Assembly (NCBI GenBank): GCA_031269735.1
Contig: JAISYS010000042.1
Span: 62,001-126,000 of the forward strand
Direction: 5' to 3'
Source: Candidatus Endomicrobiellum cubanum
Lineage (GTDB): Bacteria; Elusimicrobiota; Endomicrobiia; Endomicrobiales; Endomicrobiaceae
Length of the DNA: 64,000 bases
Numbering within the stretch: the first letter of the stretch is position 1; every line of letters begins with the position of its first letter. The position numbers and the translations under genes are program-made. The notes under the pieces were generated by a model. That model searched no databases and was not told where the DNA came from. It worked only from the letters and a program-made list of their open reading frames with translations. Shown in pieces: positions 1 to 64,000 of the stretch.

Positions 1-989
1 TTTATACAATTTTCTTCAAACGTGGTTGCTCCATTTGCAGGGAAACGTGTTTTTGCATATTGGTCTAAATTAAGTATATCCTCATCCATTGCAAAATTAA
101 ATAACGACATACCATGGTCAAACAACGGAGCTGGTGCAACCACATTTCCGCTATGGTTATTGCGTAACACACCAAAATTACCAAAGTGTCTATCTGTATT
201 GTAAATCACCGCATCAAACACAAGCATGTCTCGTATCTTATTTATAAATTCAACACCATGCTCATTATAATAACGCATTACAGCATCAAGACCACCACTT
301 TTGACAATACGACCAATTGGAACATATGCTGTATTTATACTAGTAAACAATTTACATTTAGAGGCTAGTATACCTTTCCAATTTTCCAAATCATAATGTA
401 CTGCTGAGATACCCATGACATCAGCAATTTGACTGGCATAATATTCACTATAGGGTTCATTTCCCGTATTGACAAAACCGCTTGTACCACCTTTGTACAA
501 ATATATACCATCACCATCAATGTATCGCCATGCTTTCGGTAGCATTCCGTTAGTAGTAAGTTCAGGTGATGTTGTAAAAGATATATCACCTTGTGTTACA
601 CCCGTATAAGCCACTAAAGATAAAATTTCAGAAAAACGGTTCTCGTACAAGTTATAGTCTGCAAATCTACCTTCGAAACCCGCTGGTACAACCCAATAAC
701 TATCGTTGAGAGATAATCCCTTGCACACATCAATTATACCTTTAGTGTCTCCCATAGATAGACCCAACGATTTCAGGATTTCTTCTACAAACTCCCTGTT
801 CTTTGGAATTGTACGATGTTCAAGCCAGATTGGAAGTCCTACATTGTCAGGAGTAAGGTCAAGCGGTAACAAATTTCGCGATTCCCCAAAACTAATAATT
901 TCAGATGTAAGACCACCCCATTCTCCTTTGATAAGTGAGAATGTGATAAGAGTTATATCAAAAAGTCGTAACTCATATAAATTACCCAA
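1..989 (-). CDS. HipA/CtkA-like serine/threonine kinase, partial (C-terminus beyond window)
   Basis: This gene is missing from the ORF track because it runs off the left edge. I translated it by hand: about 329 residues are open. The C-lobe holds NTDRHFGNFG, the HipA-family catalytic motif (catalytic Asp, then Asn), followed by PLFDHG, matching the metal-binding Asp segment. An upstream EPYSEYYAS stretch resembles the HipA segment following the P-loop. HipA and CtkA kinases phosphorylate host proteins and can cause growth arrest. The TTG start is chosen because AAGGTGAG lies 5 bases upstream and overlaps the stop of the SDR gene. The frame is the same as that gene, so only the TGA separates them. 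No HipB-like antitoxin is adjacent. Family assignment is fairly firm; the target is unknown. Confidence 0.75.
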   Translation of the reverse strand, partial: MGNLYELRLFDITLITFSLIKGEWGGLTSEIISFGESRNLLPLDLTPDNVGLPIWLEHRTIPKNREFVEEILKSLGLSMGDTKGIIDVCKGLSLNDSYWVVPAGFEGRFADYNLYENRFSEILSLVAYTGVTQGDISFTTSPELTTNGMLPKAWRYIDGDGIYLYKGGTSGFVNTGNEPYSEYYASQIADVMGISAVHYDLENWKGILASKCKLFTSINTAYVPIGRIVKSGGLDAVMRYYNEHGVEFINKIRDMLVFDAVIYNTDRHFGNFGVLRNNHSGNVVAPAPLFDHGMSLFNFAMDEDILNLDQYAKTRFPANGATTFEENCI

Positions 990-995
990 TTTATC

Positions 996-2027
996 TCACC
1001 TTATCATTTGCTTCTTTACTGCATCTCGTAGTCTATACGTTTCAAAATTCATGACTCTACTTTTACCTTTTAGTTTTCTACGCCAATAATCTAATAAATC
1101 ACTCATAGTTTGCTCAAATGTGTATTCAGGCGCCCATCCAGTGTGGGAGCCAAATTTATTAAAATCTGAAGTCTGTACATCAACTACGTTGCTTAAAGAC
1201 TTCCTAGTATACTTTACCTTAATATCTTTAACCGTTGAAAAAGACAGCAATATGTCTAACACATCTCCGAGTTTACATGTATGCGTACCTACCATATCAT
1301 AATAGGCACCCGACAAAGGCTTAACGGTCACCAACATATAATAAGCTCGTGCTATATCTCTAACATCTGCCCATGTACACACCAAATCAAGATTATCTAC
1401 CTCTATTACAGGTGCTGATAACCCATCTTCAATCATAACTATTTTCTTTGCAAAAGCAGACTCCGCAAAAACATCTCCTCTCCTTGGGCCAGTATGAACA
1501 CACGTCTTTGTTGTCATTACATGCATATTATAGGCTTCCGCATAATATCTTCCTAATAAATCTTTGCATGTCTCTGAAATCGCATAAATCGATGTAGGAT
1601 TAACACTTAAATTACCATAAGGCGACATACAAAATATCGCATTAGACGAACAAACATGAATAATTGGATTCTGATTTAATACTTTAACACTCTCTAATAA
1701 GCTTGCCGTACCTAGAATATTTATATTCAACGTATCAATTGGAGCCTTAATCCCAGCTAAGGGATAACTTTGTGCTGCCAAATGAAAAATATAATCTGGT
1801 TTAACTTCTGTCAGAATCGTAATTAAAGATACCTGGTCATTCATATCCCCGTAACGCATAAACAACTTATCATTATTATTGACACGTTCTAATAAGTGCT
1901 GGATATTATCCAGCGAACTTCGCCATCTTGCTACCCCATAAACATCCCAATTAGTATTCTTCAATAAATAATCTGCTAAATGCGAACCTGCCATTCCCGT
2001 TATACCAGTAATTAATGCTTTTGTCAT
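996..2027 (-). CDS. Extended SDR, GDP-mannose 4,6-dehydratase/epimerase-like, altered active site
   Basis: This is a nucleotide-sugar modifying short-chain dehydrogenase of the GMD/RMD type. The N-terminus ALITGITGMAGSHLAD is the NAD(P)-binding glycine motif of GMD proteins. FHLAAQS, the SS pair after IHVC, and TGPRRGD later in the chain also fit. The catalytic YxxxK motif reads YAISE here, so the usual Lys is a Glu; substrate turnover may be lost or altered. The start is MTKALI, ten codons inside the track ORF, because AGGAGG precedes it and its ATG overlaps the preceding TGA (ATGA). The gene is followed directly by the HipA-like kinase. A role in surface glycan or dNDP-sugar metabolism is inference. 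Confidence 0.8.
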   Translation of the reverse strand: MTKALITGITGMAGSHLADYLLKNTNWDVYGVARWRSSLDNIQHLLERVNNNDKLFMRYGDMNDQVSLITILTEVKPDYIFHLAAQSYPLAGIKAPIDTLNINILGTASLLESVKVLNQNPIIHVCSSNAIFCMSPYGNLSVNPTSIYAISETCKDLLGRYYAEAYNMHVMTTKTCVHTGPRRGDVFAESAFAKKIVMIEDGLSAPVIEVDNLDLVCTWADVRDIARAYYMLVTVKPLSGAYYDMVGTHTCKLGDVLDILLSFSTVKDIKVKYTRKSLSNVVDVQTSDFNKFGSHTGWAPEYTFEQTMSDLLDYWRRKLKGKSRVMNFETYRLRDAVKKQMIR

Positions 2028-2446
2028 AACTCCTCCTGTTCTTTTGCTACACAATGATTAAAAGATTTGATATCCTGCTCAAACTCTTCATCTGACATAC
2101 CGTGTAATCGTCCAACGTATTTATTAATATCTAATGTTTGTGTATCTATTGCACGAAAATAAACCCATACAACGGATAACCCAGCAGAAGTTGTAACTAC
2201 AATATGCGAACGCGTATATAATGGCACTTCTTCCCATTTATCAGCAATTTGTAATTGTAAAGATGACAATTCCAATATTTCACCAACTACTTCTTCTCCA
2301 CTGTAAGGTACAATACTCAAATAACCATCCACACATACAACAGCATGATTTAATAAAACAGCTGTAAGGCTGTGAACATTTGTTCCAAATAATCTCATCT
2401 GTACTGTTTTATCTTGCAATGTACCATAACTAAATAAATATTCCAT
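2024..2446 (-). CDS. Gamma-glutamylcyclotransferase-like (AIG2/GGCT fold) protein
   Basis: A 140-residue protein of typical GGCT-family length. It starts with FSYGTLQ, the family YGTL motif that forms the substrate pocket, and has ADKWEEVPLYTR, matching the conserved E...Y.R segment that carries the catalytic Glu. GGCT proteins release 5-oxoproline from gamma-glutamyl amines; the exact substrate cannot be read. The stop overlaps the ATG of the SDR gene and the start overlaps the end of the RNase H-like gene, so the three appear translationally coupled. No clear ribosome binding site precedes its ATG, which fits coupling. Confidence 0.7.
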   Translation of the reverse strand: MEYLFSYGTLQDKTVQMRLFGTNVHSLTAVLLNHAVVCVDGYLSIVPYSGEEVVGEILELSSLQLQIADKWEEVPLYTRSHIVVTTSAGLSVVWVYFRAIDTQTLDINKYVGRLHGMSDEEFEQDIKSFNHCVAKEQEEL

Positions 2447-2915
2447 TCTTAGCGCCAGAACAAATTATATTCTCTACAAAATCACAAAGCTGATATCTAG
2501 CGACATTGGGATTTAGTGAAAAAGAAAAAGACTTTTCTATGTCACATGAAGTATCTGCAGCATAATAAGCTAATAAATGTGCTATATAAAACATACTATA
2601 ACCACCTGGGACTAACTTACTAGTATAATGCACTCGTTTGTAACGTATATCATAACTCTCTAATATATAAACATTATCCGTAACTAATAATAACTCAGCA
2701 TTTGCAAATTCTTTACAACGATTACACAAATATATTGCAAAATCTAATTCTGCCCGATTAATTGCATGAAAACCCTTATCTGCGCTTAATACGCATTTAG
2801 ATATAACAAAACCCTCTCCATTATCACAGTAAATCAGACCGCCTAATCCGATTCTGTCCTCTATAACAGGCCTATAAGAACTTTCAGAAAATATCGTAAC
2901 TTTTATAAAAATCAC
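2430..2915 (-). CDS. RNase H-like protein, divergent
   Basis: A 161-residue protein with an RNase H-like layout: a first strand ending FSESS, then GGLIYC, then NRAELDFAIYLC (the AEL..A helix) and LLVTDN (third acidic strand). The first catalytic position is Glu rather than the usual Asp (TDGS becomes SESS). The final His/Asp segment is not clear, so activity is uncertain. This is one of three RNase H-fold proteins in the window. The track start is a GTG with GAGG directly next to it, which is poor spacing. The true start may be a nearby non-standard codon. Confidence 0.5.
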   Translation of the reverse strand: MIFIKVTIFSESSYRPVIEDRIGLGGLIYCDNGEGFVISKCVLSADKGFHAINRAELDFAIYLCNRCKEFANAELLLVTDNVYILESYDIRYKRVHYTSKLVPGGYSMFYIAHLLAYYAADTSCDIEKSFSFSLNPNVARYQLCDFVENIICSGAKNGIFI

Positions 2916-2918
2916 CCT

Positions 2919-3683
2919 CTATTGAAATAATGTATTCATAAAATAGTCAAAAACATTATGGCCTTTACTTACTATGCTGAATTGGGTGTTTTTATTTATG
3001 TTCTTTACACCAAATGCAAAATCACTAAATCTAAAATAAAATATATTACCATCATAGTAATAATCTACTGGGTTTACACCATGTATAGCTTCTATAGTAG
3101 CCATACAGTTACTTAGCACAGACGCATAATCAGAAAATTCTTTCTTCGAGTATACAAATCCATCTTCTGTTATCCAAAAAGTAACATTGTCAGTATTTCC
3201 TTGCGGATACCTAGTACCTATAAACGTACCATTGAGAGTAGTGTACATACTAGGTAAGCTGTATATGGCATCCTTACGCACAGAATTTATAGCTAAAGCC
3301 GCATCACTAAAATGTGTATAGATACTATTCTTATTCACGCTATTCAAAGATGGAATTAACCAGCCATCTTTAGAATCAATAGCTAGCCATTTGGCATTCA
3401 ACGGTATAACTATATCAACAACTCTTGGTTTACTATCTACTAACTCTATTAACAGAATATCAAATTTATAATAATTTTCATAATTTGATTCTAGTAATAT
3501 AGCATGAGCTGGCACATCAACATCATAAAACATATTTCTGCCAACATTGATAGTAATAGTCTTTACATTGTCTATTGAACCCCTTAAATCCTTTTTTACA
3601 AAGTTTACATAAACACCTATACCTAATCCGATAGCTATTATAATACTCAATATAAAGGCCATGTGTTTAACCACATATACCAC
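2919..3683 (-). CDS. Membrane-anchored protein of unknown function
   Basis: 254 residues with one hydrophobic segment near the N-terminus (about residues 8-27, AFILSIIIAIGLGIGVYV) followed by FVKK, so a signal anchor with a large outside domain is likely. The rest is soluble, rich in Asn, Tyr and Asp, and has no motif I recognise. It may start at MAFIL, seven codons in. It precedes the RNase H-like gene by three bases. Confidence 0.65.
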   Translation of the reverse strand: MVYVVKHMAFILSIIIAIGLGIGVYVNFVKKDLRGSIDNVKTITINVGRNMFYDVDVPAHAILLESNYENYYKFDILLIELVDSKPRVVDIVIPLNAKWLAIDSKDGWLIPSLNSVNKNSIYTHFSDAALAINSVRKDAIYSLPSMYTTLNGTFIGTRYPQGNTDNVTFWITEDGFVYSKKEFSDYASVLSNCMATIEAIHGVNPVDYYYDGNIFYFRFSDFAFGVKNINKNTQFSIVSKGHNVFDYFMNTLFQ

Positions 3684-3726
3684 ATCCGCTCACATATATT
3701 AGTCTGATTTAACTCTTACTGTATTT

Positions 3727-3993
3727 TTAAGCACTCCGACTTTGAATTAAATACGTATATGCCCCTAAAACAGATAAATGTGTTGTTTGAACTAAACTTT
3801 CTGCTGTATCTCCCTTGACAATTACAGGCACCTCTGCAAACTTTCTTGTACACACCCAATTATAAAACTCATTAGCCAAATCTGTATGTGCATTCAATTT
3901 GTTAATAACATCATTTGCTTTTTCCCTAGATAAGGTTTTCTCATTCACTAAATAATTAAAAAGCCTCTCCTTCATGCTTATTGTCATGTACAA
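3727..3993 (-). CDS. Small conserved-looking hypothetical protein (TTG start)
   Basis: 88 residues, helical, no recognised family. AGGAG sits 5 bases before the TTG and 11 before the following ATG, so TTG is preferred. That AGGAG overlaps the TAG stop of the DnaX-like gene, suggesting coupled expression. Confidence 0.55.
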   Translation of the reverse strand: MYMTISMKERLFNYLVNEKTLSREKANDVINKLNAHTDLANEFYNWVCTRKFAEVPVIVKGDTAESLVQTTHLSVLGAYTYLIQSRSA

Positions 3994-4001
3994 TCACACT
4001 C

Positions 4002-5174
4002 CTAAAAAACTTCCACTATAGACCCATTCTGCAATAAAGATTCCATCGTTGGAGCTTTTCTTTCTGAATAATCTGGTTCTTCTAAAACTAAATCACTTTT
4101 CTGTTGTAACTCTTCTTGTAATATACTAGGATTGAAGTCAACTAACGAAGAATACATAGGATGTGCCTTTATAAAACTAGCAATTAACCCTCTTTTGTTG
4201 ACTTTAACCAACGCCGCAAATTCATAAATAAACTTTACTAAAACTTCCTCGTCTACATTTGCTAACTTTGTGCGTACTTTAAGCGCATCATCCATATTTA
4301 ACTTAAATGAAGCCAAGCCCTTCTTTATTTTTAATACCTCTAAACATATATCTAGTATACCATCACTGAGATGTAGTGAATTTATATACATCAAACCGTG
4401 TGTCATAGACCCACCTAAATAAGATAATAAATCAATTACGTCATCTACGTCTACATACCCAATAAATTCTTTTATTAAATCAGCAGACACGGCACTGTTA
4501 GACTGAAATCCTGATAACAAATTCAAAGCTATACGAGGTTTACCATCTGCCCAATCAGCTATCAAGCCTAAAGTAGCATCTCCACCTTGTACATTTAGAT
4601 TTCTCTCTCTTACGATATCTTTTAATAAAATCATCAAGTCAACTTTCTTTAACTTATTTAACTTTATTGAAAAAGCCCGAGATTTTAATGTGGGAATCAA
4701 ATTATACGAATTAGTTGTAATCAAAATAACATATACATTAGAAGGCAAATACTCAGTATCTACTAAAAAGACTTCTTGAGCAGCATCCGACATGGCGTGT
4801 GCTTCATCTAGCAGTATCACCTTTGTTTTTATTCCAGATACACCTAAATTAAAATTATCAACAACATCTTTTGCGGAATCTTTTCCACCGTTGATAGACA
4901 TATTAAATAATTTAACATTTTTCGTTTCCATATTTTTATCTATAACATTACTCATTATATCTGTGCAAGTTTTACACGTATAACAAGGCTTATTTTCACT
5001 TTCACAACACAAAGCTAATGATATAAGTTTCGCTATCGTTGTTTTACCTAAACCTTCATCTCCTTCTAAAATTAAAAATCTAGGTAACGTCCCACCCGAA
5101 ACATGATTCTTCAAAAACTCTATCAAATGAGTGTGTCCAACTACATCTTCAAACTTACTTGGCCTCTTTAACAT
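4002..5174 (-). CDS. dnaX: DnaX-like clamp loader ATPase (DNA polymerase III gamma/tau type)
   Basis: An AAA+ ATPase that would open and load the sliding clamp. Residues about 38-45 are the Walker A GDEGLGKT. A zinc-binding stretch follows at 56-70 with CYTCKTC spacing, as in bacterial gamma/tau. Walker B is LLDEAH at about 121-126, then TTN (sensor 1) and LKSRAF, matching the SRC motif. At about 390 residues it resembles gamma more than full-length tau. The start MLKRPSKFEDVVG is chosen because GGAG lies 8 bases upstream and it matches the usual family N-terminus; the track start is seven codons longer. It overlaps the previous gene by 20 bases. The probable clamp is at 24.5-25.5 kb. Confidence 0.88.
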   Translation of the reverse strand: MLKRPSKFEDVVGHTHLIEFLKNHVSGGTLPRFLILEGDEGLGKTTIAKLISLALCCESENKPCYTCKTCTDIMSNVIDKNMETKNVKLFNMSINGGKDSAKDVVDNFNLGVSGIKTKVILLDEAHAMSDAAQEVFLVDTEYLPSNVYVILITTNSYNLIPTLKSRAFSIKLNKLKKVDLMILLKDIVRERNLNVQGGDATLGLIADWADGKPRIALNLLSGFQSNSAVSADLIKEFIGYVDVDDVIDLLSYLGGSMTHGLMYINSLHLSDGILDICLEVLKIKKGLASFKLNMDDALKVRTKLANVDEEVLVKFIYEFAALVKVNKRGLIASFIKAHPMYSSLVDFNPSILQEELQQKSDLVLEEPDYSERKAPTMESLLQNGSIVEVF

Positions 5175-5793
5175 TTTGCACACTCCGCCCATCATATATT
5201 CCGCCTAATTTAGCAAAACCATACGCTAACATATTTTCTTTGTCTATACCAAATGGTATTTCTACAGATAATACTTTTTTTGAATCACTTATAAGTAATT
5301 CATTTTTATCTCGCGTAGTGCAATAAAAGTAACCGTTGGGATAATTTGTAACAGTAACAAGCTCTTTTATATCTCCAGGCTTAATATACGGAAAATCATC
5401 TAATTTTCCAAAGTCATTAGAAATATTAGACAGAAAGTCATCAACTTCTTCTCCAACAGCTAAAGTAAATTCAATAAAAGATAAATACCAACCTAATAGC
5501 CTAAACATTGTACTGTAATGCGACAATTTTCCTTTATTAGCCTCTACACAATTTCCATTTCTTAAATCTCTAATCCAACCCTCTCTATATATCAAAGCTG
5601 TACAGCCTGCTATGCTCAAAACATTAGGTGTAGGCAACCAAGAAAAGATTTTTTGCCTTAATTTCTTAAATACTTCCGTATCATCATAAGCTATATTACG
5701 CCTGGCTTTATTAAATTGCAATTCCACTAAAGCTTCATCAGCTGTTTCTCCAAATCCAATAATATTGTGGACACTATCTATTTTTGAATACAC
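5155..5793 (-). CDS. Hypothetical protein upstream of the clamp loader
   Basis: 212 residues with a GTG start preceded by AAGGA nine bases away. No motif recognised; mixed alpha/beta composition, no membrane segment. It lies directly after the hairpin that follows the abundant 404-residue protein gene and overlaps the dnaX-like gene, so it is probably in the replication operon. Confidence 0.6.
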   Translation of the reverse strand: MYSKIDSVHNIIGFGETADEALVELQFNKARRNIAYDDTEVFKKLRQKIFSWLPTPNVLSIAGCTALIYREGWIRDLRNGNCVEANKGKLSHYSTMFRLLGWYLSFIEFTLAVGEEVDDFLSNISNDFGKLDDFPYIKPGDIKELVTVTNYPNGYFYCTTRDKNELLISDSKKVLSVEIPFGIDKENMLAYGFAKLGGIYDGRSVQNVKEAK

Positions 5794-5816
5794 TTTATCA
5801 CGTCCTTATTATAAGG

Positions 5817-5844
5817 AGTAAGGGAGATTTCACTCTCCCTTACT
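5817..5844 (-). terminator. Strong 11-bp hairpin without U-tract after the 404-residue protein gene
   Basis: A perfect 11-base stem (AGTAAGGGAGA/TCTCCCTTACT) with a six-base loop, 20 bases after the stop of the 404-residue protein gene. Read on the minus strand, the stem is followed by CCTTATAATAAGG rather than a run of T, so it is more likely a 3'-end stabiliser or partial terminator than a classic intrinsic terminator. A T5 run occurs only on the plus strand, where there is no gene. The ribosome binding site of the next gene follows immediately. Confidence 0.55.
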
Positions 5845-5863
5845 TTTTCGAAGTTTCAGTTAA

Positions 5864-7078
5864 TCACAGTGTAACAGAAGCAGCTTGCGCACTGACAGAA
5901 CCAGCAGCATTTTCTTGCAAGCTTTTAATCACATCATCCAAACCATAAGCGGCTGCAAAACTCGCACCCTTTTGCTGTGCCCATTTCAAAGTCTGTATCT
6001 GGGCTTCCTGAATAGCAGCAATGTCTTCTTTAGAAGTCACGCTAATCGGGTCTTGCAAGCTGCGAATCGGAAACGCATTAACATATTCTTGTTTACTCCG
6101 CTGAAATACAGGAGCTTGTTCCCAAATACCAGTGAAACGAACAGTGCGAGTGCGCTCCACATTCTTGGCATCGACCTCTCCAGTTCTAACTTTAAAGCTA
6201 AGAGCAGTACGCAATCTCCCTTTACGAGTTTCACCCTGCTTAACCTGAGAGGTAACTTCATGCCGCTGGGGGTCTTTCAAAGCATCTGCTTTACCTACGA
6301 CACGAAGTCGAGGCGAACCAACGAGCTGGGTTATAGAAGCTTGTGCAGACTTATTCGCCTTCGGAACTGCCCAAACCAATTTAGCAGAAAGCCCAGAACC
6401 ATTGTCATTAATATAACCAGCCAACTGACTCGAAATATACCCAAGGAGTTTCTTAGTGGAGAAAATTTTCTCTTCTTTTACTCCAGCAGAAGAAGGATGC
6501 TCTGATGGCGTGCTTATTACATAGCCAAGAGTCTTAATACTCTTATCATTGACATATACGGCAACTGGAGTACCATTTTTCACAGCCTGTTTAAGTTGAT
6601 TGAAAGCTGCAATATTCTCTTCATTCTGCACCAACTGCTCTTCATATTTAGCCAACTGGCTATCAGAAACAACCGGAACAACCGCCAATGAAGCAGGTGT
6701 ATACTCAGAGGGTTTTGGTTTATCCAGAAGAATTTTCTCGATAGCCGTCTTAAGAGTACGCTCTTGCTGTATAGGGGCTCTCTTGAGAATATCTTCCTCA
6801 AGGGCCTTAGTCTGTGCCGCTGTAAGCGCCGGCAACGCCGGACTACCGGGTGCGATAGCTGTTTGAGGCGTAAGTGTAGCGCCACTGGACTTATAAGACG
6901 CAAAATACGTGTCTGCAAACTGCACTACTGCCTCTTCTTTGTCTGCTGGGTACATCTCCCTTGTTGCGCTGGGTATGGCCGCATAGATGTTCTCTACGCA
7001 CTCTTCCCATGCCCATGGTTTCCCGTTTGAAGCTGCCTTCACCAAGATTAGTTTTTGAGCTTCCTGTGATACTGCCAT
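5864..7078 (-). CDS. Probably abundant 404-residue protein of unknown function, GC-rich
   Basis: Unlike its neighbours this gene is GC-rich: two 60-base samples I counted gave 43% and 48%, against 32% in a sample at 12.5 kb. It also favours C-ending codons and is rich in Ala, Gln, Lys and Pro. That, the GAGAGGGG ribosome site, the 80-base leader with a TCGTTC/GAACGA stem, and the hairpin behind it suggest high expression. Residues about 65-85 form a Pro/Ala linker; the middle has TPVAVYVNDK and an Arg-rich segment; there is no signal peptide or membrane segment. It could be a nucleoid-type, structural or ssDNA-coating protein; none of these can be shown. A 206-codon plus-strand ORF inside it is a shadow of this codon bias. 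Confidence 0.75.
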   Translation of the reverse strand: MAVSQEAQKLILVKAASNGKPWAWEECVENIYAAIPSATREMYPADKEEAVVQFADTYFASYKSSGATLTPQTAIAPGSPALPALTAAQTKALEEDILKRAPIQQERTLKTAIEKILLDKPKPSEYTPASLAVVPVVSDSQLAKYEEQLVQNEENIAAFNQLKQAVKNGTPVAVYVNDKSIKTLGYVISTPSEHPSSAGVKEEKIFSTKKLLGYISSQLAGYINDNGSGLSAKLVWAVPKANKSAQASITQLVGSPRLRVVGKADALKDPQRHEVTSQVKQGETRKGRLRTALSFKVRTGEVDAKNVERTRTVRFTGIWEQAPVFQRSKQEYVNAFPIRSLQDPISVTSKEDIAAIQEAQIQTLKWAQQKGASFAAAYGLDDVIKSLQENAAGSVSAQAASVTL

Positions 7079-7162
7079 GATTTGTTGACCCCTCTCAAAA
7101 ATTTTTTATTCGCATAGACGCCTCGTTAACATCTATACTTTGATTCGTTCCTTAGAACGATA

Positions 7163-7327
7163 TCACCAATTTTGGGACTCCAATTCTAAAGCTTCTTTAA
7201 CAATAAGATACTCTAGTGGAGTGTCGATATACTTCACTATAAAGTCAATTCCACATATTTCAATCAACTTAATAGCTTCTTCTTGCCTTAAATTATATTT
7301 ATCTTTGATTATTTCCTTTACTGTCAT
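7163..7327 (-). CDS. Small hypothetical protein
   Basis: 54 residues from MTVKEIIKDKYN. This start is used because AGGAG precedes it by 7 bases; the track start ten codons upstream has no ribosome site. The N-terminal half has the look of a small helix-turn-helix or ubiquitin-binding fold but is too short to assign. It lies between the 5' nuclease gene and the abundant 404-residue protein gene. Confidence 0.5.
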   Translation of the reverse strand: MTVKEIIKDKYNLRQEEAIKLIEICGIDFIVKYIDTPLEYLIVKEALELESQNW

Positions 7328-7386
7328 TTTCTTTCTCCTAATGTATATGGAAAACAAGATTTATTTTTTTCCTTTTTCTTTATTGA

Positions 7387-8286
7387 TTACATAATATACA
7401 GCCCAGACTCAAACAATGCTTTTACCTCTTCGGATAAATCCATTTTTTGAGAAGGAATTTTATAATTACGCACTTCATATGCCCACCCTTTTATTCTTTG
7501 CACGTTAGACTTATCTATTAATTCATCTGGAATGCTAACCTGCAATGGAAAAGTGAGGTCGAAACGTAATAATAATTCTGGTACTATATGGCCTATAATC
7601 TCTCTCATAAAATCCTTGTCTCCCATAAGCTTAACGTAACTGTTATTGTTTAATAGAGATAAAATTTTATCTTTTTGATTTCCCTTCAAAGGGCTTAATG
7701 ATTTTGTCGAATCCCCCTTTATCATTTTATAGAATAAAATCGAATTATACGGAATAAATTCATTACTTTTTATAACTACTTCATAATTTCTAATATTCAC
7801 CTCTTTTGCCCTAGAATGCGTTGGTAAAATACTAACATTATCTTTAACTAAAAAATACAAATCAGAATCAGCAGTATGAATATAAACATGGTCAAAGTCA
7901 TCTCTAAATTTATCCACGCAAGAACTGATTAAATCATCTGCCTCATATCCTTCCTCAAACAAAACATCAAACCCACAATCTTGTAAAATATATTCAGCTA
8001 CTTGTTTCTGTACTAAAATCTTGTCTTTGTGTGTTCTAGTTATTTTATAATCAGGAAACATACCTCTTTTAACATATGGCACTCTGTCACAACAAAAAAC
8101 CATAGGGCCCGTTTTTAGATACTTATAGATGGAATTAAACAACAAACTAGTACCACCCGTTGGTATTATTTGCTCCCTATAACCACCTTCCGTTTCTACC
8201 ACATCGCCTTGAATAAAACTATGCAAATTAACTGCCCCAGCATAAATCGCTGAGCTTACATCAACAAGATGCAAAACCCTAGGCAT
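7387..8286 (-). CDS. 5'-3' exonuclease/flap endonuclease (PIN/FEN fold)
   Basis: A stand-alone version of the N-terminal domain of bacterial DNA polymerase I, which removes RNA primers and 5' flaps. Acidic metal-binding motifs are visible: LVDVSS at the N-terminus, YEADDLI in the middle and HTADSDLYFLV after it. The GDSTKSLSPLKGNQK segment fits the helix-three-turn-helix DNA-binding part. At 299 residues the length is normal. The two family A polymerases in this window both lack this domain, so this protein probably supplies it in trans. An uncertain Arg/Lys arch cannot be judged. Confidence 0.88.
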   Translation of the reverse strand: MPRVLHLVDVSSAIYAGAVNLHSFIQGDVVETEGGYREQIIPTGGTSLLFNSIYKYLKTGPMVFCCDRVPYVKRGMFPDYKITRTHKDKILVQKQVAEYILQDCGFDVLFEEGYEADDLISSCVDKFRDDFDHVYIHTADSDLYFLVKDNVSILPTHSRAKEVNIRNYEVVIKSNEFIPYNSILFYKMIKGDSTKSLSPLKGNQKDKILSLLNNNSYVKLMGDKDFMREIIGHIVPELLLRFDLTFPLQVSIPDELIDKSNVQRIKGWAYEVRNYKIPSQKMDLSEEVKALFESGLYIM

Positions 8287-8287
8287 A

Positions 8288-8890
8288 TTAAAACTCCCTC
8301 ATAACTCTCTCTGATATCTTATTTTCATAACAATGTTTGAAAAACCTTAAAGCCGCTAAAATAACTCTCCAAGACTTACCTTTAATTAATGACTGCTTAA
8401 CTGGATATATTGGTATAGATTTAGAATCTATAAACAAACTTTTATTCGCATATAACCTTTTTACCAAATCATTAGTAATGTTTTCATTATCCACTAACGA
8501 TAACACGGCATTATAAAACACCATAAAATCTACTACACTTCTAACTTGACTTGCATACTTTAGAGTATTTACATTCTTCTCTAGCCATTCTAAATTATCA
8601 AGCTCTGTGTTTATGTCTACTGCTAAAGGGTCAAATGGTATACTGGTGTTCTGAACAAACCCTTCTATATTGCGTCTTTTTGCTTCTGCTGTAGCTTCAA
8701 ACACAGCTAATTTGTTCTCCAAAACACTCTTTAATCTCTCTACAACTTTTTTATCCGCATCAGTTGAATTCATATACTTACATAACTCTCCATAGATTTG
8801 AAAATTAACTAATTTAACAAAAGCATCTAACCCCTCGTCATCAATTTTTCTAAATATATCTTCTACTAAAATATTACTCAAAACATTCAT
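8288..8890 (-). CDS. Hypothetical helical protein
   Basis: 200 residues, predominantly alpha-helical by composition, no membrane segment and no motif recognised. It sits between the ParR-like gene and the 5' nuclease, one base from the latter's ATG. Its neighbours suggest DNA maintenance, but nothing in the sequence shows this. Confidence 0.55.
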   Translation of the reverse strand: MNVLSNILVEDIFRKIDDEGLDAFVKLVNFQIYGELCKYMNSTDADKKVVERLKSVLENKLAVFEATAEAKRRNIEGFVQNTSIPFDPLAVDINTELDNLEWLEKNVNTLKYASQVRSVVDFMVFYNAVLSLVDNENITNDLVKRLYANKSLFIDSKSIPIYPVKQSLIKGKSWRVILAALRFFKHCYENKISERVMREF

Positions 8891-8907
8891 ATTTGCACTT
8901 TTTCACC

Positions 8908-9243
8908 TCATTTCATAACATCTCGTAAAAAATCAAACTCTAATGTCTCTTCGTCACCATCATCTATAGCCTCAATTGGAATGAGGGGGAGGGGGTCAGA
9001 TGAAATGTCAATAGCTGGCAATGTTTGCATGGATACATTATTAGTTAGTCTAGGCATATCTGCCGCTATTATTTTTAAGGTATCTAAAACTTGCATATTT
9101 ACATCTTTTGTCCTAAAAGACTTAGCATTTCTCTCCGCTAAAGTCTTTTTGATTAACAAGGTAATCATTTCATTTATACTGCTAATAGGAACATGCTCTA
9201 AATACGGAAAAATATCATCAGGTATTTTGTAAACTATTTGCAC
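8908..9243 (-). CDS. Probable ParR-like DNA-binding adaptor of an actin-type partition system
   Basis: 111 residues directly after, and overlapping, the ParM-like gene, the place ParR occupies in type II partition operons. The N-terminal part (PISSINEMITLLIKKTLAE) looks like the short strand and two helices of a ribbon-helix-helix DNA-binding domain. The C-terminus ends in an acidic tail (DDGDEETLEFDFLRDVMK), as in ParR proteins, where the C-terminus contacts the filament. Assignment rests on size, position and tail rather than on sequence identity. Confidence 0.5.
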   Translation of the reverse strand: MQIVYKIPDDIFPYLEHVPISSINEMITLLIKKTLAERNAKSFRTKDVNMQVLDTLKIIAADMPRLTNNVSMQTLPAIDISSDPLPLIPIEAIDDGDEETLEFDFLRDVMK

Positions 9244-10276
9244 CCATCATCGCTCCCATCACAGCTTCTACATTTGCAGTAGCTAAATTGCTTACCTCAA
9301 ATTCCCGTATAGAGCTTCCAAGAGCCAAACTTAACATTGTTTTTATAGAGTCATTGCCTTCTCCACTAAAGGGTCTTCCTACATACAATACATTGTTAAT
9401 GGCGCGTAAAGCTACACCATTATATGACAGTGTATCTATAATACCATTCTTTAGCTCTGATGCAAATTGAATCTTGGCGTTTGATACATATCTCTTTACA
9501 TCATAGTAATTAGAGCCATTTCGAATACGTTCTTCAACAAAAGCTTCCTTCGCTTCTTCTCTTGTTATATTAAGTCCACTTCTTTCTAATTCTCCAATAA
9601 CAAAAGCCTCCAAATTTATGCCTCCTATAGGTAAAGACCTAGCTCCTTTCCCTAAAGGTTTAAAATTACGAAGAATCGTTATATCTGTAGACCGATATCC
9701 GGCATCTATAATAAGAGATATACCATTAGTGAATTGTCTGTCCTTCAGGAAAGCATAAGCTGCTATTACACCCTCTGGAAATACAAATATATCTGCAGCT
9801 TTTATATTAAAGACAACATCTCTCCCCAATAATGGGAAATTTATTACATAGCTACCTGCTAAATTAGCTCGTATCGTAGCATCATACGCAACCTGCGCAG
9901 AGAAAAACTCTGCAACTGGAATGCAAATACCAATTTTTACATCTACATTAGTTAAATCTTCCGCTATCAATTCTCTGCATATAGCATAAATAGCATTTAC
10001 ATATGTCGGTTTTTGCTCTGTTTTAGGGCTTTGATTATCAATAACTATTAATTTTCCTTGATACAAATCCCCGACCGCACCTTTTACATACCTAGTATTT
10101 ATTAAATCTCTTCTTGGAGCTGCTTTAATGATAAAATCATTAAGAAAATCTTCATCATAAGTTTTTGCTGGTAAATTAATATCGATTTCAAAACTTACAC
10201 TATCAAATATACGAATATTATCCTGCGCCTTAGCTATCCTTGTCTGTGACCCACCAACATCTAGTGCTCTAAGCAT
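9218..10276 (-). CDS. parM: ParM/StbA-like actin-family ATPase (plasmid segregation)
   Basis: A filament-forming actin-like ATPase expected to push replicated copies apart. The phosphate-1 loop is ALDVGGSQTR at the N-terminus, the connect motif is near FPEGVIAAYAF, phosphate-2 is IIDAGYRSTDI, and the adenosine motif is LYVGRPFSGEG near residue 310. Length (352) fits ParM and Alp proteins. The ParR-like gene follows with a 26-base overlap. No room for a centromere exists immediately upstream, since the previous gene ends 6 bases away, so the centromere must lie inside a gene or elsewhere. This is the clearest sign that the element is maintained as an episome. Confidence 0.82.
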   Translation of the reverse strand: MLRALDVGGSQTRIAKAQDNIRIFDSVSFEIDINLPAKTYDEDFLNDFIIKAAPRRDLINTRYVKGAVGDLYQGKLIVIDNQSPKTEQKPTYVNAIYAICRELIAEDLTNVDVKIGICIPVAEFFSAQVAYDATIRANLAGSYVINFPLLGRDVVFNIKAADIFVFPEGVIAAYAFLKDRQFTNGISLIIDAGYRSTDITILRNFKPLGKGARSLPIGGINLEAFVIGELERSGLNITREEAKEAFVEERIRNGSNYYDVKRYVSNAKIQFASELKNGIIDTLSYNGVALRAINNVLYVGRPFSGEGNDSIKTMLSLALGSSIREFEVSNLATANVEAVMGAMMGANSLQNT

Positions 10277-10282
10277 TTTGTT

Positions 10283-10879
10283 TTATCTCTCCCATATTGT
10301 AAATTTTTTGAAAACATCATAAACACCATTTTTTACTTCTACTACAATACGTCCATATTTCATAAACAGAACATTCTCATTGTAGTCATTCCCAAAGTAC
10401 AATCGCTTTTTGTTTATAGATGTTCTCGTGTCTTGTTGCACACTCAAAATATCAATTGGAGTTTTTATATTAGCTGTTAGTAAATAACCATCTTTTACTC
10501 CAATTATATCTGAGAATGTAAAATAATCTTTATTAATCTTAAATACTACATTGTACTTTTTAAAACTATTACGTTTTACTATCGTGAAATCATTTAACTG
10601 ATTGTAATAAAGAACAAATCTATCGTTTCTTATTAAAGAGAAACCTCTCATATACCGAACAGTATACAGGTTATCTTTTATCCTAACAACATCACCTTCA
10701 AACAAATCCAACATATCAGCACCACAAACTATAGTGTTGAGTTTCAATATTAAAGAATTTGGTTTTGCTGCTAGAATAAAAGCATCGGGCGTAATTCGTA
10801 CAGGTATATCTCCTAATGTAAATATGACATACTCTCCAGTTATTGCTTGTGCTCTGAACCTATACGAAAACAACATCAC
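10283..10879 (-). CDS. Hypothetical protein
   Basis: 198 residues, strongly beta-rich (repeated short strands such as YVIFTLGDIPVRI and DNLYTVRYMRGF), no membrane segment, no motif I recognise. It overlaps the preceding gene by 20 bases and ends 6 bases before the parM-like start. Start may be the GTG or the ATG next to it; no clear ribosome site, so translation is probably coupled. Confidence 0.55.
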   Translation of the reverse strand: MMLFSYRFRAQAITGEYVIFTLGDIPVRITPDAFILAAKPNSLILKLNTIVCGADMLDLFEGDVVRIKDNLYTVRYMRGFSLIRNDRFVLYYNQLNDFTIVKRNSFKKYNVVFKINKDYFTFSDIIGVKDGYLLTANIKTPIDILSVQQDTRTSINKKRLYFGNDYNENVLFMKYGRIVVEVKNGVYDVFKKFTIWER

Positions 10880-11138
10880 GGTCTTTATCTAATAAATAAT
10901 CTATTGGTAACGTAATCAATGGTAACATTACAAGAGTAAACACTTTTCTTCTGTAATCTTTTAACCTATGCGCTGTGATTAAATTTTTGCTTAAAGGGCT
11001 ATACTCCGCTAACGTAATTTGCTGTGTATTATCTAATAAAATGGCATCTGAATCTCTCCTCTCTTGATATGGCTGGACATCAAAATCCAACTGCACAAAT
11101 TTGTTATTAACTATCCTGTAATAGTCAATAATACCCAT
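10860..11138 (-). CDS. Small hypothetical protein
   Basis: 92 residues from MGIIDYYRIV. The ATG overlaps the TAA of the GspE-like gene (TAATG) with GGAG 7 bases ahead, so this start is preferred over the TTG used in the track. A weakly hydrophobic stretch (VFTLVMLPLITLPI) near residue 75 may touch the membrane. Tight coupling to the secretion-type ATPase hints at a shared job; function unknown. Confidence 0.55.
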   Translation of the reverse strand: MGIIDYYRIVNNKFVQLDFDVQPYQERRDSDAILLDNTQQITLAEYSPLSKNLITAHRLKDYRRKVFTLVMLPLITLPIDYLLDKDRDVVFV

Positions 11139-12526
11139 TACCAATCTCCTTCTAGCTTCATTAAATACTGCTTAATCTCCCCTAATGATTTTCCATATAA
11201 ATCATTTTTCACCTTGTCGCTAAAATATACACACCTATTTTTAGGGTATACTTTGTCCTCATATTCATTTCTTACAAGTTTTTGATACACACAAGAATGT
11301 AGCGATAATATTAGCCTATCAAATGACATACCAGTTATATCTTGCAGTCTAGCTAACACATCTGAAATAGAATTAGCATGAATAGAAGAAAACACAACTT
11401 TTCCAGTATTCGCAGTATTGATAGCATCCACAGCAGTGTGAGCAGTAATTTCGCCAATATACACAATATCAGGATTTTGACGTAATAGTGAAGTAGTATT
11501 CTCTTTATACTCCTCTTCAGTTTCTACATTTATCTGCTCAATTCCATCAACTAAAATTTCAACAGGACTCTCTATTGAAACTACTTTATATACACTTCTA
11601 TTAACCAATTCTTGCAAAGCAGATAAAATTGTAGTATTCTTACCACTCATCGTTTCTCCAACGAACAACCTTAACCCTTTTTCTTCACTTAACATCTCCT
11701 CTCTTATAAAAGCAACTGTACGGTCATTTATGTTTAACTCCTCTAAGGTTAGAGTTAATACATCATCAGGGAGAATTCGAATAGTAATCGCTCGTCCGTA
11801 ATAAGTTCTATTTAATACTACTCTACCTCTAGTATGTCTATCCAGACTTACAGATAAATATTTTGGCATATTATCAATTTCCGTAACTGGGGAATTCGCT
11901 TTTACTGCTAATAAGTTAGCAATTTCCTCTACATCAGATGTTTCTATCACTCTCCTTGACATAACTTTCTTCTTCCTGCAATTATAATATATTAAAGCGC
12001 CAGACGCTATTGTTGTAATAGTAATATCAGAAGCTTTTAGCTGCAATGCTTCCTCTATTATCAAATCTAACTTGTCCCTAATTGGCACCTTGTTCAAATA
12101 CCAAGGCATACCATAATATCTAATAAATAACTTATTAAAATAGTGTATAGGGATATATGATTTTTCTACCCTCAAATTCATAACATCTTGAATATGCGTA
12201 TCGAATTCAGGCAATACGCCAACATGTATAACTTTCTCCCGTAAATCATACCTTAATGGAACACACTTAAATCCCACAAACTGATTAACAATATCTTTTG
12301 GCACATATTGCACCTCTGGTTTACATAACTCCAAACCATATTCTTTTTGACATAAATCAAACAAATCATCTTCGCTTAACAAGTTTTGTTCATATATCAC
12401 TAGCGCTTCTGGCGTTTTGAATTCACCAGCATTCTTGAACATAAAAAATGTATGCGTTCTTACTATGTCCAAAACCGATGCAGAAAGTACTCCATTCAAA
12501 CTTAACATTCTTTGCATCACTCTCAT
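11138..12526 (-). CDS. GspE/PilB/TadA-family secretion ATPase with altered P-loop
   Basis: 462 residues resembling the traffic ATPases of type II secretion and type IV pili. The N-terminal part (LSEDDLFDLCQKEYGLEL, then YVPKDIVNQF) matches the GspE/MshE N-domain. About residue 290 is the Walker A region GETMSGKNTT, where the usual Thr after Lys is Asn. DIVYIGEI is the Walker B region at about 354, and SSIHANS is the His box. The CxxC zinc segment seen in many GspE proteins is not evident. The TadZ-like gene just upstream is a natural partner, so a pilus-like or secretion apparatus is suggested. Reduced ATPase activity is possible because of the P-loop change. Confidence 0.8.
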   Translation of the reverse strand: MRVMQRMLSLNGVLSASVLDIVRTHTFFMFKNAGEFKTPEALVIYEQNLLSEDDLFDLCQKEYGLELCKPEVQYVPKDIVNQFVGFKCVPLRYDLREKVIHVGVLPEFDTHIQDVMNLRVEKSYIPIHYFNKLFIRYYGMPWYLNKVPIRDKLDLIIEEALQLKASDITITTIASGALIYYNCRKKKVMSRRVIETSDVEEIANLLAVKANSPVTEIDNMPKYLSVSLDRHTRGRVVLNRTYYGRAITIRILPDDVLTLTLEELNINDRTVAFIREEMLSEEKGLRLFVGETMSGKNTTILSALQELVNRSVYKVVSIESPVEILVDGIEQINVETEEEYKENTTSLLRQNPDIVYIGEITAHTAVDAINTANTGKVVFSSIHANSISDVLARLQDITGMSFDRLILSLHSCVYQKLVRNEYEDKVYPKNRCVYFSDKVKNDLYGKSLGEIKQYLMKLEGDW

Positions 12527-12531
12527 ACTTA

Positions 12532-14493
12532 CTACCTAAAAGCCTCTTCGAATGTAGTTAATATAGTGTCGTTATCAAAAGGTTGATATTTTTTCAAGCA
12601 ACAACCACGCATCTCTCTTAAATATGGAATAGGTACTATCTTTACCTTTGTAAAATCAGCATTCAATAGTCTTGTAACCTCTAAAATATCAACAGGAGCA
12701 TCAATAACTACAATTTTTCTAGCTATATTATCATATTTGTGTTCTTGTATAACTTGTTTCATAGCTTCAATAGACCTTATACTGCAATCTGTTAAATATG
12801 ATACAGTTAAAGCATCAGAACTAAGCATTTCTAGTAGCTTATGTTGAGTAGTATCTAAAACTACCACAATACACGGATAATAATCTATCCTAGTTTTCAG
12901 CTCATTTACAAATAGAGTAACTTCTTCACTATCATCTTGATTCAAGACACCTGCTACACACAACAACTGTTGTTGCCTTCTTTCAACTTTGAACTCTTCT
13001 AAAGGCATAGGTTCAATACCATAAGAACTCAATTTAGAGTTTTTAGTAAAATCTAGTAACAAAGTATTATGGCGCCTAGACATCATACCAGCATAAGCTA
13101 AAGCTGTGGATGTTCTTCCTGTATCATCTAATCCAATAAATATTCTAACAATATTTTTTATCAAACTGTCCACAATCACAACATCTTCAACTCTTTGGGC
13201 TTTCAACATAGCAATCATAGTCTGTTGATAATTAATTATATCTTCATCTACTTCTGCTATTTGAAAAATCAATTTAATTATGTTATTCACTTCATTTTCT
13301 AAAGAAGACATTGTCATTCTATGTGTTTGTAAAGAATCCATTAAACTAGTAGCTAATGATGGCGAATTAGTTGGTAGAAACATTGTTTTTGCTGTACCAA
13401 GCATAGAAGATATAAATTCATTTGAAGAGGGTAAACCAGCATCCAAATTTTCAATTTGATAGCTGACAGTACCATCCATAACTTTATAAAGTTCAATTAT
13501 TGACCTTAATAACTCCATTAATTCAAGTTGCACTTCTAATCTACGATTCAATAAAGGCTGTAATTCTACTCCCTCTATAACAGCTTTTTTATCTATAGCT
13601 AATGTATAAACTGCCTCCTTCATCTCATTAACTTTAGCTGTTACTGTCTTAGACGCAGAACTTACTATTGCCGTCATAATAGATTGTAGTTTAGAACAAT
13701 AAATACTGTTTTCGCTAGCTTTTAACACAGACCTCTGTAAACCAAATTCTTTTATTTTATCAAATTTTTCATTAGCGCTAAGGGTTATGTCATTAAAAAT
13801 ATCACGTATCCTAACATCCCACACATCTAACATATTAACTAGACCAGAATACTCTGTATTTTCTTCTATCAGTTTACGTGTTACAGAATCTTTCTCTAAA
13901 GACTTTTTGAACAGTTCCCAGTCACGAAAATCAGATATGGCAGCTATCCTTTCTTCTATACTGGGCCCTTTCTTCTCGAATTGCTGTGGTTGAACTGTAG
14001 AAGGTTCTTCGACTTCTACAGATATAGGCTCTAAAACAGGTTTAGATTCTACTTTCTCTACAGGTGTTACCTCTCTTACAGGTATAACAGGTTCTACTGT
14101 ATCAATATTTATAACTCTATCATGCACTGAAGTAGGTGAATCTTTAGATACTTTAACAACATCGTTACCATAAAACTCACTTACTGCGTCTTTCACGTCT
14201 GGTACTTTTACCTTTTTAACACATTTTTTATGCACATTAGTTAAAAAGTCCTTTTCTTTATCATTTTGATATAAATAAATCACACACACTTTTGGGTGTT
14301 TTTTATTAATAGCTTCTTGCATTTTTTGCTTAATAGGGCCCTGTAAATCTTGTGGAGATAATACAACAATCTCCATACTAGATACGTCAGGGTCTAATGG
14401 CATAGTCTGCATGATGTAATTTACATTTGTTAATTGGCATTTATTTTGAAAGGCATTCTTAGCGACTAACGCTATTGATGCAGCAAATATCAT
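12532..14493 (-). CDS. TadZ/CpaE-like localisation protein, long middle region
   Basis: 653 residues. The C-terminal 200 look like a MinD/CpaE deviant-Walker ATPase: IFIGLDDTGRTSTALAYAG at about 455-470, then TLLLDF and later VVVLDTT and IVVIDAP strands. The Walker Lys is Arg, as in ATPase-inactive TadZ proteins. The first 110 residues look like a degenerate receiver domain (IVVLSPQDLQG, VCVIYLYQND), again as in CpaE/TadZ. Between them are a Val/Pro/Glu-rich linker and a long helical region. TadZ proteins place pilus machinery in the cell; here it would serve the GspE-like ATPase that follows six bases later. Confidence 0.62.
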   Translation of the reverse strand: MIFAASIALVAKNAFQNKCQLTNVNYIMQTMPLDPDVSSMEIVVLSPQDLQGPIKQKMQEAINKKHPKVCVIYLYQNDKEKDFLTNVHKKCVKKVKVPDVKDAVSEFYGNDVVKVSKDSPTSVHDRVINIDTVEPVIPVREVTPVEKVESKPVLEPISVEVEEPSTVQPQQFEKKGPSIEERIAAISDFRDWELFKKSLEKDSVTRKLIEENTEYSGLVNMLDVWDVRIRDIFNDITLSANEKFDKIKEFGLQRSVLKASENSIYCSKLQSIMTAIVSSASKTVTAKVNEMKEAVYTLAIDKKAVIEGVELQPLLNRRLEVQLELMELLRSIIELYKVMDGTVSYQIENLDAGLPSSNEFISSMLGTAKTMFLPTNSPSLATSLMDSLQTHRMTMSSLENEVNNIIKLIFQIAEVDEDIINYQQTMIAMLKAQRVEDVVIVDSLIKNIVRIFIGLDDTGRTSTALAYAGMMSRRHNTLLLDFTKNSKLSSYGIEPMPLEEFKVERRQQQLLCVAGVLNQDDSEEVTLFVNELKTRIDYYPCIVVVLDTTQHKLLEMLSSDALTVSYLTDCSIRSIEAMKQVIQEHKYDNIARKIVVIDAPVDILEVTRLLNADFTKVKIVPIPYLREMRGCCLKKYQPFDNDTILTTFEEAFR

Positions 14494-14496
14494 GAT

Positions 14497-15006
14497 TTAA
14501 TATACTCCTTCTATTAGCAACCTATTAGTTCGTGTGGGTGTAGTAGCCTCGGCCTCATCCCCTGCTTTTTTACCTATTATAGCCTTACCTACAGGACAAT
14601 TAGCGGCTATCAAATTTATCCATTGATTGGAGATGTCATCAGCAGCTATTTTTACTACTATTTTTTTACCATCATATTGCAATCTCACAGTACTACCTAT
14701 TTCAACAATCCCTGTTGGTGTATAAGACAATTGAAATTGTTCATATAATTGTATTTCATTTTTTGTCTCATCTATAATCTTTTTTAGCTCATAGATATTA
14801 TCCATTGCAATATTTATATCTGCGTTCTCACTTAAATCACCTAATGATTTAGCATACTTAAAAGCTTCTTCTTCTTTTTCTAATTTCACATAATAATCTT
14901 CTAATTCGCCTTTTATCTCCATAATATAACTATAAAAAGCTTTTTGTATATTCTCGCTCTCCTCTCTTAGAGAGTAATCTATGCCACTTGTATACTGAAA
15001 ACCCAC
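14497..15006 (-). CDS. GreA/GreB-like transcript cleavage factor homologue
   Basis: 169 residues with both GreA signatures. The N-terminal coiled coil carries LGDLSENADI, matching the tip motif GDLSENAEY whose Asp and Glu enter the RNA polymerase secondary channel. The C-terminal globular part has CPVGKAIIGKKAGDEAEA, matching the FKBP-like GKK.GDE motif. GreA rescues backtracked RNA polymerase. The tip acidic residues are retained, so activity is possible. GTG start with AGGAG 7 bases upstream. It is unusual to find this gene between the TadZ-like gene and small unknowns. The alternative is a Gfh-type inhibitor, which also keeps this fold. Confidence 0.8.
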   Translation of the reverse strand: MGFQYTSGIDYSLREESENIQKAFYSYIMEIKGELEDYYVKLEKEEEAFKYAKSLGDLSENADINIAMDNIYELKKIIDETKNEIQLYEQFQLSYTPTGIVEIGSTVRLQYDGKKIVVKIAADDISNQWINLIAANCPVGKAIIGKKAGDEAEATTPTRTNRLLIEGVY

Positions 15007-15037
15007 TACCAGACTCCTCTCTAGTGAAATCCATAGT

Positions 15038-15391
15038 TTATGCTATATCCACAACCACATACTTCGGTTCAGCCTTCATAACTTTCCATAACTGAATAAT
15101 ATTATCCGCAAATCCAATTCTTACCCCCCTTCCGACATTTACAACTTTGTGTGTAACCTCTTTCTTCACAACCAACATAGGATAATTCTCTTCGACTGTA
15201 GTCCATGTTCGCTTTCTATACTTAGGTATTCCAAAATTAACTTCATCTACGCTATTTACTTCTTCTAATACTCTTGTTGTTAAATCACTTGCAGCATACT
15301 TCGAAAATAAATTAATGTTCTTTGATTCGAATGATAACATATATGCATCATCAGCTTCCTCTAAAAATGAAATGACCATATCTTTAGCCAT
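15038..15391 (-). CDS. Hypothetical protein
   Basis: 117 residues from MAKDMVISFLEE; AAGGTG lies 8 bases before this ATG. No family recognised. The Lys/Arg and Val-rich C-terminal half (VTHKVVNVGRGVRIGFADN) looks like a small beta domain. Located between a tiny membrane protein and the GreA-like gene. Confidence 0.55.
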   Translation of the reverse strand: MAKDMVISFLEEADDAYMLSFESKNINLFSKYAASDLTTRVLEEVNSVDEVNFGIPKYRKRTWTTVEENYPMLVVKKEVTHKVVNVGRGVRIGFADNIIQLWKVMKAEPKYVVVDIA

Positions 15392-15405
15392 CACAATCAC
15401 ACCTT

Positions 15406-15567
15406 CTAAACCACAGTTTTCTTTTCCTCTACAGAAGAATTGTTATTTTTAGATTTACTTGATTTTCCGCCACCTACCATCCTATATACTATATATACAA
15501 AGGCTGCAAATCCTACAATTGACCAAATACCAAACGATTCAATAGTTGTAAGCAGTTGCGTAATCAT
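15406..15567 (-). CDS. Tiny single-pass membrane protein, holin-like size
   Basis: A 53-residue ORF below the track cut-off, found by translating the gap. MITQLLTTIESFGIWSIV leads into one membrane helix (about 12-30), then a Gly/Lys/Ser-rich charged tail. Its ATG is one base after the stop of the upstream gene. The layout (short outside end, one helix, charged tail) resembles BhlA/UviB-type small holin-like proteins, but similarity is only in shape. Confidence 0.55.
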   Translation of the reverse strand: MITQLLTTIESFGIWSIVGFAAFVYIVYRMVGGGKSSKSKNNNSSVEEKKTVV

Positions 15568-15568
15568 A

Positions 15569-16123
15569 TTATATCAATCTCCAATCTCCGTCTTTAGATA
15601 AATATATAGCCTCTTTGTCTGTTTTTAATAAACTGGCATACTGCTTTATTTGCACATCTACTGAACTAGCTACATCTGTTACTGAAATCCATTTACCATG
15701 TAAGAACAATTCTGCATTTAACCTATCATAAACTAAAAGATAAGGCAATATTGTTATCTCTTTACTTAGCGGTCGTGTTTTTACATATCCAACTGGGTAT
15801 AAATCTCGCACCTTTCTTTTTATATCAACCTCATACATAATAATCTCAGATGTATATACATCTTCTGCTGTTATATAATTACTAAATACTTTCATCACAA
15901 AAGTATTATTAACTGCATAAACTGCATCTATATTGTCTGAATAAAGTAACCTTTTATATAAATTAGTCCAACCTAAATCAGGCCTAGATATATTATATTG
16001 TAATAAATAAGGTATTGGAGATACAAAACCTAAATCCTCAAGACAATTCAGGCTGTAATTGTAACTTGACTTCACTATCTCCGCTCCAAATAAGGGACGG
16101 TACAAACCATTTACCTGCAACAT
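15569..16123 (-). CDS. Hypothetical protein, possibly second half of the upstream ORF
   Basis: 184 residues, beta-rich, no motif recognised. Its ATG lies 86 bases inside the preceding ORF, an unusually long overlap for this window, with only a weak AAGG upstream. Both proteins share a Trp/Tyr/Asp-rich beta style, so they may be two pieces of one protein joined by a frameshift. The last codons are directly followed by the tiny membrane protein. Confidence 0.5.
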   Translation of the reverse strand: MLQVNGLYRPLFGAEIVKSSYNYSLNCLEDLGFVSPIPYLLQYNISRPDLGWTNLYKRLLYSDNIDAVYAVNNTFVMKVFSNYITAEDVYTSEIIMYEVDIKRKVRDLYPVGYVKTRPLSKEITILPYLLVYDRLNAELFLHGKWISVTDVASSVDVQIKQYASLLKTDKEAIYLSKDGDWRLI

Positions 16124-16625
16124 CTTCTCTAACCTTCCCTTCTATTGTGTGTATATGCAACCCTTGTTCTTTTATTAAAGCATTTCCTAATGAAGTATGC
16201 AAAGCTAGAGTGTAATCAAACTCTTTGTTAAACACATAAATTTTATCATTCCTCATCAAATAGCAAACTCTTTTGTTGCTTACATCTAAAAACACCCTAA
16301 TCATGTTATTTACTCTATTAACATACATACCAATAAACTCAAAAGGGCCAAGTTGAGGTAGTTGAAACTGACCAAACCGTACAATAAGGTCATCTTTATA
16401 CCCTGTCCAAGTACCATCACTTCTTCCAACGTAAATTATACCGTCCTGCTTTAATACAAATACAACAGATTGAGAATAAAAAGTATTTATTTGAGCATCA
16501 ATACGTAAGCCAATATTAATCTTATAATTAATTGGATGGGCACTGCATGGATTTTCAACCCATAAATAATCTTGGTCTGTCCAGCAAACCAAAGAAGGCC
16601 CTTCCGGGAAATACTTAAAACCCAT
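16038..16625 (-). CDS. Hypothetical beta-rich protein
   Basis: 195 residues with GGAG 8 bases before the ATG. Segments such as FVLKQDGIIYVGRSDGTWTG look like beta-propeller or phage tail-type repeats, but no family can be named. It overlaps the next gene by 86 bases; see that entry for a possible frameshift. The track ORF at 16487-16720 overlaps it in another frame and is a shadow. Confidence 0.55.
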   Translation of the reverse strand: MGFKYFPEGPSLVCWTDQDYLWVENPCSAHPINYKINIGLRIDAQINTFYSQSVVFVLKQDGIIYVGRSDGTWTGYKDDLIVRFGQFQLPQLGPFEFIGMYVNRVNNMIRVFLDVSNKRVCYLMRNDKIYVFNKEFDYTLALHTSLGNALIKEQGLHIHTIEGKVREDVAGKWFVPSLIWSGDSEVKLQLQPELS

Positions 16626-16667
16626 GAGTAATTCTCCTCTCTGTTGATTCTAATACTAATCGTTCTC

Positions 16668-16840
16668 TTATAACTCTCTCCGAAACATCCTACAGTAATC
16701 CTTTTGGACTTCAATCTCACACTCTACTATAAGTTGAATAAATTCTTTGTCACTTGGCAGTTTACTTCGTTGCACAGCCTGTAACGCCTTGATATATTCC
16801 ATCCGCAATATCGGAAGTATTGATACAATCTGGTACCTGT
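16668..16840 (-). pseudogene. Relic of a longer gene, C-terminal fragment (Fic-like at best)
   Basis: The 215-base gap between the AAA/nuclease gene and the next gene holds an open frame with no sensible start or ribosome site. It reads ILRMEYIKALQAVQRSKL and then FIQLIVECEIEVQKDYCR before a TAA. It reads like the helical C-terminus of a real protein. The pattern 'ILR.EYI.AL ... I...E.QK.Y.R' reminds me of Fic-family C-termini, from memory only. The frame continues upstream across the end of the neighbouring gene, as expected at a recombination scar. Confidence 0.35.
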
Positions 16841-18439
16841 TTAATACTCTAACTTTTGCAAAGGATATGGCGTTGCCGTATCATATACCCACTCAACAAT
16901 ATTACGTTTTTCTTGGTCAAATAGTACCCCTATTTTTATAATTGGGCATTCACCGACCATATACTGTTCCGCATAGCCTTTATTGTTTATTTGAGCTAAT
17001 GCTGTATCCGCGTCTTTTTTATTCAACTTAAACTCTATTATATAGCGCGTATCAGGCAAAGTTATTTCCAAATCTGAACGTCCTTTGTTGCTATACACTT
17101 CGACTGCTGCATGTTGCCCCATTAACGTAGCTATCACAAACACAATACTCTGATAATGTGCTTCCGCAGTAAACTTGCTTATTAAAATATACGGAATTGA
17201 AGCGAAAAATGACTGAAACCTGTGCATAAAACCATCTACATCCCTATTATGCAAATCCTGTACAAATTTTTCTGCATCAAAATCCTGCCGCTTAGTATTA
17301 GGTGTATAATAATTAAACAATTCTTGCGTAAATCCGTACCGTACTTCTGCATTTGGAAACCCTAATACATATTTCATAGTATATTTATTATTAATACATG
17401 TTTTTATCGTCAAGTATCCGCTTTGATAAAGCAAAGGCGTTACATTATCACTGCCAGCACGGTAATCAGTAAGCTCATCATCAGTCACAGTAATACCATC
17501 ATTGAATTCCACTAAATTAAAACTGGATTTGGCAAGCGACTTAACTAAAAATGTTGGAGTGCCTGTCCTAAACCAATAATTACGAAACTCTCTTATATCC
17601 AACGTATTTAATACACTGAATGGATTATATATACCACCTATTTTGCTACAAAAACTATAACCATCGTAGCGTGCTTTCATTTCGCCCATAACTTCTTCTA
17701 TATTCATACCTTTAGCTTGTGCTAACTCTAATAACTCCGGTTCAAAATTGTTGAATAATTCTTCGGCTGTTATACCACAAATATTAGCATATTTGTAGTT
17801 CATACTTATGTCCGCTAAATGATTCAAATCACTAAACACGCTAACTTGCGAAAACTTAGTTACTCCCGTCAAGAAAGTAAAACGCAAATATTCATCAGCA
17901 CTTTTTAGCGCACCATAAAAATATCTCAACTTTGCACGAAACAAATCATTCGTCTCTTCATCACCCAGTGTCTCTATTAGAGGCTTATCATACTCATCAA
18001 TTAATATAACTACTTTTTGACAAGCCTTTTTGTTAATATTGACAATAAGGTCAATAAATTGGGAAGAAGGTATCCCATCAGTATTATTTGGTAAACCCCA
18101 TTCATTCTCATATCTTTTTAACCTACTCATTAACCAGGCATTAAAAGTATCAATGGTAGAACAATCTGCACCTCCCATATCCAAATGAATAACAGGATAC
18201 GATTTCCATTCGTTTTCCAACTTCTCCATAGCTAATCCCTTGAAGAGCTCTCGTTTACCTTGAAAATATGCTTTTAATGTGGATACGAGCAAACTTTTCC
18301 CAAATCGACGCGGTCTGCCTAGAAAATATTGTTTACTCCCTGTAACCAATTTATAAACCAAATCAGTTTTGTCCACATAAACATAGCCACTAGTAATCAT
18401 ATCCTCGAAATCTTGAACTCCTATTGGTAATCTACGCAT
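16841..18439 (-). CDS. AAA ATPase with C-terminal PD-(D/E)XK nuclease domain (DUF1703-type)
   Basis: A member of the large family found in many gut and oral anaerobes: AAA-ATPase-like domain followed by a PD-(D/E)XK domain. MRRLPIGVQDFEDM is the typical start, followed by YVYVDKT. Walker A is GRPRRFGKSLL, Walker B LIDEYDKPLIE. The nuclease motif near the end is GRSDLEI followed by YIIEFKL, giving the D...E-x-K set. Both domains look intact. The biological role of the family is not settled. ATG chosen; the track start is a TTG eight codons earlier. The adjacent relic and the presence of a degenerate cousin at 56.7 kb suggest this copy was acquired more recently. Confidence 0.88.
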   Translation of the reverse strand: MRRLPIGVQDFEDMITSGYVYVDKTDLVYKLVTGSKQYFLGRPRRFGKSLLVSTLKAYFQGKRELFKGLAMEKLENEWKSYPVIHLDMGGADCSTIDTFNAWLMSRLKRYENEWGLPNNTDGIPSSQFIDLIVNINKKACQKVVILIDEYDKPLIETLGDEETNDLFRAKLRYFYGALKSADEYLRFTFLTGVTKFSQVSVFSDLNHLADISMNYKYANICGITAEELFNNFEPELLELAQAKGMNIEEVMGEMKARYDGYSFCSKIGGIYNPFSVLNTLDIREFRNYWFRTGTPTFLVKSLAKSSFNLVEFNDGITVTDDELTDYRAGSDNVTPLLYQSGYLTIKTCINNKYTMKYVLGFPNAEVRYGFTQELFNYYTPNTKRQDFDAEKFVQDLHNRDVDGFMHRFQSFFASIPYILISKFTAEAHYQSIVFVIATLMGQHAAVEVYSNKGRSDLEITLPDTRYIIEFKLNKKDADTALAQINNKGYAEQYMVGECPIIKIGVLFDQEKRNIVEWVYDTATPYPLQKLEY

Positions 18440-18472
18440 ACCCTTATTGCTCTCCTTCCTCAAAAATGTAAT

Positions 18473-18640
18473 TTACTCTCCTTCTGTTCTTTTTGTGCAC
18501 TCGTATCTTTTTGATACTGCCCTGTAATATAGCTGTTCTAATATCACCTGCTCTTTAGTTGAATTAAAAGATTTCTTATAATTGTGTAATCTAACGTATT
18601 TACCCCTATCACTGTCAAAAACTTTACGTGCAGTTTTCAT
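18473..18640 (-). CDS. Small basic hypothetical protein
   Basis: 55 residues, below the track cut-off. The ATG overlaps the TAA of the inositol monophosphatase gene (TAATG), so translation is probably coupled. It is rich in Lys, Arg and Tyr (KTARKVFDSDRGKYVRLHNY) with no family I recognise. A small nucleic-acid-binding protein is possible but unproven. Confidence 0.5.
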   Translation of the reverse strand: MKTARKVFDSDRGKYVRLHNYKKSFNSTKEQVILEQLYYRAVSKRYECTKRTEGE

Positions 18641-19410
18641 TATTCTATAATCATTTCTAAAATAAACTCAATCGCCATGTCTCCAGCAACAATAATATCT
18701 ATCTTGTCAGCACTCTTACCCAACACAGACAATCTGCCCCCCGCTTCTTCTAAAATGATTTGTGCCGCCGCTATATCCCAAAGATGTAAATCAAATTCTA
18801 TATATCCATCAAGTCTACCTTCTGCCACTTTACAAATATCGGCAGAAGCAGGGCCGATACGCTTTATGTCAAATGCTTTATCTTGTAGCTTTTTAATCAA
18901 ACTAAAAATCTCATCGTTTCTATGCTTATTATATGGACAACCAAACGCTATAACATACTCGCTTAAATCAAAATTATTTGATACACATATATCACTAATT
19001 TGCCCCTTTATAAGATTTAGAAGCTTCGCACCTTTATCTCTTTGGGCATAATAAATTTTGTTTTCAACACAGTCATACACAACTCCTATCTCAGACACAA
19101 AACCACTTTCCGTAAACTCACCATATCCTACTGAAATAGTATAACTGCCCACATTTTTAATAAAATTATTAGTACCATCAATAGGGTCAAGAATAAACAC
19201 CTTCCCCTCTCTTTTACCACCACCCTCTTCGTTATAAAAATTAATACGAGAAAATGTTTTCGAAAGTTCATTCTTTAATAAACTATCTACTTCCATATCA
19301 ACATTTGTAATCAAACTTGAATCCTCTTTTACAGTAATAGTTACACTATCTCTCCTATATCTTGTGTATGCACCGGCAACTTTCACAATCTCAATAATTC
19401 GTTCAATCAT
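18640..19410 (-). CDS. Inositol monophosphatase-family phosphatase (SuhB/CysQ type)
   Basis: A Mg-dependent phosphatase of inositol phosphates or 3'-phosphoadenosine 5'-phosphate. The family motifs are present: EEGGG for the first metal-binding Glu, ILDPIDGTNNF, and LWDIAAAQIILEEAGG near the C-terminus. Start MIERII is taken because AGGAAG lies 8 bases upstream; the track start includes 19 extra codons that run into a terminator hairpin. At 256 residues the length is normal. It is the first gene after a clear terminator, so it probably has its own promoter nearby. Whether it acts on PAP, inositol phosphate or as an RNA-associated SuhB cannot be decided. Confidence 0.88.
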   Translation of the reverse strand: MIERIIEIVKVAGAYTRYRRDSVTITVKEDSSLITNVDMEVDSLLKNELSKTFSRINFYNEEGGGKREGKVFILDPIDGTNNFIKNVGSYTISVGYGEFTESGFVSEIGVVYDCVENKIYYAQRDKGAKLLNLIKGQISDICVSNNFDLSEYVIAFGCPYNKHRNDEIFSLIKKLQDKAFDIKRIGPASADICKVAEGRLDGYIEFDLHLWDIAAAQIILEEAGGRLSVLGKSADKIDIIVAGDMAIEFILEMIIE

Positions 19411-19426
19411 AACATACGCTTCCTTT

Positions 19427-19467
19427 AAGAAAAAGTATGATAGGTGACTCGAGGCATCACCTATCAT
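19427..19467 (-). terminator. Intrinsic terminator between the 192-residue protein gene and the phosphatase gene
   Basis: On the minus strand a perfect 11-base stem ATGATAGGTGA/TCACCTATCAT encloses a nine-base loop and is followed by ACTTTTTCTT. This is the only hairpin in the window with a proper T-run on the coding strand. It would end the transcript coming from the repair operon to the right. Confidence 0.8.
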
Positions 19468-19482
19468 ATAAAATAAGGAGAA

Positions 19483-20061
19483 CTACCACAAAATTAAACA
19501 GCTATGCAATAGCTGTTTAACCCACTTAGAGGCTTGAACAGAATGCGAAACATTGTCTACTTCTATTTGCCACATATCCTCAACACTTTTTGGATATGTA
19601 TAGATAATATCCTTAAAGTCTAACACATTACAATACAATAAAGCTTCGTTAAACGATTTGAAGTATACCATAGACTTTTTAATCCCAGAATACACCTTCC
19701 CATCTATAAAAGTCGCAAAAACAAATCTCTCAAAATAATTATAACTATCAGAGGCAATATCCCCTTCTCTCTCCTTAGAACTCTCTAAATTCATTAAAAT
19801 TTCTTCTGCTTCTTTTTCAGAACCACACATCACATTATCAAAATACTCAATAAACTCCTGCAATAATGTATTTACCAACTGTTTTGTTGTGGCCAATTCT
19901 ATTTTATCCTTATAATTAGCCAATGATATAGTTAGAACAGAACGAGTTATATTCTGACTCTCAACACTCAATACTCGCATACCATATTGCCAAGTACTTT
20001 TTAACTGCTCCAAAGCTATATCTTTTACATCATCTAAACTTTGCTTTAATAAATTGTCCAT
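19483..20061 (-). CDS. Hypothetical protein
   Basis: 192 residues, mostly helical in the first half (LKQSLDDVKDIALEQLKSTW), with a beta-rich C-terminal half. No membrane segment, no recognised motif. Last gene before the intrinsic terminator. Confidence 0.55.
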   Translation of the reverse strand: MDNLLKQSLDDVKDIALEQLKSTWQYGMRVLSVESQNITRSVLTISLANYKDKIELATTKQLVNTLLQEFIEYFDNVMCGSEKEAEEILMNLESSKEREGDIASDSYNYFERFVFATFIDGKVYSGIKKSMVYFKSFNEALLYCNVLDFKDIIYTYPKSVEDMWQIEVDNVSHSVQASKWVKQLLHSCLILW

Positions 20062-20067
20062 AATAAG

Positions 20068-20442
20068 TCACGCCCATGCTTTACTGCTGACACATGTAAA
20101 ACCGCTAACTCCTTCCAAATATCTATTAACCATTTCTATCATCATACCAACAGATAAATTTACTTTAGTATAATTGCTTACTTGCATCCACCCATTTTCT
20201 TCCTCAACGTAAAAATTTACACATTCTCCCAATAACTTTGACTTACCTATCACAACATTTACTTTATTGCCTTCTAAATATAAAACTATAAATGTATCAT
20301 CCTCAGATATTGCTAATGTGTCATCTTCCCTGACAACATAAATACTCTTTTCTCCCAATTTATTTACATATCTAAATACAGAAGATGACCTAGTCATGGC
20401 TTCAGGAAACACTTGCTGCAATCGCTCATGTATAGTAGTCAC
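20068..20442 (-). CDS. Hypothetical protein
   Basis: 124 residues. Alternating beta strands in the middle (DTLAISEDDTFIVLYLEGN, VNVVIGKSK) suggest a small beta sandwich. The gene is seven bases upstream of the next one. Function unknown. Confidence 0.5.
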   Translation of the reverse strand: MTTIHERLQQVFPEAMTRSSSVFRYVNKLGEKSIYVVREDDTLAISEDDTFIVLYLEGNKVNVVIGKSKLLGECVNFYVEEENGWMQVSNYTKVNLSVGMMIEMVNRYLEGVSGFTCVSSKAWA

Positions 20443-20455
20443 AATTTATTGTCTC

Positions 20456-20785
20456 CTAATAATTTGCTACGTATCTAAATCCACCAAGTTTCAAACAATG
20501 CTGTTTTAAGGCTGTAACAGTACTCGTCATAAATACTACATCTGACATGCATGCTCTACTTTTCTTCACATCTGCATGTAAATCCAATAATATTCTATTA
20601 TATCTATACTCATACCAAATATCAACTGTTTTAATTATTTTACTTAAATTTGAATATAAAACCTCTTGTACTAAATGGTTATCTAAACACCATTTTTGCT
20701 CTTTAAGTGTATTCAATATATCATCACAATAATCAAGCATGTCATATACTATAATATTACTGTCATCTTTCTGGTATAAAATCAT
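20456..20785 (-). CDS. Hypothetical protein
   Basis: 109 residues, helical and Tyr-rich, starting MILYQKDDSNIIVYDML. It overlaps the preceding membrane protein gene by 23 bases. No motif recognised. Confidence 0.5.
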   Translation of the reverse strand: MILYQKDDSNIIVYDMLDYCDDILNTLKEQKWCLDNHLVQEVLYSNLSKIIKTVDIWYEYRYNRILLDLHADVKKSRACMSDVVFMTSTVTALKQHCLKLGGFRYVANY

Positions 20786-21125
20786 AATTTTGCATAAATC
20801 CTACTATATCTTTTATAACGCTAGAATCATAAAATACAACCAACAAACATATTAAAACTACGAAAATTATAACTACATATGATATTACTCTAAAAATATC
20901 AACCTTTTTAACTTTTTCTGTAACATCTTCAAATAAACCAGTTATACGTTCTCCATCTAAATCTAAAGACTCAATTTTAGTGTTTACATAACTTTCAGTT
21001 TCTGAATCATATGCAGATACTGTAAATCCATCTCCATTTGTAATTAAAGTATACTGGTAATTTGAATCATATTTTTCCCCTAACAGTGTTCTAGCCAGCG
21101 CTGGTGACAACTGTTCCTTATACAT
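20763..21125 (-). CDS. Small C-terminally anchored membrane protein
   Basis: 120 residues from MYKEQLSPALA; AAGGGG lies 9 bases upstream and the start overlaps the helicase stop. A soluble, acidic N-terminal domain of about 70 residues is followed by one hydrophobic helix (VISYVVIIFVVLICLLVVFY) and a short tail. Function unknown; its position directly after the helicase gene does not itself show a link. Confidence 0.55.
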   Translation of the reverse strand: MYKEQLSPALARTLLGEKYDSNYQYTLITNGDGFTVSAYDSETESYVNTKIESLDLDGERITGLFEDVTEKVKKVDIFRVISYVVIIFVVLICLLVVFYDSSVIKDIVGFMQNYDFIPER

Positions 21126-23121
21126 TAACAACTTCCCCTTTAAAGAAAGATTCGAATGACTCTACATCCGAATATATAATTTTGTGTTGCTTGTATAATT
21201 TATCGTAAGATTCATACACATTCAAACCTGTAAATATTGAAGACAGACCCGCAGTTGAAGATATATACAGCTTTTCTCTGGCACGTGTACAAGCAACAAA
21301 AGCTAAAGACCTCTCGTTTCTTATTTCCCTTGCTTTTTCTATCGCACATCCTTTCTCTTCCATAGCATCTAATTTCTTTGAATTTGGAACTACTCCTTCG
21401 TCTGCACCTATTATATACACTTCATCTGCTTCCAAACCTTTTGCCGCATGAAAAGTGTAACACCTAACACCTCTTCTTACCATCTCACTTTCTCTTATTA
21501 CTTCCATCTTCAATGCTTCATCTTTAATGAATTTAATATATGATTTTTCTTGTGTAAGTTGTCTTACCAACTTAATGTAATAATCTGCCGAATAATCCAA
21601 AAAGTGTTCTCTACCCTCAACATATACTTGCTTGAATGTAGGCCATAGTAGATTAAATATTTCACTCAATTTTGAGTTCTTGAGTATTAAATCTCTAGCT
21701 TCTACTAATAAAGACATAGCAGTTGAGCCTACCTTTACGTCCCTAAACTGATAATTAACCTCAAATGGTGATTTACCAGTTTTACTACAAATCTTATACA
21801 AAGGATGATTATTTAGATTTCCATATACTCTGAATTCAGGAATTAAATACCTTAAATTTAGTATGTTTGATAATGTCGAAGGATTAACAGCGAACTCACA
21901 TAATGCACATAATTCTTTTATTAAAGGTATTAAATTTGCTTGCATATATTTATTTACACGGAATGGCAATCTCCTTACGAATAATTCTTCTACAACAGGT
22001 ATGATTGTAAAATTATTTCTAAATAAGAACAATATGGACTTTTTAAACACTCTTTGATTCTTGTGAAACTCTTCTTCTATGTTATCACAAATCTTCTTTA
22101 TATCAATATTAAGTAATAACTTCATATCTCCACCTGGCCCTGTACCTTTGAACTCTTGTTCATTCATCTCATTTGGTTTTATAATTTCTTTTGCATATGC
22201 AACAATCTCATTTTTACATCTAAACGATTGCGTCAAATTAATTTGCCTAGCTGTCGGGAAATACTTATAATACTGCTCTACTATTTCTTGGCAAGCGCCA
22301 TTAAAAGCATAAATTTGCTGTTTTATATCACCAATAGCTATAACATTGTCAGAAATTAGAGATATAACTCTTAATTGTAACAAAGATAAATCCTGAAATT
22401 CATCTACTACTAAAACCTTGCATTTTTCTTTCATTTGCGCTGATACTTCCGGATACCGTAACATTAATTCCAATGTATATAACAATATATCACTTAAAGC
22501 TATTGTTTCTACCAATTTACTATGTGTGTACAATAAACTGCGTATTCTTGTAAAATCAACATAACTTAATCTAGCTTTTTTGAAGTCATATTTTGATTCC
22601 ACATGCGCTTTGTCAAAAATTAATGAAGAATTTAATGAACGCACAGCATCTACTACATTCTTAACATTGTGTTTATCTATGTTTATACCCATTTCTAAGC
22701 TAGCCTCTAATAGCATATTAGCAGTAGACTCTATGTCATAATCTCCACCTATCTTAAGCGTATTCAAACCTAATAGCTTAAAATTATCTTTTAATATCTT
22801 TCCACATAATTTATGCAGAGTACTAAAGTTAATGGTAGAATGTACGCGTAACAATTTACAACTATCTTCATACCTATTTTTCAATTCTAACGTTGCTAAA
22901 TTTGTAAAAGATAGTGCATAAATATTCTTACCAGGAATCCGATGATATAATTCCGTCACTAATAATCCAACTGTCGCTGATGTAGTTTTACCGGTGCCAG
23001 GAAATGAGAACGAAATTAAAGGCGACGTGAAATCACTAACGAAATTTCTCTGCTCATCAGTAAGCTTTTGTTTTAACGTTACAGACATCATATCTATAAA
23101 GTTGGTAATAGAAATTCCCAC
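21118..23121 (-). CDS. UvrD/Rep-like superfamily 1 DNA helicase
   Basis: 667 residues with the SF1A helicase motifs in order: LTDEQRNFV (Q motif), FPGTGKTTSA (Walker A, about residue 40), VLVVDEFQDLS (Walker B, about 240), IGDIKQQIYAFNGA (motif III), SFRCKNEIV (motif IV), CYTFHAAKGLEADEVYI (motif V), and FVACTRAREKLYIS (motif VI). These enzymes unwind DNA 3' to 5' in repair, replication restart or plasmid replication. It is somewhat shorter than UvrD (about 720). It lies at the end of the recombination and repair gene run. Confidence 0.92.
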   Translation of the reverse strand: MGISITNFIDMMSVTLKQKLTDEQRNFVSDFTSPLISFSFPGTGKTTSATVGLLVTELYHRIPGKNIYALSFTNLATLELKNRYEDSCKLLRVHSTINFSTLHKLCGKILKDNFKLLGLNTLKIGGDYDIESTANMLLEASLEMGINIDKHNVKNVVDAVRSLNSSLIFDKAHVESKYDFKKARLSYVDFTRIRSLLYTHSKLVETIALSDILLYTLELMLRYPEVSAQMKEKCKVLVVDEFQDLSLLQLRVISLISDNVIAIGDIKQQIYAFNGACQEIVEQYYKYFPTARQINLTQSFRCKNEIVAYAKEIIKPNEMNEQEFKGTGPGGDMKLLLNIDIKKICDNIEEEFHKNQRVFKKSILFLFRNNFTIIPVVEELFVRRLPFRVNKYMQANLIPLIKELCALCEFAVNPSTLSNILNLRYLIPEFRVYGNLNNHPLYKICSKTGKSPFEVNYQFRDVKVGSTAMSLLVEARDLILKNSKLSEIFNLLWPTFKQVYVEGREHFLDYSADYYIKLVRQLTQEKSYIKFIKDEALKMEVIRESEMVRRGVRCYTFHAAKGLEADEVYIIGADEGVVPNSKKLDAMEEKGCAIEKAREIRNERSLAFVACTRAREKLYISSTAGLSSIFTGLNVYESYDKLYKQHKIIYSDVESFESFFKGEVVNV

Positions 23122-23915
23122 TAGCGTTGTCTCCTTTCCCCCAAGTGTTTAATGTAATCTATAATATTTCCTGCTACTAACTCCTTCAAATGGATATATG
23201 CAGCAATGGCATCCCCATAAACTTTGTCCCACCTTTTGTCTTTGTGTAACTCAATACGCCCAAAATGTGCTGGAATAACCTCATACGATTCAATAAAAGT
23301 ATCAAAAGTACAGTAGCCTCTAAAAGGCATATAAATAGTATCCCCTTCAAAACTTACATTAAGGGTAGTTCCATCTACTAATAAAATCCAATCTTTTTCA
23401 TCTTTGAATTCCTTTAACTTTAACCTTCTTGTGATAAAATTAAATAAATGATTACAGTACATATCATAATCTATTTGTACATTAGGGCGCATCATATTGA
23501 CTAATACCGAAGTTGGAATCAACAAAGATGTTATTTCATCAAATTCTATCTTTGGATTAAGATAAAATTCCAGTCCTTGCCTTTTTATTATATAAACTAC
23601 ATCAGTAGACAATGATGCTAAATAAACTGATAATAATTCGTTTACATTAGGAGCTCTCAACGGTACTCTTGATTCTTTATCTTTTAGTCTACGCATATTC
23701 TCTTTGAATATTTTATCTCTGTACGCATTTTCTGAATCATAATAATTAGTATCCTCTGTCTGAGCAATTCTTATAACATTAGCCACATCCATAGTTATTC
23801 TTGCATCAGCAAAGTCCACAGTTTTATACTCCTCAAGTAATTTAGCAACTTTCCCTGCAAAATTGATTGTTAAATACTTAGTGCCTACTAAATCTACTAA
23901 CTTAACTCCTGTCAT
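23121..23915 (-). CDS. Hypothetical protein in the repair gene run
   Basis: 264 residues, no recognised motif. The N-terminal half is helical; the C-terminal part is beta-rich (DGTTLNVSFEGDTIYMPFRG). Its stop shares a base with the helicase start. Context suggests DNA repair or replication, but only by neighbourhood. Confidence 0.55.
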   Translation of the reverse strand: MTGVKLVDLVGTKYLTINFAGKVAKLLEEYKTVDFADARITMDVANVIRIAQTEDTNYYDSENAYRDKIFKENMRRLKDKESRVPLRAPNVNELLSVYLASLSTDVVYIIKRQGLEFYLNPKIEFDEITSLLIPTSVLVNMMRPNVQIDYDMYCNHLFNFITRRLKLKEFKDEKDWILLVDGTTLNVSFEGDTIYMPFRGYCTFDTFIESYEVIPAHFGRIELHKDKRWDKVYGDAIAAYIHLKELVAGNIIDYIKHLGERRQR

Positions 23916-23922
23916 CTGCTTT

Positions 23923-24564
23923 TTATCCTTTCATAACGGTTGTTTTATTGTCCTCTATAAAGAAATTAAAACTCTCGCACACAGTGTTAGTAAAAACTTC
24001 AGGCTTTTGCTCGATTGAAATAATTTGCATAGACTCTCCCAACATACCTAAATACGTAGATAATACAGCAGACCTTTCAGGTGATAACTTAGCAAATATC
24101 TCATCGAGTATAAGTACTCGCATATACTGGGGATTAAGTTGCAAAAACACATTACGCATAAACATAGAAAGCACCGCTCGATATCCTGAGCCCTCCACTC
24201 TATCTAAACTCATCCTATCTGAAGTTTCAAACCATGCTTCTCCATCTTCCATTTTGAACCTAATATCCTGGGAAGATGCCGGAACGATATTCCCTACTGC
24301 AAGCAATACTTGCGCTATAGTGTATAAAGATTCCTTTTTCTTATCTCCTACATACTCCGTCAAATCCTCTATCATCTGTTTTAATTCTTTTTCCACAAAA
24401 GAAAATTTATCTAATATATCATTATATACTATAATGGCATCTTTAATCTTTTTTACTTTCTCCTTATTGTCTAAAGACTGTTTAATTTTAAGATTTGATT
24501 CAGTAACTACTCTTTCTAATCTCGCACAGACATCAAAATATCTGTATTTCGTCCCTGAATCCAT
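23923..24564 (-). CDS. Rad50/SbcC-like C-terminal ATPase half
   Basis: 213 residues that look like the C-terminal lobe of an SMC-type ATPase without its partner half. A coiled coil (about 20-80) leads to DRVEGSGYRAVLSMFMRN, which fits the ABC signature helix, followed by VLILDEIFAKLSPE (Walker B and D-loop) and then IISIEQKP (H-loop area, with Glu/Gln in place of the usual His). The N-terminal half with Walker A and zinc hook is encoded separately at 27.9-28.8 kb. Together with the SbcD-like nuclease they would form a split Mre11-Rad50 complex. The start overlaps the clamp gene by 49 bases, a long overlap, but no better start exists. Confidence 0.72.
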   Translation of the reverse strand: MDSGTKYRYFDVCARLERVVTESNLKIKQSLDNKEKVKKIKDAIIVYNDILDKFSFVEKELKQMIEDLTEYVGDKKKESLYTIAQVLLAVGNIVPASSQDIRFKMEDGEAWFETSDRMSLDRVEGSGYRAVLSMFMRNVFLQLNPQYMRVLILDEIFAKLSPERSAVLSTYLGMLGESMQIISIEQKPEVFTNTVCESFNFFIEDNKTTVMKG

Positions 24565-25520
24565 ACCTTATTATCATCCTTTCCTATTTTTACCTCTCCT
24601 GTATCAATAAACCCTAAAATCAAAATAATGTATTCTATGGGTATGTTCAGCATAAATACTATATCTCCCATATATCCAGAAACGTAGAAAGCTTTCAAAG
24701 TACCTCTTTCCGCTAAAATCTTAGTAACCCCTTCGCTATCTAAAGCTAAAGATACAATTCCATCTTTAACGGTATTGTTGAAGGCCTTTAGTCCATTTCT
24801 CAGTAAACCTATTTTCCAGTCAAACATCGCTATATTACGTGGCAATGCTTCTTCAAAGTCTGGTTTCTGCTTTTTCTTAGATAATGGTATCACTAATATA
24901 GTATCTTTGCTGTTTTTAGTAAAAATTAAGGCATCTTCTTCTGTATAACTGCCTGTTGGATTAAACCTTGCTATTCTTCGTATATTTTCTATAGTCAGAG
25001 TTGTATTTAGACTAACTCCTCTGTGACGTAACCAAATAGTAGAGAAATAAATATTAGCATAGTCCCCATCAAAATATACTTCAATATCAGTCTTAAATAA
25101 TTTAGCTATGCTACTTACATACCTTAATTTAGATTCCAAATTAATTAAGTTCATAGCATTAAACATACTAACTCTTTCTTTATCTACAGCATATGCGTAT
25201 AACAAAGAAGAAGCAGGTAGTAACAACACACCAAAATTACTAGATGAAATATTTACCGTATTATTAACTATCTCTATTTCAGCAAAGCCATCTGTTGGTA
25301 ATAAACTAGATACATCCATAAACATAACAGTAGCAGTGTCTGCTTCCTGCACATTCACAGTCATGCTATGTTGAAACAAAACACTTTGCTCTCCTATAAT
25401 ACGAAATATTCCATCTTCTACAGAAAAACATACAGCACTTGCTTTATCTCTACCTTTATACAAAAAAGCTATATAATCTAGCGCTGATTTAAGGGCTCTA
25501 TTATCAATAATAATTTTCAT
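24516..25520 (-). CDS. Probable DNA polymerase sliding clamp (DnaN-like)
   Basis: 334 residues, beta-rich, starting MKIIIDNRALKSALDYI, which resembles the opening strand and helix of a DnaN domain. The C-terminus NKVWIQGRNTDILMSVRD resembles the DnaN ending, where the last strand finishes in a Met-Pro-x-Arg type tail. Total length is slightly under DnaN (about 370). The presence of a DnaX-type loader in the same element makes a clamp expected. The similarity is weak, so this remains a fold-level assignment. Confidence 0.5.
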   Translation of the reverse strand: MKIIIDNRALKSALDYIAFLYKGRDKASAVCFSVEDGIFRIIGEQSVLFQHSMTVNVQEADTATVMFMDVSSLLPTDGFAEIEIVNNTVNISSSNFGVLLLPASSLLYAYAVDKERVSMFNAMNLINLESKLRYVSSIAKLFKTDIEVYFDGDYANIYFSTIWLRHRGVSLNTTLTIENIRRIARFNPTGSYTEEDALIFTKNSKDTILVIPLSKKKQKPDFEEALPRNIAMFDWKIGLLRNGLKAFNNTVKDGIVSLALDSEGVTKILAERGTLKAFYVSGYMGDIVFMLNIPIEYIILILGFIDTGEVKIGKDDNKVWIQGRNTDILMSVRD

Positions 25521-25992
25521 GCGATGTACCTAATAGTGGATGCCTAGCATTAAGTGTAATGTTTTTATATGATACTAATTTTGTAATTTCACAGTATAAA
25601 TCACTATTAAATATAACTATAGGGATTTCTTTTCCTATAGCAAAAGAAATCTCTTGTAGCATTCCTTCAGAAACCCTATCGCCGCATACATAAATAACAT
25701 CCGTAGTCTCCAGAAATAACCTGCCTATTTCTAAAGCAAAATTACGCTCATCTTCTCTTCCATCATTTAATAAAAGAGGTAAACAAGCATGCGTAGCTTT
25801 TGGTAACACATCCATATACATATAACAATAGTACATGTACAATTTAGCCATTTTCATATTCTTAAGAATATGTTTTACTGTTTCAGCTCTACATGGAGAA
25901 CAAATATACGCCTTGGCCCTATCCTCATTATAAGATTCTAACAATGCCACCTCTAATGTGTGTTCCCAATCAAAATCGAGTACCTTGTACAT
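25504..25992 (-). CDS. Nucleoside 2-deoxyribosyltransferase-like (DUF4406-type) protein
   Basis: 162 residues with a Rossmann-like pattern: AYICSPCRAETVKHILKN at the start resembles the 'yi..P......n...a' opening of the family. HACLPLLLNDG lies in the middle, and DVIYVCGDRVSEGMLQEISFA matches the strand and Ser-x-Gly-Met/Glu helix that carries the catalytic Glu. Members remodel nucleosides or act in nucleotide signalling and defence. Which reaction applies is not known. The stop overlaps the clamp gene start. Confidence 0.55.
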   Translation of the reverse strand: MYKVLDFDWEHTLEVALLESYNEDRAKAYICSPCRAETVKHILKNMKMAKLYMYYCYMYMDVLPKATHACLPLLLNDGREDERNFALEIGRLFLETTDVIYVCGDRVSEGMLQEISFAIGKEIPIVIFNSDLYCEITKLVSYKNITLNARHPLLGTSHENYY

Positions 25993-26303
25993 TATTGCAC
26001 GCCCCTTAGCAGTTGGAGAGCTTCTTCATTTAATTTATCCGCTAACAAATCTAATTTTTTCTGATATATGTCTATAACTTCTTTCTCCATTAAATACTGC
26101 TCTTTATTAAATGGCTTAATAAATAAAGATGGAAGTAAAGATTTAACATTATCTCCTTTTAGTGGCTCTATATTGTACTTTATAAATAACTCAGGGTCTA
26201 TTTCTCTTGAATTCTTTATTAAAGTATCTATCCATTGGGATATTAATAACCTTTTTTCTATAAATTCTTTTTGTCTTAACTCAATTAAATCTTTTACGTT
26301 CAT
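25992..26303 (-). CDS. Small hypothetical helical protein
   Basis: 103 residues, highly helical with heptad-like spacing (ELRQKEFIEKRLLISQWIDTL, EVIDIYQKKLDLLADKLNEE). No family recognised. It lies between the SbcD-like nuclease and the deoxyribosyltransferase-like gene, sharing a base with each side, so may be part of the complex encoded around it. Confidence 0.55.
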   Translation of the reverse strand: MNVKDLIELRQKEFIEKRLLISQWIDTLIKNSREIDPELFIKYNIEPLKGDNVKSLLPSLFIKPFNKEQYLMEKEVIDIYQKKLDLLADKLNEEALQLLRGVQ

Positions 26304-27308
26304 CTAAATCCCCTTGTTTAACAATTTAACACAATCGAATAAATTTACCTCTGATTGATTAACAGCTTTTATTAATTCTAACCTTTCAGCTGTATAATCC
26401 TTTGCGCTTAAAAAATCAAATAACGTCAGAGATTTTGGAGATTCAACCTTTACAATAGGTGTTTCCTGTTCATAGACTGTAACAGCTTCTCTTTTATTAT
26501 AAAATTTCAATAACTCTGCATAAGTCGAAAACTTGAACAGGTTACAAGTGACATTACAAGCGTCAGAAATTTCGACAACAGGTAATTTTACAACTGTATG
26601 CAAATACCTGCTAGCATTTTTTGTTATACACATAGACCCTGGAATAATCAAAGGAACTCGTTTATTGCCTATTGTAAGATGTTCTACTCCTACATCTACA
26701 TGAATATGTCCTATAATAGCTAAATCTATATTTTCATATATAGATTTCAAATATAAAGAATCTGAATTACCAAAATACCCAGCTAACGCTCTAACATTTG
26801 ATGGTACAACTACATCATCATGATAAACCCCTATATGAAACGTTGTATCATCATCTCTTTGTATCTTATACTCTTTATTATCCTTAGAGTAATGGAACAA
26901 AGAAATTTGTACTGTCCCTATCTTAAATGTAACAGGAGTTTTTATAACTTGCGTAAACGCTACTATATCCTTAATTGGTTTATATTTATCATGCGGTTGG
27001 ATAAGATACATTTCGGGATTGGCATCTCTCTCTAAGAAGAAATGATTTCCAATACACATATAAAAATTACCATTTAATACTTTATTAAATTCTTCATCGA
27101 AATTTCTATCGCTATGACTCCTCCCAACATTCCTATATCCCTTATCATACCAATCTCCAGTAGAAATCATATGAGTAATTTTTTGGTTATCAATAAAGGA
27201 TAATAAATCTTGTTGAACTGCATCTAAAGCTTTAGTATAATTTCCTATAGATGTAAAATCAATATCTCTTTTATGCATATCCGTAACGAATAAAATCTTG
27301 GCTAACAT
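26304..27308 (-). CDS. SbcD/Mre11-like calcineurin-type phosphoesterase
   Basis: 334 residues with the five metal-binding motifs of the Mre11/SbcD family: ILFVTDMHKRD at the N-terminus, ISTGDWYDKG, CIGNHFF, a middle His near HIGVYHDD, and IIGHIHVD. Mre11-type nucleases trim DNA ends together with a Rad50-type ATPase. The two Rad50 halves flank it at 27.9-28.8 and 23.9-24.6 kb. The first metal motif has DxH, as in the family. The C-terminal region has no recognised capping domain. Confidence 0.85.
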   Translation of the reverse strand: MLAKILFVTDMHKRDIDFTSIGNYTKALDAVQQDLLSFIDNQKITHMISTGDWYDKGYRNVGRSHSDRNFDEEFNKVLNGNFYMCIGNHFFLERDANPEMYLIQPHDKYKPIKDIVAFTQVIKTPVTFKIGTVQISLFHYSKDNKEYKIQRDDDTTFHIGVYHDDVVVPSNVRALAGYFGNSDSLYLKSIYENIDLAIIGHIHVDVGVEHLTIGNKRVPLIIPGSMCITKNASRYLHTVVKLPVVEISDACNVTCNLFKFSTYAELLKFYNKREAVTVYEQETPIVKVESPKSLTLFDFLSAKDYTAERLELIKAVNQSEVNLFDCVKLLNKGI

Positions 27309-27310
27309 GA

Positions 27311-27928
27311 TTACTTCCTATTTATCAACTTCTTTAATACCTCACAACTTCCCTCGCATATAACTACTCTTTGCGCTTTTACATTAACAGCCCATGAATG
27401 TCTGTTATCTGTACAATAAATATAATTATTGTCAACAAATTTGGGCTCTCCTTTTCCAAAACTTTTTGCATTCTTAAATTTAGTTATATAAACCCATCCA
27501 TTATCTACTCTAAATGGTACTCTATCTCCTGTAACATTAATATCAACAGTAAAATCCAGAACCAAACCGAATCCAACTTCTAATTGTTTTAGAATGGCAT
27601 AAGCATCCAGCATTTTCTTTAAGCTAATCATCTTCACAAAATGTAAAATTATACGGTCACCTAATAAAATTAAAGTGCATTCTTTTATGCCCAATGTCAT
27701 AAGAATTTCTTCAATTTCATTAGCTACAACCTTAGCTTTACCATTGAAATCATAGTTTTCATATTGAGGAATGCTACTCTCTTTAATAACTTTAATATAC
27801 TCTGCATAAATTATTTTGAAAGTCTCAGCATCTCCAGTATCAACATTATCCGGATGAAACTTCTTAGCTAATTCATGCCATTTATTACGTATATCCTGTT
27901 CTGTAATACACCTATCAAAGTTACCCAT
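27311..27928 (-). CDS. J-domain (DnaJ-like) protein
   Basis: 205 residues starting MGNFDRCITEQDIRNKW; GAGGAG lies 10 bases before this ATG, whereas the track start 17 codons earlier has no support. The first 60 residues form a J domain with the HPD triad in AKKFHPDNVDTGDAE, so it should stimulate an Hsp70 ATPase, presumably the host's. The remaining 140 residues are an unassigned beta-rich domain, without Gly/Phe or zinc regions. It sits between the Rad50-like N-half and the SbcD-like nuclease; a chaperone step in assembling that split complex is inference. Confidence 0.82.
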   Translation of the reverse strand: MGNFDRCITEQDIRNKWHELAKKFHPDNVDTGDAETFKIIYAEYIKVIKESSIPQYENYDFNGKAKVVANEIEEILMTLGIKECTLILLGDRIILHFVKMISLKKMLDAYAILKQLEVGFGLVLDFTVDINVTGDRVPFRVDNGWVYITKFKNAKSFGKGEPKFVDNNYIYCTDNRHSWAVNVKAQRVVICEGSCEVLKKLINRK

Positions 27929-28814
27929 GTTTATGTTGCTCCTCTTCAATAAAATCTCTTCCACACACAGGACACACACCCTGTTGCAGTTTAATTAAAT
28001 CATCAACTATAGGGATGATGTCTGGAAATTTAACAAACATTTTATTATATATTCTAGGATATACCAATGTTGGCATACATCCTGTTTTCTCAATCATCCT
28101 AATCTCAGGTACCGCTTCAATTTCACACAAAGGTCTAGTTTCACATAATCGTAAATTCTTTAACAAGAAAGCAACCTTATCTCGTTTATCAGCCTCCTCT
28201 TCCACATTACATATAACTATAGCATCTAATATAGCTTCACTTGACAACTTTTGTCCATTTGTCTCTTTTTTTCTTCGCTTCACATCTAAATGAAGTCTTT
28301 CTAACTCTACAATAGTATTTTCTGCATATTTATCAATAGCAGCAGATTCTAATATGCTATAATTCGTGGCATATTTAGTTTCTGTGAATAAAAACTTGTC
28401 ATCATCTTTGTGAATATTTACAGACACATCGTGCTTATCGTGATAATGAAAGCCAAACTCTCTTATCAGCATATAAATAGATTTATCAGACAAATAACGC
28501 CTAGTAATAGAAGAATCTTGTCTTTTTAACTCTACAAAGGTTTGAGCCGCTTCTTTGTGTATATGAATTAATAACTCCATACCGTCCCATTTTACACACT
28601 GAAGTTCCCCGAACATACAACCTCTTCGAATTAAAGAAACTCTATTACTCGGTCGTGACATATCATTACTAATAGCATCCCATAGCCCTTTAACTAGTAC
28701 AGACTTTCCATTTGAATTATCTCCATATAACCGTATAACACCAAATTCCGGAAAATCTAATACAGTATCTACATGGGATTGAATATTCGTTAATTTTAAT
28801 TGTTTTATACTCAT
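27921..28814 (-). CDS. Rad50/SbcC-like N-terminal ATPase half with zinc hook
   Basis: 297 residues. The opening SIKQLKLTNIQSHVDTVLDF and RLYGDNSNGKSVLVKGL (Walker A, about residue 35) is the standard start of Rad50/SbcC proteins. The C-terminus carries VCPVCGRDF, the CxxC zinc hook that joins two Rad50 arms, after only a short coiled coil. The chain then stops, and the second half with Walker B is a separate gene. This gives a compact split Rad50. The C-terminal hook would therefore be at the free end of this half rather than mid-chain. Confidence 0.82.
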   Translation of the reverse strand: MSIKQLKLTNIQSHVDTVLDFPEFGVIRLYGDNSNGKSVLVKGLWDAISNDMSRPSNRVSLIRRGCMFGELQCVKWDGMELLIHIHKEAAQTFVELKRQDSSITRRYLSDKSIYMLIREFGFHYHDKHDVSVNIHKDDDKFLFTETKYATNYSILESAAIDKYAENTIVELERLHLDVKRRKKETNGQKLSSEAILDAIVICNVEEEADKRDKVAFLLKNLRLCETRPLCEIEAVPEIRMIEKTGCMPTLVYPRIYNKMFVKFPDIIPIVDDLIKLQQGVCPVCGRDFIEEEQHKHG

Positions 28815-28827
28815 ATCTTTTAAGTGG

Positions 28828-28866
28828 GTAGAGAGAGTATTGGGGTGTGAAAAATACTCTCTCTAC
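28828..28866 (-). terminator. Perfect 14-bp hairpin after the 384-residue protein gene
   Basis: Arms GTAGAGAGAGTATT and AATACTCTCTCTAC pair perfectly around an 11-base loop, 10 bases after the stop of the acidic-tailed protein gene and just before the Rad50-like N-half. No T-run follows on the minus strand (CCACTTAAAAG). It resembles the hairpins at 5.8 and 43.3 kb, so it probably limits read-through or protects the 3' end of the upstream message. Confidence 0.6.
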
Positions 28867-28876
28867 AATATAATAA

Positions 28877-30022
28877 TTACAGTTCTACACCTTCAAATTC
28901 GTCCATTTTTGTCAAGTCAGTATCCGGAACTAAATGAACATCTTTCATCAATTGTTCCACTGTAGGCGGTTCGGATGTAAAACTGTACTCTGTCCCGATA
29001 TCTACAACTTTGCCCTTCTTGTCATCAAGTGCTTTGTCAATTCTCTCTTTTAACTCCTCCTTATCAATTTTTATTCTCATATCATTAACGATATCAGCAT
29101 TCCTAACAAGAATATCTTCCCCTTCTTGTGTTAAATAAGATAAATTATCAGAATGTATGACACAAAATGAAGATAATGCTTGCTTAATTTGAGATTCTGG
29201 AACTTCCCTGTAAGAATAATTCCTATGCTCAATTGTAGATGAATCTTTTGGGAGACCCAACAGTCGTCCACGCAAGGCATCAAAAGCTTCTGGAAATCTA
29301 CTAGACATACGATATTCTGGTGCAGTACCTATAGGCTCAGCTCTACCCGCTTCTCCTTTATCTTGCCTAGCAGAAGTGAATGTGTATGTCACTTCTAACC
29401 AATTTTCACCTTTATCTAAATTAGGCGCATACACATTACTATTTATAAGAGTTAGTAACTTAGTTATGCGGTCATTTGATAAAGATTGTGTGACTAATCT
29501 AGCTTTATCTGGTTGTGGGACATCATTTTCTACAGGAACATATAGGCACTCAGTTGTAATCAACAAAGATAACATACCTATTGCCGGTCTCTTTGCTTTC
29601 ATATTGTTTTTTGTATCATATTCATGCTCTATTGTCTCTATAGCTTGAATATAAGCAGACCTAGGCATTTTATCCCACCCGTCTTTAGCTGAAACAACCG
29701 CTTTCCTTTGCTCCTTTTCACCTTCTAAAAATAATTTAGCTATCCTCGAGAATTGAAACGTAATATCAGGAGTTAATGGTTCTCCTCTTTCATTTATAAC
29801 AGAATGAGTTGGAATAAAAGTTACCTTTATTCCCAACTGATTCATATCAACTTGGTGTCCCCATATTGCAGCAACAAGTAAATCCAGTTTTCCAGTCTCT
29901 TCATTTTGTGTAACGGGATAAAACACTGTTCCCTGGTCTCCCACTTTCCACATCTTACCAAAAGCAGTTAATTTCATACTATCTTCCCGCTGCTTCATAG
30001 CCCCAGATGCTGTTAATCTCAT
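28877..30022 (-). CDS. Acidic-tailed protein, possibly ssDNA-binding
   Basis: About 381 residues, soluble, no cysteine-rich or membrane region. It heads the recombination run, has its own upstream region with two dyads, and is followed by a strong hairpin, which suggests a separately controlled, abundant product. The C-terminus (VPDTDLTKMDEFEGVEL) is an acidic tail ending in a hydrophobic residue, as in bacterial and phage ssDNA-binding proteins, where such tails recruit partners. A basic middle segment (MSSRFPEAFDALRGRLLG) is also present. No OB-fold motif can be shown, so the role is inference. The start is either this ATG or a GTG three codons earlier. Confidence 0.45.
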   Translation of the reverse strand: MRLTASGAMKQREDSMKLTAFGKMWKVGDQGTVFYPVTQNEETGKLDLLVAAIWGHQVDMNQLGIKVTFIPTHSVINERGEPLTPDITFQFSRIAKLFLEGEKEQRKAVVSAKDGWDKMPRSAYIQAIETIEHEYDTKNNMKAKRPAIGMLSLLITTECLYVPVENDVPQPDKARLVTQSLSNDRITKLLTLINSNVYAPNLDKGENWLEVTYTFTSARQDKGEAGRAEPIGTAPEYRMSSRFPEAFDALRGRLLGLPKDSSTIEHRNYSYREVPESQIKQALSSFCVIHSDNLSYLTQEGEDILVRNADIVNDMRIKIDKEELKERIDKALDDKKGKVVDIGTEYSFTSEPPTVEQLMKDVHLVPDTDLTKMDEFEGVEL

Positions 30023-30080
30023 TTTGTCCACTTACCTTTCATTTTTTGCATTGTTTGATGAGGAGTTTGTCTAAAATTTG

Positions 30081-30123
30081 TACCTTGCGCAAGGTATATA
30101 TAGAAATAAGGAAAATTCCTTAT
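30081..30123 (-). promoter_or_regulatory. Two inverted repeats upstream of the acidic-tailed protein gene
   Basis: The 168-base gap before this gene is the largest in the window apart from the relic region. It contains TACCTTGCGCAAGGTA, a perfect 16-base palindrome, and ten bases away an inverted repeat with arms ATAAGGAA and TTCCTTAT around two bases. Both are of operator size. The second could also fold into a weak terminator for the HEPN gene, since TTCTATAT follows it on the minus strand. I could not place a convincing -35/-10 pair. Confidence 0.45.
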
Positions 30124-30198
30124 AACTACCAATAAAAATGTTATTTATTTTCTATTTCTATTTTATATGAATAAAAAGCTAAATTTTTTTCCTTAATA

Positions 30199-30639
30199 TT
30201 ATCCAAATTTATTACACACCCACACAGAATCTAACTCGTTATACCCTATCGCACTTCTTAAATGTATAATTGGAACAAACCATTTAACTTCTATGGCATG
30301 TTCGACCGCCTCTGTAGCAGCCCTCATATCCAAATCATTATCCCTTGGGTATTTAATAATATTTGCATATTGTGCGAGTTTCCAACAAACTGGTATTAAA
30401 TTTTCAAATTTACAATCTACTTTTTCACATAATTCATTTAAGGCTGGCAATATATGTGATTGTTCTGAAAATTTAATATCATTAAAAATTAAAAAAGCTT
30501 TAAGATACTTCTCAACAGCTTGATGCGAATGAAAACAAATTAACTCAAAAGGTGTAGGACAATGTGATAACATCAACTTTGATTCCCTTACTTCAGTGTC
30601 TGCTACTCTCATTAATGACATTAATTCTTTTCGCTTCAT
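30199..30639 (-). CDS. HEPN-domain protein
   Basis: 146 residues, all helical, matching the HEPN fold: SHQAVEKYLKAFLIFND is the classic helix following the first long helix, and KYPRDNDLDMRAATEAVEHAIEVKWFV the end. HEPN proteins are often paired with MNT nucleotidyltransferases as toxin-antitoxin modules. The canonical RNase motif RxxxxH is not evident, although the 'AEKYLKA' core is. No intact nucleotidyltransferase is adjacent; instead the ATG overlaps the stop of a short Cys-rich protein. Confidence 0.72.
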   Translation of the reverse strand: MKRKELMSLMRVADTEVRESKLMLSHCPTPFELICFHSHQAVEKYLKAFLIFNDIKFSEQSHILPALNELCEKVDCKFENLIPVCWKLAQYANIIKYPRDNDLDMRAATEAVEHAIEVKWFVPIIHLRSAIGYNELDSVWVCNKFG

Positions 30640-30830
30640 TTTCTTCTCACCAATAAATCTGTATAATTATCATAATCCAAGGTAGCAATACGCGCATCTA
30701 ATACAACTTCTTCAGCTCTGCGTTCTAATTCTCGACGCATGCATTCACAAGTTGGTAAATTCTTAATATCTAACACGTTACACTTACAACGATGTTTCAT
30801 TACTCCATCATAAATAACACACCGTGGCAT
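30636..30830 (-). CDS. Short Cys-rich protein coupled to the HEPN gene
   Basis: 64 residues with five cysteines, four in two CxC pairs (CKC and CEC) about 13 residues apart, suggesting one zinc site. The C-terminus ends TDLLVRRK, its TGA overlapping the ATG of the HEPN gene. It occupies the antitoxin position, but is not an MNT nucleotidyltransferase. Confidence 0.55.
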   Translation of the reverse strand: MPRCVIYDGVMKHRCKCNVLDIKNLPTCECMRRELERRAEEVVLDARIATLDYDNYTDLLVRRK

Positions 30831-30842
30831 AATATCTACTCC

Positions 30843-31910
30843 TTACTTGCTATAAAACATGCTTAAAACTAAAATTCCTATAGCACACCAAAATAACGTA
30901 CTACTCCCAATAACCACACCAGCCACTATTCCAACTACAGCACAAAATCTTAATACTAAACCGCTCTTTTTTCTGTCGTCATTAGATTTAGTCTTTACAG
31001 TCTTATAATTATGCCTAAATTGAGATTTAGCTTCATTCTTATGTTTATTCTCAACATAATACCTTTGAATAGAAGATTCTTTGAACCCACTATCATAAAT
31101 AGAAGAACTGCTAAATGCTTTTGCTGCACTTACTTCCCTTAAAATAGTATTGGCTTCTGCTTCAGTTAAATCTTTATTTAACGCATATTTTAATCTAGCA
31201 GTTGTTGGAGTTACATTTAACTGCTTCCATAAATCTATTTTATCACAAAGCAATTCCCTAAAAGAAGGCAATGTATCTACTATATATTTTATATTTTCTT
31301 CGTCTGAATACTTCTTATCTATCTCTACTATGCTTTTATTTATAGATTTAGTGTACTCTGGATATAAAACCTTAATAACTTGAGAGGAAGCATCATAAGA
31401 ATTATTTTTCCATGCTATAGTAGAGGTACTAGGTATACTTTTCATTAAAGAGTCTACTAAAAATTGTTCGCGTTCCCTCATTTCTAATTTTTCGGCTAAC
31501 TCATTTAACATTACTGCCTTATAAAAATTACTCTCCTCTCCTCCCATCAATTCTACTTTGTCTATATTATTAACTAATGAATAGAGTTCTTTTTTCAAAT
31601 CAGTACAATATTGACAATCTAATACAATATTATTATGCTCTAAATAAATCACCAAGGCTTTTATAAAGCTGTACTTACGTCTAACCTCTGTTAAATTCCA
31701 AGCCCTAAGTCTCCATGCTTCTTTTTGTATTTTAAGTACCATATTTTCGTGTTTTCTATAAATACTAACATTATCTGCTTCCACTAGTTCTAACATTTCT
31801 TCTGAAACATCACCAACTTGATTATATGCAGTTTCTGATATATGAAAAGAATCTTCTGCATATTCATGGATTGCTTTTACATACAGTTTTGATAAATTCA
31901 CATTAGTCAT
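30843..31910 (-). CDS. Large helical protein with C-terminal membrane hairpin
   Basis: 355 residues. The first 300 are mainly alpha-helical and charged, without a recognised motif. The last 40 form two closely spaced hydrophobic helices (VLRFCAVVGIVAGVVIGSST and FWCAIGILVLSMF), preceded by a basic stretch, so the bulk of the protein is likely cytoplasmic and tail-anchored. Start overlaps the stop of the upstream zinc protein (ATGA). Confidence 0.55.
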   Translation of the reverse strand: MTNVNLSKLYVKAIHEYAEDSFHISETAYNQVGDVSEEMLELVEADNVSIYRKHENMVLKIQKEAWRLRAWNLTEVRRKYSFIKALVIYLEHNNIVLDCQYCTDLKKELYSLVNNIDKVELMGGEESNFYKAVMLNELAEKLEMREREQFLVDSLMKSIPSTSTIAWKNNSYDASSQVIKVLYPEYTKSINKSIVEIDKKYSDEENIKYIVDTLPSFRELLCDKIDLWKQLNVTPTTARLKYALNKDLTEAEANTILREVSAAKAFSSSSIYDSGFKESSIQRYYVENKHKNEAKSQFRHNYKTVKTKSNDDRKKSGLVLRFCAVVGIVAGVVIGSSTLFWCAIGILVLSMFYSK

Positions 31911-32098
31911 TTACTCATAGCTTCCCTTATACAAAAATATTTATTATGATAATTAGCATATAATTGTTCTCTTGCTGCTTTACAATTTTCACAAATAGCT
32001 AACTTTTTACCAATATAATGAATCATTATACTTTTCTTATCGAAAATACTAACATCCTTATTACAATATACACATTTGCACAACATAAAATCAAACAT
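31907..32098 (-). CDS. Small zinc-ribbon protein
   Basis: 63 residues with CKCVYCNKD and CENCKAARE, giving two CxxC pairs 28-30 residues apart: a single zinc ribbon. Overlaps the primase-like gene upstream by 8 bases and the next gene by 4. It could be a structural partner of the primase core, which itself lacks the usual N-terminal zinc domain. Confidence 0.55.
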   Translation of the reverse strand: MFDFMLCKCVYCNKDVSIFDKKSIMIHYIGKKLAICENCKAAREQLYANYHNKYFCIREAMSK

Positions 32099-32876
32099 CC
32101 TTAAAGTATTTACTTGACCTAAATGGCGTTGTATACAATAACAACTCTTGAACTAAATTCTTGTGTACTTTTTGAGAATCATCTATGTCCTTTGCTATTC
32201 TTGACTGTATAACCCTTGCATCTTTTAAGTAACGCTTACTCATCTCCGCTAATTTATTTCCTGCATCATCAGAATCTGGTACAACTATACATCGTTTACC
32301 AAATCTACGTAAAATGGCTATAACATAAGTTGATAAATAACTTCCACATAATGCTAAGGCATTAAATCCGTTTTGCCTTAACCATAATGCACATACAATA
32401 CCTTCTGTTATAAAAATTGGCGCAGTATTGGAATAATAATTTTTCATATACTCCATGCCATATAACATAGAATATTTTGCTTTATATCCATAATTTTTAC
32501 TATCCAAATACTTTATATCCTCAAACTTATCGTACCCACACCATCCTGCCACATCACCTCTAACATCTTTTACTGGATAAACAAATCTACCCGCATAAAC
32601 AAAGCTGTTTCCCCTACACATACCTAAAGAATCATGCCTTAGCTCCTCAGGAAGTATAATTACAGGATAATCTAAATCTACCATAAAGGCATCTGCCATT
32701 ATTAAAGTATTTACACTAATTCCTTTTCTCAACTCCGCAAAATATGATAGTTGTTCCATGTAATTATTTTGTAACTTAAAGATACGTACAATTTCATTCA
32801 TTTGCTTTCTTGCATCTTGCATAGAATTATTTTCTACATTAATCTGCATCTGCAATTCTGCAAATATGTTACTCAT
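32091..32876 (-). CDS. Toprim-domain primase-like protein (DnaG core type)
   Basis: 261 residues. RFVYPVKDVRGDVAGWCGYD matches the DnaG RNA-polymerase core segment 'fPi.d..G.v..f.gR'. FITEGIVCALWLRQNGFNAL is the Toprim Glu motif, and CIVVPDSDDAGNKLAEM the Toprim DxD motif. The N-terminal zinc-binding domain of DnaG is absent, but a zinc-ribbon protein is encoded next door. The C-terminal helicase-binding domain is also absent. It probably makes primers for the element's own polymerases. No replicative helicase is in the window. Confidence 0.8.
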   Translation of the reverse strand: MSNIFAELQMQINVENNSMQDARKQMNEIVRIFKLQNNYMEQLSYFAELRKGISVNTLIMADAFMVDLDYPVIILPEELRHDSLGMCRGNSFVYAGRFVYPVKDVRGDVAGWCGYDKFEDIKYLDSKNYGYKAKYSMLYGMEYMKNYYSNTAPIFITEGIVCALWLRQNGFNALALCGSYLSTYVIAILRRFGKRCIVVPDSDDAGNKLAEMSKRYLKDARVIQSRIAKDIDDSQKVHKNLVQELLLYTTPFRSSKYFKDV

Positions 32877-33145
32877 ACTATAACACCCTCGTGTGTAATA
32901 GTAATTACATTATTCACATCTTTAACCTCTAAAATAGGAAAAGCTGTAAACACACCATATTCTTTCTCATCTGCATAAAAATAAGGAACTAATTTTCGTC
33001 TATCTCTTTTGTTTATAACTGTACTTCTTATTCTATTGTACTCAGAATTTATCACTTTGGGGTCTAATCCTTGCTCTACCAATTCTTGCCTTTTTTTATT
33101 CAGCGAACCTAAATCTTCACACCCCTCAAATAAATTGTGCAACAT
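32873..33145 (-). CDS. Small hypothetical protein
   Basis: 90 residues: a basic helical N-terminal half (LGSLNKKRQELVEQGLDP, RIRSTVINKRDRRKL) and a short beta C-terminal half. Overlaps both neighbours. It sits between the proofreading-type exonuclease and the primase core; a replication accessory role is possible from position only. GAGG precedes the ATG by 7 bases. Confidence 0.55.
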   Translation of the reverse strand: MLHNLFEGCEDLGSLNKKRQELVEQGLDPKVINSEYNRIRSTVINKRDRRKLVPYFYADEKEYGVFTAFPILEVKDVNNVITITHEGVIV

Positions 33146-33692
33146 TTGTTTTCCTCGCTTTGATTAATAGTAACGCTGTAGCAGTAACATCCCATCTTGC
33201 ATCATGGGTCTGTGCTTTAACTCCAAACCACCTTTCTGTCATAAAAGATACTAATTCATCAGTAAAACCAGACTGCGTAGCTAATTCTTTCAACTTCATA
33301 CTTTTCTTAAAAATAGGCTTAAAAAGTTTCAATGTATCAAAGCATAACACTGGACTTACCATTGGTAACTCATATCTTGCTAAAAACTGATTCAGAAAAG
33401 GTAAATCAAAACTTAGCATATTATGCCCAACTAATATACTTTTATTTAATTTTATATAAATCTCTTTTATACTTTCGAAAAAATCAGATTTATTCTCAAA
33501 TAACCACGATTTAGAAATCTTATGCACAGACTCTGCCTGTTCCGACCAACTCATATTATCTTCGTACAAATAGAAATTATTACTTTCAACTATTTCTAAA
33601 TCTTCTTTTACATTCACGTAAGCTAATTGAATTATATTATCCACCCTAGGATTTAACCCCGTAGTTTCGATATCAAATACAGTATAAAACAT
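33126..33692 (-). CDS. DnaQ-like 3'-5' exonuclease (DEDDh)
   Basis: 188 residues with the three exonuclease motifs: VFDIETTGLNP at the N-terminus (DxE), VGHNMLSFDLPFLN in the middle, and QTHDARWDVTATALL at the C-terminus (HxxxxD). MKLKELATQSG between them is also typical. Such enzymes proofread DNA or degrade ssDNA and RNA. The short polymerase at 39-40 kb has no exonuclease domain of its own, so this could act with it, though it could equally be a repair or RNA enzyme. Confidence 0.9.
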   Translation of the reverse strand: MFYTVFDIETTGLNPRVDNIIQLAYVNVKEDLEIVESNNFYLYEDNMSWSEQAESVHKISKSWLFENKSDFFESIKEIYIKLNKSILVGHNMLSFDLPFLNQFLARYELPMVSPVLCFDTLKLFKPIFKKSMKLKELATQSGFTDELVSFMTERWFGVKAQTHDARWDVTATALLLIKARKTNVAQFI

Positions 33693-33699
33693 ACACAGC

Positions 33700-34362
33700 C
33701 TACCCTTTCTTGATTTTCTCTAATTTCTTTTCAATTTCTGCTATATTAAGTCTATATTTTTGAGGAACATCAAAATCACATAGACATTGTTTTAATGTAT
33801 TCAAAATTACACATGGAAGATAAAATTTATGCTCATCCGACCTTTCATCATGTAACTCACATCTATCGGTAAAACACACAATCGGCTGTATATATCTAGG
33901 CTCACCGTCAGGTATGACATCGTATAATCTATGATACAAATGTCTAGCATGTTTTTCAGATTGCCAAATTGGATTTTTATGGCCAGACACACCATATTGA
34001 ATGACACCATTCTTTTTTAGATACTTTACAGTTAAATCTAATTTCGCATGATAAGATTTTATCTCTATCGGAAAAATTCTATAATTAGAAATGTAAAGTA
34101 TATCTATCTCGTCCGATAACGATTTTTCACTTATAGCAGTATAACTACCATCTTGTTGTAAAAATACATTGCCAATATACGATTTACTTCTCTTATCTGA
34201 TGCGTATTTATAAGTAAATCCCTTATACAACAAACAACCTTTTTTATTGTAATAAGAATGCACAACTGCTAGAGCAGCATCTTCTCCTAAATCACCTTTT
34301 GCTCTAATATCTTGTAGCCTGCCTGCCTGTCTCATCTGCTTTAATATAGTATTTACACTCAT
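33700..34362 (-). CDS. NERD-domain (nuclease-related) protein
   Basis: 220 residues. KGDLGEDAALAVV near the start, SDEIDILYISNYRIFPIEIKSY in the middle and the following basic segment match the NERD fold: conserved Glu, then D-x-n-E-x-K of the restriction-like nuclease core. NERD proteins are predicted nucleases whose substrates are mostly unknown. Active-site residues appear intact. Its start overlaps the stop of the RNase H1-like gene by four bases, so the two are probably made together. Confidence 0.68.
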   Translation of the reverse strand: MSVNTILKQMRQAGRLQDIRAKGDLGEDAALAVVHSYYNKKGCLLYKGFTYKYASDKRSKSYIGNVFLQQDGSYTAISEKSLSDEIDILYISNYRIFPIEIKSYHAKLDLTVKYLKKNGVIQYGVSGHKNPIWQSEKHARHLYHRLYDVIPDGEPRYIQPIVCFTDRCELHDERSDEHKFYLPCVILNTLKQCLCDFDVPQKYRLNIAEIEKKLEKIKKG

Positions 34363-34919
34363 AACAACCTACTTTGTAAAGATAAGGCATAATTCCCCAA
34401 TCTCTCTCTTAAACGCTTCTTAACCTGATTTATTATCCTATTTTCTCCTTTATAATGTGATAACGCATAAAAAATAGCATGGTCAGGCACGACTATATTG
34501 ACATCTATGATATCACCTAAAATATTCAATCCATGAAATATAGCTACCATGTGCCCAAATAGTGAATCGTTATTAGCCACAACATTATTGATTCTTGCAA
34601 GAATCACTTTTGGTGTATACTTAATTATGGCATCATCACTTACTAACTTTACATATCCAAGTTTTGATATATCAAAATTATAGTACAAGGACTCACGTAT
34701 AAAATACTCCATTGTAATATAATGCTTCTCAAAAACATTACCATAAAGTCGTATAGTATCTAATCCCCTGTAATGTTTGTACCTGTTAATAAAATATAAA
34801 CACTCTTCTTTAGTTTTGAATTTACGATACTTTGGATACGGATATATGCAAATTATTTTTTCTACATCTTCCCATCTATCATAGATACCAGAAAATGAAG
34901 AAGCTACTATTGCATACAT
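34359..34919 (-). CDS. RNase H1-like protein: hybrid-binding (viroplasmin) domain plus degenerate RNase H domain
   Basis: 186 residues from MYAIVAS, chosen because AGGAG sits 5 bases upstream; the track start is 17 codons earlier. YAIVASSFSGIYDRWEDV followed by YPYPKYRKFKTKEECLYFI is the RNase H1 hybrid-binding domain, known to hold RNA/DNA duplex. The C-terminal part (SLFGHMVAIFHGL, NIVVPDHAIFYAL) follows the RNase H layout. However, the AEL Glu is replaced (GHM) and the first acidic strand is unclear, so cleavage looks lost. It may bind rather than cut R-loops. Confidence 0.65.
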   Translation of the reverse strand: MYAIVASSFSGIYDRWEDVEKIICIYPYPKYRKFKTKEECLYFINRYKHYRGLDTIRLYGNVFEKHYITMEYFIRESLYYNFDISKLGYVKLVSDDAIIKYTPKVILARINNVVANNDSLFGHMVAIFHGLNILGDIIDVNIVVPDHAIFYALSHYKGENRIINQVKKRLRERLGNYALSLQSRLL

Positions 34920-34944
34920 AATTACTCCTTTTAACATTTCATCC

Positions 34945-35466
34945 TTATGATTGACTAAGACACTCAACAATTTCTTCTATGACGTATTGCGTTTTTGGCA
35001 GTATGCGATTAAGAGGGTAAAATTTCAGTAATACATTCGTGGCTGTTTCGATTGTTTTTATATCTAATTTATTAAAAAGAAACAGAATATCCTCTCTGTC
35101 CTTTTCTCCATACCGAGCGGACATCATTTTCATAGCAAGTAAATATTCAGCAGATACCGTTTGAATACGTAAACTGCCGAATGACATGAAGCTCTCCAAT
35201 GTGGCATTCTGTTCAACAAAACCTTTTACTCCATCATTCAGCCAATTTTCTGGCAACTTCTCTTGTTCTGCAATATCTCTTGCAATACTGTTGATTACGT
35301 CTTTAGGTTCATACAGTGCATCAATGTTTTTTGTCATATCTCTCGCTCCATGGACAAGGCACATCGCCGCCCCACCTGTGAGCAAAATTTCGCCGCATAA
35401 TCCTTGTTCACCAAGCCTATCTGCAATCTGCTTTAGATACCGTAACATTTGGTCTTTAGTCAGCAT
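34945..35466 (-). CDS. Nucleotidyltransferase-like (DUF6036-type) protein
   Basis: 173 residues. LLTGGAAMCLVHGARDMTKNIDALYEP is the nucleotidyltransferase fold core (GG-x-A then R..T.DiD). The first Asp of the DxD pair is Asn (KNID), so transfer activity may be reduced. Later IQTVSAEYLLAMKMMSARYGEKDREDI is typical of the family, where it often reads 'a..e.ll..Kl.A...r.kD..Di'. This gene and its partner are far richer in GC (57% in one counted 60-base sample) than the surroundings, a sign of recent acquisition. Probable toxin-antitoxin type module. Confidence 0.72.
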   Translation of the reverse strand: MLTKDQMLRYLKQIADRLGEQGLCGEILLTGGAAMCLVHGARDMTKNIDALYEPKDVINSIARDIAEQEKLPENWLNDGVKGFVEQNATLESFMSFGSLRIQTVSAEYLLAMKMMSARYGEKDREDILFLFNKLDIKTIETATNVLLKFYPLNRILPKTQYVIEEIVECLSQS

Positions 35467-35475
35467 CATATCCCT

Positions 35476-35841
35476 CTAAATTCGTACAAGCACATTTTCA
35501 TCAACAAATAAATTACGATGTTTAAACTCTGATGGTGATTTATACATAAATAGCAAGCGCAGATTTCCTCTGGCTTTGCAGGCAAAATAAGGTTCATCAC
35601 CTGGCAAATAGCAACGACGCTCAAATGTCCAACGCGGCGGTACAAATCCGTAGTCATTAGCGAGTTTATGTGCTGTTGCTGCTAAAAATGGCACAAGCTC
35701 CGCTTTACTCATTTGCTCAGGATGGGAGCTTAGCATCTCACCTTTTGGTGTTTTATAAAACTCGTCAAGAAAATCACCAAGCAGTAAATAAAAATCCTCA
35801 CCGTCATTTACTCTGAGCGAAACATTGTGTATATTGTTCAT
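35476..35841 (-). CDS. Partner protein of the nucleotidyltransferase-like gene
   Basis: 121 residues, GC-rich like its partner (52% in a counted sample). PPRWTFERRCYLPGDEPYFACKARG forms the conserved-looking core, and the end NLFVDENVLVRI abuts the next gene. I recognise this as the small gene that accompanies DUF6036-type nucleotidyltransferases, from memory. No catalytic motif is visible. The ribosome site is weak and the start could be TTG or ATG. Confidence 0.55.
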   Translation of the reverse strand: MNNIHNVSLRVNDGEDFYLLLGDFLDEFYKTPKGEMLSSHPEQMSKAELVPFLAATAHKLANDYGFVPPRWTFERRCYLPGDEPYFACKARGNLRLLFMYKSPSEFKHRNLFVDENVLVRI

Positions 35842-35883
35842 CAAAATATATAAACCACTTATCCTTTCTATTAAATTGTTTGT

Positions 35884-36106
35884 CTACTCCTTATTTGTAT
35901 TGTTTGACTTTCTTGATGGCAAGTAGTAATAAAATAGATAAACAGCTGGTACTGTAATAGCAGGGACGCCAAGAGTTATATACCATGGTATAGAGGCCCC
36001 AAAACAAAACATCGCAATACCTACACACACAAACCATAAAAATGTCGCACCAGGAAAAAATAACAATTAATGAAAATAACAATGAATAAGATTTATCTTG
36101 ACTCAA
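35884..36106 (-). pseudogene. Small membrane protein with a frameshift at a T6 run
   Basis: The track gives two ORFs (71 and 60 residues) in different frames. Read separately neither is natural. Joined at the run of six T in GTTATTTTTTCC (minus strand; plus 36055-36060), they form one coherent small protein: MSQDKSYSLLFSLIVIF, then FPGATFLWFVCVGIAMF, ending in a basic tail (PSRKSNNTNKE). This protein has two to three membrane helices. The TTG start overlaps the RibA-like stop (TTGA). Programmed slippage, a real mutation or a sequencing error could explain it. Confidence 0.55.
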
Positions 36107-36768
36107 AAATCCACAGACTCCCTTCCCATAAGATATTTCTTATAATAGTTCCTACTCTCTACACAAAATGAAGTTTTAATTATTGGAGTATCTGTTAGCT
36201 TAAAAACACCGTCACAACTTTCAAATCCATTACTAGAGTATTTCATTAAGTCAATTTCTTTAATATCTAAATCATACAAAATGCGCAATCCAATATCCTC
36301 TTCACGTAAATATAAAAGTAGTCCACGTCCAGTAGATTCAATTTTCTCTAATATAGCACCTAATTTTTTATGGCAACCACACTTCACAGAGTGAAAGATA
36401 TCTCCAAACAAGCATTCTGCATGTGTATATACTGGAAGAGGCTCATCACTGTAAATATCCCCTTTAAATATAACTAAATGCTCATTATTGCCTATACGAT
36501 GACATATAGCTTTAAAATTACCATATTCTGTCGGTAAATTTATTATTTCAGGATGTACTTTTTCTCCATGTGCTATCCTAATTTTACTCCTATATCTCAC
36601 TCTTGCGTTTGCTGCAAACTTCTCAGTAACTGATCCCGCGAGCACACAGCTTTGTATATAATCATTCATTAACCCTATTATAAGCTCACTCGAAATCATT
36701 TTCTGTTCATAAAGACCTAGTAAATACTCATAATATCTATCCAAATGCTCTAGGACTATTGTCTCCAT
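36103..36768 (-). CDS. GTP cyclohydrolase II-like (RibA) protein, divergent
   Basis: 221 residues resembling RibA, which opens GTP at the start of riboflavin synthesis. The zinc set is intact: HAECLFGDIFHSVKCGC matches HSECLTGDvFgS.rCDC. NLPTEYGNFKA and GRGLLLYLREEDIGL are also in place. In typical RibA the last segment reads EGRGIGL with catalytic Tyr and Arg; here REEDIGL lacks the GRG. The C-terminal TNNP/K region is not recognisable. The enzyme may therefore use another substrate or be inactive. It is isolated from any riboflavin gene. Confidence 0.7.
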   Translation of the reverse strand: METIVLEHLDRYYEYLLGLYEQKMISSELIIGLMNDYIQSCVLAGSVTEKFAANARVRYRSKIRIAHGEKVHPEIINLPTEYGNFKAICHRIGNNEHLVIFKGDIYSDEPLPVYTHAECLFGDIFHSVKCGCHKKLGAILEKIESTGRGLLLYLREEDIGLRILYDLDIKEIDLMKYSSNGFESCDGVFKLTDTPIIKTSFCVESRNYYKKYLMGRESVDF

Positions 36769-36794
36769 TTTCTCCCCTTCTCACTTTCTGCATC

Positions 36795-38498
36795 TCACAC
36801 ATGCTCTTTCTTTTCTTTTAACTTGAATTTACCAACAGTTTCATCCAATTCAGTAGATTGTCCTGATAATTCCTCAGAAGAGGCAGCTAGCTCTTGCGCA
36901 GTTGCACTGTTTTGCTGTACAACCTGTGATACTTGTTCAATACCAACATTTACATCGATTATTGAAGTATTCTGCTTTACTGAAGACTCTTGTAATTTTT
37001 TAAGTTGTTCAGCACTCTTTTTAGTTGCTTCCACAACTACACGTAACCCATCACTAACTTTACTTACTAAATCATTTCCTTCTTTGACACTAATTAAATT
37101 ATTCTCAGTTAAAAATGCTGTCTCTTTTGAAGCTTCCGCAGATTTTGACGCTAAACTTCTAACCTCATCTGCTACTACAGCAAAACCTTTACCATGTTGA
37201 CCTGCTCTAGCAGCCTCTACTGCTGCATTTAACGCTAAGATATTAGTTTGAAAAGCTATATCATCTATCACTTTTGTAGTCTTAGAAATATTCTTAGACT
37301 TATCATCTATAACATGCATAGCCTCTAACATTTTATTCATTTGCTCCATAACAGTATTTATAATCTGTTCAGCGCTAATAACCTCTTCAAAAGCCTCAGT
37401 TGCCACAACTGCATTCTCTTTAGCCATTTCTTCTATCTCCTGCATAACAGATTGAATTTCTTCAATTGATGCAGACTGTTCTGAGGCTCCTTGTGCCAAA
37501 TTTTGAGAACCTGCAGATATCTGTTGGGAGCCAGTAGCTACTTGCCAGGCAGCCTCATTAATATTAACTAAGGCACCATTTAAGTCACTCTGCATTTTCT
37601 GCAAAGAATTACCTAAAACATCTTCTGACCCCAACGATACCACATCGAATACAAAGTCACCGTTAGAAACCCTAACCAAATATTCACCGATTTCACGTAT
37701 ACGCTCAATCATATGTCTTAAACTGACCATGCTTACACCGAACTCATCTTTATATGCTGAATATCTGATAATATTTTTCCTTAACTCAGTATCAGTTTCC
37801 AATTTACCAGTATCAGCTACTTGGTCTAATAAAGCTTTAATGTAACTTATAGGTCTAACAATCGACCTAGCTAAAAATAACACCAAAAAGATTGAAATTG
37901 CTACTACTACAATAGTAACTACTACTAAGATTGTACTGTGTGTTTTATACAACTTAGCATTATCCTCATTCTGAACTTTAGCTATATCTAAATTTAAGTT
38001 AAAAGAAGCATCTAAGTAATCCGATAAACCAGAACCAGCACTGTCTACTTCTAAAATAGCATCTGCTATTGCAACCTCATCTCTGCTTTCGATAGCATAT
38101 AAAGCGGCTTCTTTTATACTATTAAAAGCAGTATAATCTCTTTCCAAATTTCCATAAATAGATAGCTCTTCCGAATTTGACAAAAGTTCATAATACCTCT
38201 TTAGGGCATCCTCGAAATCTGCTTCTTTTTCTCGCAAACTTTCAATTTCTCCTAATGCAAATTCATTGTCTACATCGTAAAAAAGTGCTATATTATTGAT
38301 ACAAATACGTTGCACTCCTAATCTATCGTACATTATAGACAGATAATCTAAGGACACCACATTCTCTGCATACATCACATTGTTCTCAGTTTGTAATTCA
38401 TGCATACTGTATATACCAATTGCACTAATTACTATACTCAACACCATTATGATTATGAAACTTACTAATAACTTTGTTCTAACTTTGAAATTTCTCAT
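36795..38498 (-). CDS. Methyl-accepting chemotaxis protein
   Basis: 567 residues. TM1 at about 10-30, a helical periplasmic-type sensor (four-helix bundle, about 35-185), TM2 at about 187-207 ([20 protein letters not shown]), a HAMP domain, then the cytoplasmic signalling hairpin with the conserved tip [19 protein letters not shown] and [10 protein letters not shown]. It would feed the host CheA/CheW array, so the host is presumably motile or at least chemosensory. Start [11 protein letters not shown] chosen over the track ATG five codons upstream. It overlaps the RNase HI gene by 20 bases. No other chemotaxis gene is nearby, so the element would rewire host behaviour alone. Confidence 0.93.
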
Positions 38499-38925
38499 TA
38501 AAATCTCTTTCATGTAAACTTAATAGTACAGAACTAGTAATATCACAAAACTTATTTGGATTATGTTCGTTCTGATGTGCTTCGATATACTTACAAGTAA
38601 TATTTCTACCCTTTATTAACTCAAGTATCAATTTCCAAATATCATAATATTTTACATTCATATTTGACATTTTACTTGAATTAAATCTGTTAAACTGTGT
38701 TACTAATACTTTTGCATCACTATATACAATCAAATCTTGAACATCCCATTTACTGACAGCATGATTTATAGCTTGCCAAATACCTAACAATTCTCCTTCT
38801 GTTAATGATTTCACATGCTCATATTCTCCAGTTATCATATCTAAATAATAAGAGTCTGTAATAAATAACGTAGTTGCGACTGCCAACCCATTTTTAATCC
38901 CACTGTCAGTATAAGCATATATCAT
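38479..38925 (-). CDS. RNase HI-like ribonuclease
   Basis: 148 residues with the full RNase H set: AYTDSG (first Asp), [13 protein letters not shown] (Glu), [11 protein letters not shown] (second Asp), and [16 protein letters not shown] (His and final Asp). It should cut RNA in RNA/DNA hybrids, such as Okazaki primers or R-loops. It is the only one of the three RNase H-fold proteins here whose active site looks complete. The stop lies within the start region of the chemotaxis receptor gene. Confidence 0.85.
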
Positions 38926-39302
38926 GCAGAAAGTCCTTGCTCCGTATATCTTTTCATGGCTCTAATAACTTCACTGGCTAAATCTTTGAATTCAAATGTA
39001 TTTGGACATTCTTTCAAAAACTTAAAAGCTATTTTCTTAGCTCCTTCTAACGAACCACTAACTTTGACGAAATAATCAAATACTTCATACCCTGACATAC
39101 ACTTCAGATGTATTTTAAAGACATTTACAGTATCATAGTAATTCAATAACACTTGTATTTCTTCTTCATCTACTTCTATGCCAACAAGTATTTTACCAGT
39201 ATCATGGTCTACAGTAATGACATGTGCTTCAGTCCCTGCTTCAACTTCATTGAAATCGTCCAAAAACATTAAATGTAATCCTTCTCTGAATGATTGAAGC
39301 AT
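38922..39302 (-). CDS. Hypothetical protein between polymerase and RNase HI genes
   Basis: 126 residues from MLQSFREGLH; GGTGA precedes this ATG by 5 bases, while the GTG in the track lacks a site. Acidic, alpha/beta, no motif recognised. Its position between the short DNA polymerase and RNase HI genes suggests a replication role but nothing in the sequence shows it. Confidence 0.5.
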   Translation of the reverse strand: MLQSFREGLHLMFLDDFNEVEAGTEAHVITVDHDTGKILVGIEVDEEEIQVLLNYYDTVNVFKIHLKCMSGYEVFDYFVKVSGSLEGAKKIAFKFLKECPNTFEFKDLASEVIRAMKRYTEQGLSA

Positions 39303-39314
39303 ATCACTCACCAG

Positions 39315-40583
39315 CTATTCCGTTAGTTTCCTACCAATGTGCAAATCAGAACCTATTGGTAACCAACCCTCTACCTCATATGCTACACACTCCTTTAATA
39401 ATCCAGCATAATAATCAACTTTATCCTCCGGTACATAAAAACAACCCTCATCATGTTTGTAATAATTTATCTTGCCTTCACTGCCTAAAACCTTTTTAGC
39501 ATTATACACAGAGAAACACATCAACTCTGAAGCAGTAGTCTGTATTGGATTATTTACACCACACCTAACTAAATGTTCGAACCAACCTGTACCATTCTTT
39601 TTATATTTATTTGTCTCTTCAGGTTTTACAGGTGTACCAAATATACCATAAAATGTATCCGCTCCACTTTTTACTCGCTCTCTAACGTTACGTTCCAATG
39701 CTAACCTTAAAGGATGCCTTACTATCTTTTCGGTGTATGAGGGCCCTAATTCATAATCTATACTAGCTAAATTACTAGACCCATAATTTCCAGCCAATGC
39801 TAATGTCTTTAATTTATCTCTCTTATTTTTCACCTCCTCGTTTATATCAAATTTAGCAGCATCTTTACCTAATGTAATGTAATGTAACAAACCATAATAA
39901 GCATCATCATACATTTTTATTAAATGTATTATGTCTTCATCTCTGATAAAAGCTGAATACGTAATTCTAGGTTCTATTTGACTAGAATCACACGAAATCA
40001 TAGTATAGCCTTCTGGGGCTGTATAAATATCTAAAAGACTACTCGCTACATTTTGTAAACTTGGAGAGCTAGCTGAAATCCTAGATGTGGCTAACAGCGA
40101 CCATAATGGATGTGCAATAACCATTCTATGCTTATCGCACGATTCTGCTACACTAACTGGTAATTCTTTATATTGACCGAGATATGAAACAAGTTGAGAC
40201 CATTCTTTCATTTTTTGGAACAGTCTAAGAAACTCTTTGGCATCTTCATTAATAGATACATCAGCTATTAAAGATGCTACTATCTCTTTTTCTATCGAAA
40301 ATCTCTGCCCACTGTCATCAGCTTGCAACTTATATGAGGGTACATTAAATCTCTGCACTAAAAGTTGCATAATTCTATTTCTATCCGTTATTTTCAAATA
40401 TGGGTCGCCTGTTAAAGAAATCCATTGCTTTCTATTTTTATGAATGTTTAAGAGCAAATCTGCTTCATGCCCTAAAATAAGATATAAATCGAAAAAGCAA
40501 CCAAACGTATCAGTTTCTTGTTGTAAGATACTTCTAACTTCAGCGGGGGTTAAGGGTAACTTTTTATCTGTAATTTTAATCAT
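39315..40583 (-). CDS. Second family A DNA polymerase, short form without exonuclease domain
   Basis: 422 residues that cover mainly the palm and fingers. Motif A is SCDSSQIEPRITY (D-x-SQIE-x-R), motif B KRDKLKTLALAGNYGSS (R, K and YG preserved, the usual Phe replaced), motif C KHDEGCFYVP (HDE). SRISASSPSLQNVAS, the 'tGRlss..PnlQn' segment, lies just before motif A. No 3'-5' or 5'-3' nuclease domain. It differs clearly from the 1060-residue polymerase at 58.8-62.0 kb. Roles such as primer extension, repair or lesion bypass are guesses. Its stop is 13 bases before the next gene. Confidence 0.85.
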   Translation of the reverse strand: MIKITDKKLPLTPAEVRSILQQETDTFGCFFDLYLILGHEADLLLNIHKNRKQWISLTGDPYLKITDRNRIMQLLVQRFNVPSYKLQADDSGQRFSIEKEIVASLIADVSINEDAKEFLRLFQKMKEWSQLVSYLGQYKELPVSVAESCDKHRMVIAHPLWSLLATSRISASSPSLQNVASSLLDIYTAPEGYTMISCDSSQIEPRITYSAFIRDEDIIHLIKMYDDAYYGLLHYITLGKDAAKFDINEEVKNKRDKLKTLALAGNYGSSNLASIDYELGPSYTEKIVRHPLRLALERNVRERVKSGADTFYGIFGTPVKPEETNKYKKNGTGWFEHLVRCGVNNPIQTTASELMCFSVYNAKKVLGSEGKINYYKHDEGCFYVPEDKVDYYAGLLKECVAYEVEGWLPIGSDLHIGRKLTE

Positions 40584-43315
40584 ACTGTCACCTCATAATT
40601 ATATCCAGACTGGTCACATACAACATATTTACGCCCTCTAATCATTTTTACAGGATAACCTCTTTCTTCAAAAGATGCTATTTCAGTATAAGGTAATTCT
40701 CCAAATTCTGATGTATAAAATGTTTTACCCCCATTAGTTATAGTTATTAACTTATCTATATTTACATTTTGAGGTAAACTAGGAATAACCTCAGAGAAGA
40801 ATAAATCATCAGCATCAAATCCTTTGAATTGAATAAAGCCAGAAACTTCTCTATTCCATATTTCTAAATCTACAACGCTCTTGAAATCTTCATTACTAAC
40901 TAATCTAAACTCCCCTATTCTAAATGAGTGTGTTGTAGGCTCTATAGTATCAACATTATTATCATTTTGCTTTAATCCTTCATATAAATAATGCAGGGGG
41001 TGAGTTACCGCTATAAACTCTTTATCTTTCGGATAATACTTCAACTCTTCATACGCTTTTGTAACATAATATAACAACGTTGTTTTCTCTGCGTAACTAT
41101 CCCCTATTTGACGATAAATTAAACTTTTAGCCCCTACTAAATAAGTCCAATACACAAAATTTTGAGATATATCTCCCCTTTTAATCAAGGTGTCTTGTAA
41201 AGGCGTAGGCTCCCACACAGCAGCTAAAGATGTCTCCGGAATCTGATGCATGCCATGCGGTATGATATACTCAGGCGTAACAGTCGCATTTACATAAAAT
41301 CTACGCCATTCCTCGTTACCTGGATACATATTGGTACTTGCTAATGATACAATATCCTCTACATACTCCGTAACAAGCCTGTTCATATTCTGTACGACAG
41401 ATACTTCCTCACTTATTGTACCGCCACCCATCTCATCCGGAAATTTAGCATATCCTTTCGTTATAATGTCAAAAAGGGCTGTGTAAGCCCATATCTTGGA
41501 TGAGTTAATATAAGCTTGTTGTAATCTATTTCCTACAACGTTAAGTTCAACTTCTTCTATAAATCTAGCTTTATATTTTTCTATAATAGTAGCCACTGCA
41601 TCCCGTTTAACTAGCATAAACGAACAAGCAATATGCCGTTTAGCTTTAATCCCACCTAACTCCCTTGCTATCTTAGTAATATATATAATCTCTTGAGCTT
41701 GCTGAGCTTGCTGTATACGGTATAAGGATAAATCCTTGTAATATCCGTTAACTTTATTATCCAATTTTTTAAGTTTAATCCTTAAAAATTTATCTTCTAA
41801 ATTAAAAGATAAAATTTCTTGATTTTCCTTTATATCTCTAACAGTACGATAAATATCACTAGCAGAAATCTTAAATATTCTATTAACAGCCAGCAATGCT
41901 TTATAATACTGACTACTATCCACCATTAAATCTACTTTCTGCCCTTCATCTACATTATCAATATTAATATCTCCATTAAGAATGGCTTCAATGTCCTCTA
42001 GCTTCTCGGTCTTCTCTCCAGAAAAATCATCTCCTCTAAGGTAAGCGTTAATATCATTATCATCAATTGTAGATAAATTTCCATCTACCCCGTCTGATAA
42101 AACTTCTTTTGTTTTTGGTTTCCATGTATTATTTATCTTAGACAAGGCCACGTAAGGCGAACACCCACTTCTAGTTAAAGCTAGGTAACTAGAAACCTCA
42201 TAATTAGATTCCATTTTACTAAGTATTAAATTCGTGCATGCTTTTAATAATAAATCATTTTTAAGCAGTCTCCAATTTGAAATATTCCAATATTGAGGAT
42301 GCACAACAAAGCTAGCTATATCCCCTGTTATATAAAAGGAAATCACTTCTTGCTTGCCAATATATAATACTGTACTGGAATACTGTATAAAACAAGCATC
42401 AGTTTGAATGTTATAAACTTCTTGCGTACTGACCTTACGAATGTCTATAACTGATACTTCATCTTCCCCTAAAGACATACGAATATCATTCAAAATGGCA
42501 TCACTCACAACCGGACGATAACCTTTACCCTTTAATGTCTCTTCTAGTAAAAACTCATTATGCTTAGTTATAAAACACAAATCTGTTTCATACGCTCTAA
42601 GAGTGTCTAACTGTTCTGGATTTACAATTGGTGCACCTAAATAAGTATTTCTTTCCTTTTTCTCTTTAGATATATATCTTAAGTTTAACCCGTCAATACC
42701 CCAACTAAAATAGAAATCAACTAGCTCTAACGGACTAAAATTCTCACTCAATCCTTTACTTAAACACCAGGCTACTAATTTCTTAAATTTATCAAAAGAC
42801 ATTCTTCTTCTATCAGCAATAATAGAAAAATATTCGGCATATTCAGGATTACTAAATTCAGAATATTCAAATAAGGCATTTGGATGCACAAAATAATTCA
42901 AAGGTAAATAATCATCTGCTAATCTTACTGTTTTTAGTGTGTTCAAATACTTTATAAAATCTTCTCTTTGAAAAATTGTGTACTTTGCCTCAGGGAATTT
43001 CATATAAATATCTTCTGCAGGTGTAATTCTACTTTGCAATTCTTCACGAGTTAATTCTCTGCCAATTTTATCCCACATTCTTTGCTCAACCTCTACACTC
43101 GGATTCCAAACTACAGAAGGTAAGTCACTTAACTTAACTCCATTTTTTCTAAAGTCATAAGGGAAATTACAAAGCTTCCAACCGCTGTTTATTAATTTAT
43201 CACATATAACATCGTTAATCAATGATTCTAAAAATAAGGGATAAATGTTTCCATCTTCTTCTAATTCTACTGCAAAAACTTTACTATTCCTAATAAAACA
43301 CTTATTAATATTCAT
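40580..43315 (-). CDS. Very large hypothetical protein (911 residues)
   Basis: No domain that I recognise. It is soluble, with mixed alpha/beta composition, an acidic Asp-rich stretch around residues 410-480 (DDNDINAYLRGDDF, GDINIDNVDEG) that looks like a linker, and a helical region with QQAQQAQ near 545. It ends in a beta-rich part. It lies between the WXG100-like genes plus hairpin and the short polymerase gene, whose start overlaps its stop (4 bases). A large structural or replication-complex protein is possible; no evidence favours either. Confidence 0.6.
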   Translation of the reverse strand: MNINKCFIRNSKVFAVELEEDGNIYPLFLESLINDVICDKLINSGWKLCNFPYDFRKNGVKLSDLPSVVWNPSVEVEQRMWDKIGRELTREELQSRITPAEDIYMKFPEAKYTIFQREDFIKYLNTLKTVRLADDYLPLNYFVHPNALFEYSEFSNPEYAEYFSIIADRRRMSFDKFKKLVAWCLSKGLSENFSPLELVDFYFSWGIDGLNLRYISKEKKERNTYLGAPIVNPEQLDTLRAYETDLCFITKHNEFLLEETLKGKGYRPVVSDAILNDIRMSLGEDEVSVIDIRKVSTQEVYNIQTDACFIQYSSTVLYIGKQEVISFYITGDIASFVVHPQYWNISNWRLLKNDLLLKACTNLILSKMESNYEVSSYLALTRSGCSPYVALSKINNTWKPKTKEVLSDGVDGNLSTIDDNDINAYLRGDDFSGEKTEKLEDIEAILNGDINIDNVDEGQKVDLMVDSSQYYKALLAVNRIFKISASDIYRTVRDIKENQEILSFNLEDKFLRIKLKKLDNKVNGYYKDLSLYRIQQAQQAQEIIYITKIARELGGIKAKRHIACSFMLVKRDAVATIIEKYKARFIEEVELNVVGNRLQQAYINSSKIWAYTALFDIITKGYAKFPDEMGGGTISEEVSVVQNMNRLVTEYVEDIVSLASTNMYPGNEEWRRFYVNATVTPEYIIPHGMHQIPETSLAAVWEPTPLQDTLIKRGDISQNFVYWTYLVGAKSLIYRQIGDSYAEKTTLLYYVTKAYEELKYYPKDKEFIAVTHPLHYLYEGLKQNDNNVDTIEPTTHSFRIGEFRLVSNEDFKSVVDLEIWNREVSGFIQFKGFDADDLFFSEVIPSLPQNVNIDKLITITNGGKTFYTSEFGELPYTEIASFEERGYPVKMIRGRKYVVCDQSGYNYEVTV

Positions 43316-43340
43316 AATGGATTAACTCCTTTTATTTGTT

Positions 43341-43370
43341 TGGCGTTGTGAGTGTAAACCCACAACGCCA
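43341..43370 (-). terminator. 10-bp GC-rich hairpin after the WXG100-like genes
   Basis: Arms TGGCGTTGTG and CACAACGCCA pair perfectly around ten bases, 15 bases after the second WXG100-like gene. On the minus strand AACAAATAAAAGGAG follows, so there is no T-run and the next ribosome site comes at once. Same arrangement as the hairpins at 5.8 and 28.8 kb. Confidence 0.55.
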
Positions 43371-43385
43371 TTGCACCTACTGTTG

Positions 43386-43730
43386 TTAGTTTCTACGAAG
43401 CCTAGCTTGCTCAATTGTTTCCACGTGAGCATTCGCCTTTTTGTTAGCCAGCGAAGCTATTGTTAAGCCCAACTTCTCTTCCAGCTTAACTTTAAGTTGC
43501 TCCATAATACGCTTATTTTCCTCTAAATGACGTTTAATGGCAGCATAAGAATTTACAATAGCTTCCCCTTCTCCACCTGCTGTCTGCGTCTCAGCTTCAT
43601 TCTGTAGAATATTAATATTACGAAGAATAGTTTGACTGTACTCCTCACTTTCTTCATAATAACGATTAACAGCTGTGGAAACGCCTTCCATTATTTCTTT
43701 GCTAAGTGCTTTTTGTCCCTTAAGAGCCAT
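43386..43730 (-). CDS. WXG100-like helical hairpin protein (putative secretion substrate) 2
   Basis: 114 residues forming two long helices around a Gly-rich turn (AGGEGEAIVNSYAAIKRHL), the layout of WXG100/ESX proteins, though the Trp of the WxG turn is absent. The C-terminal tail (ARLRRN) is basic. It directly follows the other helical-hairpin gene and is downstream of the EssC-like ATPase. Codon use is richer in GC than neighbours, suggesting high expression. Family assignment rests on fold pattern and context. Confidence 0.5.
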   Translation of the reverse strand: MALKGQKALSKEIMEGVSTAVNRYYEESEEYSQTILRNINILQNEAETQTAGGEGEAIVNSYAAIKRHLEENKRIMEQLKVKLEEKLGLTIASLANKKANAHVETIEQARLRRN

Positions 43731-43750
43731 AATATAATCTCACTCCCTTC

Positions 43751-44047
43751 TTATTCAAACGTGCTTTTGACTGCAGAAGCATCATCGATTTCATCTACAT
43801 GCGTAATATATTCTTGCAAAGCATCATGTATATTCGCATTAGCTTCAGTCAAAATCTGCAATCTAGGAAGCAAACTCTTGAAAAATTCCGCAGTAGAAGA
43901 AAGTGACGCCAAACCTGTAGCCTGCGCAGCCTCATCAATCTTACTTTGCACTTTCATAGTACTAGAATACCATTGGTCAATAACTTCCGTAATCTCAGTT
44001 TGTGCTTTTAGTGTCAACTCCTTGTTGAAAACGGCAACATCGCTCAT
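43751..44047 (-). CDS. WXG100-like helical hairpin protein (putative secretion substrate) 1
   Basis: 98 residues from MSDVAVFNKE; AGAGGTGA lies just upstream of this ATG and the track GTG is three codons earlier. The size is typical of WXG100 proteins. Two amphipathic helices flank a middle turn (ATGLASLSSTAEF); a Trp occurs in QWYSS but not in a WxG motif. It could form a heterodimer with the 114-residue protein, as EsxA and EsxB do. A promoter-like pair sits upstream and a hairpin follows the pair of genes. Confidence 0.5.
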   Translation of the reverse strand: MSDVAVFNKELTLKAQTEITEVIDQWYSSTMKVQSKIDEAAQATGLASLSSTAEFFKSLLPRLQILTEANANIHDALQEYITHVDEIDDASAVKSTFE

Positions 44048-44067
44048 ACAACTCACCTCTTACATCT

Positions 44068-44096
44068 AATACAACCTTGCATTGACCATTTATCAA
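44068..44096 (-). promoter_or_regulatory. Putative sigma-70-type promoter for the WXG100-like genes
   Basis: On the minus strand TTGATA (5 of 6 to consensus) and TGTATT (4 of 6) are separated by exactly 17 bases in the 66-base gap before the first WXG100-like gene. With the strong ribosome site and hairpin, this would give the two small proteins their own high-level transcript. Confidence 0.35.
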
Positions 44097-44113
44097 TAAT
44101 ATAACGAGGAATA

Positions 44114-44809
44114 TTATTGAGTGATGCTATAATACATCTCATCGTATGAAATTCTTACATTCTTGCCATTCTCTTCCTTCTTGTAACAAATGAAATCTGT
44201 ATTTATGGTAGAGAAGCCTATAACCTGTCCTTTTCCAATTTCTTGTCCAGCTCTAGGAAAAGACCCTCTATGCACATAAAACTTATCTAATGGTTCCTCT
44301 CTATCCTTACAACAATACCATTTTTTCAAATTAACAAATTGTACAATATATTTTTCTCCTTCACCCGTTGACTCTAAAGACATAGCCATACCATTATCTC
44401 TATATTCAGAAGAATTAGCAGACGTTATTAAAATACAATCGAAGGGAGCAATTAACTCTTTATTATCTTCAGCTTTGAAATCACATTCTTCGTATGCTAA
44501 TCCTTTATAGCTATCTACATATTTATTAACATCTCCCACTTTAGGTTCTATCCATACATATCCCTTTACTCCTACAAATTCTACATTAACGTTACTAGCT
44601 ACGTATGGGATATTATTACAAGAATCTTCCTCAAATATACCATGTTGAAAAACAGCTGTATTCAAATCTCTGTAATCCAAAGCAGATTCTGATTCAACTA
44701 CTTGATAATAATTATCATCAAAAAATAATTCCTCTTTAGGTAACACTAACTCTAAATCATTAAAAACCGCCATTAACGCTGCTAGAGCTAAACTCAAAAG
44801 TTTTGACAT
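44114..44809 (-). CDS. Secreted protein with degenerate M23/lysostaphin-type beta domain
   Basis: 231 residues. A short signal-like hydrophobic start (SKLLSLALAALMAVF) is followed by a Glu/Asp-rich segment and then LIAPFDCILITSANS...FVHRGSFPRAGQEIGKGQVIGFS-type strands. These follow the pattern of M23 peptidase domains ('aP.dG.V', 'v..Gq.v.kGq.iG.') but without the zinc-binding His and Asp. A non-catalytic wall-binding or structural role in the secretion locus is plausible. AGGAAAGGAAA precedes the ATG. Confidence 0.5.
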   Translation of the reverse strand: MSKLLSLALAALMAVFNDLELVLPKEELFFDDNYYQVVESESALDYRDLNTAVFQHGIFEEDSCNNIPYVASNVNVEFVGVKGYVWIEPKVGDVNKYVDSYKGLAYEECDFKAEDNKELIAPFDCILITSANSSEYRDNGMAMSLESTGEGEKYIVQFVNLKKWYCCKDREEPLDKFYVHRGSFPRAGQEIGKGQVIGFSTINTDFICYKKEENGKNVRISYDEMYYSITQ

Positions 44810-44863
44810 TTTCCTTTCCTTTCTTTTTATATGAAATGAAAGTCAAATTTTTTTCTCAAATTA

Positions 44864-44998
44864 CTAAAACCAATAAACTAGCAAATAGGCTGCAAGTATT
44901 AGCATCACTAGGCTCAATGAGAGTTTGAGCGATAGGTGTATCACTTTGAAAAATAGAAAAACGAATAACAATATAGAAATAACAATAAATAAAGTCAA
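44864..44998 (-). CDS. Tiny two-helix membrane protein
   Basis: Found by translating the gap; 44 residues with a TTG start and AAGGA ten bases upstream. It consists of a first hydrophobic helix (LFIVISILLFVFLFF), a short basic/polar turn, and a second helix (LVMLILAAYLLVYWF). Its place among secretion genes suggests a membrane component. Confidence 0.45.
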   Translation of the reverse strand: MTLFIVISILLFVFLFFKVIHLSLKLSLSLVMLILAAYLLVYWF

Positions 44999-45011
44999 AA
45001 CTCACACATCC

Positions 45012-45410
45012 TTAATAATATACACATCTTAAATATCCAGTTGTCTCTAATGATGAAATAAACCCAATAGCTTTATTTTTATATAAAACTTTTATCCCTG
45101 ATAAACCACGTCTAATTACATGTTTATTCTTGACATCTATATAAAAATAATCACCATCATTTTTTATAACTTCTGCAACTTCATCTTCAAAAGTGACTAT
45201 TGACCCTATTGCTATAACATTAGGTTGATATTTTTCATTTATATAAACAGCTATGTCTTTTTGTACATCTTTATGAATTAGCTTATACCTACTAAAAGAA
45301 TCTTCTGAAATATGGGCTACTGTAATCATAATCCTTGAATTATTAATTTCACTCCCTACTCCTGCACCTGTAAGTATAAGACATAAGAATATAGGAAATA
45401 AAGCCTTCAC
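45012..45410 (-). CDS. Secreted protein, possible trypsin-like fold remnant
   Basis: 132 residues with a signal peptide (KALFPIFLCLILTGAGVGS). The C-terminal half (VKNKHVIRRGLSGIKVLYKNKAIGFISS) resembles the end of a trypsin-like domain, where GDSG would hold the catalytic Ser; here GLSG keeps the Ser but I see no matching His and Asp. The start overlaps the EssC-like gene by four bases. Probably an exported accessory of the secretion module. Confidence 0.5.
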   Translation of the reverse strand: MKALFPIFLCLILTGAGVGSEINNSRIMITVAHISEDSFSRYKLIHKDVQKDIAVYINEKYQPNVIAIGSIVTFEDEVAEVIKNDGDYFYIDVKNKHVIRRGLSGIKVLYKNKAIGFISSLETTGYLRCVYY

Positions 45411-48400
45411 AAAACAATCTCTCTCCCTTCTAATGTTCTTGTAAATTCATGCTGATATATTTTGAATTTATATTGAGTAGACCCATATGCATAAATAGCA
45501 AAACCTAAACTTTCTGGTAATTTAGACGCTCTAGCATTATCCAAAAATTTATATGATGTCTGTTCATCACACTTTGCTGCTATTTTATGGTTACATAAAC
45601 TGTGTAAACTACTCGGTATTTCTTTTGCTATTCTACATGCGAATATGAAATGAATATCAACAAGAGAACAAGCTTGTAACACACGCTTAAACCTATCAGT
45701 TAGTTTATAAACTTCTTCACGCCCAAAACCTTTATATTTTTCCCATTGTATGGCAATAAAATAAATAGGGACTAGTTCTTTACTGTTTCTTTCTTTTCTG
45801 GCATCCACCATACCTTCTAACGCCTCAATCCAAGACTCAAACTCAAATGAAGGTAAAGACATAGTAACTAAAGACTCCTCTACTAAATCCTCCACTCCTA
45901 ATAGAATATGTGTGTCTTTATCAGCAGAATGTATAATCATCTTTACATTATCACGCATATTTATATTATCAACAAAAGTCATAACAAGATTCATCAAATC
46001 AACTCTCTCAAATGCATACAGTAATATATGTTCACCATCTTCTATTGTCATATTAAAATTATGAGGCGCTTTATTTAATGAAAAACCAGTTCTCTCTCCT
46101 AATATAAATAATCTAGGTTTAGATACCAACCCATCATTATCTGCATAAAAAGAAAATAAGTCACTTGCGTAGTGTAAATTCTTCTCGTTATAGAATACAG
46201 CTGGTTGATTAGTGTAACCATATTTTATATTTAAGTCGTTTAATATAACTAAAGTATCTTCTAACACTTTATTTGATGCAAATGGAACTCTCCAAAGAGT
46301 AGTAGACGATTGCTCCTCACCACCACTCGTATTAGTATACAAATATCCAAACTTAGTTTTTATAGTACCAGCTTGTGGACTTCCTATTATACTAGTAGAA
46401 ATGTCTTTTGAGCATCTCAAAGCTACCCGTAACGAGAACTGGTCTAGTATATCCTTAGACAAAGTACCTTTCATTGACTGAGAAGTAAACCACATATGGC
46501 ATCCACAAAATCTGGCTAACTTTGATAAAGAAGTTATGGCTGTTGAAATTTTATCGACACTTTTTGGGTCAACTTCTGTGAACATAACTTGAAACTCGTC
46601 TATCAACACCAATATTCTTGGAATACACAAGTGCTCAGTATTAGAATTTATCATCTTATTGTTGTACTCTTCTAACTTCTTAACACCAGTTTTAGCGAAT
46701 ATCTCAGTACGTCTATTCATCTCACTCAATAAATAATCAAATACAGATATTGCGTATTCGCCATCTTTCGTACCTGCAATTATTTTAGTATGAGGTAATC
46801 TGGATAACCCAGTTTCTATATCCACATACATAGCAAACTCAACATTCTTAAAATCAACCATAACTAACTCGAGTTGTCTTGGAGAATATTTACGTAATAA
46901 GGAAGCTAGCATTTGATTTATAGCTGCTGATTTACCCGCTCCAGTTGTGCCAACCATAAGTGCATGAACATTCCCATCTCCTAGAACTATCTCATAACCT
47001 TTAGTTGGGTCACCATTTTCTAACCCGAAATTTAACCCTATACCTTTATTAGTTGAATATGTCCAATATTTTTGTTCTGGTATAAATATATCAGAAAATC
47101 CAGTTACATAATCTATAGAATCTACTTTGCTATTTTCTACAGCATCGATAAAAGTAGATACACAAGAATGTAATAATTCTAAAGTAACAGGTAAGGGATT
47201 ATCAATACCTTGAAATGGTTTATCGTAATAAATAGTATTACTCAAACCAAAATCATGTATAATCCATACGAATACTCCATATCTAGCGGAGTATTCCATA
47301 AATTTTAAGATGCTTTTTGACTCTAACACCTTTTTTATATCTGAGCATAATATTAAAAGTTTATAATCACGTGTTACTTTTCCTACAGCGTAGGCTTGCT
47401 CATTATACTCATTTATATTCTGTTTTCCAATAATCTTTACATTCTCTTGTGCATAAGTTCTTAACTCATCTATTATTGTTTCTATACCTTTTGTTTTTAC
47501 TTCGATGTAATCCGAAATTTTATTATTAAAAAACTCAGAGAAATCAGCACCTAATCTATCTGGGTCATAAATAGTTACTTGTAAACATTTCTCTTTCACA
47601 GCTAATATTGCATTACATAACATTAACTTAACAAAATCTAGCATGCCCTCAGCTTTAACGTTAAATACTATGTTCGCTAGCTGCATAGTAACTTTCAACT
47701 CTATGGCATCTTTATATTTTCCTAATACGAAATCTAAATTAAATATTGGCTTATCATTTATAAAAGTACCAAATGCCTTATTAGCATTTATAATTGAGTT
47801 GATAGTCTCTTCTATATTATTATATCCTTCCGTTATAACATCTAATATAGAAGTGTATAACCTATTAACTATCTCATTAGCTTTATTTATATCCGAGTCT
47901 ATACTTTCAATATTACTGGCTATATATCTCTTTTCTTCTTGAATCGCCAAATCTGGATTTTTCTTTTCTAACTCTACTAAAGTCTCTTTATAACTTTGCT
48001 CAATGTCACTCACATCTAACTCAATAACATCAGGAGTAACAACATATTTATCAAAATTTATATTAAACATAACAGATTGAGCTATACGCAAAGAATCTAA
48101 AGCTTTATTCAATCCCCAGGCAGACTTATACATCCTATAAAACAAATATACCAAAACAAAAGGAGAAAAGATGAATACGCTACAAATAACACCAAACATA
48201 AACATAAATTTATCTTTATTTCCTGTATCATCTATAAAATCCTCCAAAATAGTCATAAATTTAGTATTTTGTCTCTTTTCTAAACTTTTACATCCTTTTA
48301 ACCCAGTATCAATTAATACCTCTAACTCTTGTTTTGAAACATCTTCCGTTATCTTTAAGTCTGATGGGGATACATCGTAAACATCAATCACTTTATCCAA

Positions 48401-48796
48401 TTTATCTTTATACATTAACAATTCTTCATGCTTCTTCACTAAACCTAACACTTCATTATTAGCTTCACGGTTAAGTCGTTCTAATTCTTTGTCATATTCT
48501 AAACGTCTACTATCCATTTTGGTACTAGCATCACATTTAAGTTGTTCTAATGAATTTTCATAATCTATTTTTTCTTTATTAAAATACTCTACTAAAATAT
48601 CATTCAAATTTATAACAAGCGGTGCAGGTTTATTGATTTGCAAGGATTGAAGCATACTTCTTAGTCTGTCTCTTTCTTCAACTAACTGAATTAAATCGTA
48701 ATGTTCGAAATTCTGTAAATAGTATTTTTCATACTTCGTTTTGTTAGATTCTAAATAATTAGATATATGTGTCTGTAATAACTCTTTATAAATCAT
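45407..48796 (-). CDS. EssC/FtsK-family type VII secretion-like ATPase
   Basis: 1129 residues. A long coiled coil (residues 40-165) leads to a hydrophobic segment at about 198-222 (FMFMFGVICSVFIFSPFVLV), a further helical region, and then an FtsK/SpoIIIE ATPase domain. That domain has Walker A MVGTTGAGKSAA at about 615 and Walker B RILVLIDEFQ at about 728. A last region (LFILGERTGFSLNK to the end) looks like a degenerate second ATPase domain, as in EssC, where the C-terminal domains recognise WXG100 substrates. The N-terminal FHA domains of EssC are missing. The gene is followed by the exported proteins and WXG100-like genes. Confidence 0.78.
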   Translation of the reverse strand: MIYKELLQTHISNYLESNKTKYEKYYLQNFEHYDLIQLVEERDRLRSMLQSLQINKPAPLVINLNDILVEYFNKEKIDYENSLEQLKCDASTKMDSRRLEYDKELERLNREANNEVLGLVKKHEELLMYKDKLDKVIDVYDVSPSDLKITEDVSKQELEVLIDTGLKGCKSLEKRQNTKFMTILEDFIDDTGNKDKFMFMFGVICSVFIFSPFVLVYLFYRMYKSAWGLNKALDSLRIAQSVMFNINFDKYVVTPDVIELDVSDIEQSYKETLVELEKKNPDLAIQEEKRYIASNIESIDSDINKANEIVNRLYTSILDVITEGYNNIEETINSIINANKAFGTFINDKPIFNLDFVLGKYKDAIELKVTMQLANIVFNVKAEGMLDFVKLMLCNAILAVKEKCLQVTIYDPDRLGADFSEFFNNKISDYIEVKTKGIETIIDELRTYAQENVKIIGKQNINEYNEQAYAVGKVTRDYKLLILCSDIKKVLESKSILKFMEYSARYGVFVWIIHDFGLSNTIYYDKPFQGIDNPLPVTLELLHSCVSTFIDAVENSKVDSIDYVTGFSDIFIPEQKYWTYSTNKGIGLNFGLENGDPTKGYEIVLGDGNVHALMVGTTGAGKSAAINQMLASLLRKYSPRQLELVMVDFKNVEFAMYVDIETGLSRLPHTKIIAGTKDGEYAISVFDYLLSEMNRRTEIFAKTGVKKLEEYNNKMINSNTEHLCIPRILVLIDEFQVMFTEVDPKSVDKISTAITSLSKLARFCGCHMWFTSQSMKGTLSKDILDQFSLRVALRCSKDISTSIIGSPQAGTIKTKFGYLYTNTSGGEEQSSTTLWRVPFASNKVLEDTLVILNDLNIKYGYTNQPAVFYNEKNLHYASDLFSFYADNDGLVSKPRLFILGERTGFSLNKAPHNFNMTIEDGEHILLYAFERVDLMNLVMTFVDNINMRDNVKMIIHSADKDTHILLGVEDLVEESLVTMSLPSFEFESWIEALEGMVDARKERNSKELVPIYFIAIQWEKYKGFGREEVYKLTDRFKRVLQACSLVDIHFIFACRIAKEIPSSLHSLCNHKIAAKCDEQTSYKFLDNARASKLPESLGFAIYAYGSTQYKFKIYQHEFTRTLEGREIVL

Positions 48797-48799
48797 AAA

Positions 48800-49498
48800 T
48801 CATACCAATCTTCTTAAATCATACGTAGAATTGCACACTCCTATATAACCCTCCATAAATTTCAAATAGATATTACGAAGCTTTAATCCTTGCTCATCAA
48901 CATCCAAATCCATAACATTATGATAATTTAATCTTTTACTTATTTTTGTAGGAATACAAGCTATCATGTCAGTTTTCCACACATATACTTCACTGTATTC
49001 TTCATACTTATTAATTAAATTTGATTTCGACACTGGCTCGTAATTTTCATCACAAAATGTTCTAATAACATCAATTAAATAAAAATTATTAACGAAGTAT
49101 CCTTTACAAAACATAGGTAACAAAACATCTTCTGGAATCAACTTCACAATTAAATTACAAATTCTATACAAATCGTATGCCTTTTTAACATAAAAAATGC
49201 ACTTTGCTGGAACATACGGAGAATAAAACCCATTTTTGAGAGAATAAAACATCTCTTCTCTTTCATTTCTAGGTATCAAGCCTTTAAAATCTATATTAAA
49301 ATCAAAAAACTGTTTAGAAACTTCTGTTCTATACAAGATAGCTTTAGCCACTTCGTCACAATTTATCATATCTACCCATTTATTAAAATCTTCTTGTGTA
49401 GCTCTAAATGGATGATTTTCTTCCTGAATAAACTTACCTCCTATAACGTATATAGCATAATCTACAATCCTAGATGCTCTTATACTTAATTTATGCAT
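48800..49498 (-). CDS. Hypothetical protein upstream of the secretion ATPase
   Basis: 232 residues, helical, Tyr- and Phe-rich, no membrane segment and no motif recognised. Its stop is three bases before the EssC-like gene, so it is probably part of the same transcript. Confidence 0.55.
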   Translation of the reverse strand: MHKLSIRASRIVDYAIYVIGGKFIQEENHPFRATQEDFNKWVDMINCDEVAKAILYRTEVSKQFFDFNIDFKGLIPRNEREEMFYSLKNGFYSPYVPAKCIFYVKKAYDLYRICNLIVKLIPEDVLLPMFCKGYFVNNFYLIDVIRTFCDENYEPVSKSNLINKYEEYSEVYVWKTDMIACIPTKISKRLNYHNVMDLDVDEQGLKLRNIYLKFMEGYIGVCNSTYDLRRLV

Positions 49499-49510
49499 AT
49501 ATCTCTACCT

Positions 49511-49954
49511 TTACTTAAATTTCATATTAAACAATTTTTCCAAGACATGCTTTACTCTAACTTCATGTATAGCTTTATTCGTATATTTAGCCGCATCATA
49601 TTTGGCTATCCAAGTATCTGGCGTATCCCCTGTATATTCCCGACGGTTAAAAGAGATAGGGGGCCTATTGTACTTTTCAAGCGGTAGATTATCTAAAATA
49701 TATTGATTCCAAGTTATATTTGAATGATAAAAGAAACTAGGTAATATTAAGACAGGTAAAAACCCTATATCTAAATAACCATTTTTTTCTTTCACATTAA
49801 CAAAGGTTGTAATCACACTTAAATAATTTACATATTGCTGTAAGGAATAATCATTATTACATGAATAGATGTGATGTCGTTCATCATATTCATATTCAAC
49901 TTCCTTTTTATCTTTCAGTAAAACTCTAAAATTATCATAATAAAATGTTTTCAT
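49511..49954 (-). CDS. Hypothetical protein
   Basis: 147 residues from MKTFYYDNF; GAAGGTGG precedes this ATG by 9 bases, while the track start 14 codons earlier has no site. Aromatic-rich with a basic C-terminus (NKAIHEVRVKHVLEKLF). Unknown. Confidence 0.5.
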   Translation of the reverse strand: MKTFYYDNFRVLLKDKKEVEYEYDERHHIYSCNNDYSLQQYVNYLSVITTFVNVKEKNGYLDIGFLPVLILPSFFYHSNITWNQYILDNLPLEKYNRPPISFNRREYTGDTPDTWIAKYDAAKYTNKAIHEVRVKHVLEKLFNMKFK

Positions 49955-50576
49955 TTTCGTTTTCCACCTTCCATGTATGCAAAGGCCTATTTGCATAAAC
50001 TAAATCTAATAAGTCTATTATATCGGTGCTATAGCCATTTATATATCCGTTTATAATAAAATTACCGTTATGAACATGTAATATTATCTTATCGTCTCCT
50101 TCTTTTGGCTCAACACTATACGCAGCATTATTTGGTGTAAATATGTTTATTACAAACTTAAATTTCTCTATTATTTTCTTAGTAACAAAATGCTCTCTTT
50201 GTAATACAACATCAAATCGTTGCTCTCTATTTAATTTTTCCTCAACAGGAAACTTTTTTCTAGCTAATGTGTATAAATCATTATAGCTTATTAAATTTGG
50301 ATATTCTTTACCCATATTATCACAATTTGTTCGGATAAAAAAGTAATCTTCCTTTGGTACAGTCAAAATCCACTCTACACCTTTTGGGTTTAGCAAAACT
50401 GCAACTTCATCCGTAACAAAGCACTTAAGCTGTATTTTTCTTATTTCACAAAATGAAAGTAAGTTATTAACCGCTTTTCTTAAATCTAAATGGTATGTCT
50501 CACTTCTATGCTCATAAGACTCCACCTTTGGCAATAGAAGTAAGCCATCGTCTGCATATCCATACATGATTTTCAC
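49935..50576 (-). CDS. Hypothetical protein
   Basis: 213 residues, beta-rich at both ends. The GTG start overlaps the deformylase stop (GTGA); an ATG three codons on is also well placed behind GGAG. No motif recognised. Confidence 0.5.
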   Translation of the reverse strand: MKIMYGYADDGLLLLPKVESYEHRSETYHLDLRKAVNNLLSFCEIRKIQLKCFVTDEVAVLLNPKGVEWILTVPKEDYFFIRTNCDNMGKEYPNLISYNDLYTLARKKFPVEEKLNREQRFDVVLQREHFVTKKIIEKFKFVINIFTPNNAAYSVEPKEGDDKIILHVHNGNFIINGYINGYSTDIIDLLDLVYANRPLHTWKVENENENILL

Positions 50577-50974
50577 TCCATTCCTAAATAAATGCCATTC
50601 AAATGGTCTAATTCATGAGATATAATTCTTGCTATAATATACTCTGCAATAAAATAAAATAACTCTCCTTTCTCGTTAAAAGCTTTAACTACAAGAGAAG
50701 TAGGTCTAACTTTGTAAACTCTAATACCAGGTCTAGAAATACAAGATTCTTTACATAAACAAAACCTACTTTCTTTTAATAACATTGGATTTATAAATAT
50801 CAAGTCAGGATTACGCAATCTAAATATACGCAAAGGCACACCTAGCTGTATAGCTGATAAACCAATTCCTTTGTTAAATTTTTTCATTTGTATAATTAAA
50901 TCTTTTGGTATGTTTTCTAACTGAACTTCTTTACTTATCAAAGATAAAATAGTTGTATCGGTTATTATACTCAA
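50573..50974 (-). CDS. def: Peptide deformylase
   Basis: 133 residues, shorter than chromosomal enzymes (about 150-190) as in phage-borne deformylases. All three motifs are visible: GIGLSAIQLG (motif 1), ESCIS (motif 2 with the metal Cys) and SHELDHLNG (motif 3, HExxH). It removes the formyl group from new proteins. The element may use it to keep maturation of its abundant proteins going or to replace a lost host activity. A membrane protein gene lies two bases upstream and an unknown overlaps its stop. Confidence 0.88.
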   Translation of the reverse strand: MSIITDTTILSLISKEVQLENIPKDLIIQMKKFNKGIGLSAIQLGVPLRIFRLRNPDLIFINPMLLKESRFCLCKESCISRPGIRVYKVRPTSLVVKAFNEKGELFYFIAEYIIARIISHELDHLNGIYLGME

Positions 50975-50975
50975 T

Positions 50976-51449
50976 TTATAAAATAAGCCTCACTAATCCA
51001 TAAACCACAACACAACTGAATACTATTAAGGCAATACTGTGAAACCTTTTAGTATACCAATTATTAATCATATCCTCATTCAAACAAACTAAATGCGTAA
51101 CATTTGTGATAGCCACCCTGTTTTGATGATGACCTAATTTACCATACAAAACTACCCTGTCGCCAAAAGATATATTACCATTCGGATTAAATATAGTGTT
51201 AAACATCTTAGGCTTTAAATGAACATCAATTGCATTATCTAACTTCCACACATCTTTAACTTCAGGATATATCCCTATAAAATTACCTGTAACCTTCATT
51301 TTTCGTCTTTTAGTAGTATTTATCATATCTACTAATGTGAAACTTCGTTTCTTCAAAAATATACGCATACTTAAAGTCAAAATATAAAATATTATTAAAG
51401 ATATTAAAGACCCCGCTACATATAAATGCACAATTTCTATAAAAATCAT
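50976..51449 (-). CDS. Membrane protein with two helices and a soluble middle domain
   Basis: 157 residues: TM1 near the N-terminus (LYVAGSLISLIIFYILTL), a beta-rich middle of about 80 residues, and TM2 at the end (SIALIVFSCVVVYGLVRLIL). The middle region (FIGIYPEVKDVW, NISFGDRVVLYGKLG) could be an OB-like domain as in NfeD-type proteins; not firm. Part of a run of small membrane proteins. Confidence 0.55.
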   Translation of the reverse strand: MIFIEIVHLYVAGSLISLIIFYILTLSMRIFLKKRSFTLVDMINTTKRRKMKVTGNFIGIYPEVKDVWKLDNAIDVHLKPKMFNTIFNPNGNISFGDRVVLYGKLGHHQNRVAITNVTHLVCLNEDMINNWYTKRFHSIALIVFSCVVVYGLVRLIL

Positions 51450-52438
51450 AGCAAACCACCCTTTTTTACTTTCAGGATAGTATTTGCGAGCCTTTTAATA
51501 TCCTCGAAAACAAGCCTCTCGCTACTAACAGTTGTATTTAACGAATCAAGCACTAAAGAAGTTTCTTTTCGTTTATCTATATCGTATTTTGACAAAAGTA
51601 CAATATTTGTTACATCACGCGAATACACCGATTCAGTATTCAATACAAAAATCTTATCCATTAGTATAGCTTGTTTTATCACAGCTATATCAACATCTTC
51701 AAAAATATTTACTAATTCTCCAGCTATAGCTAATTCTATAGCTGTTCTAACTGTAAGGTAACCAGGCTCATAATCAACATACTCTTCCATTTTTACAAAC
51801 AGTTTTGACTTATATATAAAATCTAGCACTTTCTCGTTATTCGCAAAAACATCCGTAATATACCTCTGTGCTATATTCACTTCCGGATTTATTGCAAACT
51901 TGTCACGCATAGGAGAGATAACTTGTGTAGAAAATCCATATTGCGAACGCCTGATATCACATTGCACATAATTTCCCTTAAATTTTGGTTCTCTGGTGTC
52001 TGGGTCAAATAATCTTATATGTGCAACCCTTCTCATCTTATCTACACAAGTTAAATCTGCCCATTGCGCTTTTTGAGAGGATTGGAAGCTAACATCGGAA
52101 CAAAAAACTACTGCGTTTAATACTACATCTCCTTCTGCTATATCCTTAAAACAAATAGTACAATTATTATCCACATCTTTCGAAAATAACTTTATACTCG
52201 AAGTTTTAGAAAGCACATTTATTTTGGATAACTCAGTAAAAGTATTTATAAAAGTAACAAGGCTTCCTTCTAATAAATCTTGTCTATAAGTAACAACAAC
52301 TTCTTTATCTACAAACTTCAAAGCTTCTCCATATGAATTTACCATATAAGCTTCGATGGTGTCGTCTATTCCAACTTTCATTAAGTCAACATTTTCATCT
52401 AAAGCTTTGATGTATTCAATTTTCGTACAAATTGACAT
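51446..52438 (-). CDS. Hypothetical protein
   Basis: 330 residues, soluble, without a motif I can name. The N-terminal 100 residues are strand-rich and could be an OB fold; the C-terminal third is helical and ends with a basic stretch (TILKVKKGGLL). It lies inside the membrane-protein run and overlaps the next gene by four bases. Confidence 0.55.
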   Translation of the reverse strand: MSICTKIEYIKALDENVDLMKVGIDDTIEAYMVNSYGEALKFVDKEVVVTYRQDLLEGSLVTFINTFTELSKINVLSKTSSIKLFSKDVDNNCTICFKDIAEGDVVLNAVVFCSDVSFQSSQKAQWADLTCVDKMRRVAHIRLFDPDTREPKFKGNYVQCDIRRSQYGFSTQVISPMRDKFAINPEVNIAQRYITDVFANNEKVLDFIYKSKLFVKMEEYVDYEPGYLTVRTAIELAIAGELVNIFEDVDIAVIKQAILMDKIFVLNTESVYSRDVTNIVLLSKYDIDKRKETSLVLDSLNTTVSSERLVFEDIKRLANTILKVKKGGLL

Positions 52439-52443
52439 TGTAA

Positions 52444-52767
52444 TTACTCCTCTTTGTAATCCTCAGTGACATACACATAAAATTTTTGGTCTATTATATA
52501 TATTACGCTACAAACTAAACTAAACCCCATACAGGCTAACAAAAATGTTAATTTTTGTAAACTGGCCGCCATTACCATTATTATTAAAATACACGCCAAA
52601 CTTGCTATCTCAAACCCTATTAAAACCTTAATATCTATACTTTTGCCAACAACACGTAACATAAATAAAATTCGTGCAATTAAAGCAATAAATATACTAA
52701 AACCGAAACCCAATAAAACTATCTGAATTATTGTAATTAACGGAAACCACCTAAACACCCAATTCAT
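52444..52767 (-). CDS. Small multi-pass membrane protein
   Basis: 107 residues with three or four hydrophobic helices (WFPLITIIQIVLLGFGFSIF, IGFEIASLACILIIMVM, LACMGFSLVCSVIYII) and a short charged tail. Unknown family. Confidence 0.55.
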   Translation of the reverse strand: MNWVFRWFPLITIIQIVLLGFGFSIFIALIARILFMLRVVGKSIDIKVLIGFEIASLACILIIMVMAASLQKLTFLLACMGFSLVCSVIYIIDQKFYVYVTEDYKEE

Positions 52768-52927
52768 TTACTAACTTCATAAATGCTTGCTCATTTTCTA
52801 TAAATTCGGGGTTTAATTTCATTTCTAAATCCATAACCAAATCTCTAGTCTCTAATAATTCATTTTCATCTGGTTTATTTATTAGCATGAAAACTAAAGC
52901 CGTTATCAAAATAAGAACAGCATCCAT
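52751..52927 (-). CDS. Tiny membrane-anchored protein
   Basis: 58 residues, below the track cut-off. GGGGGTG stands six bases before the ATG. One N-terminal hydrophobic helix (AVLILITALVFMLI) then an acidic helical tail. Its stop lies 17 bases inside the next gene, another coupled pair. Confidence 0.6.
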   Translation of the reverse strand: MDAVLILITALVFMLINKPDENELLETRDLVMDLEMKLNPEFIENEQAFMKLVNELGV

Positions 52928-52930
52928 GAA

Positions 52931-53245
52931 TTACACCCCCTTTACCCAAAATCTATCAACATCTAACAACTCCTCTACGCTTTTCACCGTAACTACTTCA
53001 TCCTTGCTAAATAAAATGTCTATATTGTATAACTTTAATAACTTTTGAAGGGTTAAAGGTGATTTATCAATAGTTTTATCTAGCTGTACAACCTTATCGT
53101 TCATCTCTATCAAAACTCGTAAAGTTCCAGGTTCCAATATTGACATAATTATAGGGAATTCATCACCTGGACTTCGTATCCTAATACACGGATACTGTGC
53201 TTTTACTTTTTCATGTTGAAAATCTTCACCCAGCGAAAGTCTCAT
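52931..53245 (-). CDS. Small hypothetical protein
   Basis: 104 residues, soluble, ending WVKGV. Strand-helix alternation (CIRIRSPGDEFPIIMSILE, TLRVLIEMNDKVV) but no motif recognised. Overlaps the preceding membrane protein gene by 20 bases. Confidence 0.5.
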   Translation of the reverse strand: MRLSLGEDFQHEKVKAQYPCIRIRSPGDEFPIIMSILEPGTLRVLIEMNDKVVQLDKTIDKSPLTLQKLLKLYNIDILFSKDEVVTVKSVEELLDVDRFWVKGV

Positions 53246-53729
53246 TTATCTCGTCCTTTACGCTCTTATAATAAGGAACTATACGCAATCCTAAATAATA
53301 CAAGGCTATTGGCGGACACACAAAACACAAAGTAAATTGTAAAAATCCACAAGACAGCATCAAAGAAATATCAAAAGCGTTAATCATGTAACAAATATAA
53401 AATACAACAATCGCTACAAACATTCCCACAGCACTTAATATAACTAAGTCAGGAAGTATTGCAAACGATAATAAAATAAGAGATACAACTCTAAATAAAG
53501 CAAGCACTAAAAAGGCTATAATACTTATCGTAAATACAGGAGACCTCTGATACAACATTTTTCTCAAATATAATATATTGTAAAAAGGCAATAATACTTT
53601 AAGCATAGTTATAGTGGAAGTATTTACTGCAAGCACCTTCTGTACCCTGAGTATCAGAAAGATTAAGGGGCCAAAAAGTACCCCATACACAACTAAGGAA
53701 AGTATAATAACACTTATGACATCAGACAT
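53226..53729 (-). CDS. Multi-pass membrane protein
   Basis: 167 residues with about four membrane helices (VISVIILSLVVYGVLFGPLI at the start, then TISIIAFLVLALFRVVSLIL, ILSAVGMFVAIVVFYICYMI and a fourth) and a cytoplasmic-looking tail. The layout recalls DUF5684/YIP1-type small membrane proteins, without a decisive motif. Confidence 0.55.
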   Translation of the reverse strand: MSDVISVIILSLVVYGVLFGPLIFLILRVQKVLAVNTSTITMLKVLLPFYNILYLRKMLYQRSPVFTISIIAFLVLALFRVVSLILLSFAILPDLVILSAVGMFVAIVVFYICYMINAFDISLMLSCGFLQFTLCFVCPPIALYYLGLRIVPYYKSVKDEINETFAG

Positions 53730-53732
53730 ACT

Positions 53733-54371
53733 TTACCACCCTTTCAAGACATCTAATCCAGAAGTCTTAACTTCTACTTCTTCTACTTCTACTTCTACCT
53801 TCTCTTCTACTGGGTTCAAAATGTCACTAAAATCGATGTCATCATTCCACTTTTCCCATAACTCTTCAGATACAGGTTCATTGGTTTCTTGTATCATTTC
53901 TTTACTCTCCTTAAATAATTTATCATACTCAAATGACTCTGTAAAAAACTTATGCCACGATAGACTGTATTCATTCAATATTGACATACTAAACCTTACT
54001 GAAAGTCTAATTTGCATATCTACTTTCAACAACTTCCTAAAATCAAGTGTTGTTGATATTACATGTATAATACCTGATAAAACTTCCAAATCTTCTTCTA
54101 ATTCTTCCATAGAATCCAATAAATCTAAAAATAATCCAAGTATATTTATTGGAACTGGAGCATTCTCATAAAAATACAATGCCGCTTTCTTCTTAAATGT
54201 ACCAGCAATCATATTTCTGAGCATACCTATGTCTTTATTATATAAATCATATAAAACTACAGCTTGGTCATATAAAGACCTGTGTATATAAAAATATTTA
54301 TTAAACTTATCCTCTAAAACCATAGTATTCGTATATGTTGGAACATACCTAGTATCACTATAAACTAACAT
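53733..54371 (-). CDS. Hypothetical protein
   Basis: 212 residues from MLVYSDTRYVP, with GAGG 11 bases upstream; the track start is ten codons earlier. Helical, with an acidic Glu/Val repeat near the C-terminus (VEEKVEVEVEEVEVK), probably a flexible arm. Unknown. Confidence 0.5.
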   Translation of the reverse strand: MLVYSDTRYVPTYTNTMVLEDKFNKYFYIHRSLYDQAVVLYDLYNKDIGMLRNMIAGTFKKKAALYFYENAPVPINILGLFLDLLDSMEELEEDLEVLSGIIHVISTTLDFRKLLKVDMQIRLSVRFSMSILNEYSLSWHKFFTESFEYDKLFKESKEMIQETNEPVSEELWEKWNDDIDFSDILNPVEEKVEVEVEEVEVKTSGLDVLKGW

Positions 54372-55138
54372 TCTAACATTTTCCTCTTTTCTATTGCCCA
54401 TAAAATAGATAACAATTGCTTTGGAGAAGTAGCTTGTGTAAACAAATAATAAGCATAATTTATTGTATAAGCATCAACCTTTTGTACTAATTTATCCCTA
54501 TATGACTTATTTGACAAATAATTAAGCTTTTCCTCAAACAACATGTACATGTATCGTCTCATACTATAAAAAGCTATGTCTATACCTATATCTTCCTCTA
54601 ATGTGCTATATAGCTTCCACGCATACCGCATATCTTGTAATAAGAACAGTCTTAATACTTGCCTAGCATAAACTTTATTTACACTTAAAAATCTACTTGT
54701 TATATCTTTATAGGATATATACTCTAAACCTTTTAGACTATCAAGTGCTTTCTCCAAATCATCTGTCTTTGGGCCCACTCTTTTATAAAGTTCATTCATT
54801 GCTTTCTTTTCAAACAAAACTGGAAATTCTTCTATTAAGCGCATGAATTTATCCCAATCAGAAATATCACTAATTTCTAAACTAGGATACTTCAACAAAA
54901 GACTTTGTAATGTGTTTACATCCAAAAATATTGTCACATCTAAATATTCCGGAATAAACCCATCCTCTAAACACTTATTTACCTCTGCTATTGATTTACC
55001 TAAAATGTATATTGTCCAGTCTCCCTTTAATTTTGGTGCTAAATAGGGTAAAATTGTATAAAAATCCTCAATGTCATTATACACATAATCTGCACCATAC
55101 ATTTTTACTGCTTTTGTTAATCGCTGAAACTTTACCAT
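54365..55138 (-). CDS. Hypothetical protein
   Basis: 257 residues, mostly helical and Leu/Tyr-rich, which reads like a helical adaptor of the kind found in polymerase clamp loader delta subunits, though no motif supports this. Start shares a base with the upstream stop. No function is assigned. Confidence 0.55.
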   Translation of the reverse strand: MVKFQRLTKAVKMYGADYVYNDIEDFYTILPYLAPKLKGDWTIYILGKSIAEVNKCLEDGFIPEYLDVTIFLDVNTLQSLLLKYPSLEISDISDWDKFMRLIEEFPVLFEKKAMNELYKRVGPKTDDLEKALDSLKGLEYISYKDITSRFLSVNKVYARQVLRLFLLQDMRYAWKLYSTLEEDIGIDIAFYSMRRYMYMLFEEKLNYLSNKSYRDKLVQKVDAYTINYAYYLFTQATSPKQLLSILWAIEKRKMLEC

Positions 55139-55503
55139 TATCTTAACTCTAATGGTAACTGCATTATCAAATCCATTTCCTCTTTTTGTTGAGCTAGTAA
55201 TTTCCTCACACGATGTAAAGCATCCTCCCCTTCAAAAAACACATAAGAATCAATATAAGTGTCATAAACGTCGAGAGAGCATAAATCAGGATACATTTTT
55301 TGAAATTCTAATCTCTCCAATCCTAGAATATCCTGAATAGGAATTTCATTTTTTCCAGCATACACAATTTTTACTGGAATACCGTCCTCATCATAAATAA
55401 TATCATCGTAAGCAAAATCGTCATCGTCAAATAATTCTCGTCTTTTTTTGTAAACAGCAACAATATCCTGACAATATTGCTGAATAAACTCAGTCATTAT
55501 CAT
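55138..55503 (-). CDS. Small acidic hypothetical protein
   Basis: 121 residues with AGGAG 11 bases upstream. Very acidic N-terminal third (LFDDDDFAYDDIIYDEDG), helical C-terminus. Overlaps the ligase-like gene by 14 bases. Unknown. Confidence 0.5.
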   Translation of the reverse strand: MIMTEFIQQYCQDIVAVYKKRRELFDDDDFAYDDIIYDEDGIPVKIVYAGKNEIPIQDILGLERLEFQKMYPDLCSLDVYDTYIDSYVFFEGEDALHRVRKLLAQQKEEMDLIMQLPLELR

Positions 55504-56272
55504 TAGTATGCAAACTCCTTTCTTTTATCTCCCTCTCTTTATATGCCGAATAAGCTATAACTTTTTCCAAAAATTGAAGGGAAGATACTATCATAATGTC
55601 ATTATCAAGAGCTATTTTTGTCTTATCATGGTCTTTTGTGTGCGGTTCCTTTATTAAATAATCAACTTCAGTTTTTCTTTTACCAATGTCTATAACATTT
55701 ACATAATTACCATAATCTTTGTTTATTGCCGCTATAAAATCACTACGATTATTAAAGTTATTTATAGAACCACTAATCATAACCTTAACTACCTTACCAA
55801 CCAATGGAACTCTAGTCTCAAAAAATGTAGAAACATACAATAAAATGTCTGCGTAGTGCCTTAAATCTTGAGGACAATAATGAGAGTACAAAAACTCACT
55901 CATTGTTCTACAAGGCCCAGTTAGTTTACGCCAAACTTTGTCATATCCTTGTATCATAGCGAGCTCTCCGATTTCCCACAAATACAATTCTGGCTTTTGT
56001 CCAAACAAATACGGAATTATTTCTATATGTGAAGTTAAATTATACTGCTCTATATAACTTAACGCTGTTTTTGCGCCTATATTTTTTATCTTAAACCATT
56101 TAACCAACTTATTTATTTTTTCTGCCATATGACCTTTACATTTATTATTACTGCATTTACGAACAGTTAAATTTTCATTATCTACCATGTCACCCCCACA
56201 ATAAGGACAACTCAACCAAATATTCAATTTTAACCAACTTGGAATTTTTTCATTTCTTTCTGTCGCTATCAT
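55490..56272 (-). CDS. NAD-dependent DNA ligase C-terminal-like protein (zinc finger, HhH, BRCT) without ligase domain
   Basis: 260 residues. CPYCGGDM with CSNNKCKGH is the four-Cys zinc finger of LigA. A helix-hairpin-helix region follows (WFKIKNIGAKTALSYIEQY). The last 90 residues form a BRCT domain (KVVKVMISGSINNFNNRSDF and IMIVSSLQFLEK). The adenylation and OB domains that do the chemistry are absent, so this is either a DNA-structure-binding protein (like the BRCT of RFC1) or one half of a split ligase. No adenylation half is in the window. Overlaps both neighbours. Confidence 0.72.
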   Translation of the reverse strand: MIATERNEKIPSWLKLNIWLSCPYCGGDMVDNENLTVRKCSNNKCKGHMAEKINKLVKWFKIKNIGAKTALSYIEQYNLTSHIEIIPYLFGQKPELYLWEIGELAMIQGYDKVWRKLTGPCRTMSEFLYSHYCPQDLRHYADILLYVSTFFETRVPLVGKVVKVMISGSINNFNNRSDFIAAINKDYGNYVNVIDIGKRKTEVDYLIKEPHTKDHDKTKIALDNDIMIVSSLQFLEKVIAYSAYKEREIKERSLHTNDND

Positions 56273-56739
56273 ATAAACATATCCTTAAAAGTTATAATAT
56301 TTTGTACCAATATACCTAGCTCAATCGTATCAGGCTCTCCTTTTAACAACTCAGCTAATTTTGCTCTGTTTACTGTAAAATATGGGCCAAATTTATTATA
56401 TACATCATTAAACTTTTCTTCTAGTGAAGTCATCCGATATACTGGAGTAAATGCTCCAGGAAAACTAAATACAGGAAATAAAGAATACGTATCTTCTTGT
56501 TTATCATATAAACAAGACACAAATCTTCGTTTACTTATATTTAATACATAATCCAAAGTTGAATATAGATGTAAAGATTGAAAAATTTTCTCGTCACGCA
56601 CAATTTTTCCTTCATGCATCATATCCACTCCATTACTACAACTTAATCTTACTAAATCTGGGTGACTTTGTCTTTTGAATGTGTACTGCGTCTTATCTAA
56701 AGTAGAACATTCAAGCACTTTTGCAATAAGATGCAACAT
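56269..56739 (-). CDS. Hypothetical protein
   Basis: 156 residues, alpha/beta, no recognised motif. Stop overlaps the ligase-like gene, start shares a base with the pseudo-ATPase stop. Unknown. Confidence 0.5.
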   Translation of the reverse strand: MLHLIAKVLECSTLDKTQYTFKRQSHPDLVRLSCSNGVDMMHEGKIVRDEKIFQSLHLYSTLDYVLNISKRRFVSCLYDKQEDTYSLFPVFSFPGAFTPVYRMTSLEEKFNDVYNKFGPYFTVNRAKLAELLKGEPDTIELGILVQNIITFKDMFI

Positions 56740-58145
56740 TAAACCCGCCTACCCCCTCCCGTTGCTGTACTTATATTATAATCAAAAGACGATATACGTC
56801 TTCTTTCCTCATCAAGAATCATATCTATATAAACATACGGTTTATCTGTGTATACTACTTCAAAATCGTTAGACCTTTCATGTTGTAATAAAGCTTGAGT
56901 TACTACAAAATTTATAAACTGTAGTCTTATCACAATTAAAGTCGTACCTTCATCGTAGTATACTTCTACACCTTGTGTTAGATTAGCCATCACATACAAT
57001 GTCATCTTTATTAACTTTTTATTTATCTTACGTGATAAACTATCGTAGAACTTATCTAAATCGCTTTTGAATGACAGCACATTACTCTCAAATAATTGTC
57101 TAAATAAATTCGGACTGTTCCTTAACTCTCCCCAATCATACATAAACTCGCTACATAAACGTTTAGCGCAATAAGCATCTACAAAATCAAATTTACCCCT
57201 CCTCATAGTAAAAAATCCTAATTTATATAAAACAGAAGTTTGCCCTATCTTATTAGGCAAATCTGTGAACACAATACCATTATTTCTTATTATATACCTA
57301 AATACATATTCCATTGTATCACTGTACACATAGTTAATAGGGTATTTTCCATCTTTATAACACTGCGCAACGATACTGATTGGATACATTTGCTCACCTT
57401 GTGCAACAAAATTATAAGTCCCGACTTCGTCTAAAAAATACGCTATTTGTGGACTGACATCAGCCTTTGCAACTCCCAATAACGTATTATATTTTACATC
57501 TACGGATAAATCCTTTACCCCTGCTGGTCTCTTGTTAGATACCCCACAACCCACGAAAAATGCAAATTCTATCTCTTTTTTACAATTACCTATTAGGGTT
57601 GAATAAAACCCTAACAATTCCTCTGCAACACCCTCAAATACTCGCAAACTTAAAACATCCATAATCGGTTTATCATAAAAATCAAATAAAAATACAATTT
57701 TAATTCCAGTTTCTATATATTTTCTTTTTATATTACTAATTATATGATGTAGTAACTCTTGTCTTGATGAAACTTTACACGTAAGTAATCCAACTCTAGT
57801 GAATTCTGGTTCCAAAATTGTTTTATACATTTTTCTTTTTAGGTCATAAGTAGCCTCATAATCAAAACCTACACGAATTTTGGGTCTGGTGTATAAAGAG
57901 TAAGAAGAAAAATCTATCATGTATACATCATAGGATTTAAGAGACGCAACTTCGCTTTCTATATCAGTTCCTTCAAAACTACTAACATTACCTAAAAAGT
58001 ATTCCCTAAACATACTAATTAAAGTTGTATATCCAAACCTAACTGGCCTATTAAATACACACCAAGTATTTTCTTTTATCATCTCCAGCATTAATCTAGT
58101 TCTATCTATAAAAATACCACTAGTTCCAAATTTACCATTATTCAT
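56739..58145 (-). CDS. Degenerate paralogue of the AAA/PD-(D/E)XK family (pseudo-ATPase)
   Basis: 468 residues that align by pattern with the intact member at 16.8-18.4 kb. GIFIDRTRLMLEMI matches YVYVDKTDLVYKLV, NRPVRFGYTTLIS matches GRPRRFGKSLLVS, and VFLFDFYDKPIMD matches ILIDEYDKPLIE. The Walker A Lys is Tyr and the Walker B Glu is Phe, so ATP hydrolysis should be lost. The C-terminal nuclease signature is also gone. The frame is undamaged and well placed in the operon, so it has probably been kept for a new, non-enzymatic role rather than being a pseudogene. Confidence 0.75.
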   Translation of the reverse strand: MNNGKFGTSGIFIDRTRLMLEMIKENTWCVFNRPVRFGYTTLISMFREYFLGNVSSFEGTDIESEVASLKSYDVYMIDFSSYSLYTRPKIRVGFDYEATYDLKRKMYKTILEPEFTRVGLLTCKVSSRQELLHHIISNIKRKYIETGIKIVFLFDFYDKPIMDVLSLRVFEGVAEELLGFYSTLIGNCKKEIEFAFFVGCGVSNKRPAGVKDLSVDVKYNTLLGVAKADVSPQIAYFLDEVGTYNFVAQGEQMYPISIVAQCYKDGKYPINYVYSDTMEYVFRYIIRNNGIVFTDLPNKIGQTSVLYKLGFFTMRRGKFDFVDAYCAKRLCSEFMYDWGELRNSPNLFRQLFESNVLSFKSDLDKFYDSLSRKINKKLIKMTLYVMANLTQGVEVYYDEGTTLIVIRLQFINFVVTQALLQHERSNDFEVVYTDKPYVYIDMILDEERRRISSFDYNISTATGGGRRV

Positions 58146-58829
58146 TTACTGTGGCACCTCTTTAATGCTTGTAATAACTTTTGCTCCCCCATATTCAATT
58201 ATAGTATACTCTATCACTATATTACCATTATCCTTTAACTGTACCCATCTAGTTGGATGCATAGACATAAAGGCATACTGCCCATCAGGTAACTCACATC
58301 TAATGTACAATTGCATACCATGAGGTGGTACTTTGTCGAAATCCACATTTTCTTTGAAAGTTGCTGCAGAGTAATCCGTGTAATTACCTGTATCAGTTAT
58401 CTGGATAGCTTTACCCCCCACCCACGTCATATTTTCCAACTCTCTATACTCATCACTAGCAGCATCAAAAATCTTATCGTATATAGCCTTAAGCTCTACT
58501 TCTTGTACTGCTTTCGCATCTTCTATTAACAATTGGGCAGGTGTTTCTTGTGCCTGATGGTACTCTATCTCATCTCCTGTATACCCAACTGCTCTCAATT
58601 GCTCTACCTCTTCTGGAAAATACTCAAAATACCATACTATAGGGTCTTCTTCAACAGGCACCTCTTCCACCTCTTTTGCTTTGAAAAATCTCAAAGATAC
58701 CGCAAAAATCACAACCACAAAGATACCAGCTATAATTAGAATTACTAACTTCTTATTTAACCTGCTAGGTTCTTTATCAATTGATTCCTCTTCCATTGAT
58801 TGATTATACTCTTCTCCTTGTTTTAACAT
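58146..58829 (-). CDS. Membrane-anchored protein of unknown function
   Basis: 227 residues. A charged N-terminus of about 25 residues, one helix (LVILIIAGIFVVVIFAVSLRFF), and a large outside part that is Glu/Val-rich at first then beta-rich (QLYIRCELPDGQYAFMSMHP). It may be exported to the envelope face; no family recognised. Located between the polymerase gene and the pseudo-ATPase. Confidence 0.6.
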   Translation of the reverse strand: MLKQGEEYNQSMEEESIDKEPSRLNKKLVILIIAGIFVVVIFAVSLRFFKAKEVEEVPVEEDPIVWYFEYFPEEVEQLRAVGYTGDEIEYHQAQETPAQLLIEDAKAVQEVELKAIYDKIFDAASDEYRELENMTWVGGKAIQITDTGNYTDYSAATFKENVDFDKVPPHGMQLYIRCELPDGQYAFMSMHPTRWVQLKDNGNIVIEYTIIEYGGAKVITSIKEVPQ

Positions 58830-58835
58830 ATAATA

Positions 58836-61800
58836 TCACCCAGCCTTACTTATAATCAATTTACTAATAGCTTCTTTTGGAATATTTTCAACTCTAAATT
58901 TGGCATCAATAATACTTTGGTTAAAATAGAGCAATACCTTAAAAAAGCCAGCATCTTCTCTATACTTCCATAACTCCTGTATTATTTCATTAACATGAGC
59001 TAAATCCAGGCCATTGACATCGATACACATTGCATCTCCCAGTTCCCAAACCTTTATTATTTCACCACTGGTCATGGTGTAAATAAAATTGGCATCCTCT
59101 TGCGTAACAGAATCATAAACATCTTCTTGTTCTTCATCTATTTCATATATAATGTCTCCATTATTGTCAAAATTAACTAAAGCCTCCAATGACTCGAAGA
59201 AATCATCAGATAATATCTTTACTTCCTTCATTTCTCCTTTATCAATTTCTTTTCCTTCTACATACATTTTAGCAGCATACTTGATGTGTTCTTCATGAGA
59301 CATGTCAGAACCTTTTTGTAATTCATATCTAGCTAAAAGTTCATGTGTAAGCGTTGGATGTCGTATATAATCGCTAAAATTACTACCATGTTCTTTGATT
59401 AACGATTCCATATATGCAAATAAGAGTTCATTTCTATATTGATGTATAATACCTAAATAGTTCTCTTCATTTAACACCGATACACCTGTTTTCACGTATT
59501 CGGCTATCAATTTGTCTCTTAGCCTCACTGGCATAACAACGCTATCGTCATCATGCTCTTCCCAGGATTGTACTTTAGATGGGCAACAAAAGAAAGGCGG
59601 CGCATCCTTAACTGGTATTTCCATACAAGTACGTATCATTAACAATATTTCTTCATAAGGTATAGACTTGTCTGCCATCAACAAGACCTCATCGTGTATC
59701 GATAGTGCTAATCTTACAAAAGGCAATCCATCTTCTCGTATTTTATCCCATCCTTTTGCCCGAATATAACTATCAAAATTGGTTTCCGCTATCTTTAAGT
59801 AATCAGCAGCAGACCCTTGTACGGGAGTGTTATTTGCTTTTCTTATTATGGATGCTTTCTCTCCGCTGGATAACTCTGGATTAAATATCTCCTTAAAATA
59901 TCTGTCTCGTCCAAATTTAGTAGTAATAAACCCATCACGTTTAACTAAGTCTGCATTGTTTTTTACATACTTTCTAATTCGTTTGAATTTATTATAAAAA
60001 TCATCTAAAGACTGCTTAGCTGCCATCAATTGTGATTTATCTCTTTCTGCTCCTGCACCAAAAAGCTGCTTAGCTAATCCATATTCTGAAATTAAATACA
60101 CGACACCGAAATTACGAGTCTTTCCTATCTTTCTTTCTGAAGCAGATATTTCCCACATTTCTTTACCCGTAATCAACGAACCTATAACTCTATGAATATC
60201 ATTGTCCGGGTCATGAAACGAGGTAATTAAATCTTTCTCTCCTGCTAGATATGCAATCATTCTTAATTCCATCTGACTATAATCTATGTCCCACATAACA
60301 TGAGTATCACTATCAGCAATTATGGTACCTTTCAACTCTGGAGGTAATTGATGCATGGGCGAAGATTGTCTCCCTGAACTAGCGCCATTTTGATTAATCC
60401 AAAAGAATATTCTTTCGCTTTTCATTGTACGCTCAAATCTAGCATAGAAAGAATTACGTAATTTATTATACACTCTATATTTTTCTAAAATAACTAAAGC
60501 TGGATATTTGGCTACATTTAAGTCTGTTGCTTTAACTATTACAGTTCCAAACTTATCCACTATATCATCAGCTACATTACTTTCTTTATCCATTTTAATT
60601 TTTGCCAATTTTTTTATAGCAAGGGCTCCTGTCGAAGCTTTTCCTGTCTTTTTTGTTCGTACAAGTACAGGACATTTCATTTTATAGTACATCAAATCAG
60701 AAATAACAGCAGGACTATTTATATTTCCATCTATTCTAGTCAATTGTCTGAACGCTCTTATTAAAATATCTAAAATATATTCACAATTATCATAATTCTT
60801 TAAGTATGAATCTACGTCTACACGTAATCCATAGTATTCTTGGTCTGCTTTAACATGAGCTAAATCACATTCCACCTCATATATATTTCTGGAATACTTA
60901 GGTAACTTATCATATAAATACTTAAATATAGCAATAGTATTACTCGCGTCTGGACAAGCATATAGCCTAACTATGTCTACTGGTAATATGCCAAAATTAA
61001 TCAACTGCTTTGATACAAATATATCTTCTAGCTCTAAGTACTTTAGACCATTATATTCAAACATCAAATTCTTCAGCATATGAACACCTTTTTCCATCAC
61101 CGGATTAACCAAATAGCTCAAAACTAAGGAATCCCATTTACACCTTACATCATATCCTTCTTTTTTCATAACCTTTCTATCAAATTTACCGTTATGCATT
61201 ATTAGAATATCTTGATGCTTGATAACAACATCCATTATTTCTTTCAAGAAAGAAAGTGGTAAATTATCTATTTCAGAGTGCCTAAATGGGAAGTATGTTG
61301 ATTGATTTTCATTACAAGCTAAAACTACACCCACCATTTTATCATCATCTAACATATCTACTCTTAATCCAGTTGTCTCTGTATCAAACCCAATATACTC
61401 TTTTTCGGCAACATCAATAGCATGTAATCTTTCTCTAGCTATTTTTATAGAATCTGCAACAACATCATCTCTTTTTTCCAAATGTGATAAATTAAATTTA
61501 GCTCTCAATATACGCAAAGGATAATAAGGAGTATCTACATCTATTGTATCTGTTAAACTTATAACATCTTCAGCATACTGCATCACATTAATGGGGTCTA
61601 AACTGACATTATTATATTCAGCTATCATATATAAAGTATATGTTCTATTTCCATATTGCACAGAAATAACTTCCACTTTTCCATTACAATGAGTACATTT
61701 ACTAGCATATGAGACATCTATTTGTTCTTGTATACTGACAGTATAAAACTTACCATCTTTCCAGTACGACTCCTTATTTATTGGCGCATGTATAAATGTA

Positions 61801-62018
61801 GACATATTTTGTAACTCTCTAAAATCTTCATATAAGCCTAAATTACCAAAAGTGAGAGTTTTACGCTTTTTTACTACAGAGAATTCCACAGCCTCTACGT
61901 CAACATGATAATTAGCTCCAGGTTTTACTATATCTAACCTATAAAACCCTTTAGTTTCTTGCACGTATAACGTGTGCGCCTCTCCGGATTTGTCTACAAA
62001 TACTCCTTGTTTTAGCAT
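58836..62018 (-). CDS. Family A DNA polymerase with 3'-5' exonuclease domain and long extensions
   Basis: About 1060 residues. After a 200-residue N-terminal region with a CTHCNGK zinc-like pair comes the exonuclease: GFDTETTG (about 210), MHNGKFDRKVM, and LYACPDAS. The polymerase follows with motif A DIDYSQMELR (about 580), motif B KTRNFGVVY (about 637), and motif C SIHDEVLL (about 774). All catalytic residues are present. A C-terminal extension of about 250 residues ends in a helical, acidic region of unknown role. No 5' nuclease domain; that is encoded at 7.4-8.3 kb. It is probably the element's replicative polymerase. Start MLKQGVF is set behind AGAGG; the track ATG is four codons earlier. 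Confidence 0.93.
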   Translation of the reverse strand: MLKQGVFVDKSGEAHTLYVQETKGFYRLDIVKPGANYHVDVEAVEFSVVKKRKTLTFGNLGLYEDFRELQNMSTFIHAPINKESYWKDGKFYTVSIQEQIDVSYASKCTHCNGKVEVISVQYGNRTYTLYMIAEYNNVSLDPINVMQYAEDVISLTDTIDVDTPYYPLRILRAKFNLSHLEKRDDVVADSIKIARERLHAIDVAEKEYIGFDTETTGLRVDMLDDDKMVGVVLACNENQSTYFPFRHSEIDNLPLSFLKEIMDVVIKHQDILIMHNGKFDRKVMKKEGYDVRCKWDSLVLSYLVNPVMEKGVHMLKNLMFEYNGLKYLELEDIFVSKQLINFGILPVDIVRLYACPDASNTIAIFKYLYDKLPKYSRNIYEVECDLAHVKADQEYYGLRVDVDSYLKNYDNCEYILDILIRAFRQLTRIDGNINSPAVISDLMYYKMKCPVLVRTKKTGKASTGALAIKKLAKIKMDKESNVADDIVDKFGTVIVKATDLNVAKYPALVILEKYRVYNKLRNSFYARFERTMKSERIFFWINQNGASSGRQSSPMHQLPPELKGTIIADSDTHVMWDIDYSQMELRMIAYLAGEKDLITSFHDPDNDIHRVIGSLITGKEMWEISASERKIGKTRNFGVVYLISEYGLAKQLFGAGAERDKSQLMAAKQSLDDFYNKFKRIRKYVKNNADLVKRDGFITTKFGRDRYFKEIFNPELSSGEKASIIRKANNTPVQGSAADYLKIAETNFDSYIRAKGWDKIREDGLPFVRLALSIHDEVLLMADKSIPYEEILLMIRTCMEIPVKDAPPFFCCPSKVQSWEEHDDDSVVMPVRLRDKLIAEYVKTGVSVLNEENYLGIIHQYRNELLFAYMESLIKEHGSNFSDYIRHPTLTHELLARYELQKGSDMSHEEHIKYAAKMYVEGKEIDKGEMKEVKILSDDFFESLEALVNFDNNGDIIYEIDEEQEDVYDSVTQEDANFIYTMTSGEIIKVWELGDAMCIDVNGLDLAHVNEIIQELWKYREDAGFFKVLLYFNQSIIDAKFRVENIPKEAISKLIISKAG

Positions 62019-62515
62019 ATGACAGTACATCCTCTTATATCTGTTGGATACTTATCTTGAGTCAGTAAAAAGTAAGAATAATCTAAGTCATTAGCCATAT
62101 AGGTAGCCTTTACTCTCTGCATTTTTAGTGCGATATCGTACTCATAAACTGCAATTTTATCTCGAAGTGGTTTAATTAAACCACGAACTAAATTATCTTC
62201 ACAATCTCTGTCAAATAGAACTCGTCTTTCTACATAATCAGCAAATTTTATATGTCGCCTGTAAAAAGATATCATCAAATCTTTATAATCTCTATCGCCA
62301 CAATCTCCACTTACTAGCTGATATAAAAGATTTCTATTCTCAAACATTGTATTATCTACTACACCCCATAAACCAAATAAGGTATCTACTTTAAGATATA
62401 CGTTTTTGGTGTCTTTCAATAGAGATATAAACCATTCAGGAAGTTTCTTTGCTCCAAATACTGTTAATACTGTATTCTTCTCCAACAACTCCTTCATCGT
62501 CCATATCGATAACAT
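62012..62515 (-). CDS. Hypothetical protein upstream of the polymerase
   Basis: 167 residues with AAGGAG 9 bases before the ATG. Alpha/beta, no motif recognised. Its stop overlaps the polymerase gene start. A second, smaller ORF with its own ribosome site overlaps its first 80 bases in another frame. Confidence 0.55.
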   Translation of the reverse strand: MLSIWTMKELLEKNTVLTVFGAKKLPEWFISLLKDTKNVYLKVDTLFGLWGVVDNTMFENRNLLYQLVSGDCGDRDYKDLMISFYRRHIKFADYVERRVLFDRDCEDNLVRGLIKPLRDKIAVYEYDIALKMQRVKATYMANDLDYSYFLLTQDKYPTDIRGCTVIC

Positions 62516-62585
62516 AAAATCTTTCTCCTTTCTCTATTAGCTCATTTAATTTCTCTATAGAAAGACTTTTTAAGTCTATTAACAT
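62436..62585 (-). CDS. Small overlapping ORF
   Basis: 49 residues, MLIDLKSLSIEKLNELIEKG then an acidic stretch (YVIDMDDEGVVGEEY), ending inside the next gene. AAGGTG precedes its ATG by 5 bases. The 80-base overlap with the 167-residue gene is long for this window, so it may be a real small protein or a leader; either way the segment 62516-62578 has no other content. Confidence 0.45.
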   Translation of the reverse strand: MLIDLKSLSIEKLNELIEKGERFYVIDMDDEGVVGEEYSINSIWSKETS

Positions 62586-63922
62586 AATGACACCTTATTC
62601 CATGAACCAAATAGTTCATTATTGTGAAATTGTGCAGTAAGTTCTTGTTTATATTCAACAGCAGATATATAAGCCATAATATCATCTATGCGTTTATAAT
62701 ACAAAATATTTGTATCAGAAACAATAAACAAAAACCCACTTCTATGCACCAAAGCCATTTTATGCAACAGGGGTTCTGTGCACACTGAAGACACATCCAC
62801 CAAAACTTCCATCTCATTATTATAATGCAGAAAACCACTCCTAAATTTTAACGCAGTTTGATTTAACTTCTTACCTAATTTACCCAAACACAATAATATG
62901 TCCTCTGTTCTGTCAATGCTCATATCATTATTTAGCGCTACAGTATGCTTAAATAATTTTTTAGCATTTCTTATCATAAATTCTACATCAACAACATTAC
63001 TAGTAGCTTTACTCACATACTCATCAATAGATATCGTACTCAGAGATTCTTTTACTTCTGCTATTTTGTTATTTATCTTTATATCCCTTCTAAATTCCAA
63101 ATAATGATTAATCAATTCCTCAATTATATCCTCATTATACATTTTCATGTTTTCTCTTAACAAGTTTAAACCCTTCACTTCTATACAAGACCTGTATAAT
63201 GTATCTAAATCTTCTATTACAGGGTCAGCTGCTCTTCTTGTTACTATTTTTATAGCCTCAACTAAAGTCTGTCTCTTATTGTCATCAATTGTAATTCTTC
63301 TTCCAATATAACCTTCCGAACTCATAAAATAACATTCACTAGCTACTATATCCTTAGCACTTGGAATTCTATCAATAGCACTATCTTTTAATAATTTTTC
63401 AGCTTTTTTATATCCGACATAAATCGATAACAAATGAATTTTAAGCTCTTTGCTTCTTTTATGAATACGATATAAAGATTTTACTATATTAAAAGCAGAT
63501 TTAGCATAAAATACAGAATTCTCCACTAGAGAATTTTCTTCAGCTATCCAATCTACTCCCCCATCGTCCTCGTTTTCGATATATCCAGCTAATTTTACTT
63601 CTTCCAAGTACTTATGAGCATCTAATCCATAAAGTATTTGGTCTATATATTTTTTTGGATATTTTTCATCAATATCGTCTAGCCTTGAAAGTAATAACCC
63701 ATCACGTTCTAATTTCTGCTTTTCCGGATTATAATCGGCATACAAATCTTGCATCAAAGTAGTTATTGACAGTATATCTCGTTCAGGAAATTTTTCTAGT
63801 ACATGTATAATTAAACCATCATAAGGAGATAAGCTGTCCATTTGTGGCCGCCCATGCCTCAAGACTAAATCCACTATCATCGGCTTGCAAGGCCCTCGTA
63901 CAAGGCTCGTGTGTCTCAGCAT
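62579..63922 (-). CDS. Large hypothetical helical protein
   Basis: 447 residues from the track ATG, which has GGAAGGAG 9 bases upstream, or 420 from an ATG 27 codons later (MDSLSPYDG), which would overlap the upstream gene by only 23 bases. The chain is strongly helical with many Lys/Glu/Asp and no membrane segment or recognised motif. Its first 27 residues overlap an open upstream frame, so the later start is plausible despite the weaker ribosome site. Confidence 0.55.
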   Translation of the reverse strand: MLRHTSLVRGPCKPMIVDLVLRHGRPQMDSLSPYDGLIIHVLEKFPERDILSITTLMQDLYADYNPEKQKLERDGLLLSRLDDIDEKYPKKYIDQILYGLDAHKYLEEVKLAGYIENEDDGGVDWIAEENSLVENSVFYAKSAFNIVKSLYRIHKRSKELKIHLLSIYVGYKKAEKLLKDSAIDRIPSAKDIVASECYFMSSEGYIGRRITIDDNKRQTLVEAIKIVTRRAADPVIEDLDTLYRSCIEVKGLNLLRENMKMYNEDIIEELINHYLEFRRDIKINNKIAEVKESLSTISIDEYVSKATSNVVDVEFMIRNAKKLFKHTVALNNDMSIDRTEDILLCLGKLGKKLNQTALKFRSGFLHYNNEMEVLVDVSSVCTEPLLHKMALVHRSGFLFIVSDTNILYYKRIDDIMAYISAVEYKQELTAQFHNNELFGSWNKVSLC

Positions 63923-64000
63923 TAGTAGCTACTCCTTCCAATGTTTTTATTATAAATGATACATCTTCACTGTCCTTAAGTATATCATAAACTACAGTCG
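63819..64000 (-). CDS. C-terminal end of an unidentified gene (partial at window edge)
   Basis: The frame is open from the right edge to a TGA, giving about 60 residues that end in GFSLEAWAATNGQLISL. Nothing identifies it. Absent from the ORF track because its start lies outside the window. Confidence 0.45.
   Translation of the reverse strand, partial: TVVYDILKDSEDVSFIIKTLEGVATNAETHEPCTRALQADDSGFSLEAWAATNGQLISL

Follow-up and report, generated by a model that had tools for sequence, protein, structure and literature searches.

A probable Rad50/SbcC-like ATPase encoded as two separate half-genes around an Mre11-like nuclease gene in a large, probably circular element

The window analyzed here, a stretch of 64,000 nucleotides, lies in contig C51 of the assembly, which is 155,790 bp long and carries nearly all of its genes on the minus strand. 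The contig ends share an exact common repeat of at least 50 bp, and the contig is therefore probably circular. The element is notable in itself: a probable circle of about 156 kb that brings along genes for RNA polymerase, Hsp70 and replication. Its products include beta- and beta'-like subunits of RNA polymerase, Hsp70, a family A DNA polymerase, a clamp-loader-like ATPase, a DnaG-like primase, an FtsK-like ATPase, and – by weak matches – TraG- and T2SSE-like ATPases. One of the element's ATPases has a weak terminase match (E 3e-4) besides its TraG match, and the element proteins scanned include no clear capsid protein. The tetranucleotide usage of the element correlates with that of five other contigs of the bin at r 0.53–0.74, as against 0.84–0.94 for those contigs among themselves, and its host is for this reason uncertain; a PF09820 protein of the element (16841–18463) is 36–41% identical to proteins in genomes of the bin's genus, which makes that host possible. 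Neither MCR nor a bacterial 16S gene turned up in searches of the bin, and the bin's other contigs led us to discard an archaeal assignment.

The split Rad50 region is transcribed leftwards, with all of its ORFs on the minus strand where the original prediction had placed them, and its genes overlap or abut. The run begins with a 297-residue protein corresponding to the N half of Rad50/SbcC (28814–27921), followed by a J-domain protein of about 205 residues (27928–27311), a 334-residue Mre11/SbcD-like calcineurin-type nuclease (27308–26304), a 103-residue protein with no assigned function (26303–25992), a DUF7768 or nucleoside 2-deoxyribosyltransferase-like protein of 162 residues (25992–25504), a second 334-residue protein (25520–24516), and a 213-residue protein corresponding to the C half of Rad50/SbcC (24564–23923), whose gene is overlapped by the preceding one by 49 nt. 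A 264-residue protein without a convincing family match (23915–23121) and a 667-residue UvrD-type helicase (23121–21118; PF00580, E 2.8e-35), the last gene considered, complete the run.

By its sequence the N half (27921–28814, minus strand) is clearly a Rad50 N-lobe that ends at the hook. It has a Walker A motif (GDNSNGKSV) and is matched by the archaeal Rad50 model NF041034 (E 7.7e-7), by PF13476 (AAA_23; E 6.9e-6, 27.3 bits, just above the cut-off of 27), and weakly by the zinc hook model PF04423 over residues 279–293 (E 0.0064). An HMM of the N-terminal part of viral SbcC, for which 74 proteins from viral contigs and phages were used, put it at the top of the element's 711 open segments (E 4e-6), and hhalign likewise ranked it first of 155 element proteins, at 95%. 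The hook, CPVCG, occupies residues 281–285, with Cys281 and Cys284 in alignment columns that are 100% cysteine in the 74 viral SbcC proteins; only 13 residues then remain before the C-terminus. The presence of Walker A and a CxxC hook on one polypeptide, and the position of that hook near a free end, are thus as first proposed. A proline-free helical stretch (residues ~154–223) is followed by a segment with six prolines (228–268) and then by the hook, so that the coil as read from the sequence, unlike usual Rad50 arms, does not run straight to it.

The C half (23923–24564, minus strand) is more divergent. It consists of a coil (residues ~3–72), a degenerate signature, a Walker B motif with its catalytic glutamate (LILDE, 150–155), an altered D-loop and H-loop, and a terminal beta hairpin; the two halves have similar coils of about 70 residues each, as judged from sequence and from the C-half model described below. 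Library matches are weak – phrog_77 SbcC at E 0.013, RecN at 0.076 and SMC_N at 0.1 – and all those of the three libraries lie within residues 149–207, on the C-lobe part of the profiles. Because of this weakness we asked how the protein ranks among all those that the element encodes. Using shuffled-sequence z-scores against seven phage SbcC C-lobes, it was first of 168 element sequences with a mean z of 3.24, compared with 1.62 for the next sequence, 0.21 ± 0.51 (s.d.) for all, and ~0.75 for the reversed C half. It was also first of 155 element proteins with hhalign (53%, the next being at 15%), and the alignment has the coil, Walker B and the helix after it in correct register. HMM searches of the element gave it E-values of 0.08–0.2, which are not significant alone.

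AlphaFold2 gave an unusable model of the C half when run without an alignment (pLDDT 36). When 60 viral C-lobes were supplied the mean pLDDT was 66, with block means of 73–93 from residue 131 to the end, a region in which the signature helix is followed by the Walker B strand, a helix, a strand and the terminal hairpin. The top five PDB matches of this model with Foldseek were 9a9j_B, 1xex_B, 3qkr_B, 1f2t_B and 1ii8_B (E 1e-4 to 3e-4), all of them C-lobe chains of Pyrococcus furiosus Rad50 or of its ATP-bound head; this match is support short of proof, because the SbcC alignment itself favors that fold. In both ranking tests no other protein of the element is as good a C-lobe candidate. An alternative is that the two proteins are unrelated, the N half being a short Rad50-like N-lobe protein with a role of its own and the 213-residue protein a coiled coil with a chance Walker B-like motif. 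The weakness of the C half in every profile search and its non-canonical signature would fit such a reading; nevertheless, we regard it as improbable given the two first ranks in correct register, the fold match to Rad50 C-lobes, the location of both proteins in the same gene run as the nuclease, and the inability of a single N-lobe alone to make an ABC head.

In the element, then, the two lobes are not joined through the hook on one polypeptide; they are encoded by two genes with closed frames, and the observation of a split Rad50 is confirmed. The distance from the N-half stop to the C-half start is 3,357 bp, in agreement with the 3.4 kb given originally, and neither half can be extended to take in the other. 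The N-half stop overlaps the likely start of the J-domain gene (ATGGGTAA), whose Shine-Dalgarno site, GAAGAGGAG, falls within the final codons of the tail that follows the hook. That start is probably the ATG at 27928 (205 residues) rather than the mechanical ORF start at 27979, because the GTG listed there falls inside the hook codons. The C-half frame is closed one codon ahead of its ATG, upstream of which lies AGGAAAGG. Codon usage is coding-like in both halves, the C half scoring 0.28 bits per codon where training genes score 0.13–0.44. A greedy longest-ORF caller had picked an antisense ORF (23948–24610) over the C half; at −0.27 bits per codon its codon usage is not coding-like, which favors the C half.

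These features bear directly on whether Rad50 is in truth a single uninterrupted gene, masked by an artefact of sequencing, assembly or gene calling; a sequence error or rearrangement had been named among the outcomes that would undo the prediction. Several phage records do have SbcC in adjacent pieces resembling sequencing frameshifts. Here, however, 3.36 kb with five coding genes separates the halves, the stops and Shine-Dalgarno sites speak against a frameshift or mis-called genes, codon usage is coding-like throughout, and the contig closes on itself with its end repeat. We consider an artefact very improbable, and a rearrangement unlikely.

The ABC motifs have not all been kept. Walker A, Walker B including the catalytic glutamate, and the CxxC hook are intact, and the canonical signature, D-loop and H-loop of Rad50/SbcC are absent: by alignment, RVEGSGYR stands where SGGE is expected, the D-loop is KLSPE instead of LD (Asp to Ser), the H-loop is SIEQKPE instead of SH (His to Gln), and the Q-loop glutamine is probably His or Lys, the register being uncertain at this point. 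The claim that signature and Walker B lie together on the second polypeptide therefore holds for Walker B, whereas the signature is not a canonical one. These changes suggest that ATP hydrolysis may be weak, slow, altered or lost. The part following the hook is also short, comprising 13 + 213 residues in the two proteins, where the 74 single-chain viral SbcC proteins have at least 253 and a median of 308.

Since four ABC motifs are altered, the main rival to a working complex is one that has decayed or been repurposed, in which Rad50-derived halves no longer form a working ATPase and either partner the nuclease in an ATP-binding or structural role or are being lost. The short post-hook part points the same way. 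We nonetheless think this explanation unlikely, though less so than the other rivals, in view of the retained Walker A, Walker B with catalytic Glu, hook and nuclease motifs; in addition, both genes have unbroken frames with start sites and a codon usage that is coding-like.

The nuclease (26304–27308) matches PF00149 (E 1.9e-9), is the best of 711 element segments with a phage Mre11 HMM (E 5e-4), and has the metal-site motifs (DMH, GDWYD, GNH, FH and GHIH), as expected of the Mre11/SbcD calcineurin-type fold. The J-domain protein (27311–27928) has an HPD motif and matches PF00226 at E 1.2e-4, under the cut-off of that model; its start and Shine-Dalgarno site are present in the sequence. The deoxyribosyltransferase-like assignment (25504–25992) agrees with matches to PF24963 (DUF7768; E 2.5e-19) and phrog_355 (E 1.3e-8). 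The 103-residue protein (25992–26303) has coding-like codon usage and a weak match to phrog_265 (E 0.02). The probable clamp of the original prediction did not find support, as the 334-residue protein at 24516–25520 matches nothing in Pfam, in NCBIfam or among the sequences of the PDB.

Relatives were sought in several collections. Neither half nor the nuclease gave relatives by tblastn in phages and plasmids (for the halves, also at E 10 in phages), in scans of viral and genome contigs, or in genomes related to the bin. Viral contigs also gave no close relative of the element's UvrD and RpoC-like proteins, and those related genomes gave none of its TraG-like ATPase. An RpoC motif scan yielded jumbo phages, cellular RpoC and chance matches, and the rpoC matches in two 'plasmid' records (C. 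difficile and B. subtilis) proved to lie in chromosomal stretches. The split is known from one contig, and these searches gave no related element in which the halves could be seen joined or apart, and so no relative that would show selection keeping the split.

Retrieval with a phage SbcC alignment gave 80 viral SbcC loci, of which one runs off a contig end; in all 79 that can be assessed both lobes are in one ORF. Apparent natural splits in phage 38, AhSzq-1 and MET_P1-88 have their pieces adjacent and look like sequencing frameshifts. No natural Rad50 split was found in the literature, many subscription papers being outside the scope of the search. The split form is thus a Rad50/SbcC variant not met in the literature searched, and rests on one contig.

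Several known systems resemble the element's in part. In the SbcCD systems of phages – T4 gp46/gp47, the T5-like D13/D12, and SPO1- and Twort-like SbcC (phrog_77) – a Rad50-like ABC ATPase with a CxxC hook is likewise encoded near an Mre11-like nuclease, and likewise in elements with their own replication genes; their ATPase is one chain, however, whereas that of the element comes from two genes 3.36 kb apart and has an altered signature, D-loop and H-loop. In the P. furiosus Rad50 head crystals (1f2t, 1ii8, 1xex) the head is also formed from separate N-lobe and C-lobe polypeptides, with the N-lobe as its own chain (1f2t_A, 149 residues), which shows a two-chain head to be physically sound. 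That head was engineered from a natural single chain and is without the hook, whereas in the element the separation is natural and the hook is kept on the N half. Mimivirus, plasmids and phages have Mre11/Rad50 fusion proteins, of which those from a Bacillus phage and Anaerostipes are without one ATPase segment (PMC3175470). These too are odd gene architectures of the same complex in mobile elements; they are fusions, in contrast to the fission seen here into two complementary half-ATPase genes. Jumbo phages have split RNA polymerase and DNA polymerase III subunits, some of them far apart, and a survey of these phages handles SbcC as a single ABC ATPase (PMC7824862). The split polymerases set a precedent, in that core enzymes of a large element can be divided over separate genes, although the enzymes are different ones.

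We favor the reading that the locus encodes an Mre11-Rad50-type nuclease complex with a Rad50 of two polypeptides forming one head, and assign it a probability of about 0.62. Both ORFs, their motifs and order, their coding character, and the C-half rank and fold match are directly established. The halves are complementary, each being without what the other has, and they share one tight gene run with an Mre11-like nuclease, which supports this reading. The N half (Walker A lobe, ascending coil and hook) and the C half (descending coil and Walker B lobe) would together make one ABC head with a short paired coil, and two such heads would pair on a dimer of the Mre11-like nuclease. We infer that the two chains assemble, bind the nuclease and hydrolyze ATP, and that the hook still pairs via zinc. 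T4 gp46/gp47 processes DNA ends for phage replication and recombination, and the complex proposed here would act on DNA ends in the same way when the element itself recombines and replicates. Assembly with the aid of a chaperone, formed by the intervening J-domain protein and the Hsp70 of the element, is possible.

The original interpretation, a Rad50 split around a nuclease and a J-domain protein, is therefore partly supported. In its fuller form, the proposal is of a natural two-subunit Rad50 cut at the hook. Its arm would not be a continuous hairpin, its hook would lie close to a free C-terminus on an extension containing prolines, and it would act together with an Mre11-type nuclease, perhaps with the J-domain protein and Hsp70 aiding its assembly. 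We hold this version tentatively, at somewhat less than even odds. If it is true, the covalent link through the apex would be dispensable in Rad50, and the element would offer a test, set up by nature, of whether a single-chain arm is essential to Rad50, as well as a ready-made two-chain system for separating the functions of head, arm and hook. Rad50 would then join the core enzymes that are split into separate genes in large mobile elements.

Taken as a whole, contig C51 (155,790 bp, with the window at 62001-126000) is probably a circular element. Almost every gene lies on one strand. The element has its own genes for RNA polymerase subunits and for replication, along with ATPases that resemble those of secretion or conjugation systems. 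The polymerase subunits are encoded to the right of the window (stretch L006)—a beta'-like protein of 1109 aa (L006:6206-9535) and a beta-like protein of 1220 aa (L006:10645-14307)—and compared with cellular RpoC they show approximately 27-30% identity; these proteins contain the string VDYSARAVI, which is also present in jumbo phage RNA polymerases.

At 39315-40583 the element encodes a family A DNA polymerase of 422 aa, its second, and immediately before it is a gene for a 911-aa protein without a family match (40580-43315); the two are possibly one polymerase divided over two genes. An Hsp70 protein of 437 aa (L006:374-1687; PF00012, E-value 1e-62) is encoded in addition to the J-domain protein between the Rad50 halves, so both kinds of protein occur on the element.

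There are several PF09820 (AAA-ATPase-like) proteins, encoded at 16841-18463, 56739-58145, L003:4131-6428 (L003 being the stretch left of the window) and elsewhere on C51, with the product of L003:4131-6428 and that of the next gene sharing 72% identity. Four ORFs near the right end of the contig are paralogs of one another; each is about 260 aa long and starts PTNDLLFKKML.

The element also encodes a methyl-accepting chemotaxis receptor (36795-38513; PF00015, E-value 9e-38). A protein with cell-wall-binding repeats (PF04122; L003:10178-12220), a repeat type commoner in Gram-positive bacteria, is a poor fit to the bin and increases the doubt over the host. No relative of the element was found in the collections searched (phages, plasmids, viral and genome contigs, and genomes related to the bin), and it may be a plasmid, a conjugative element or phage-like.
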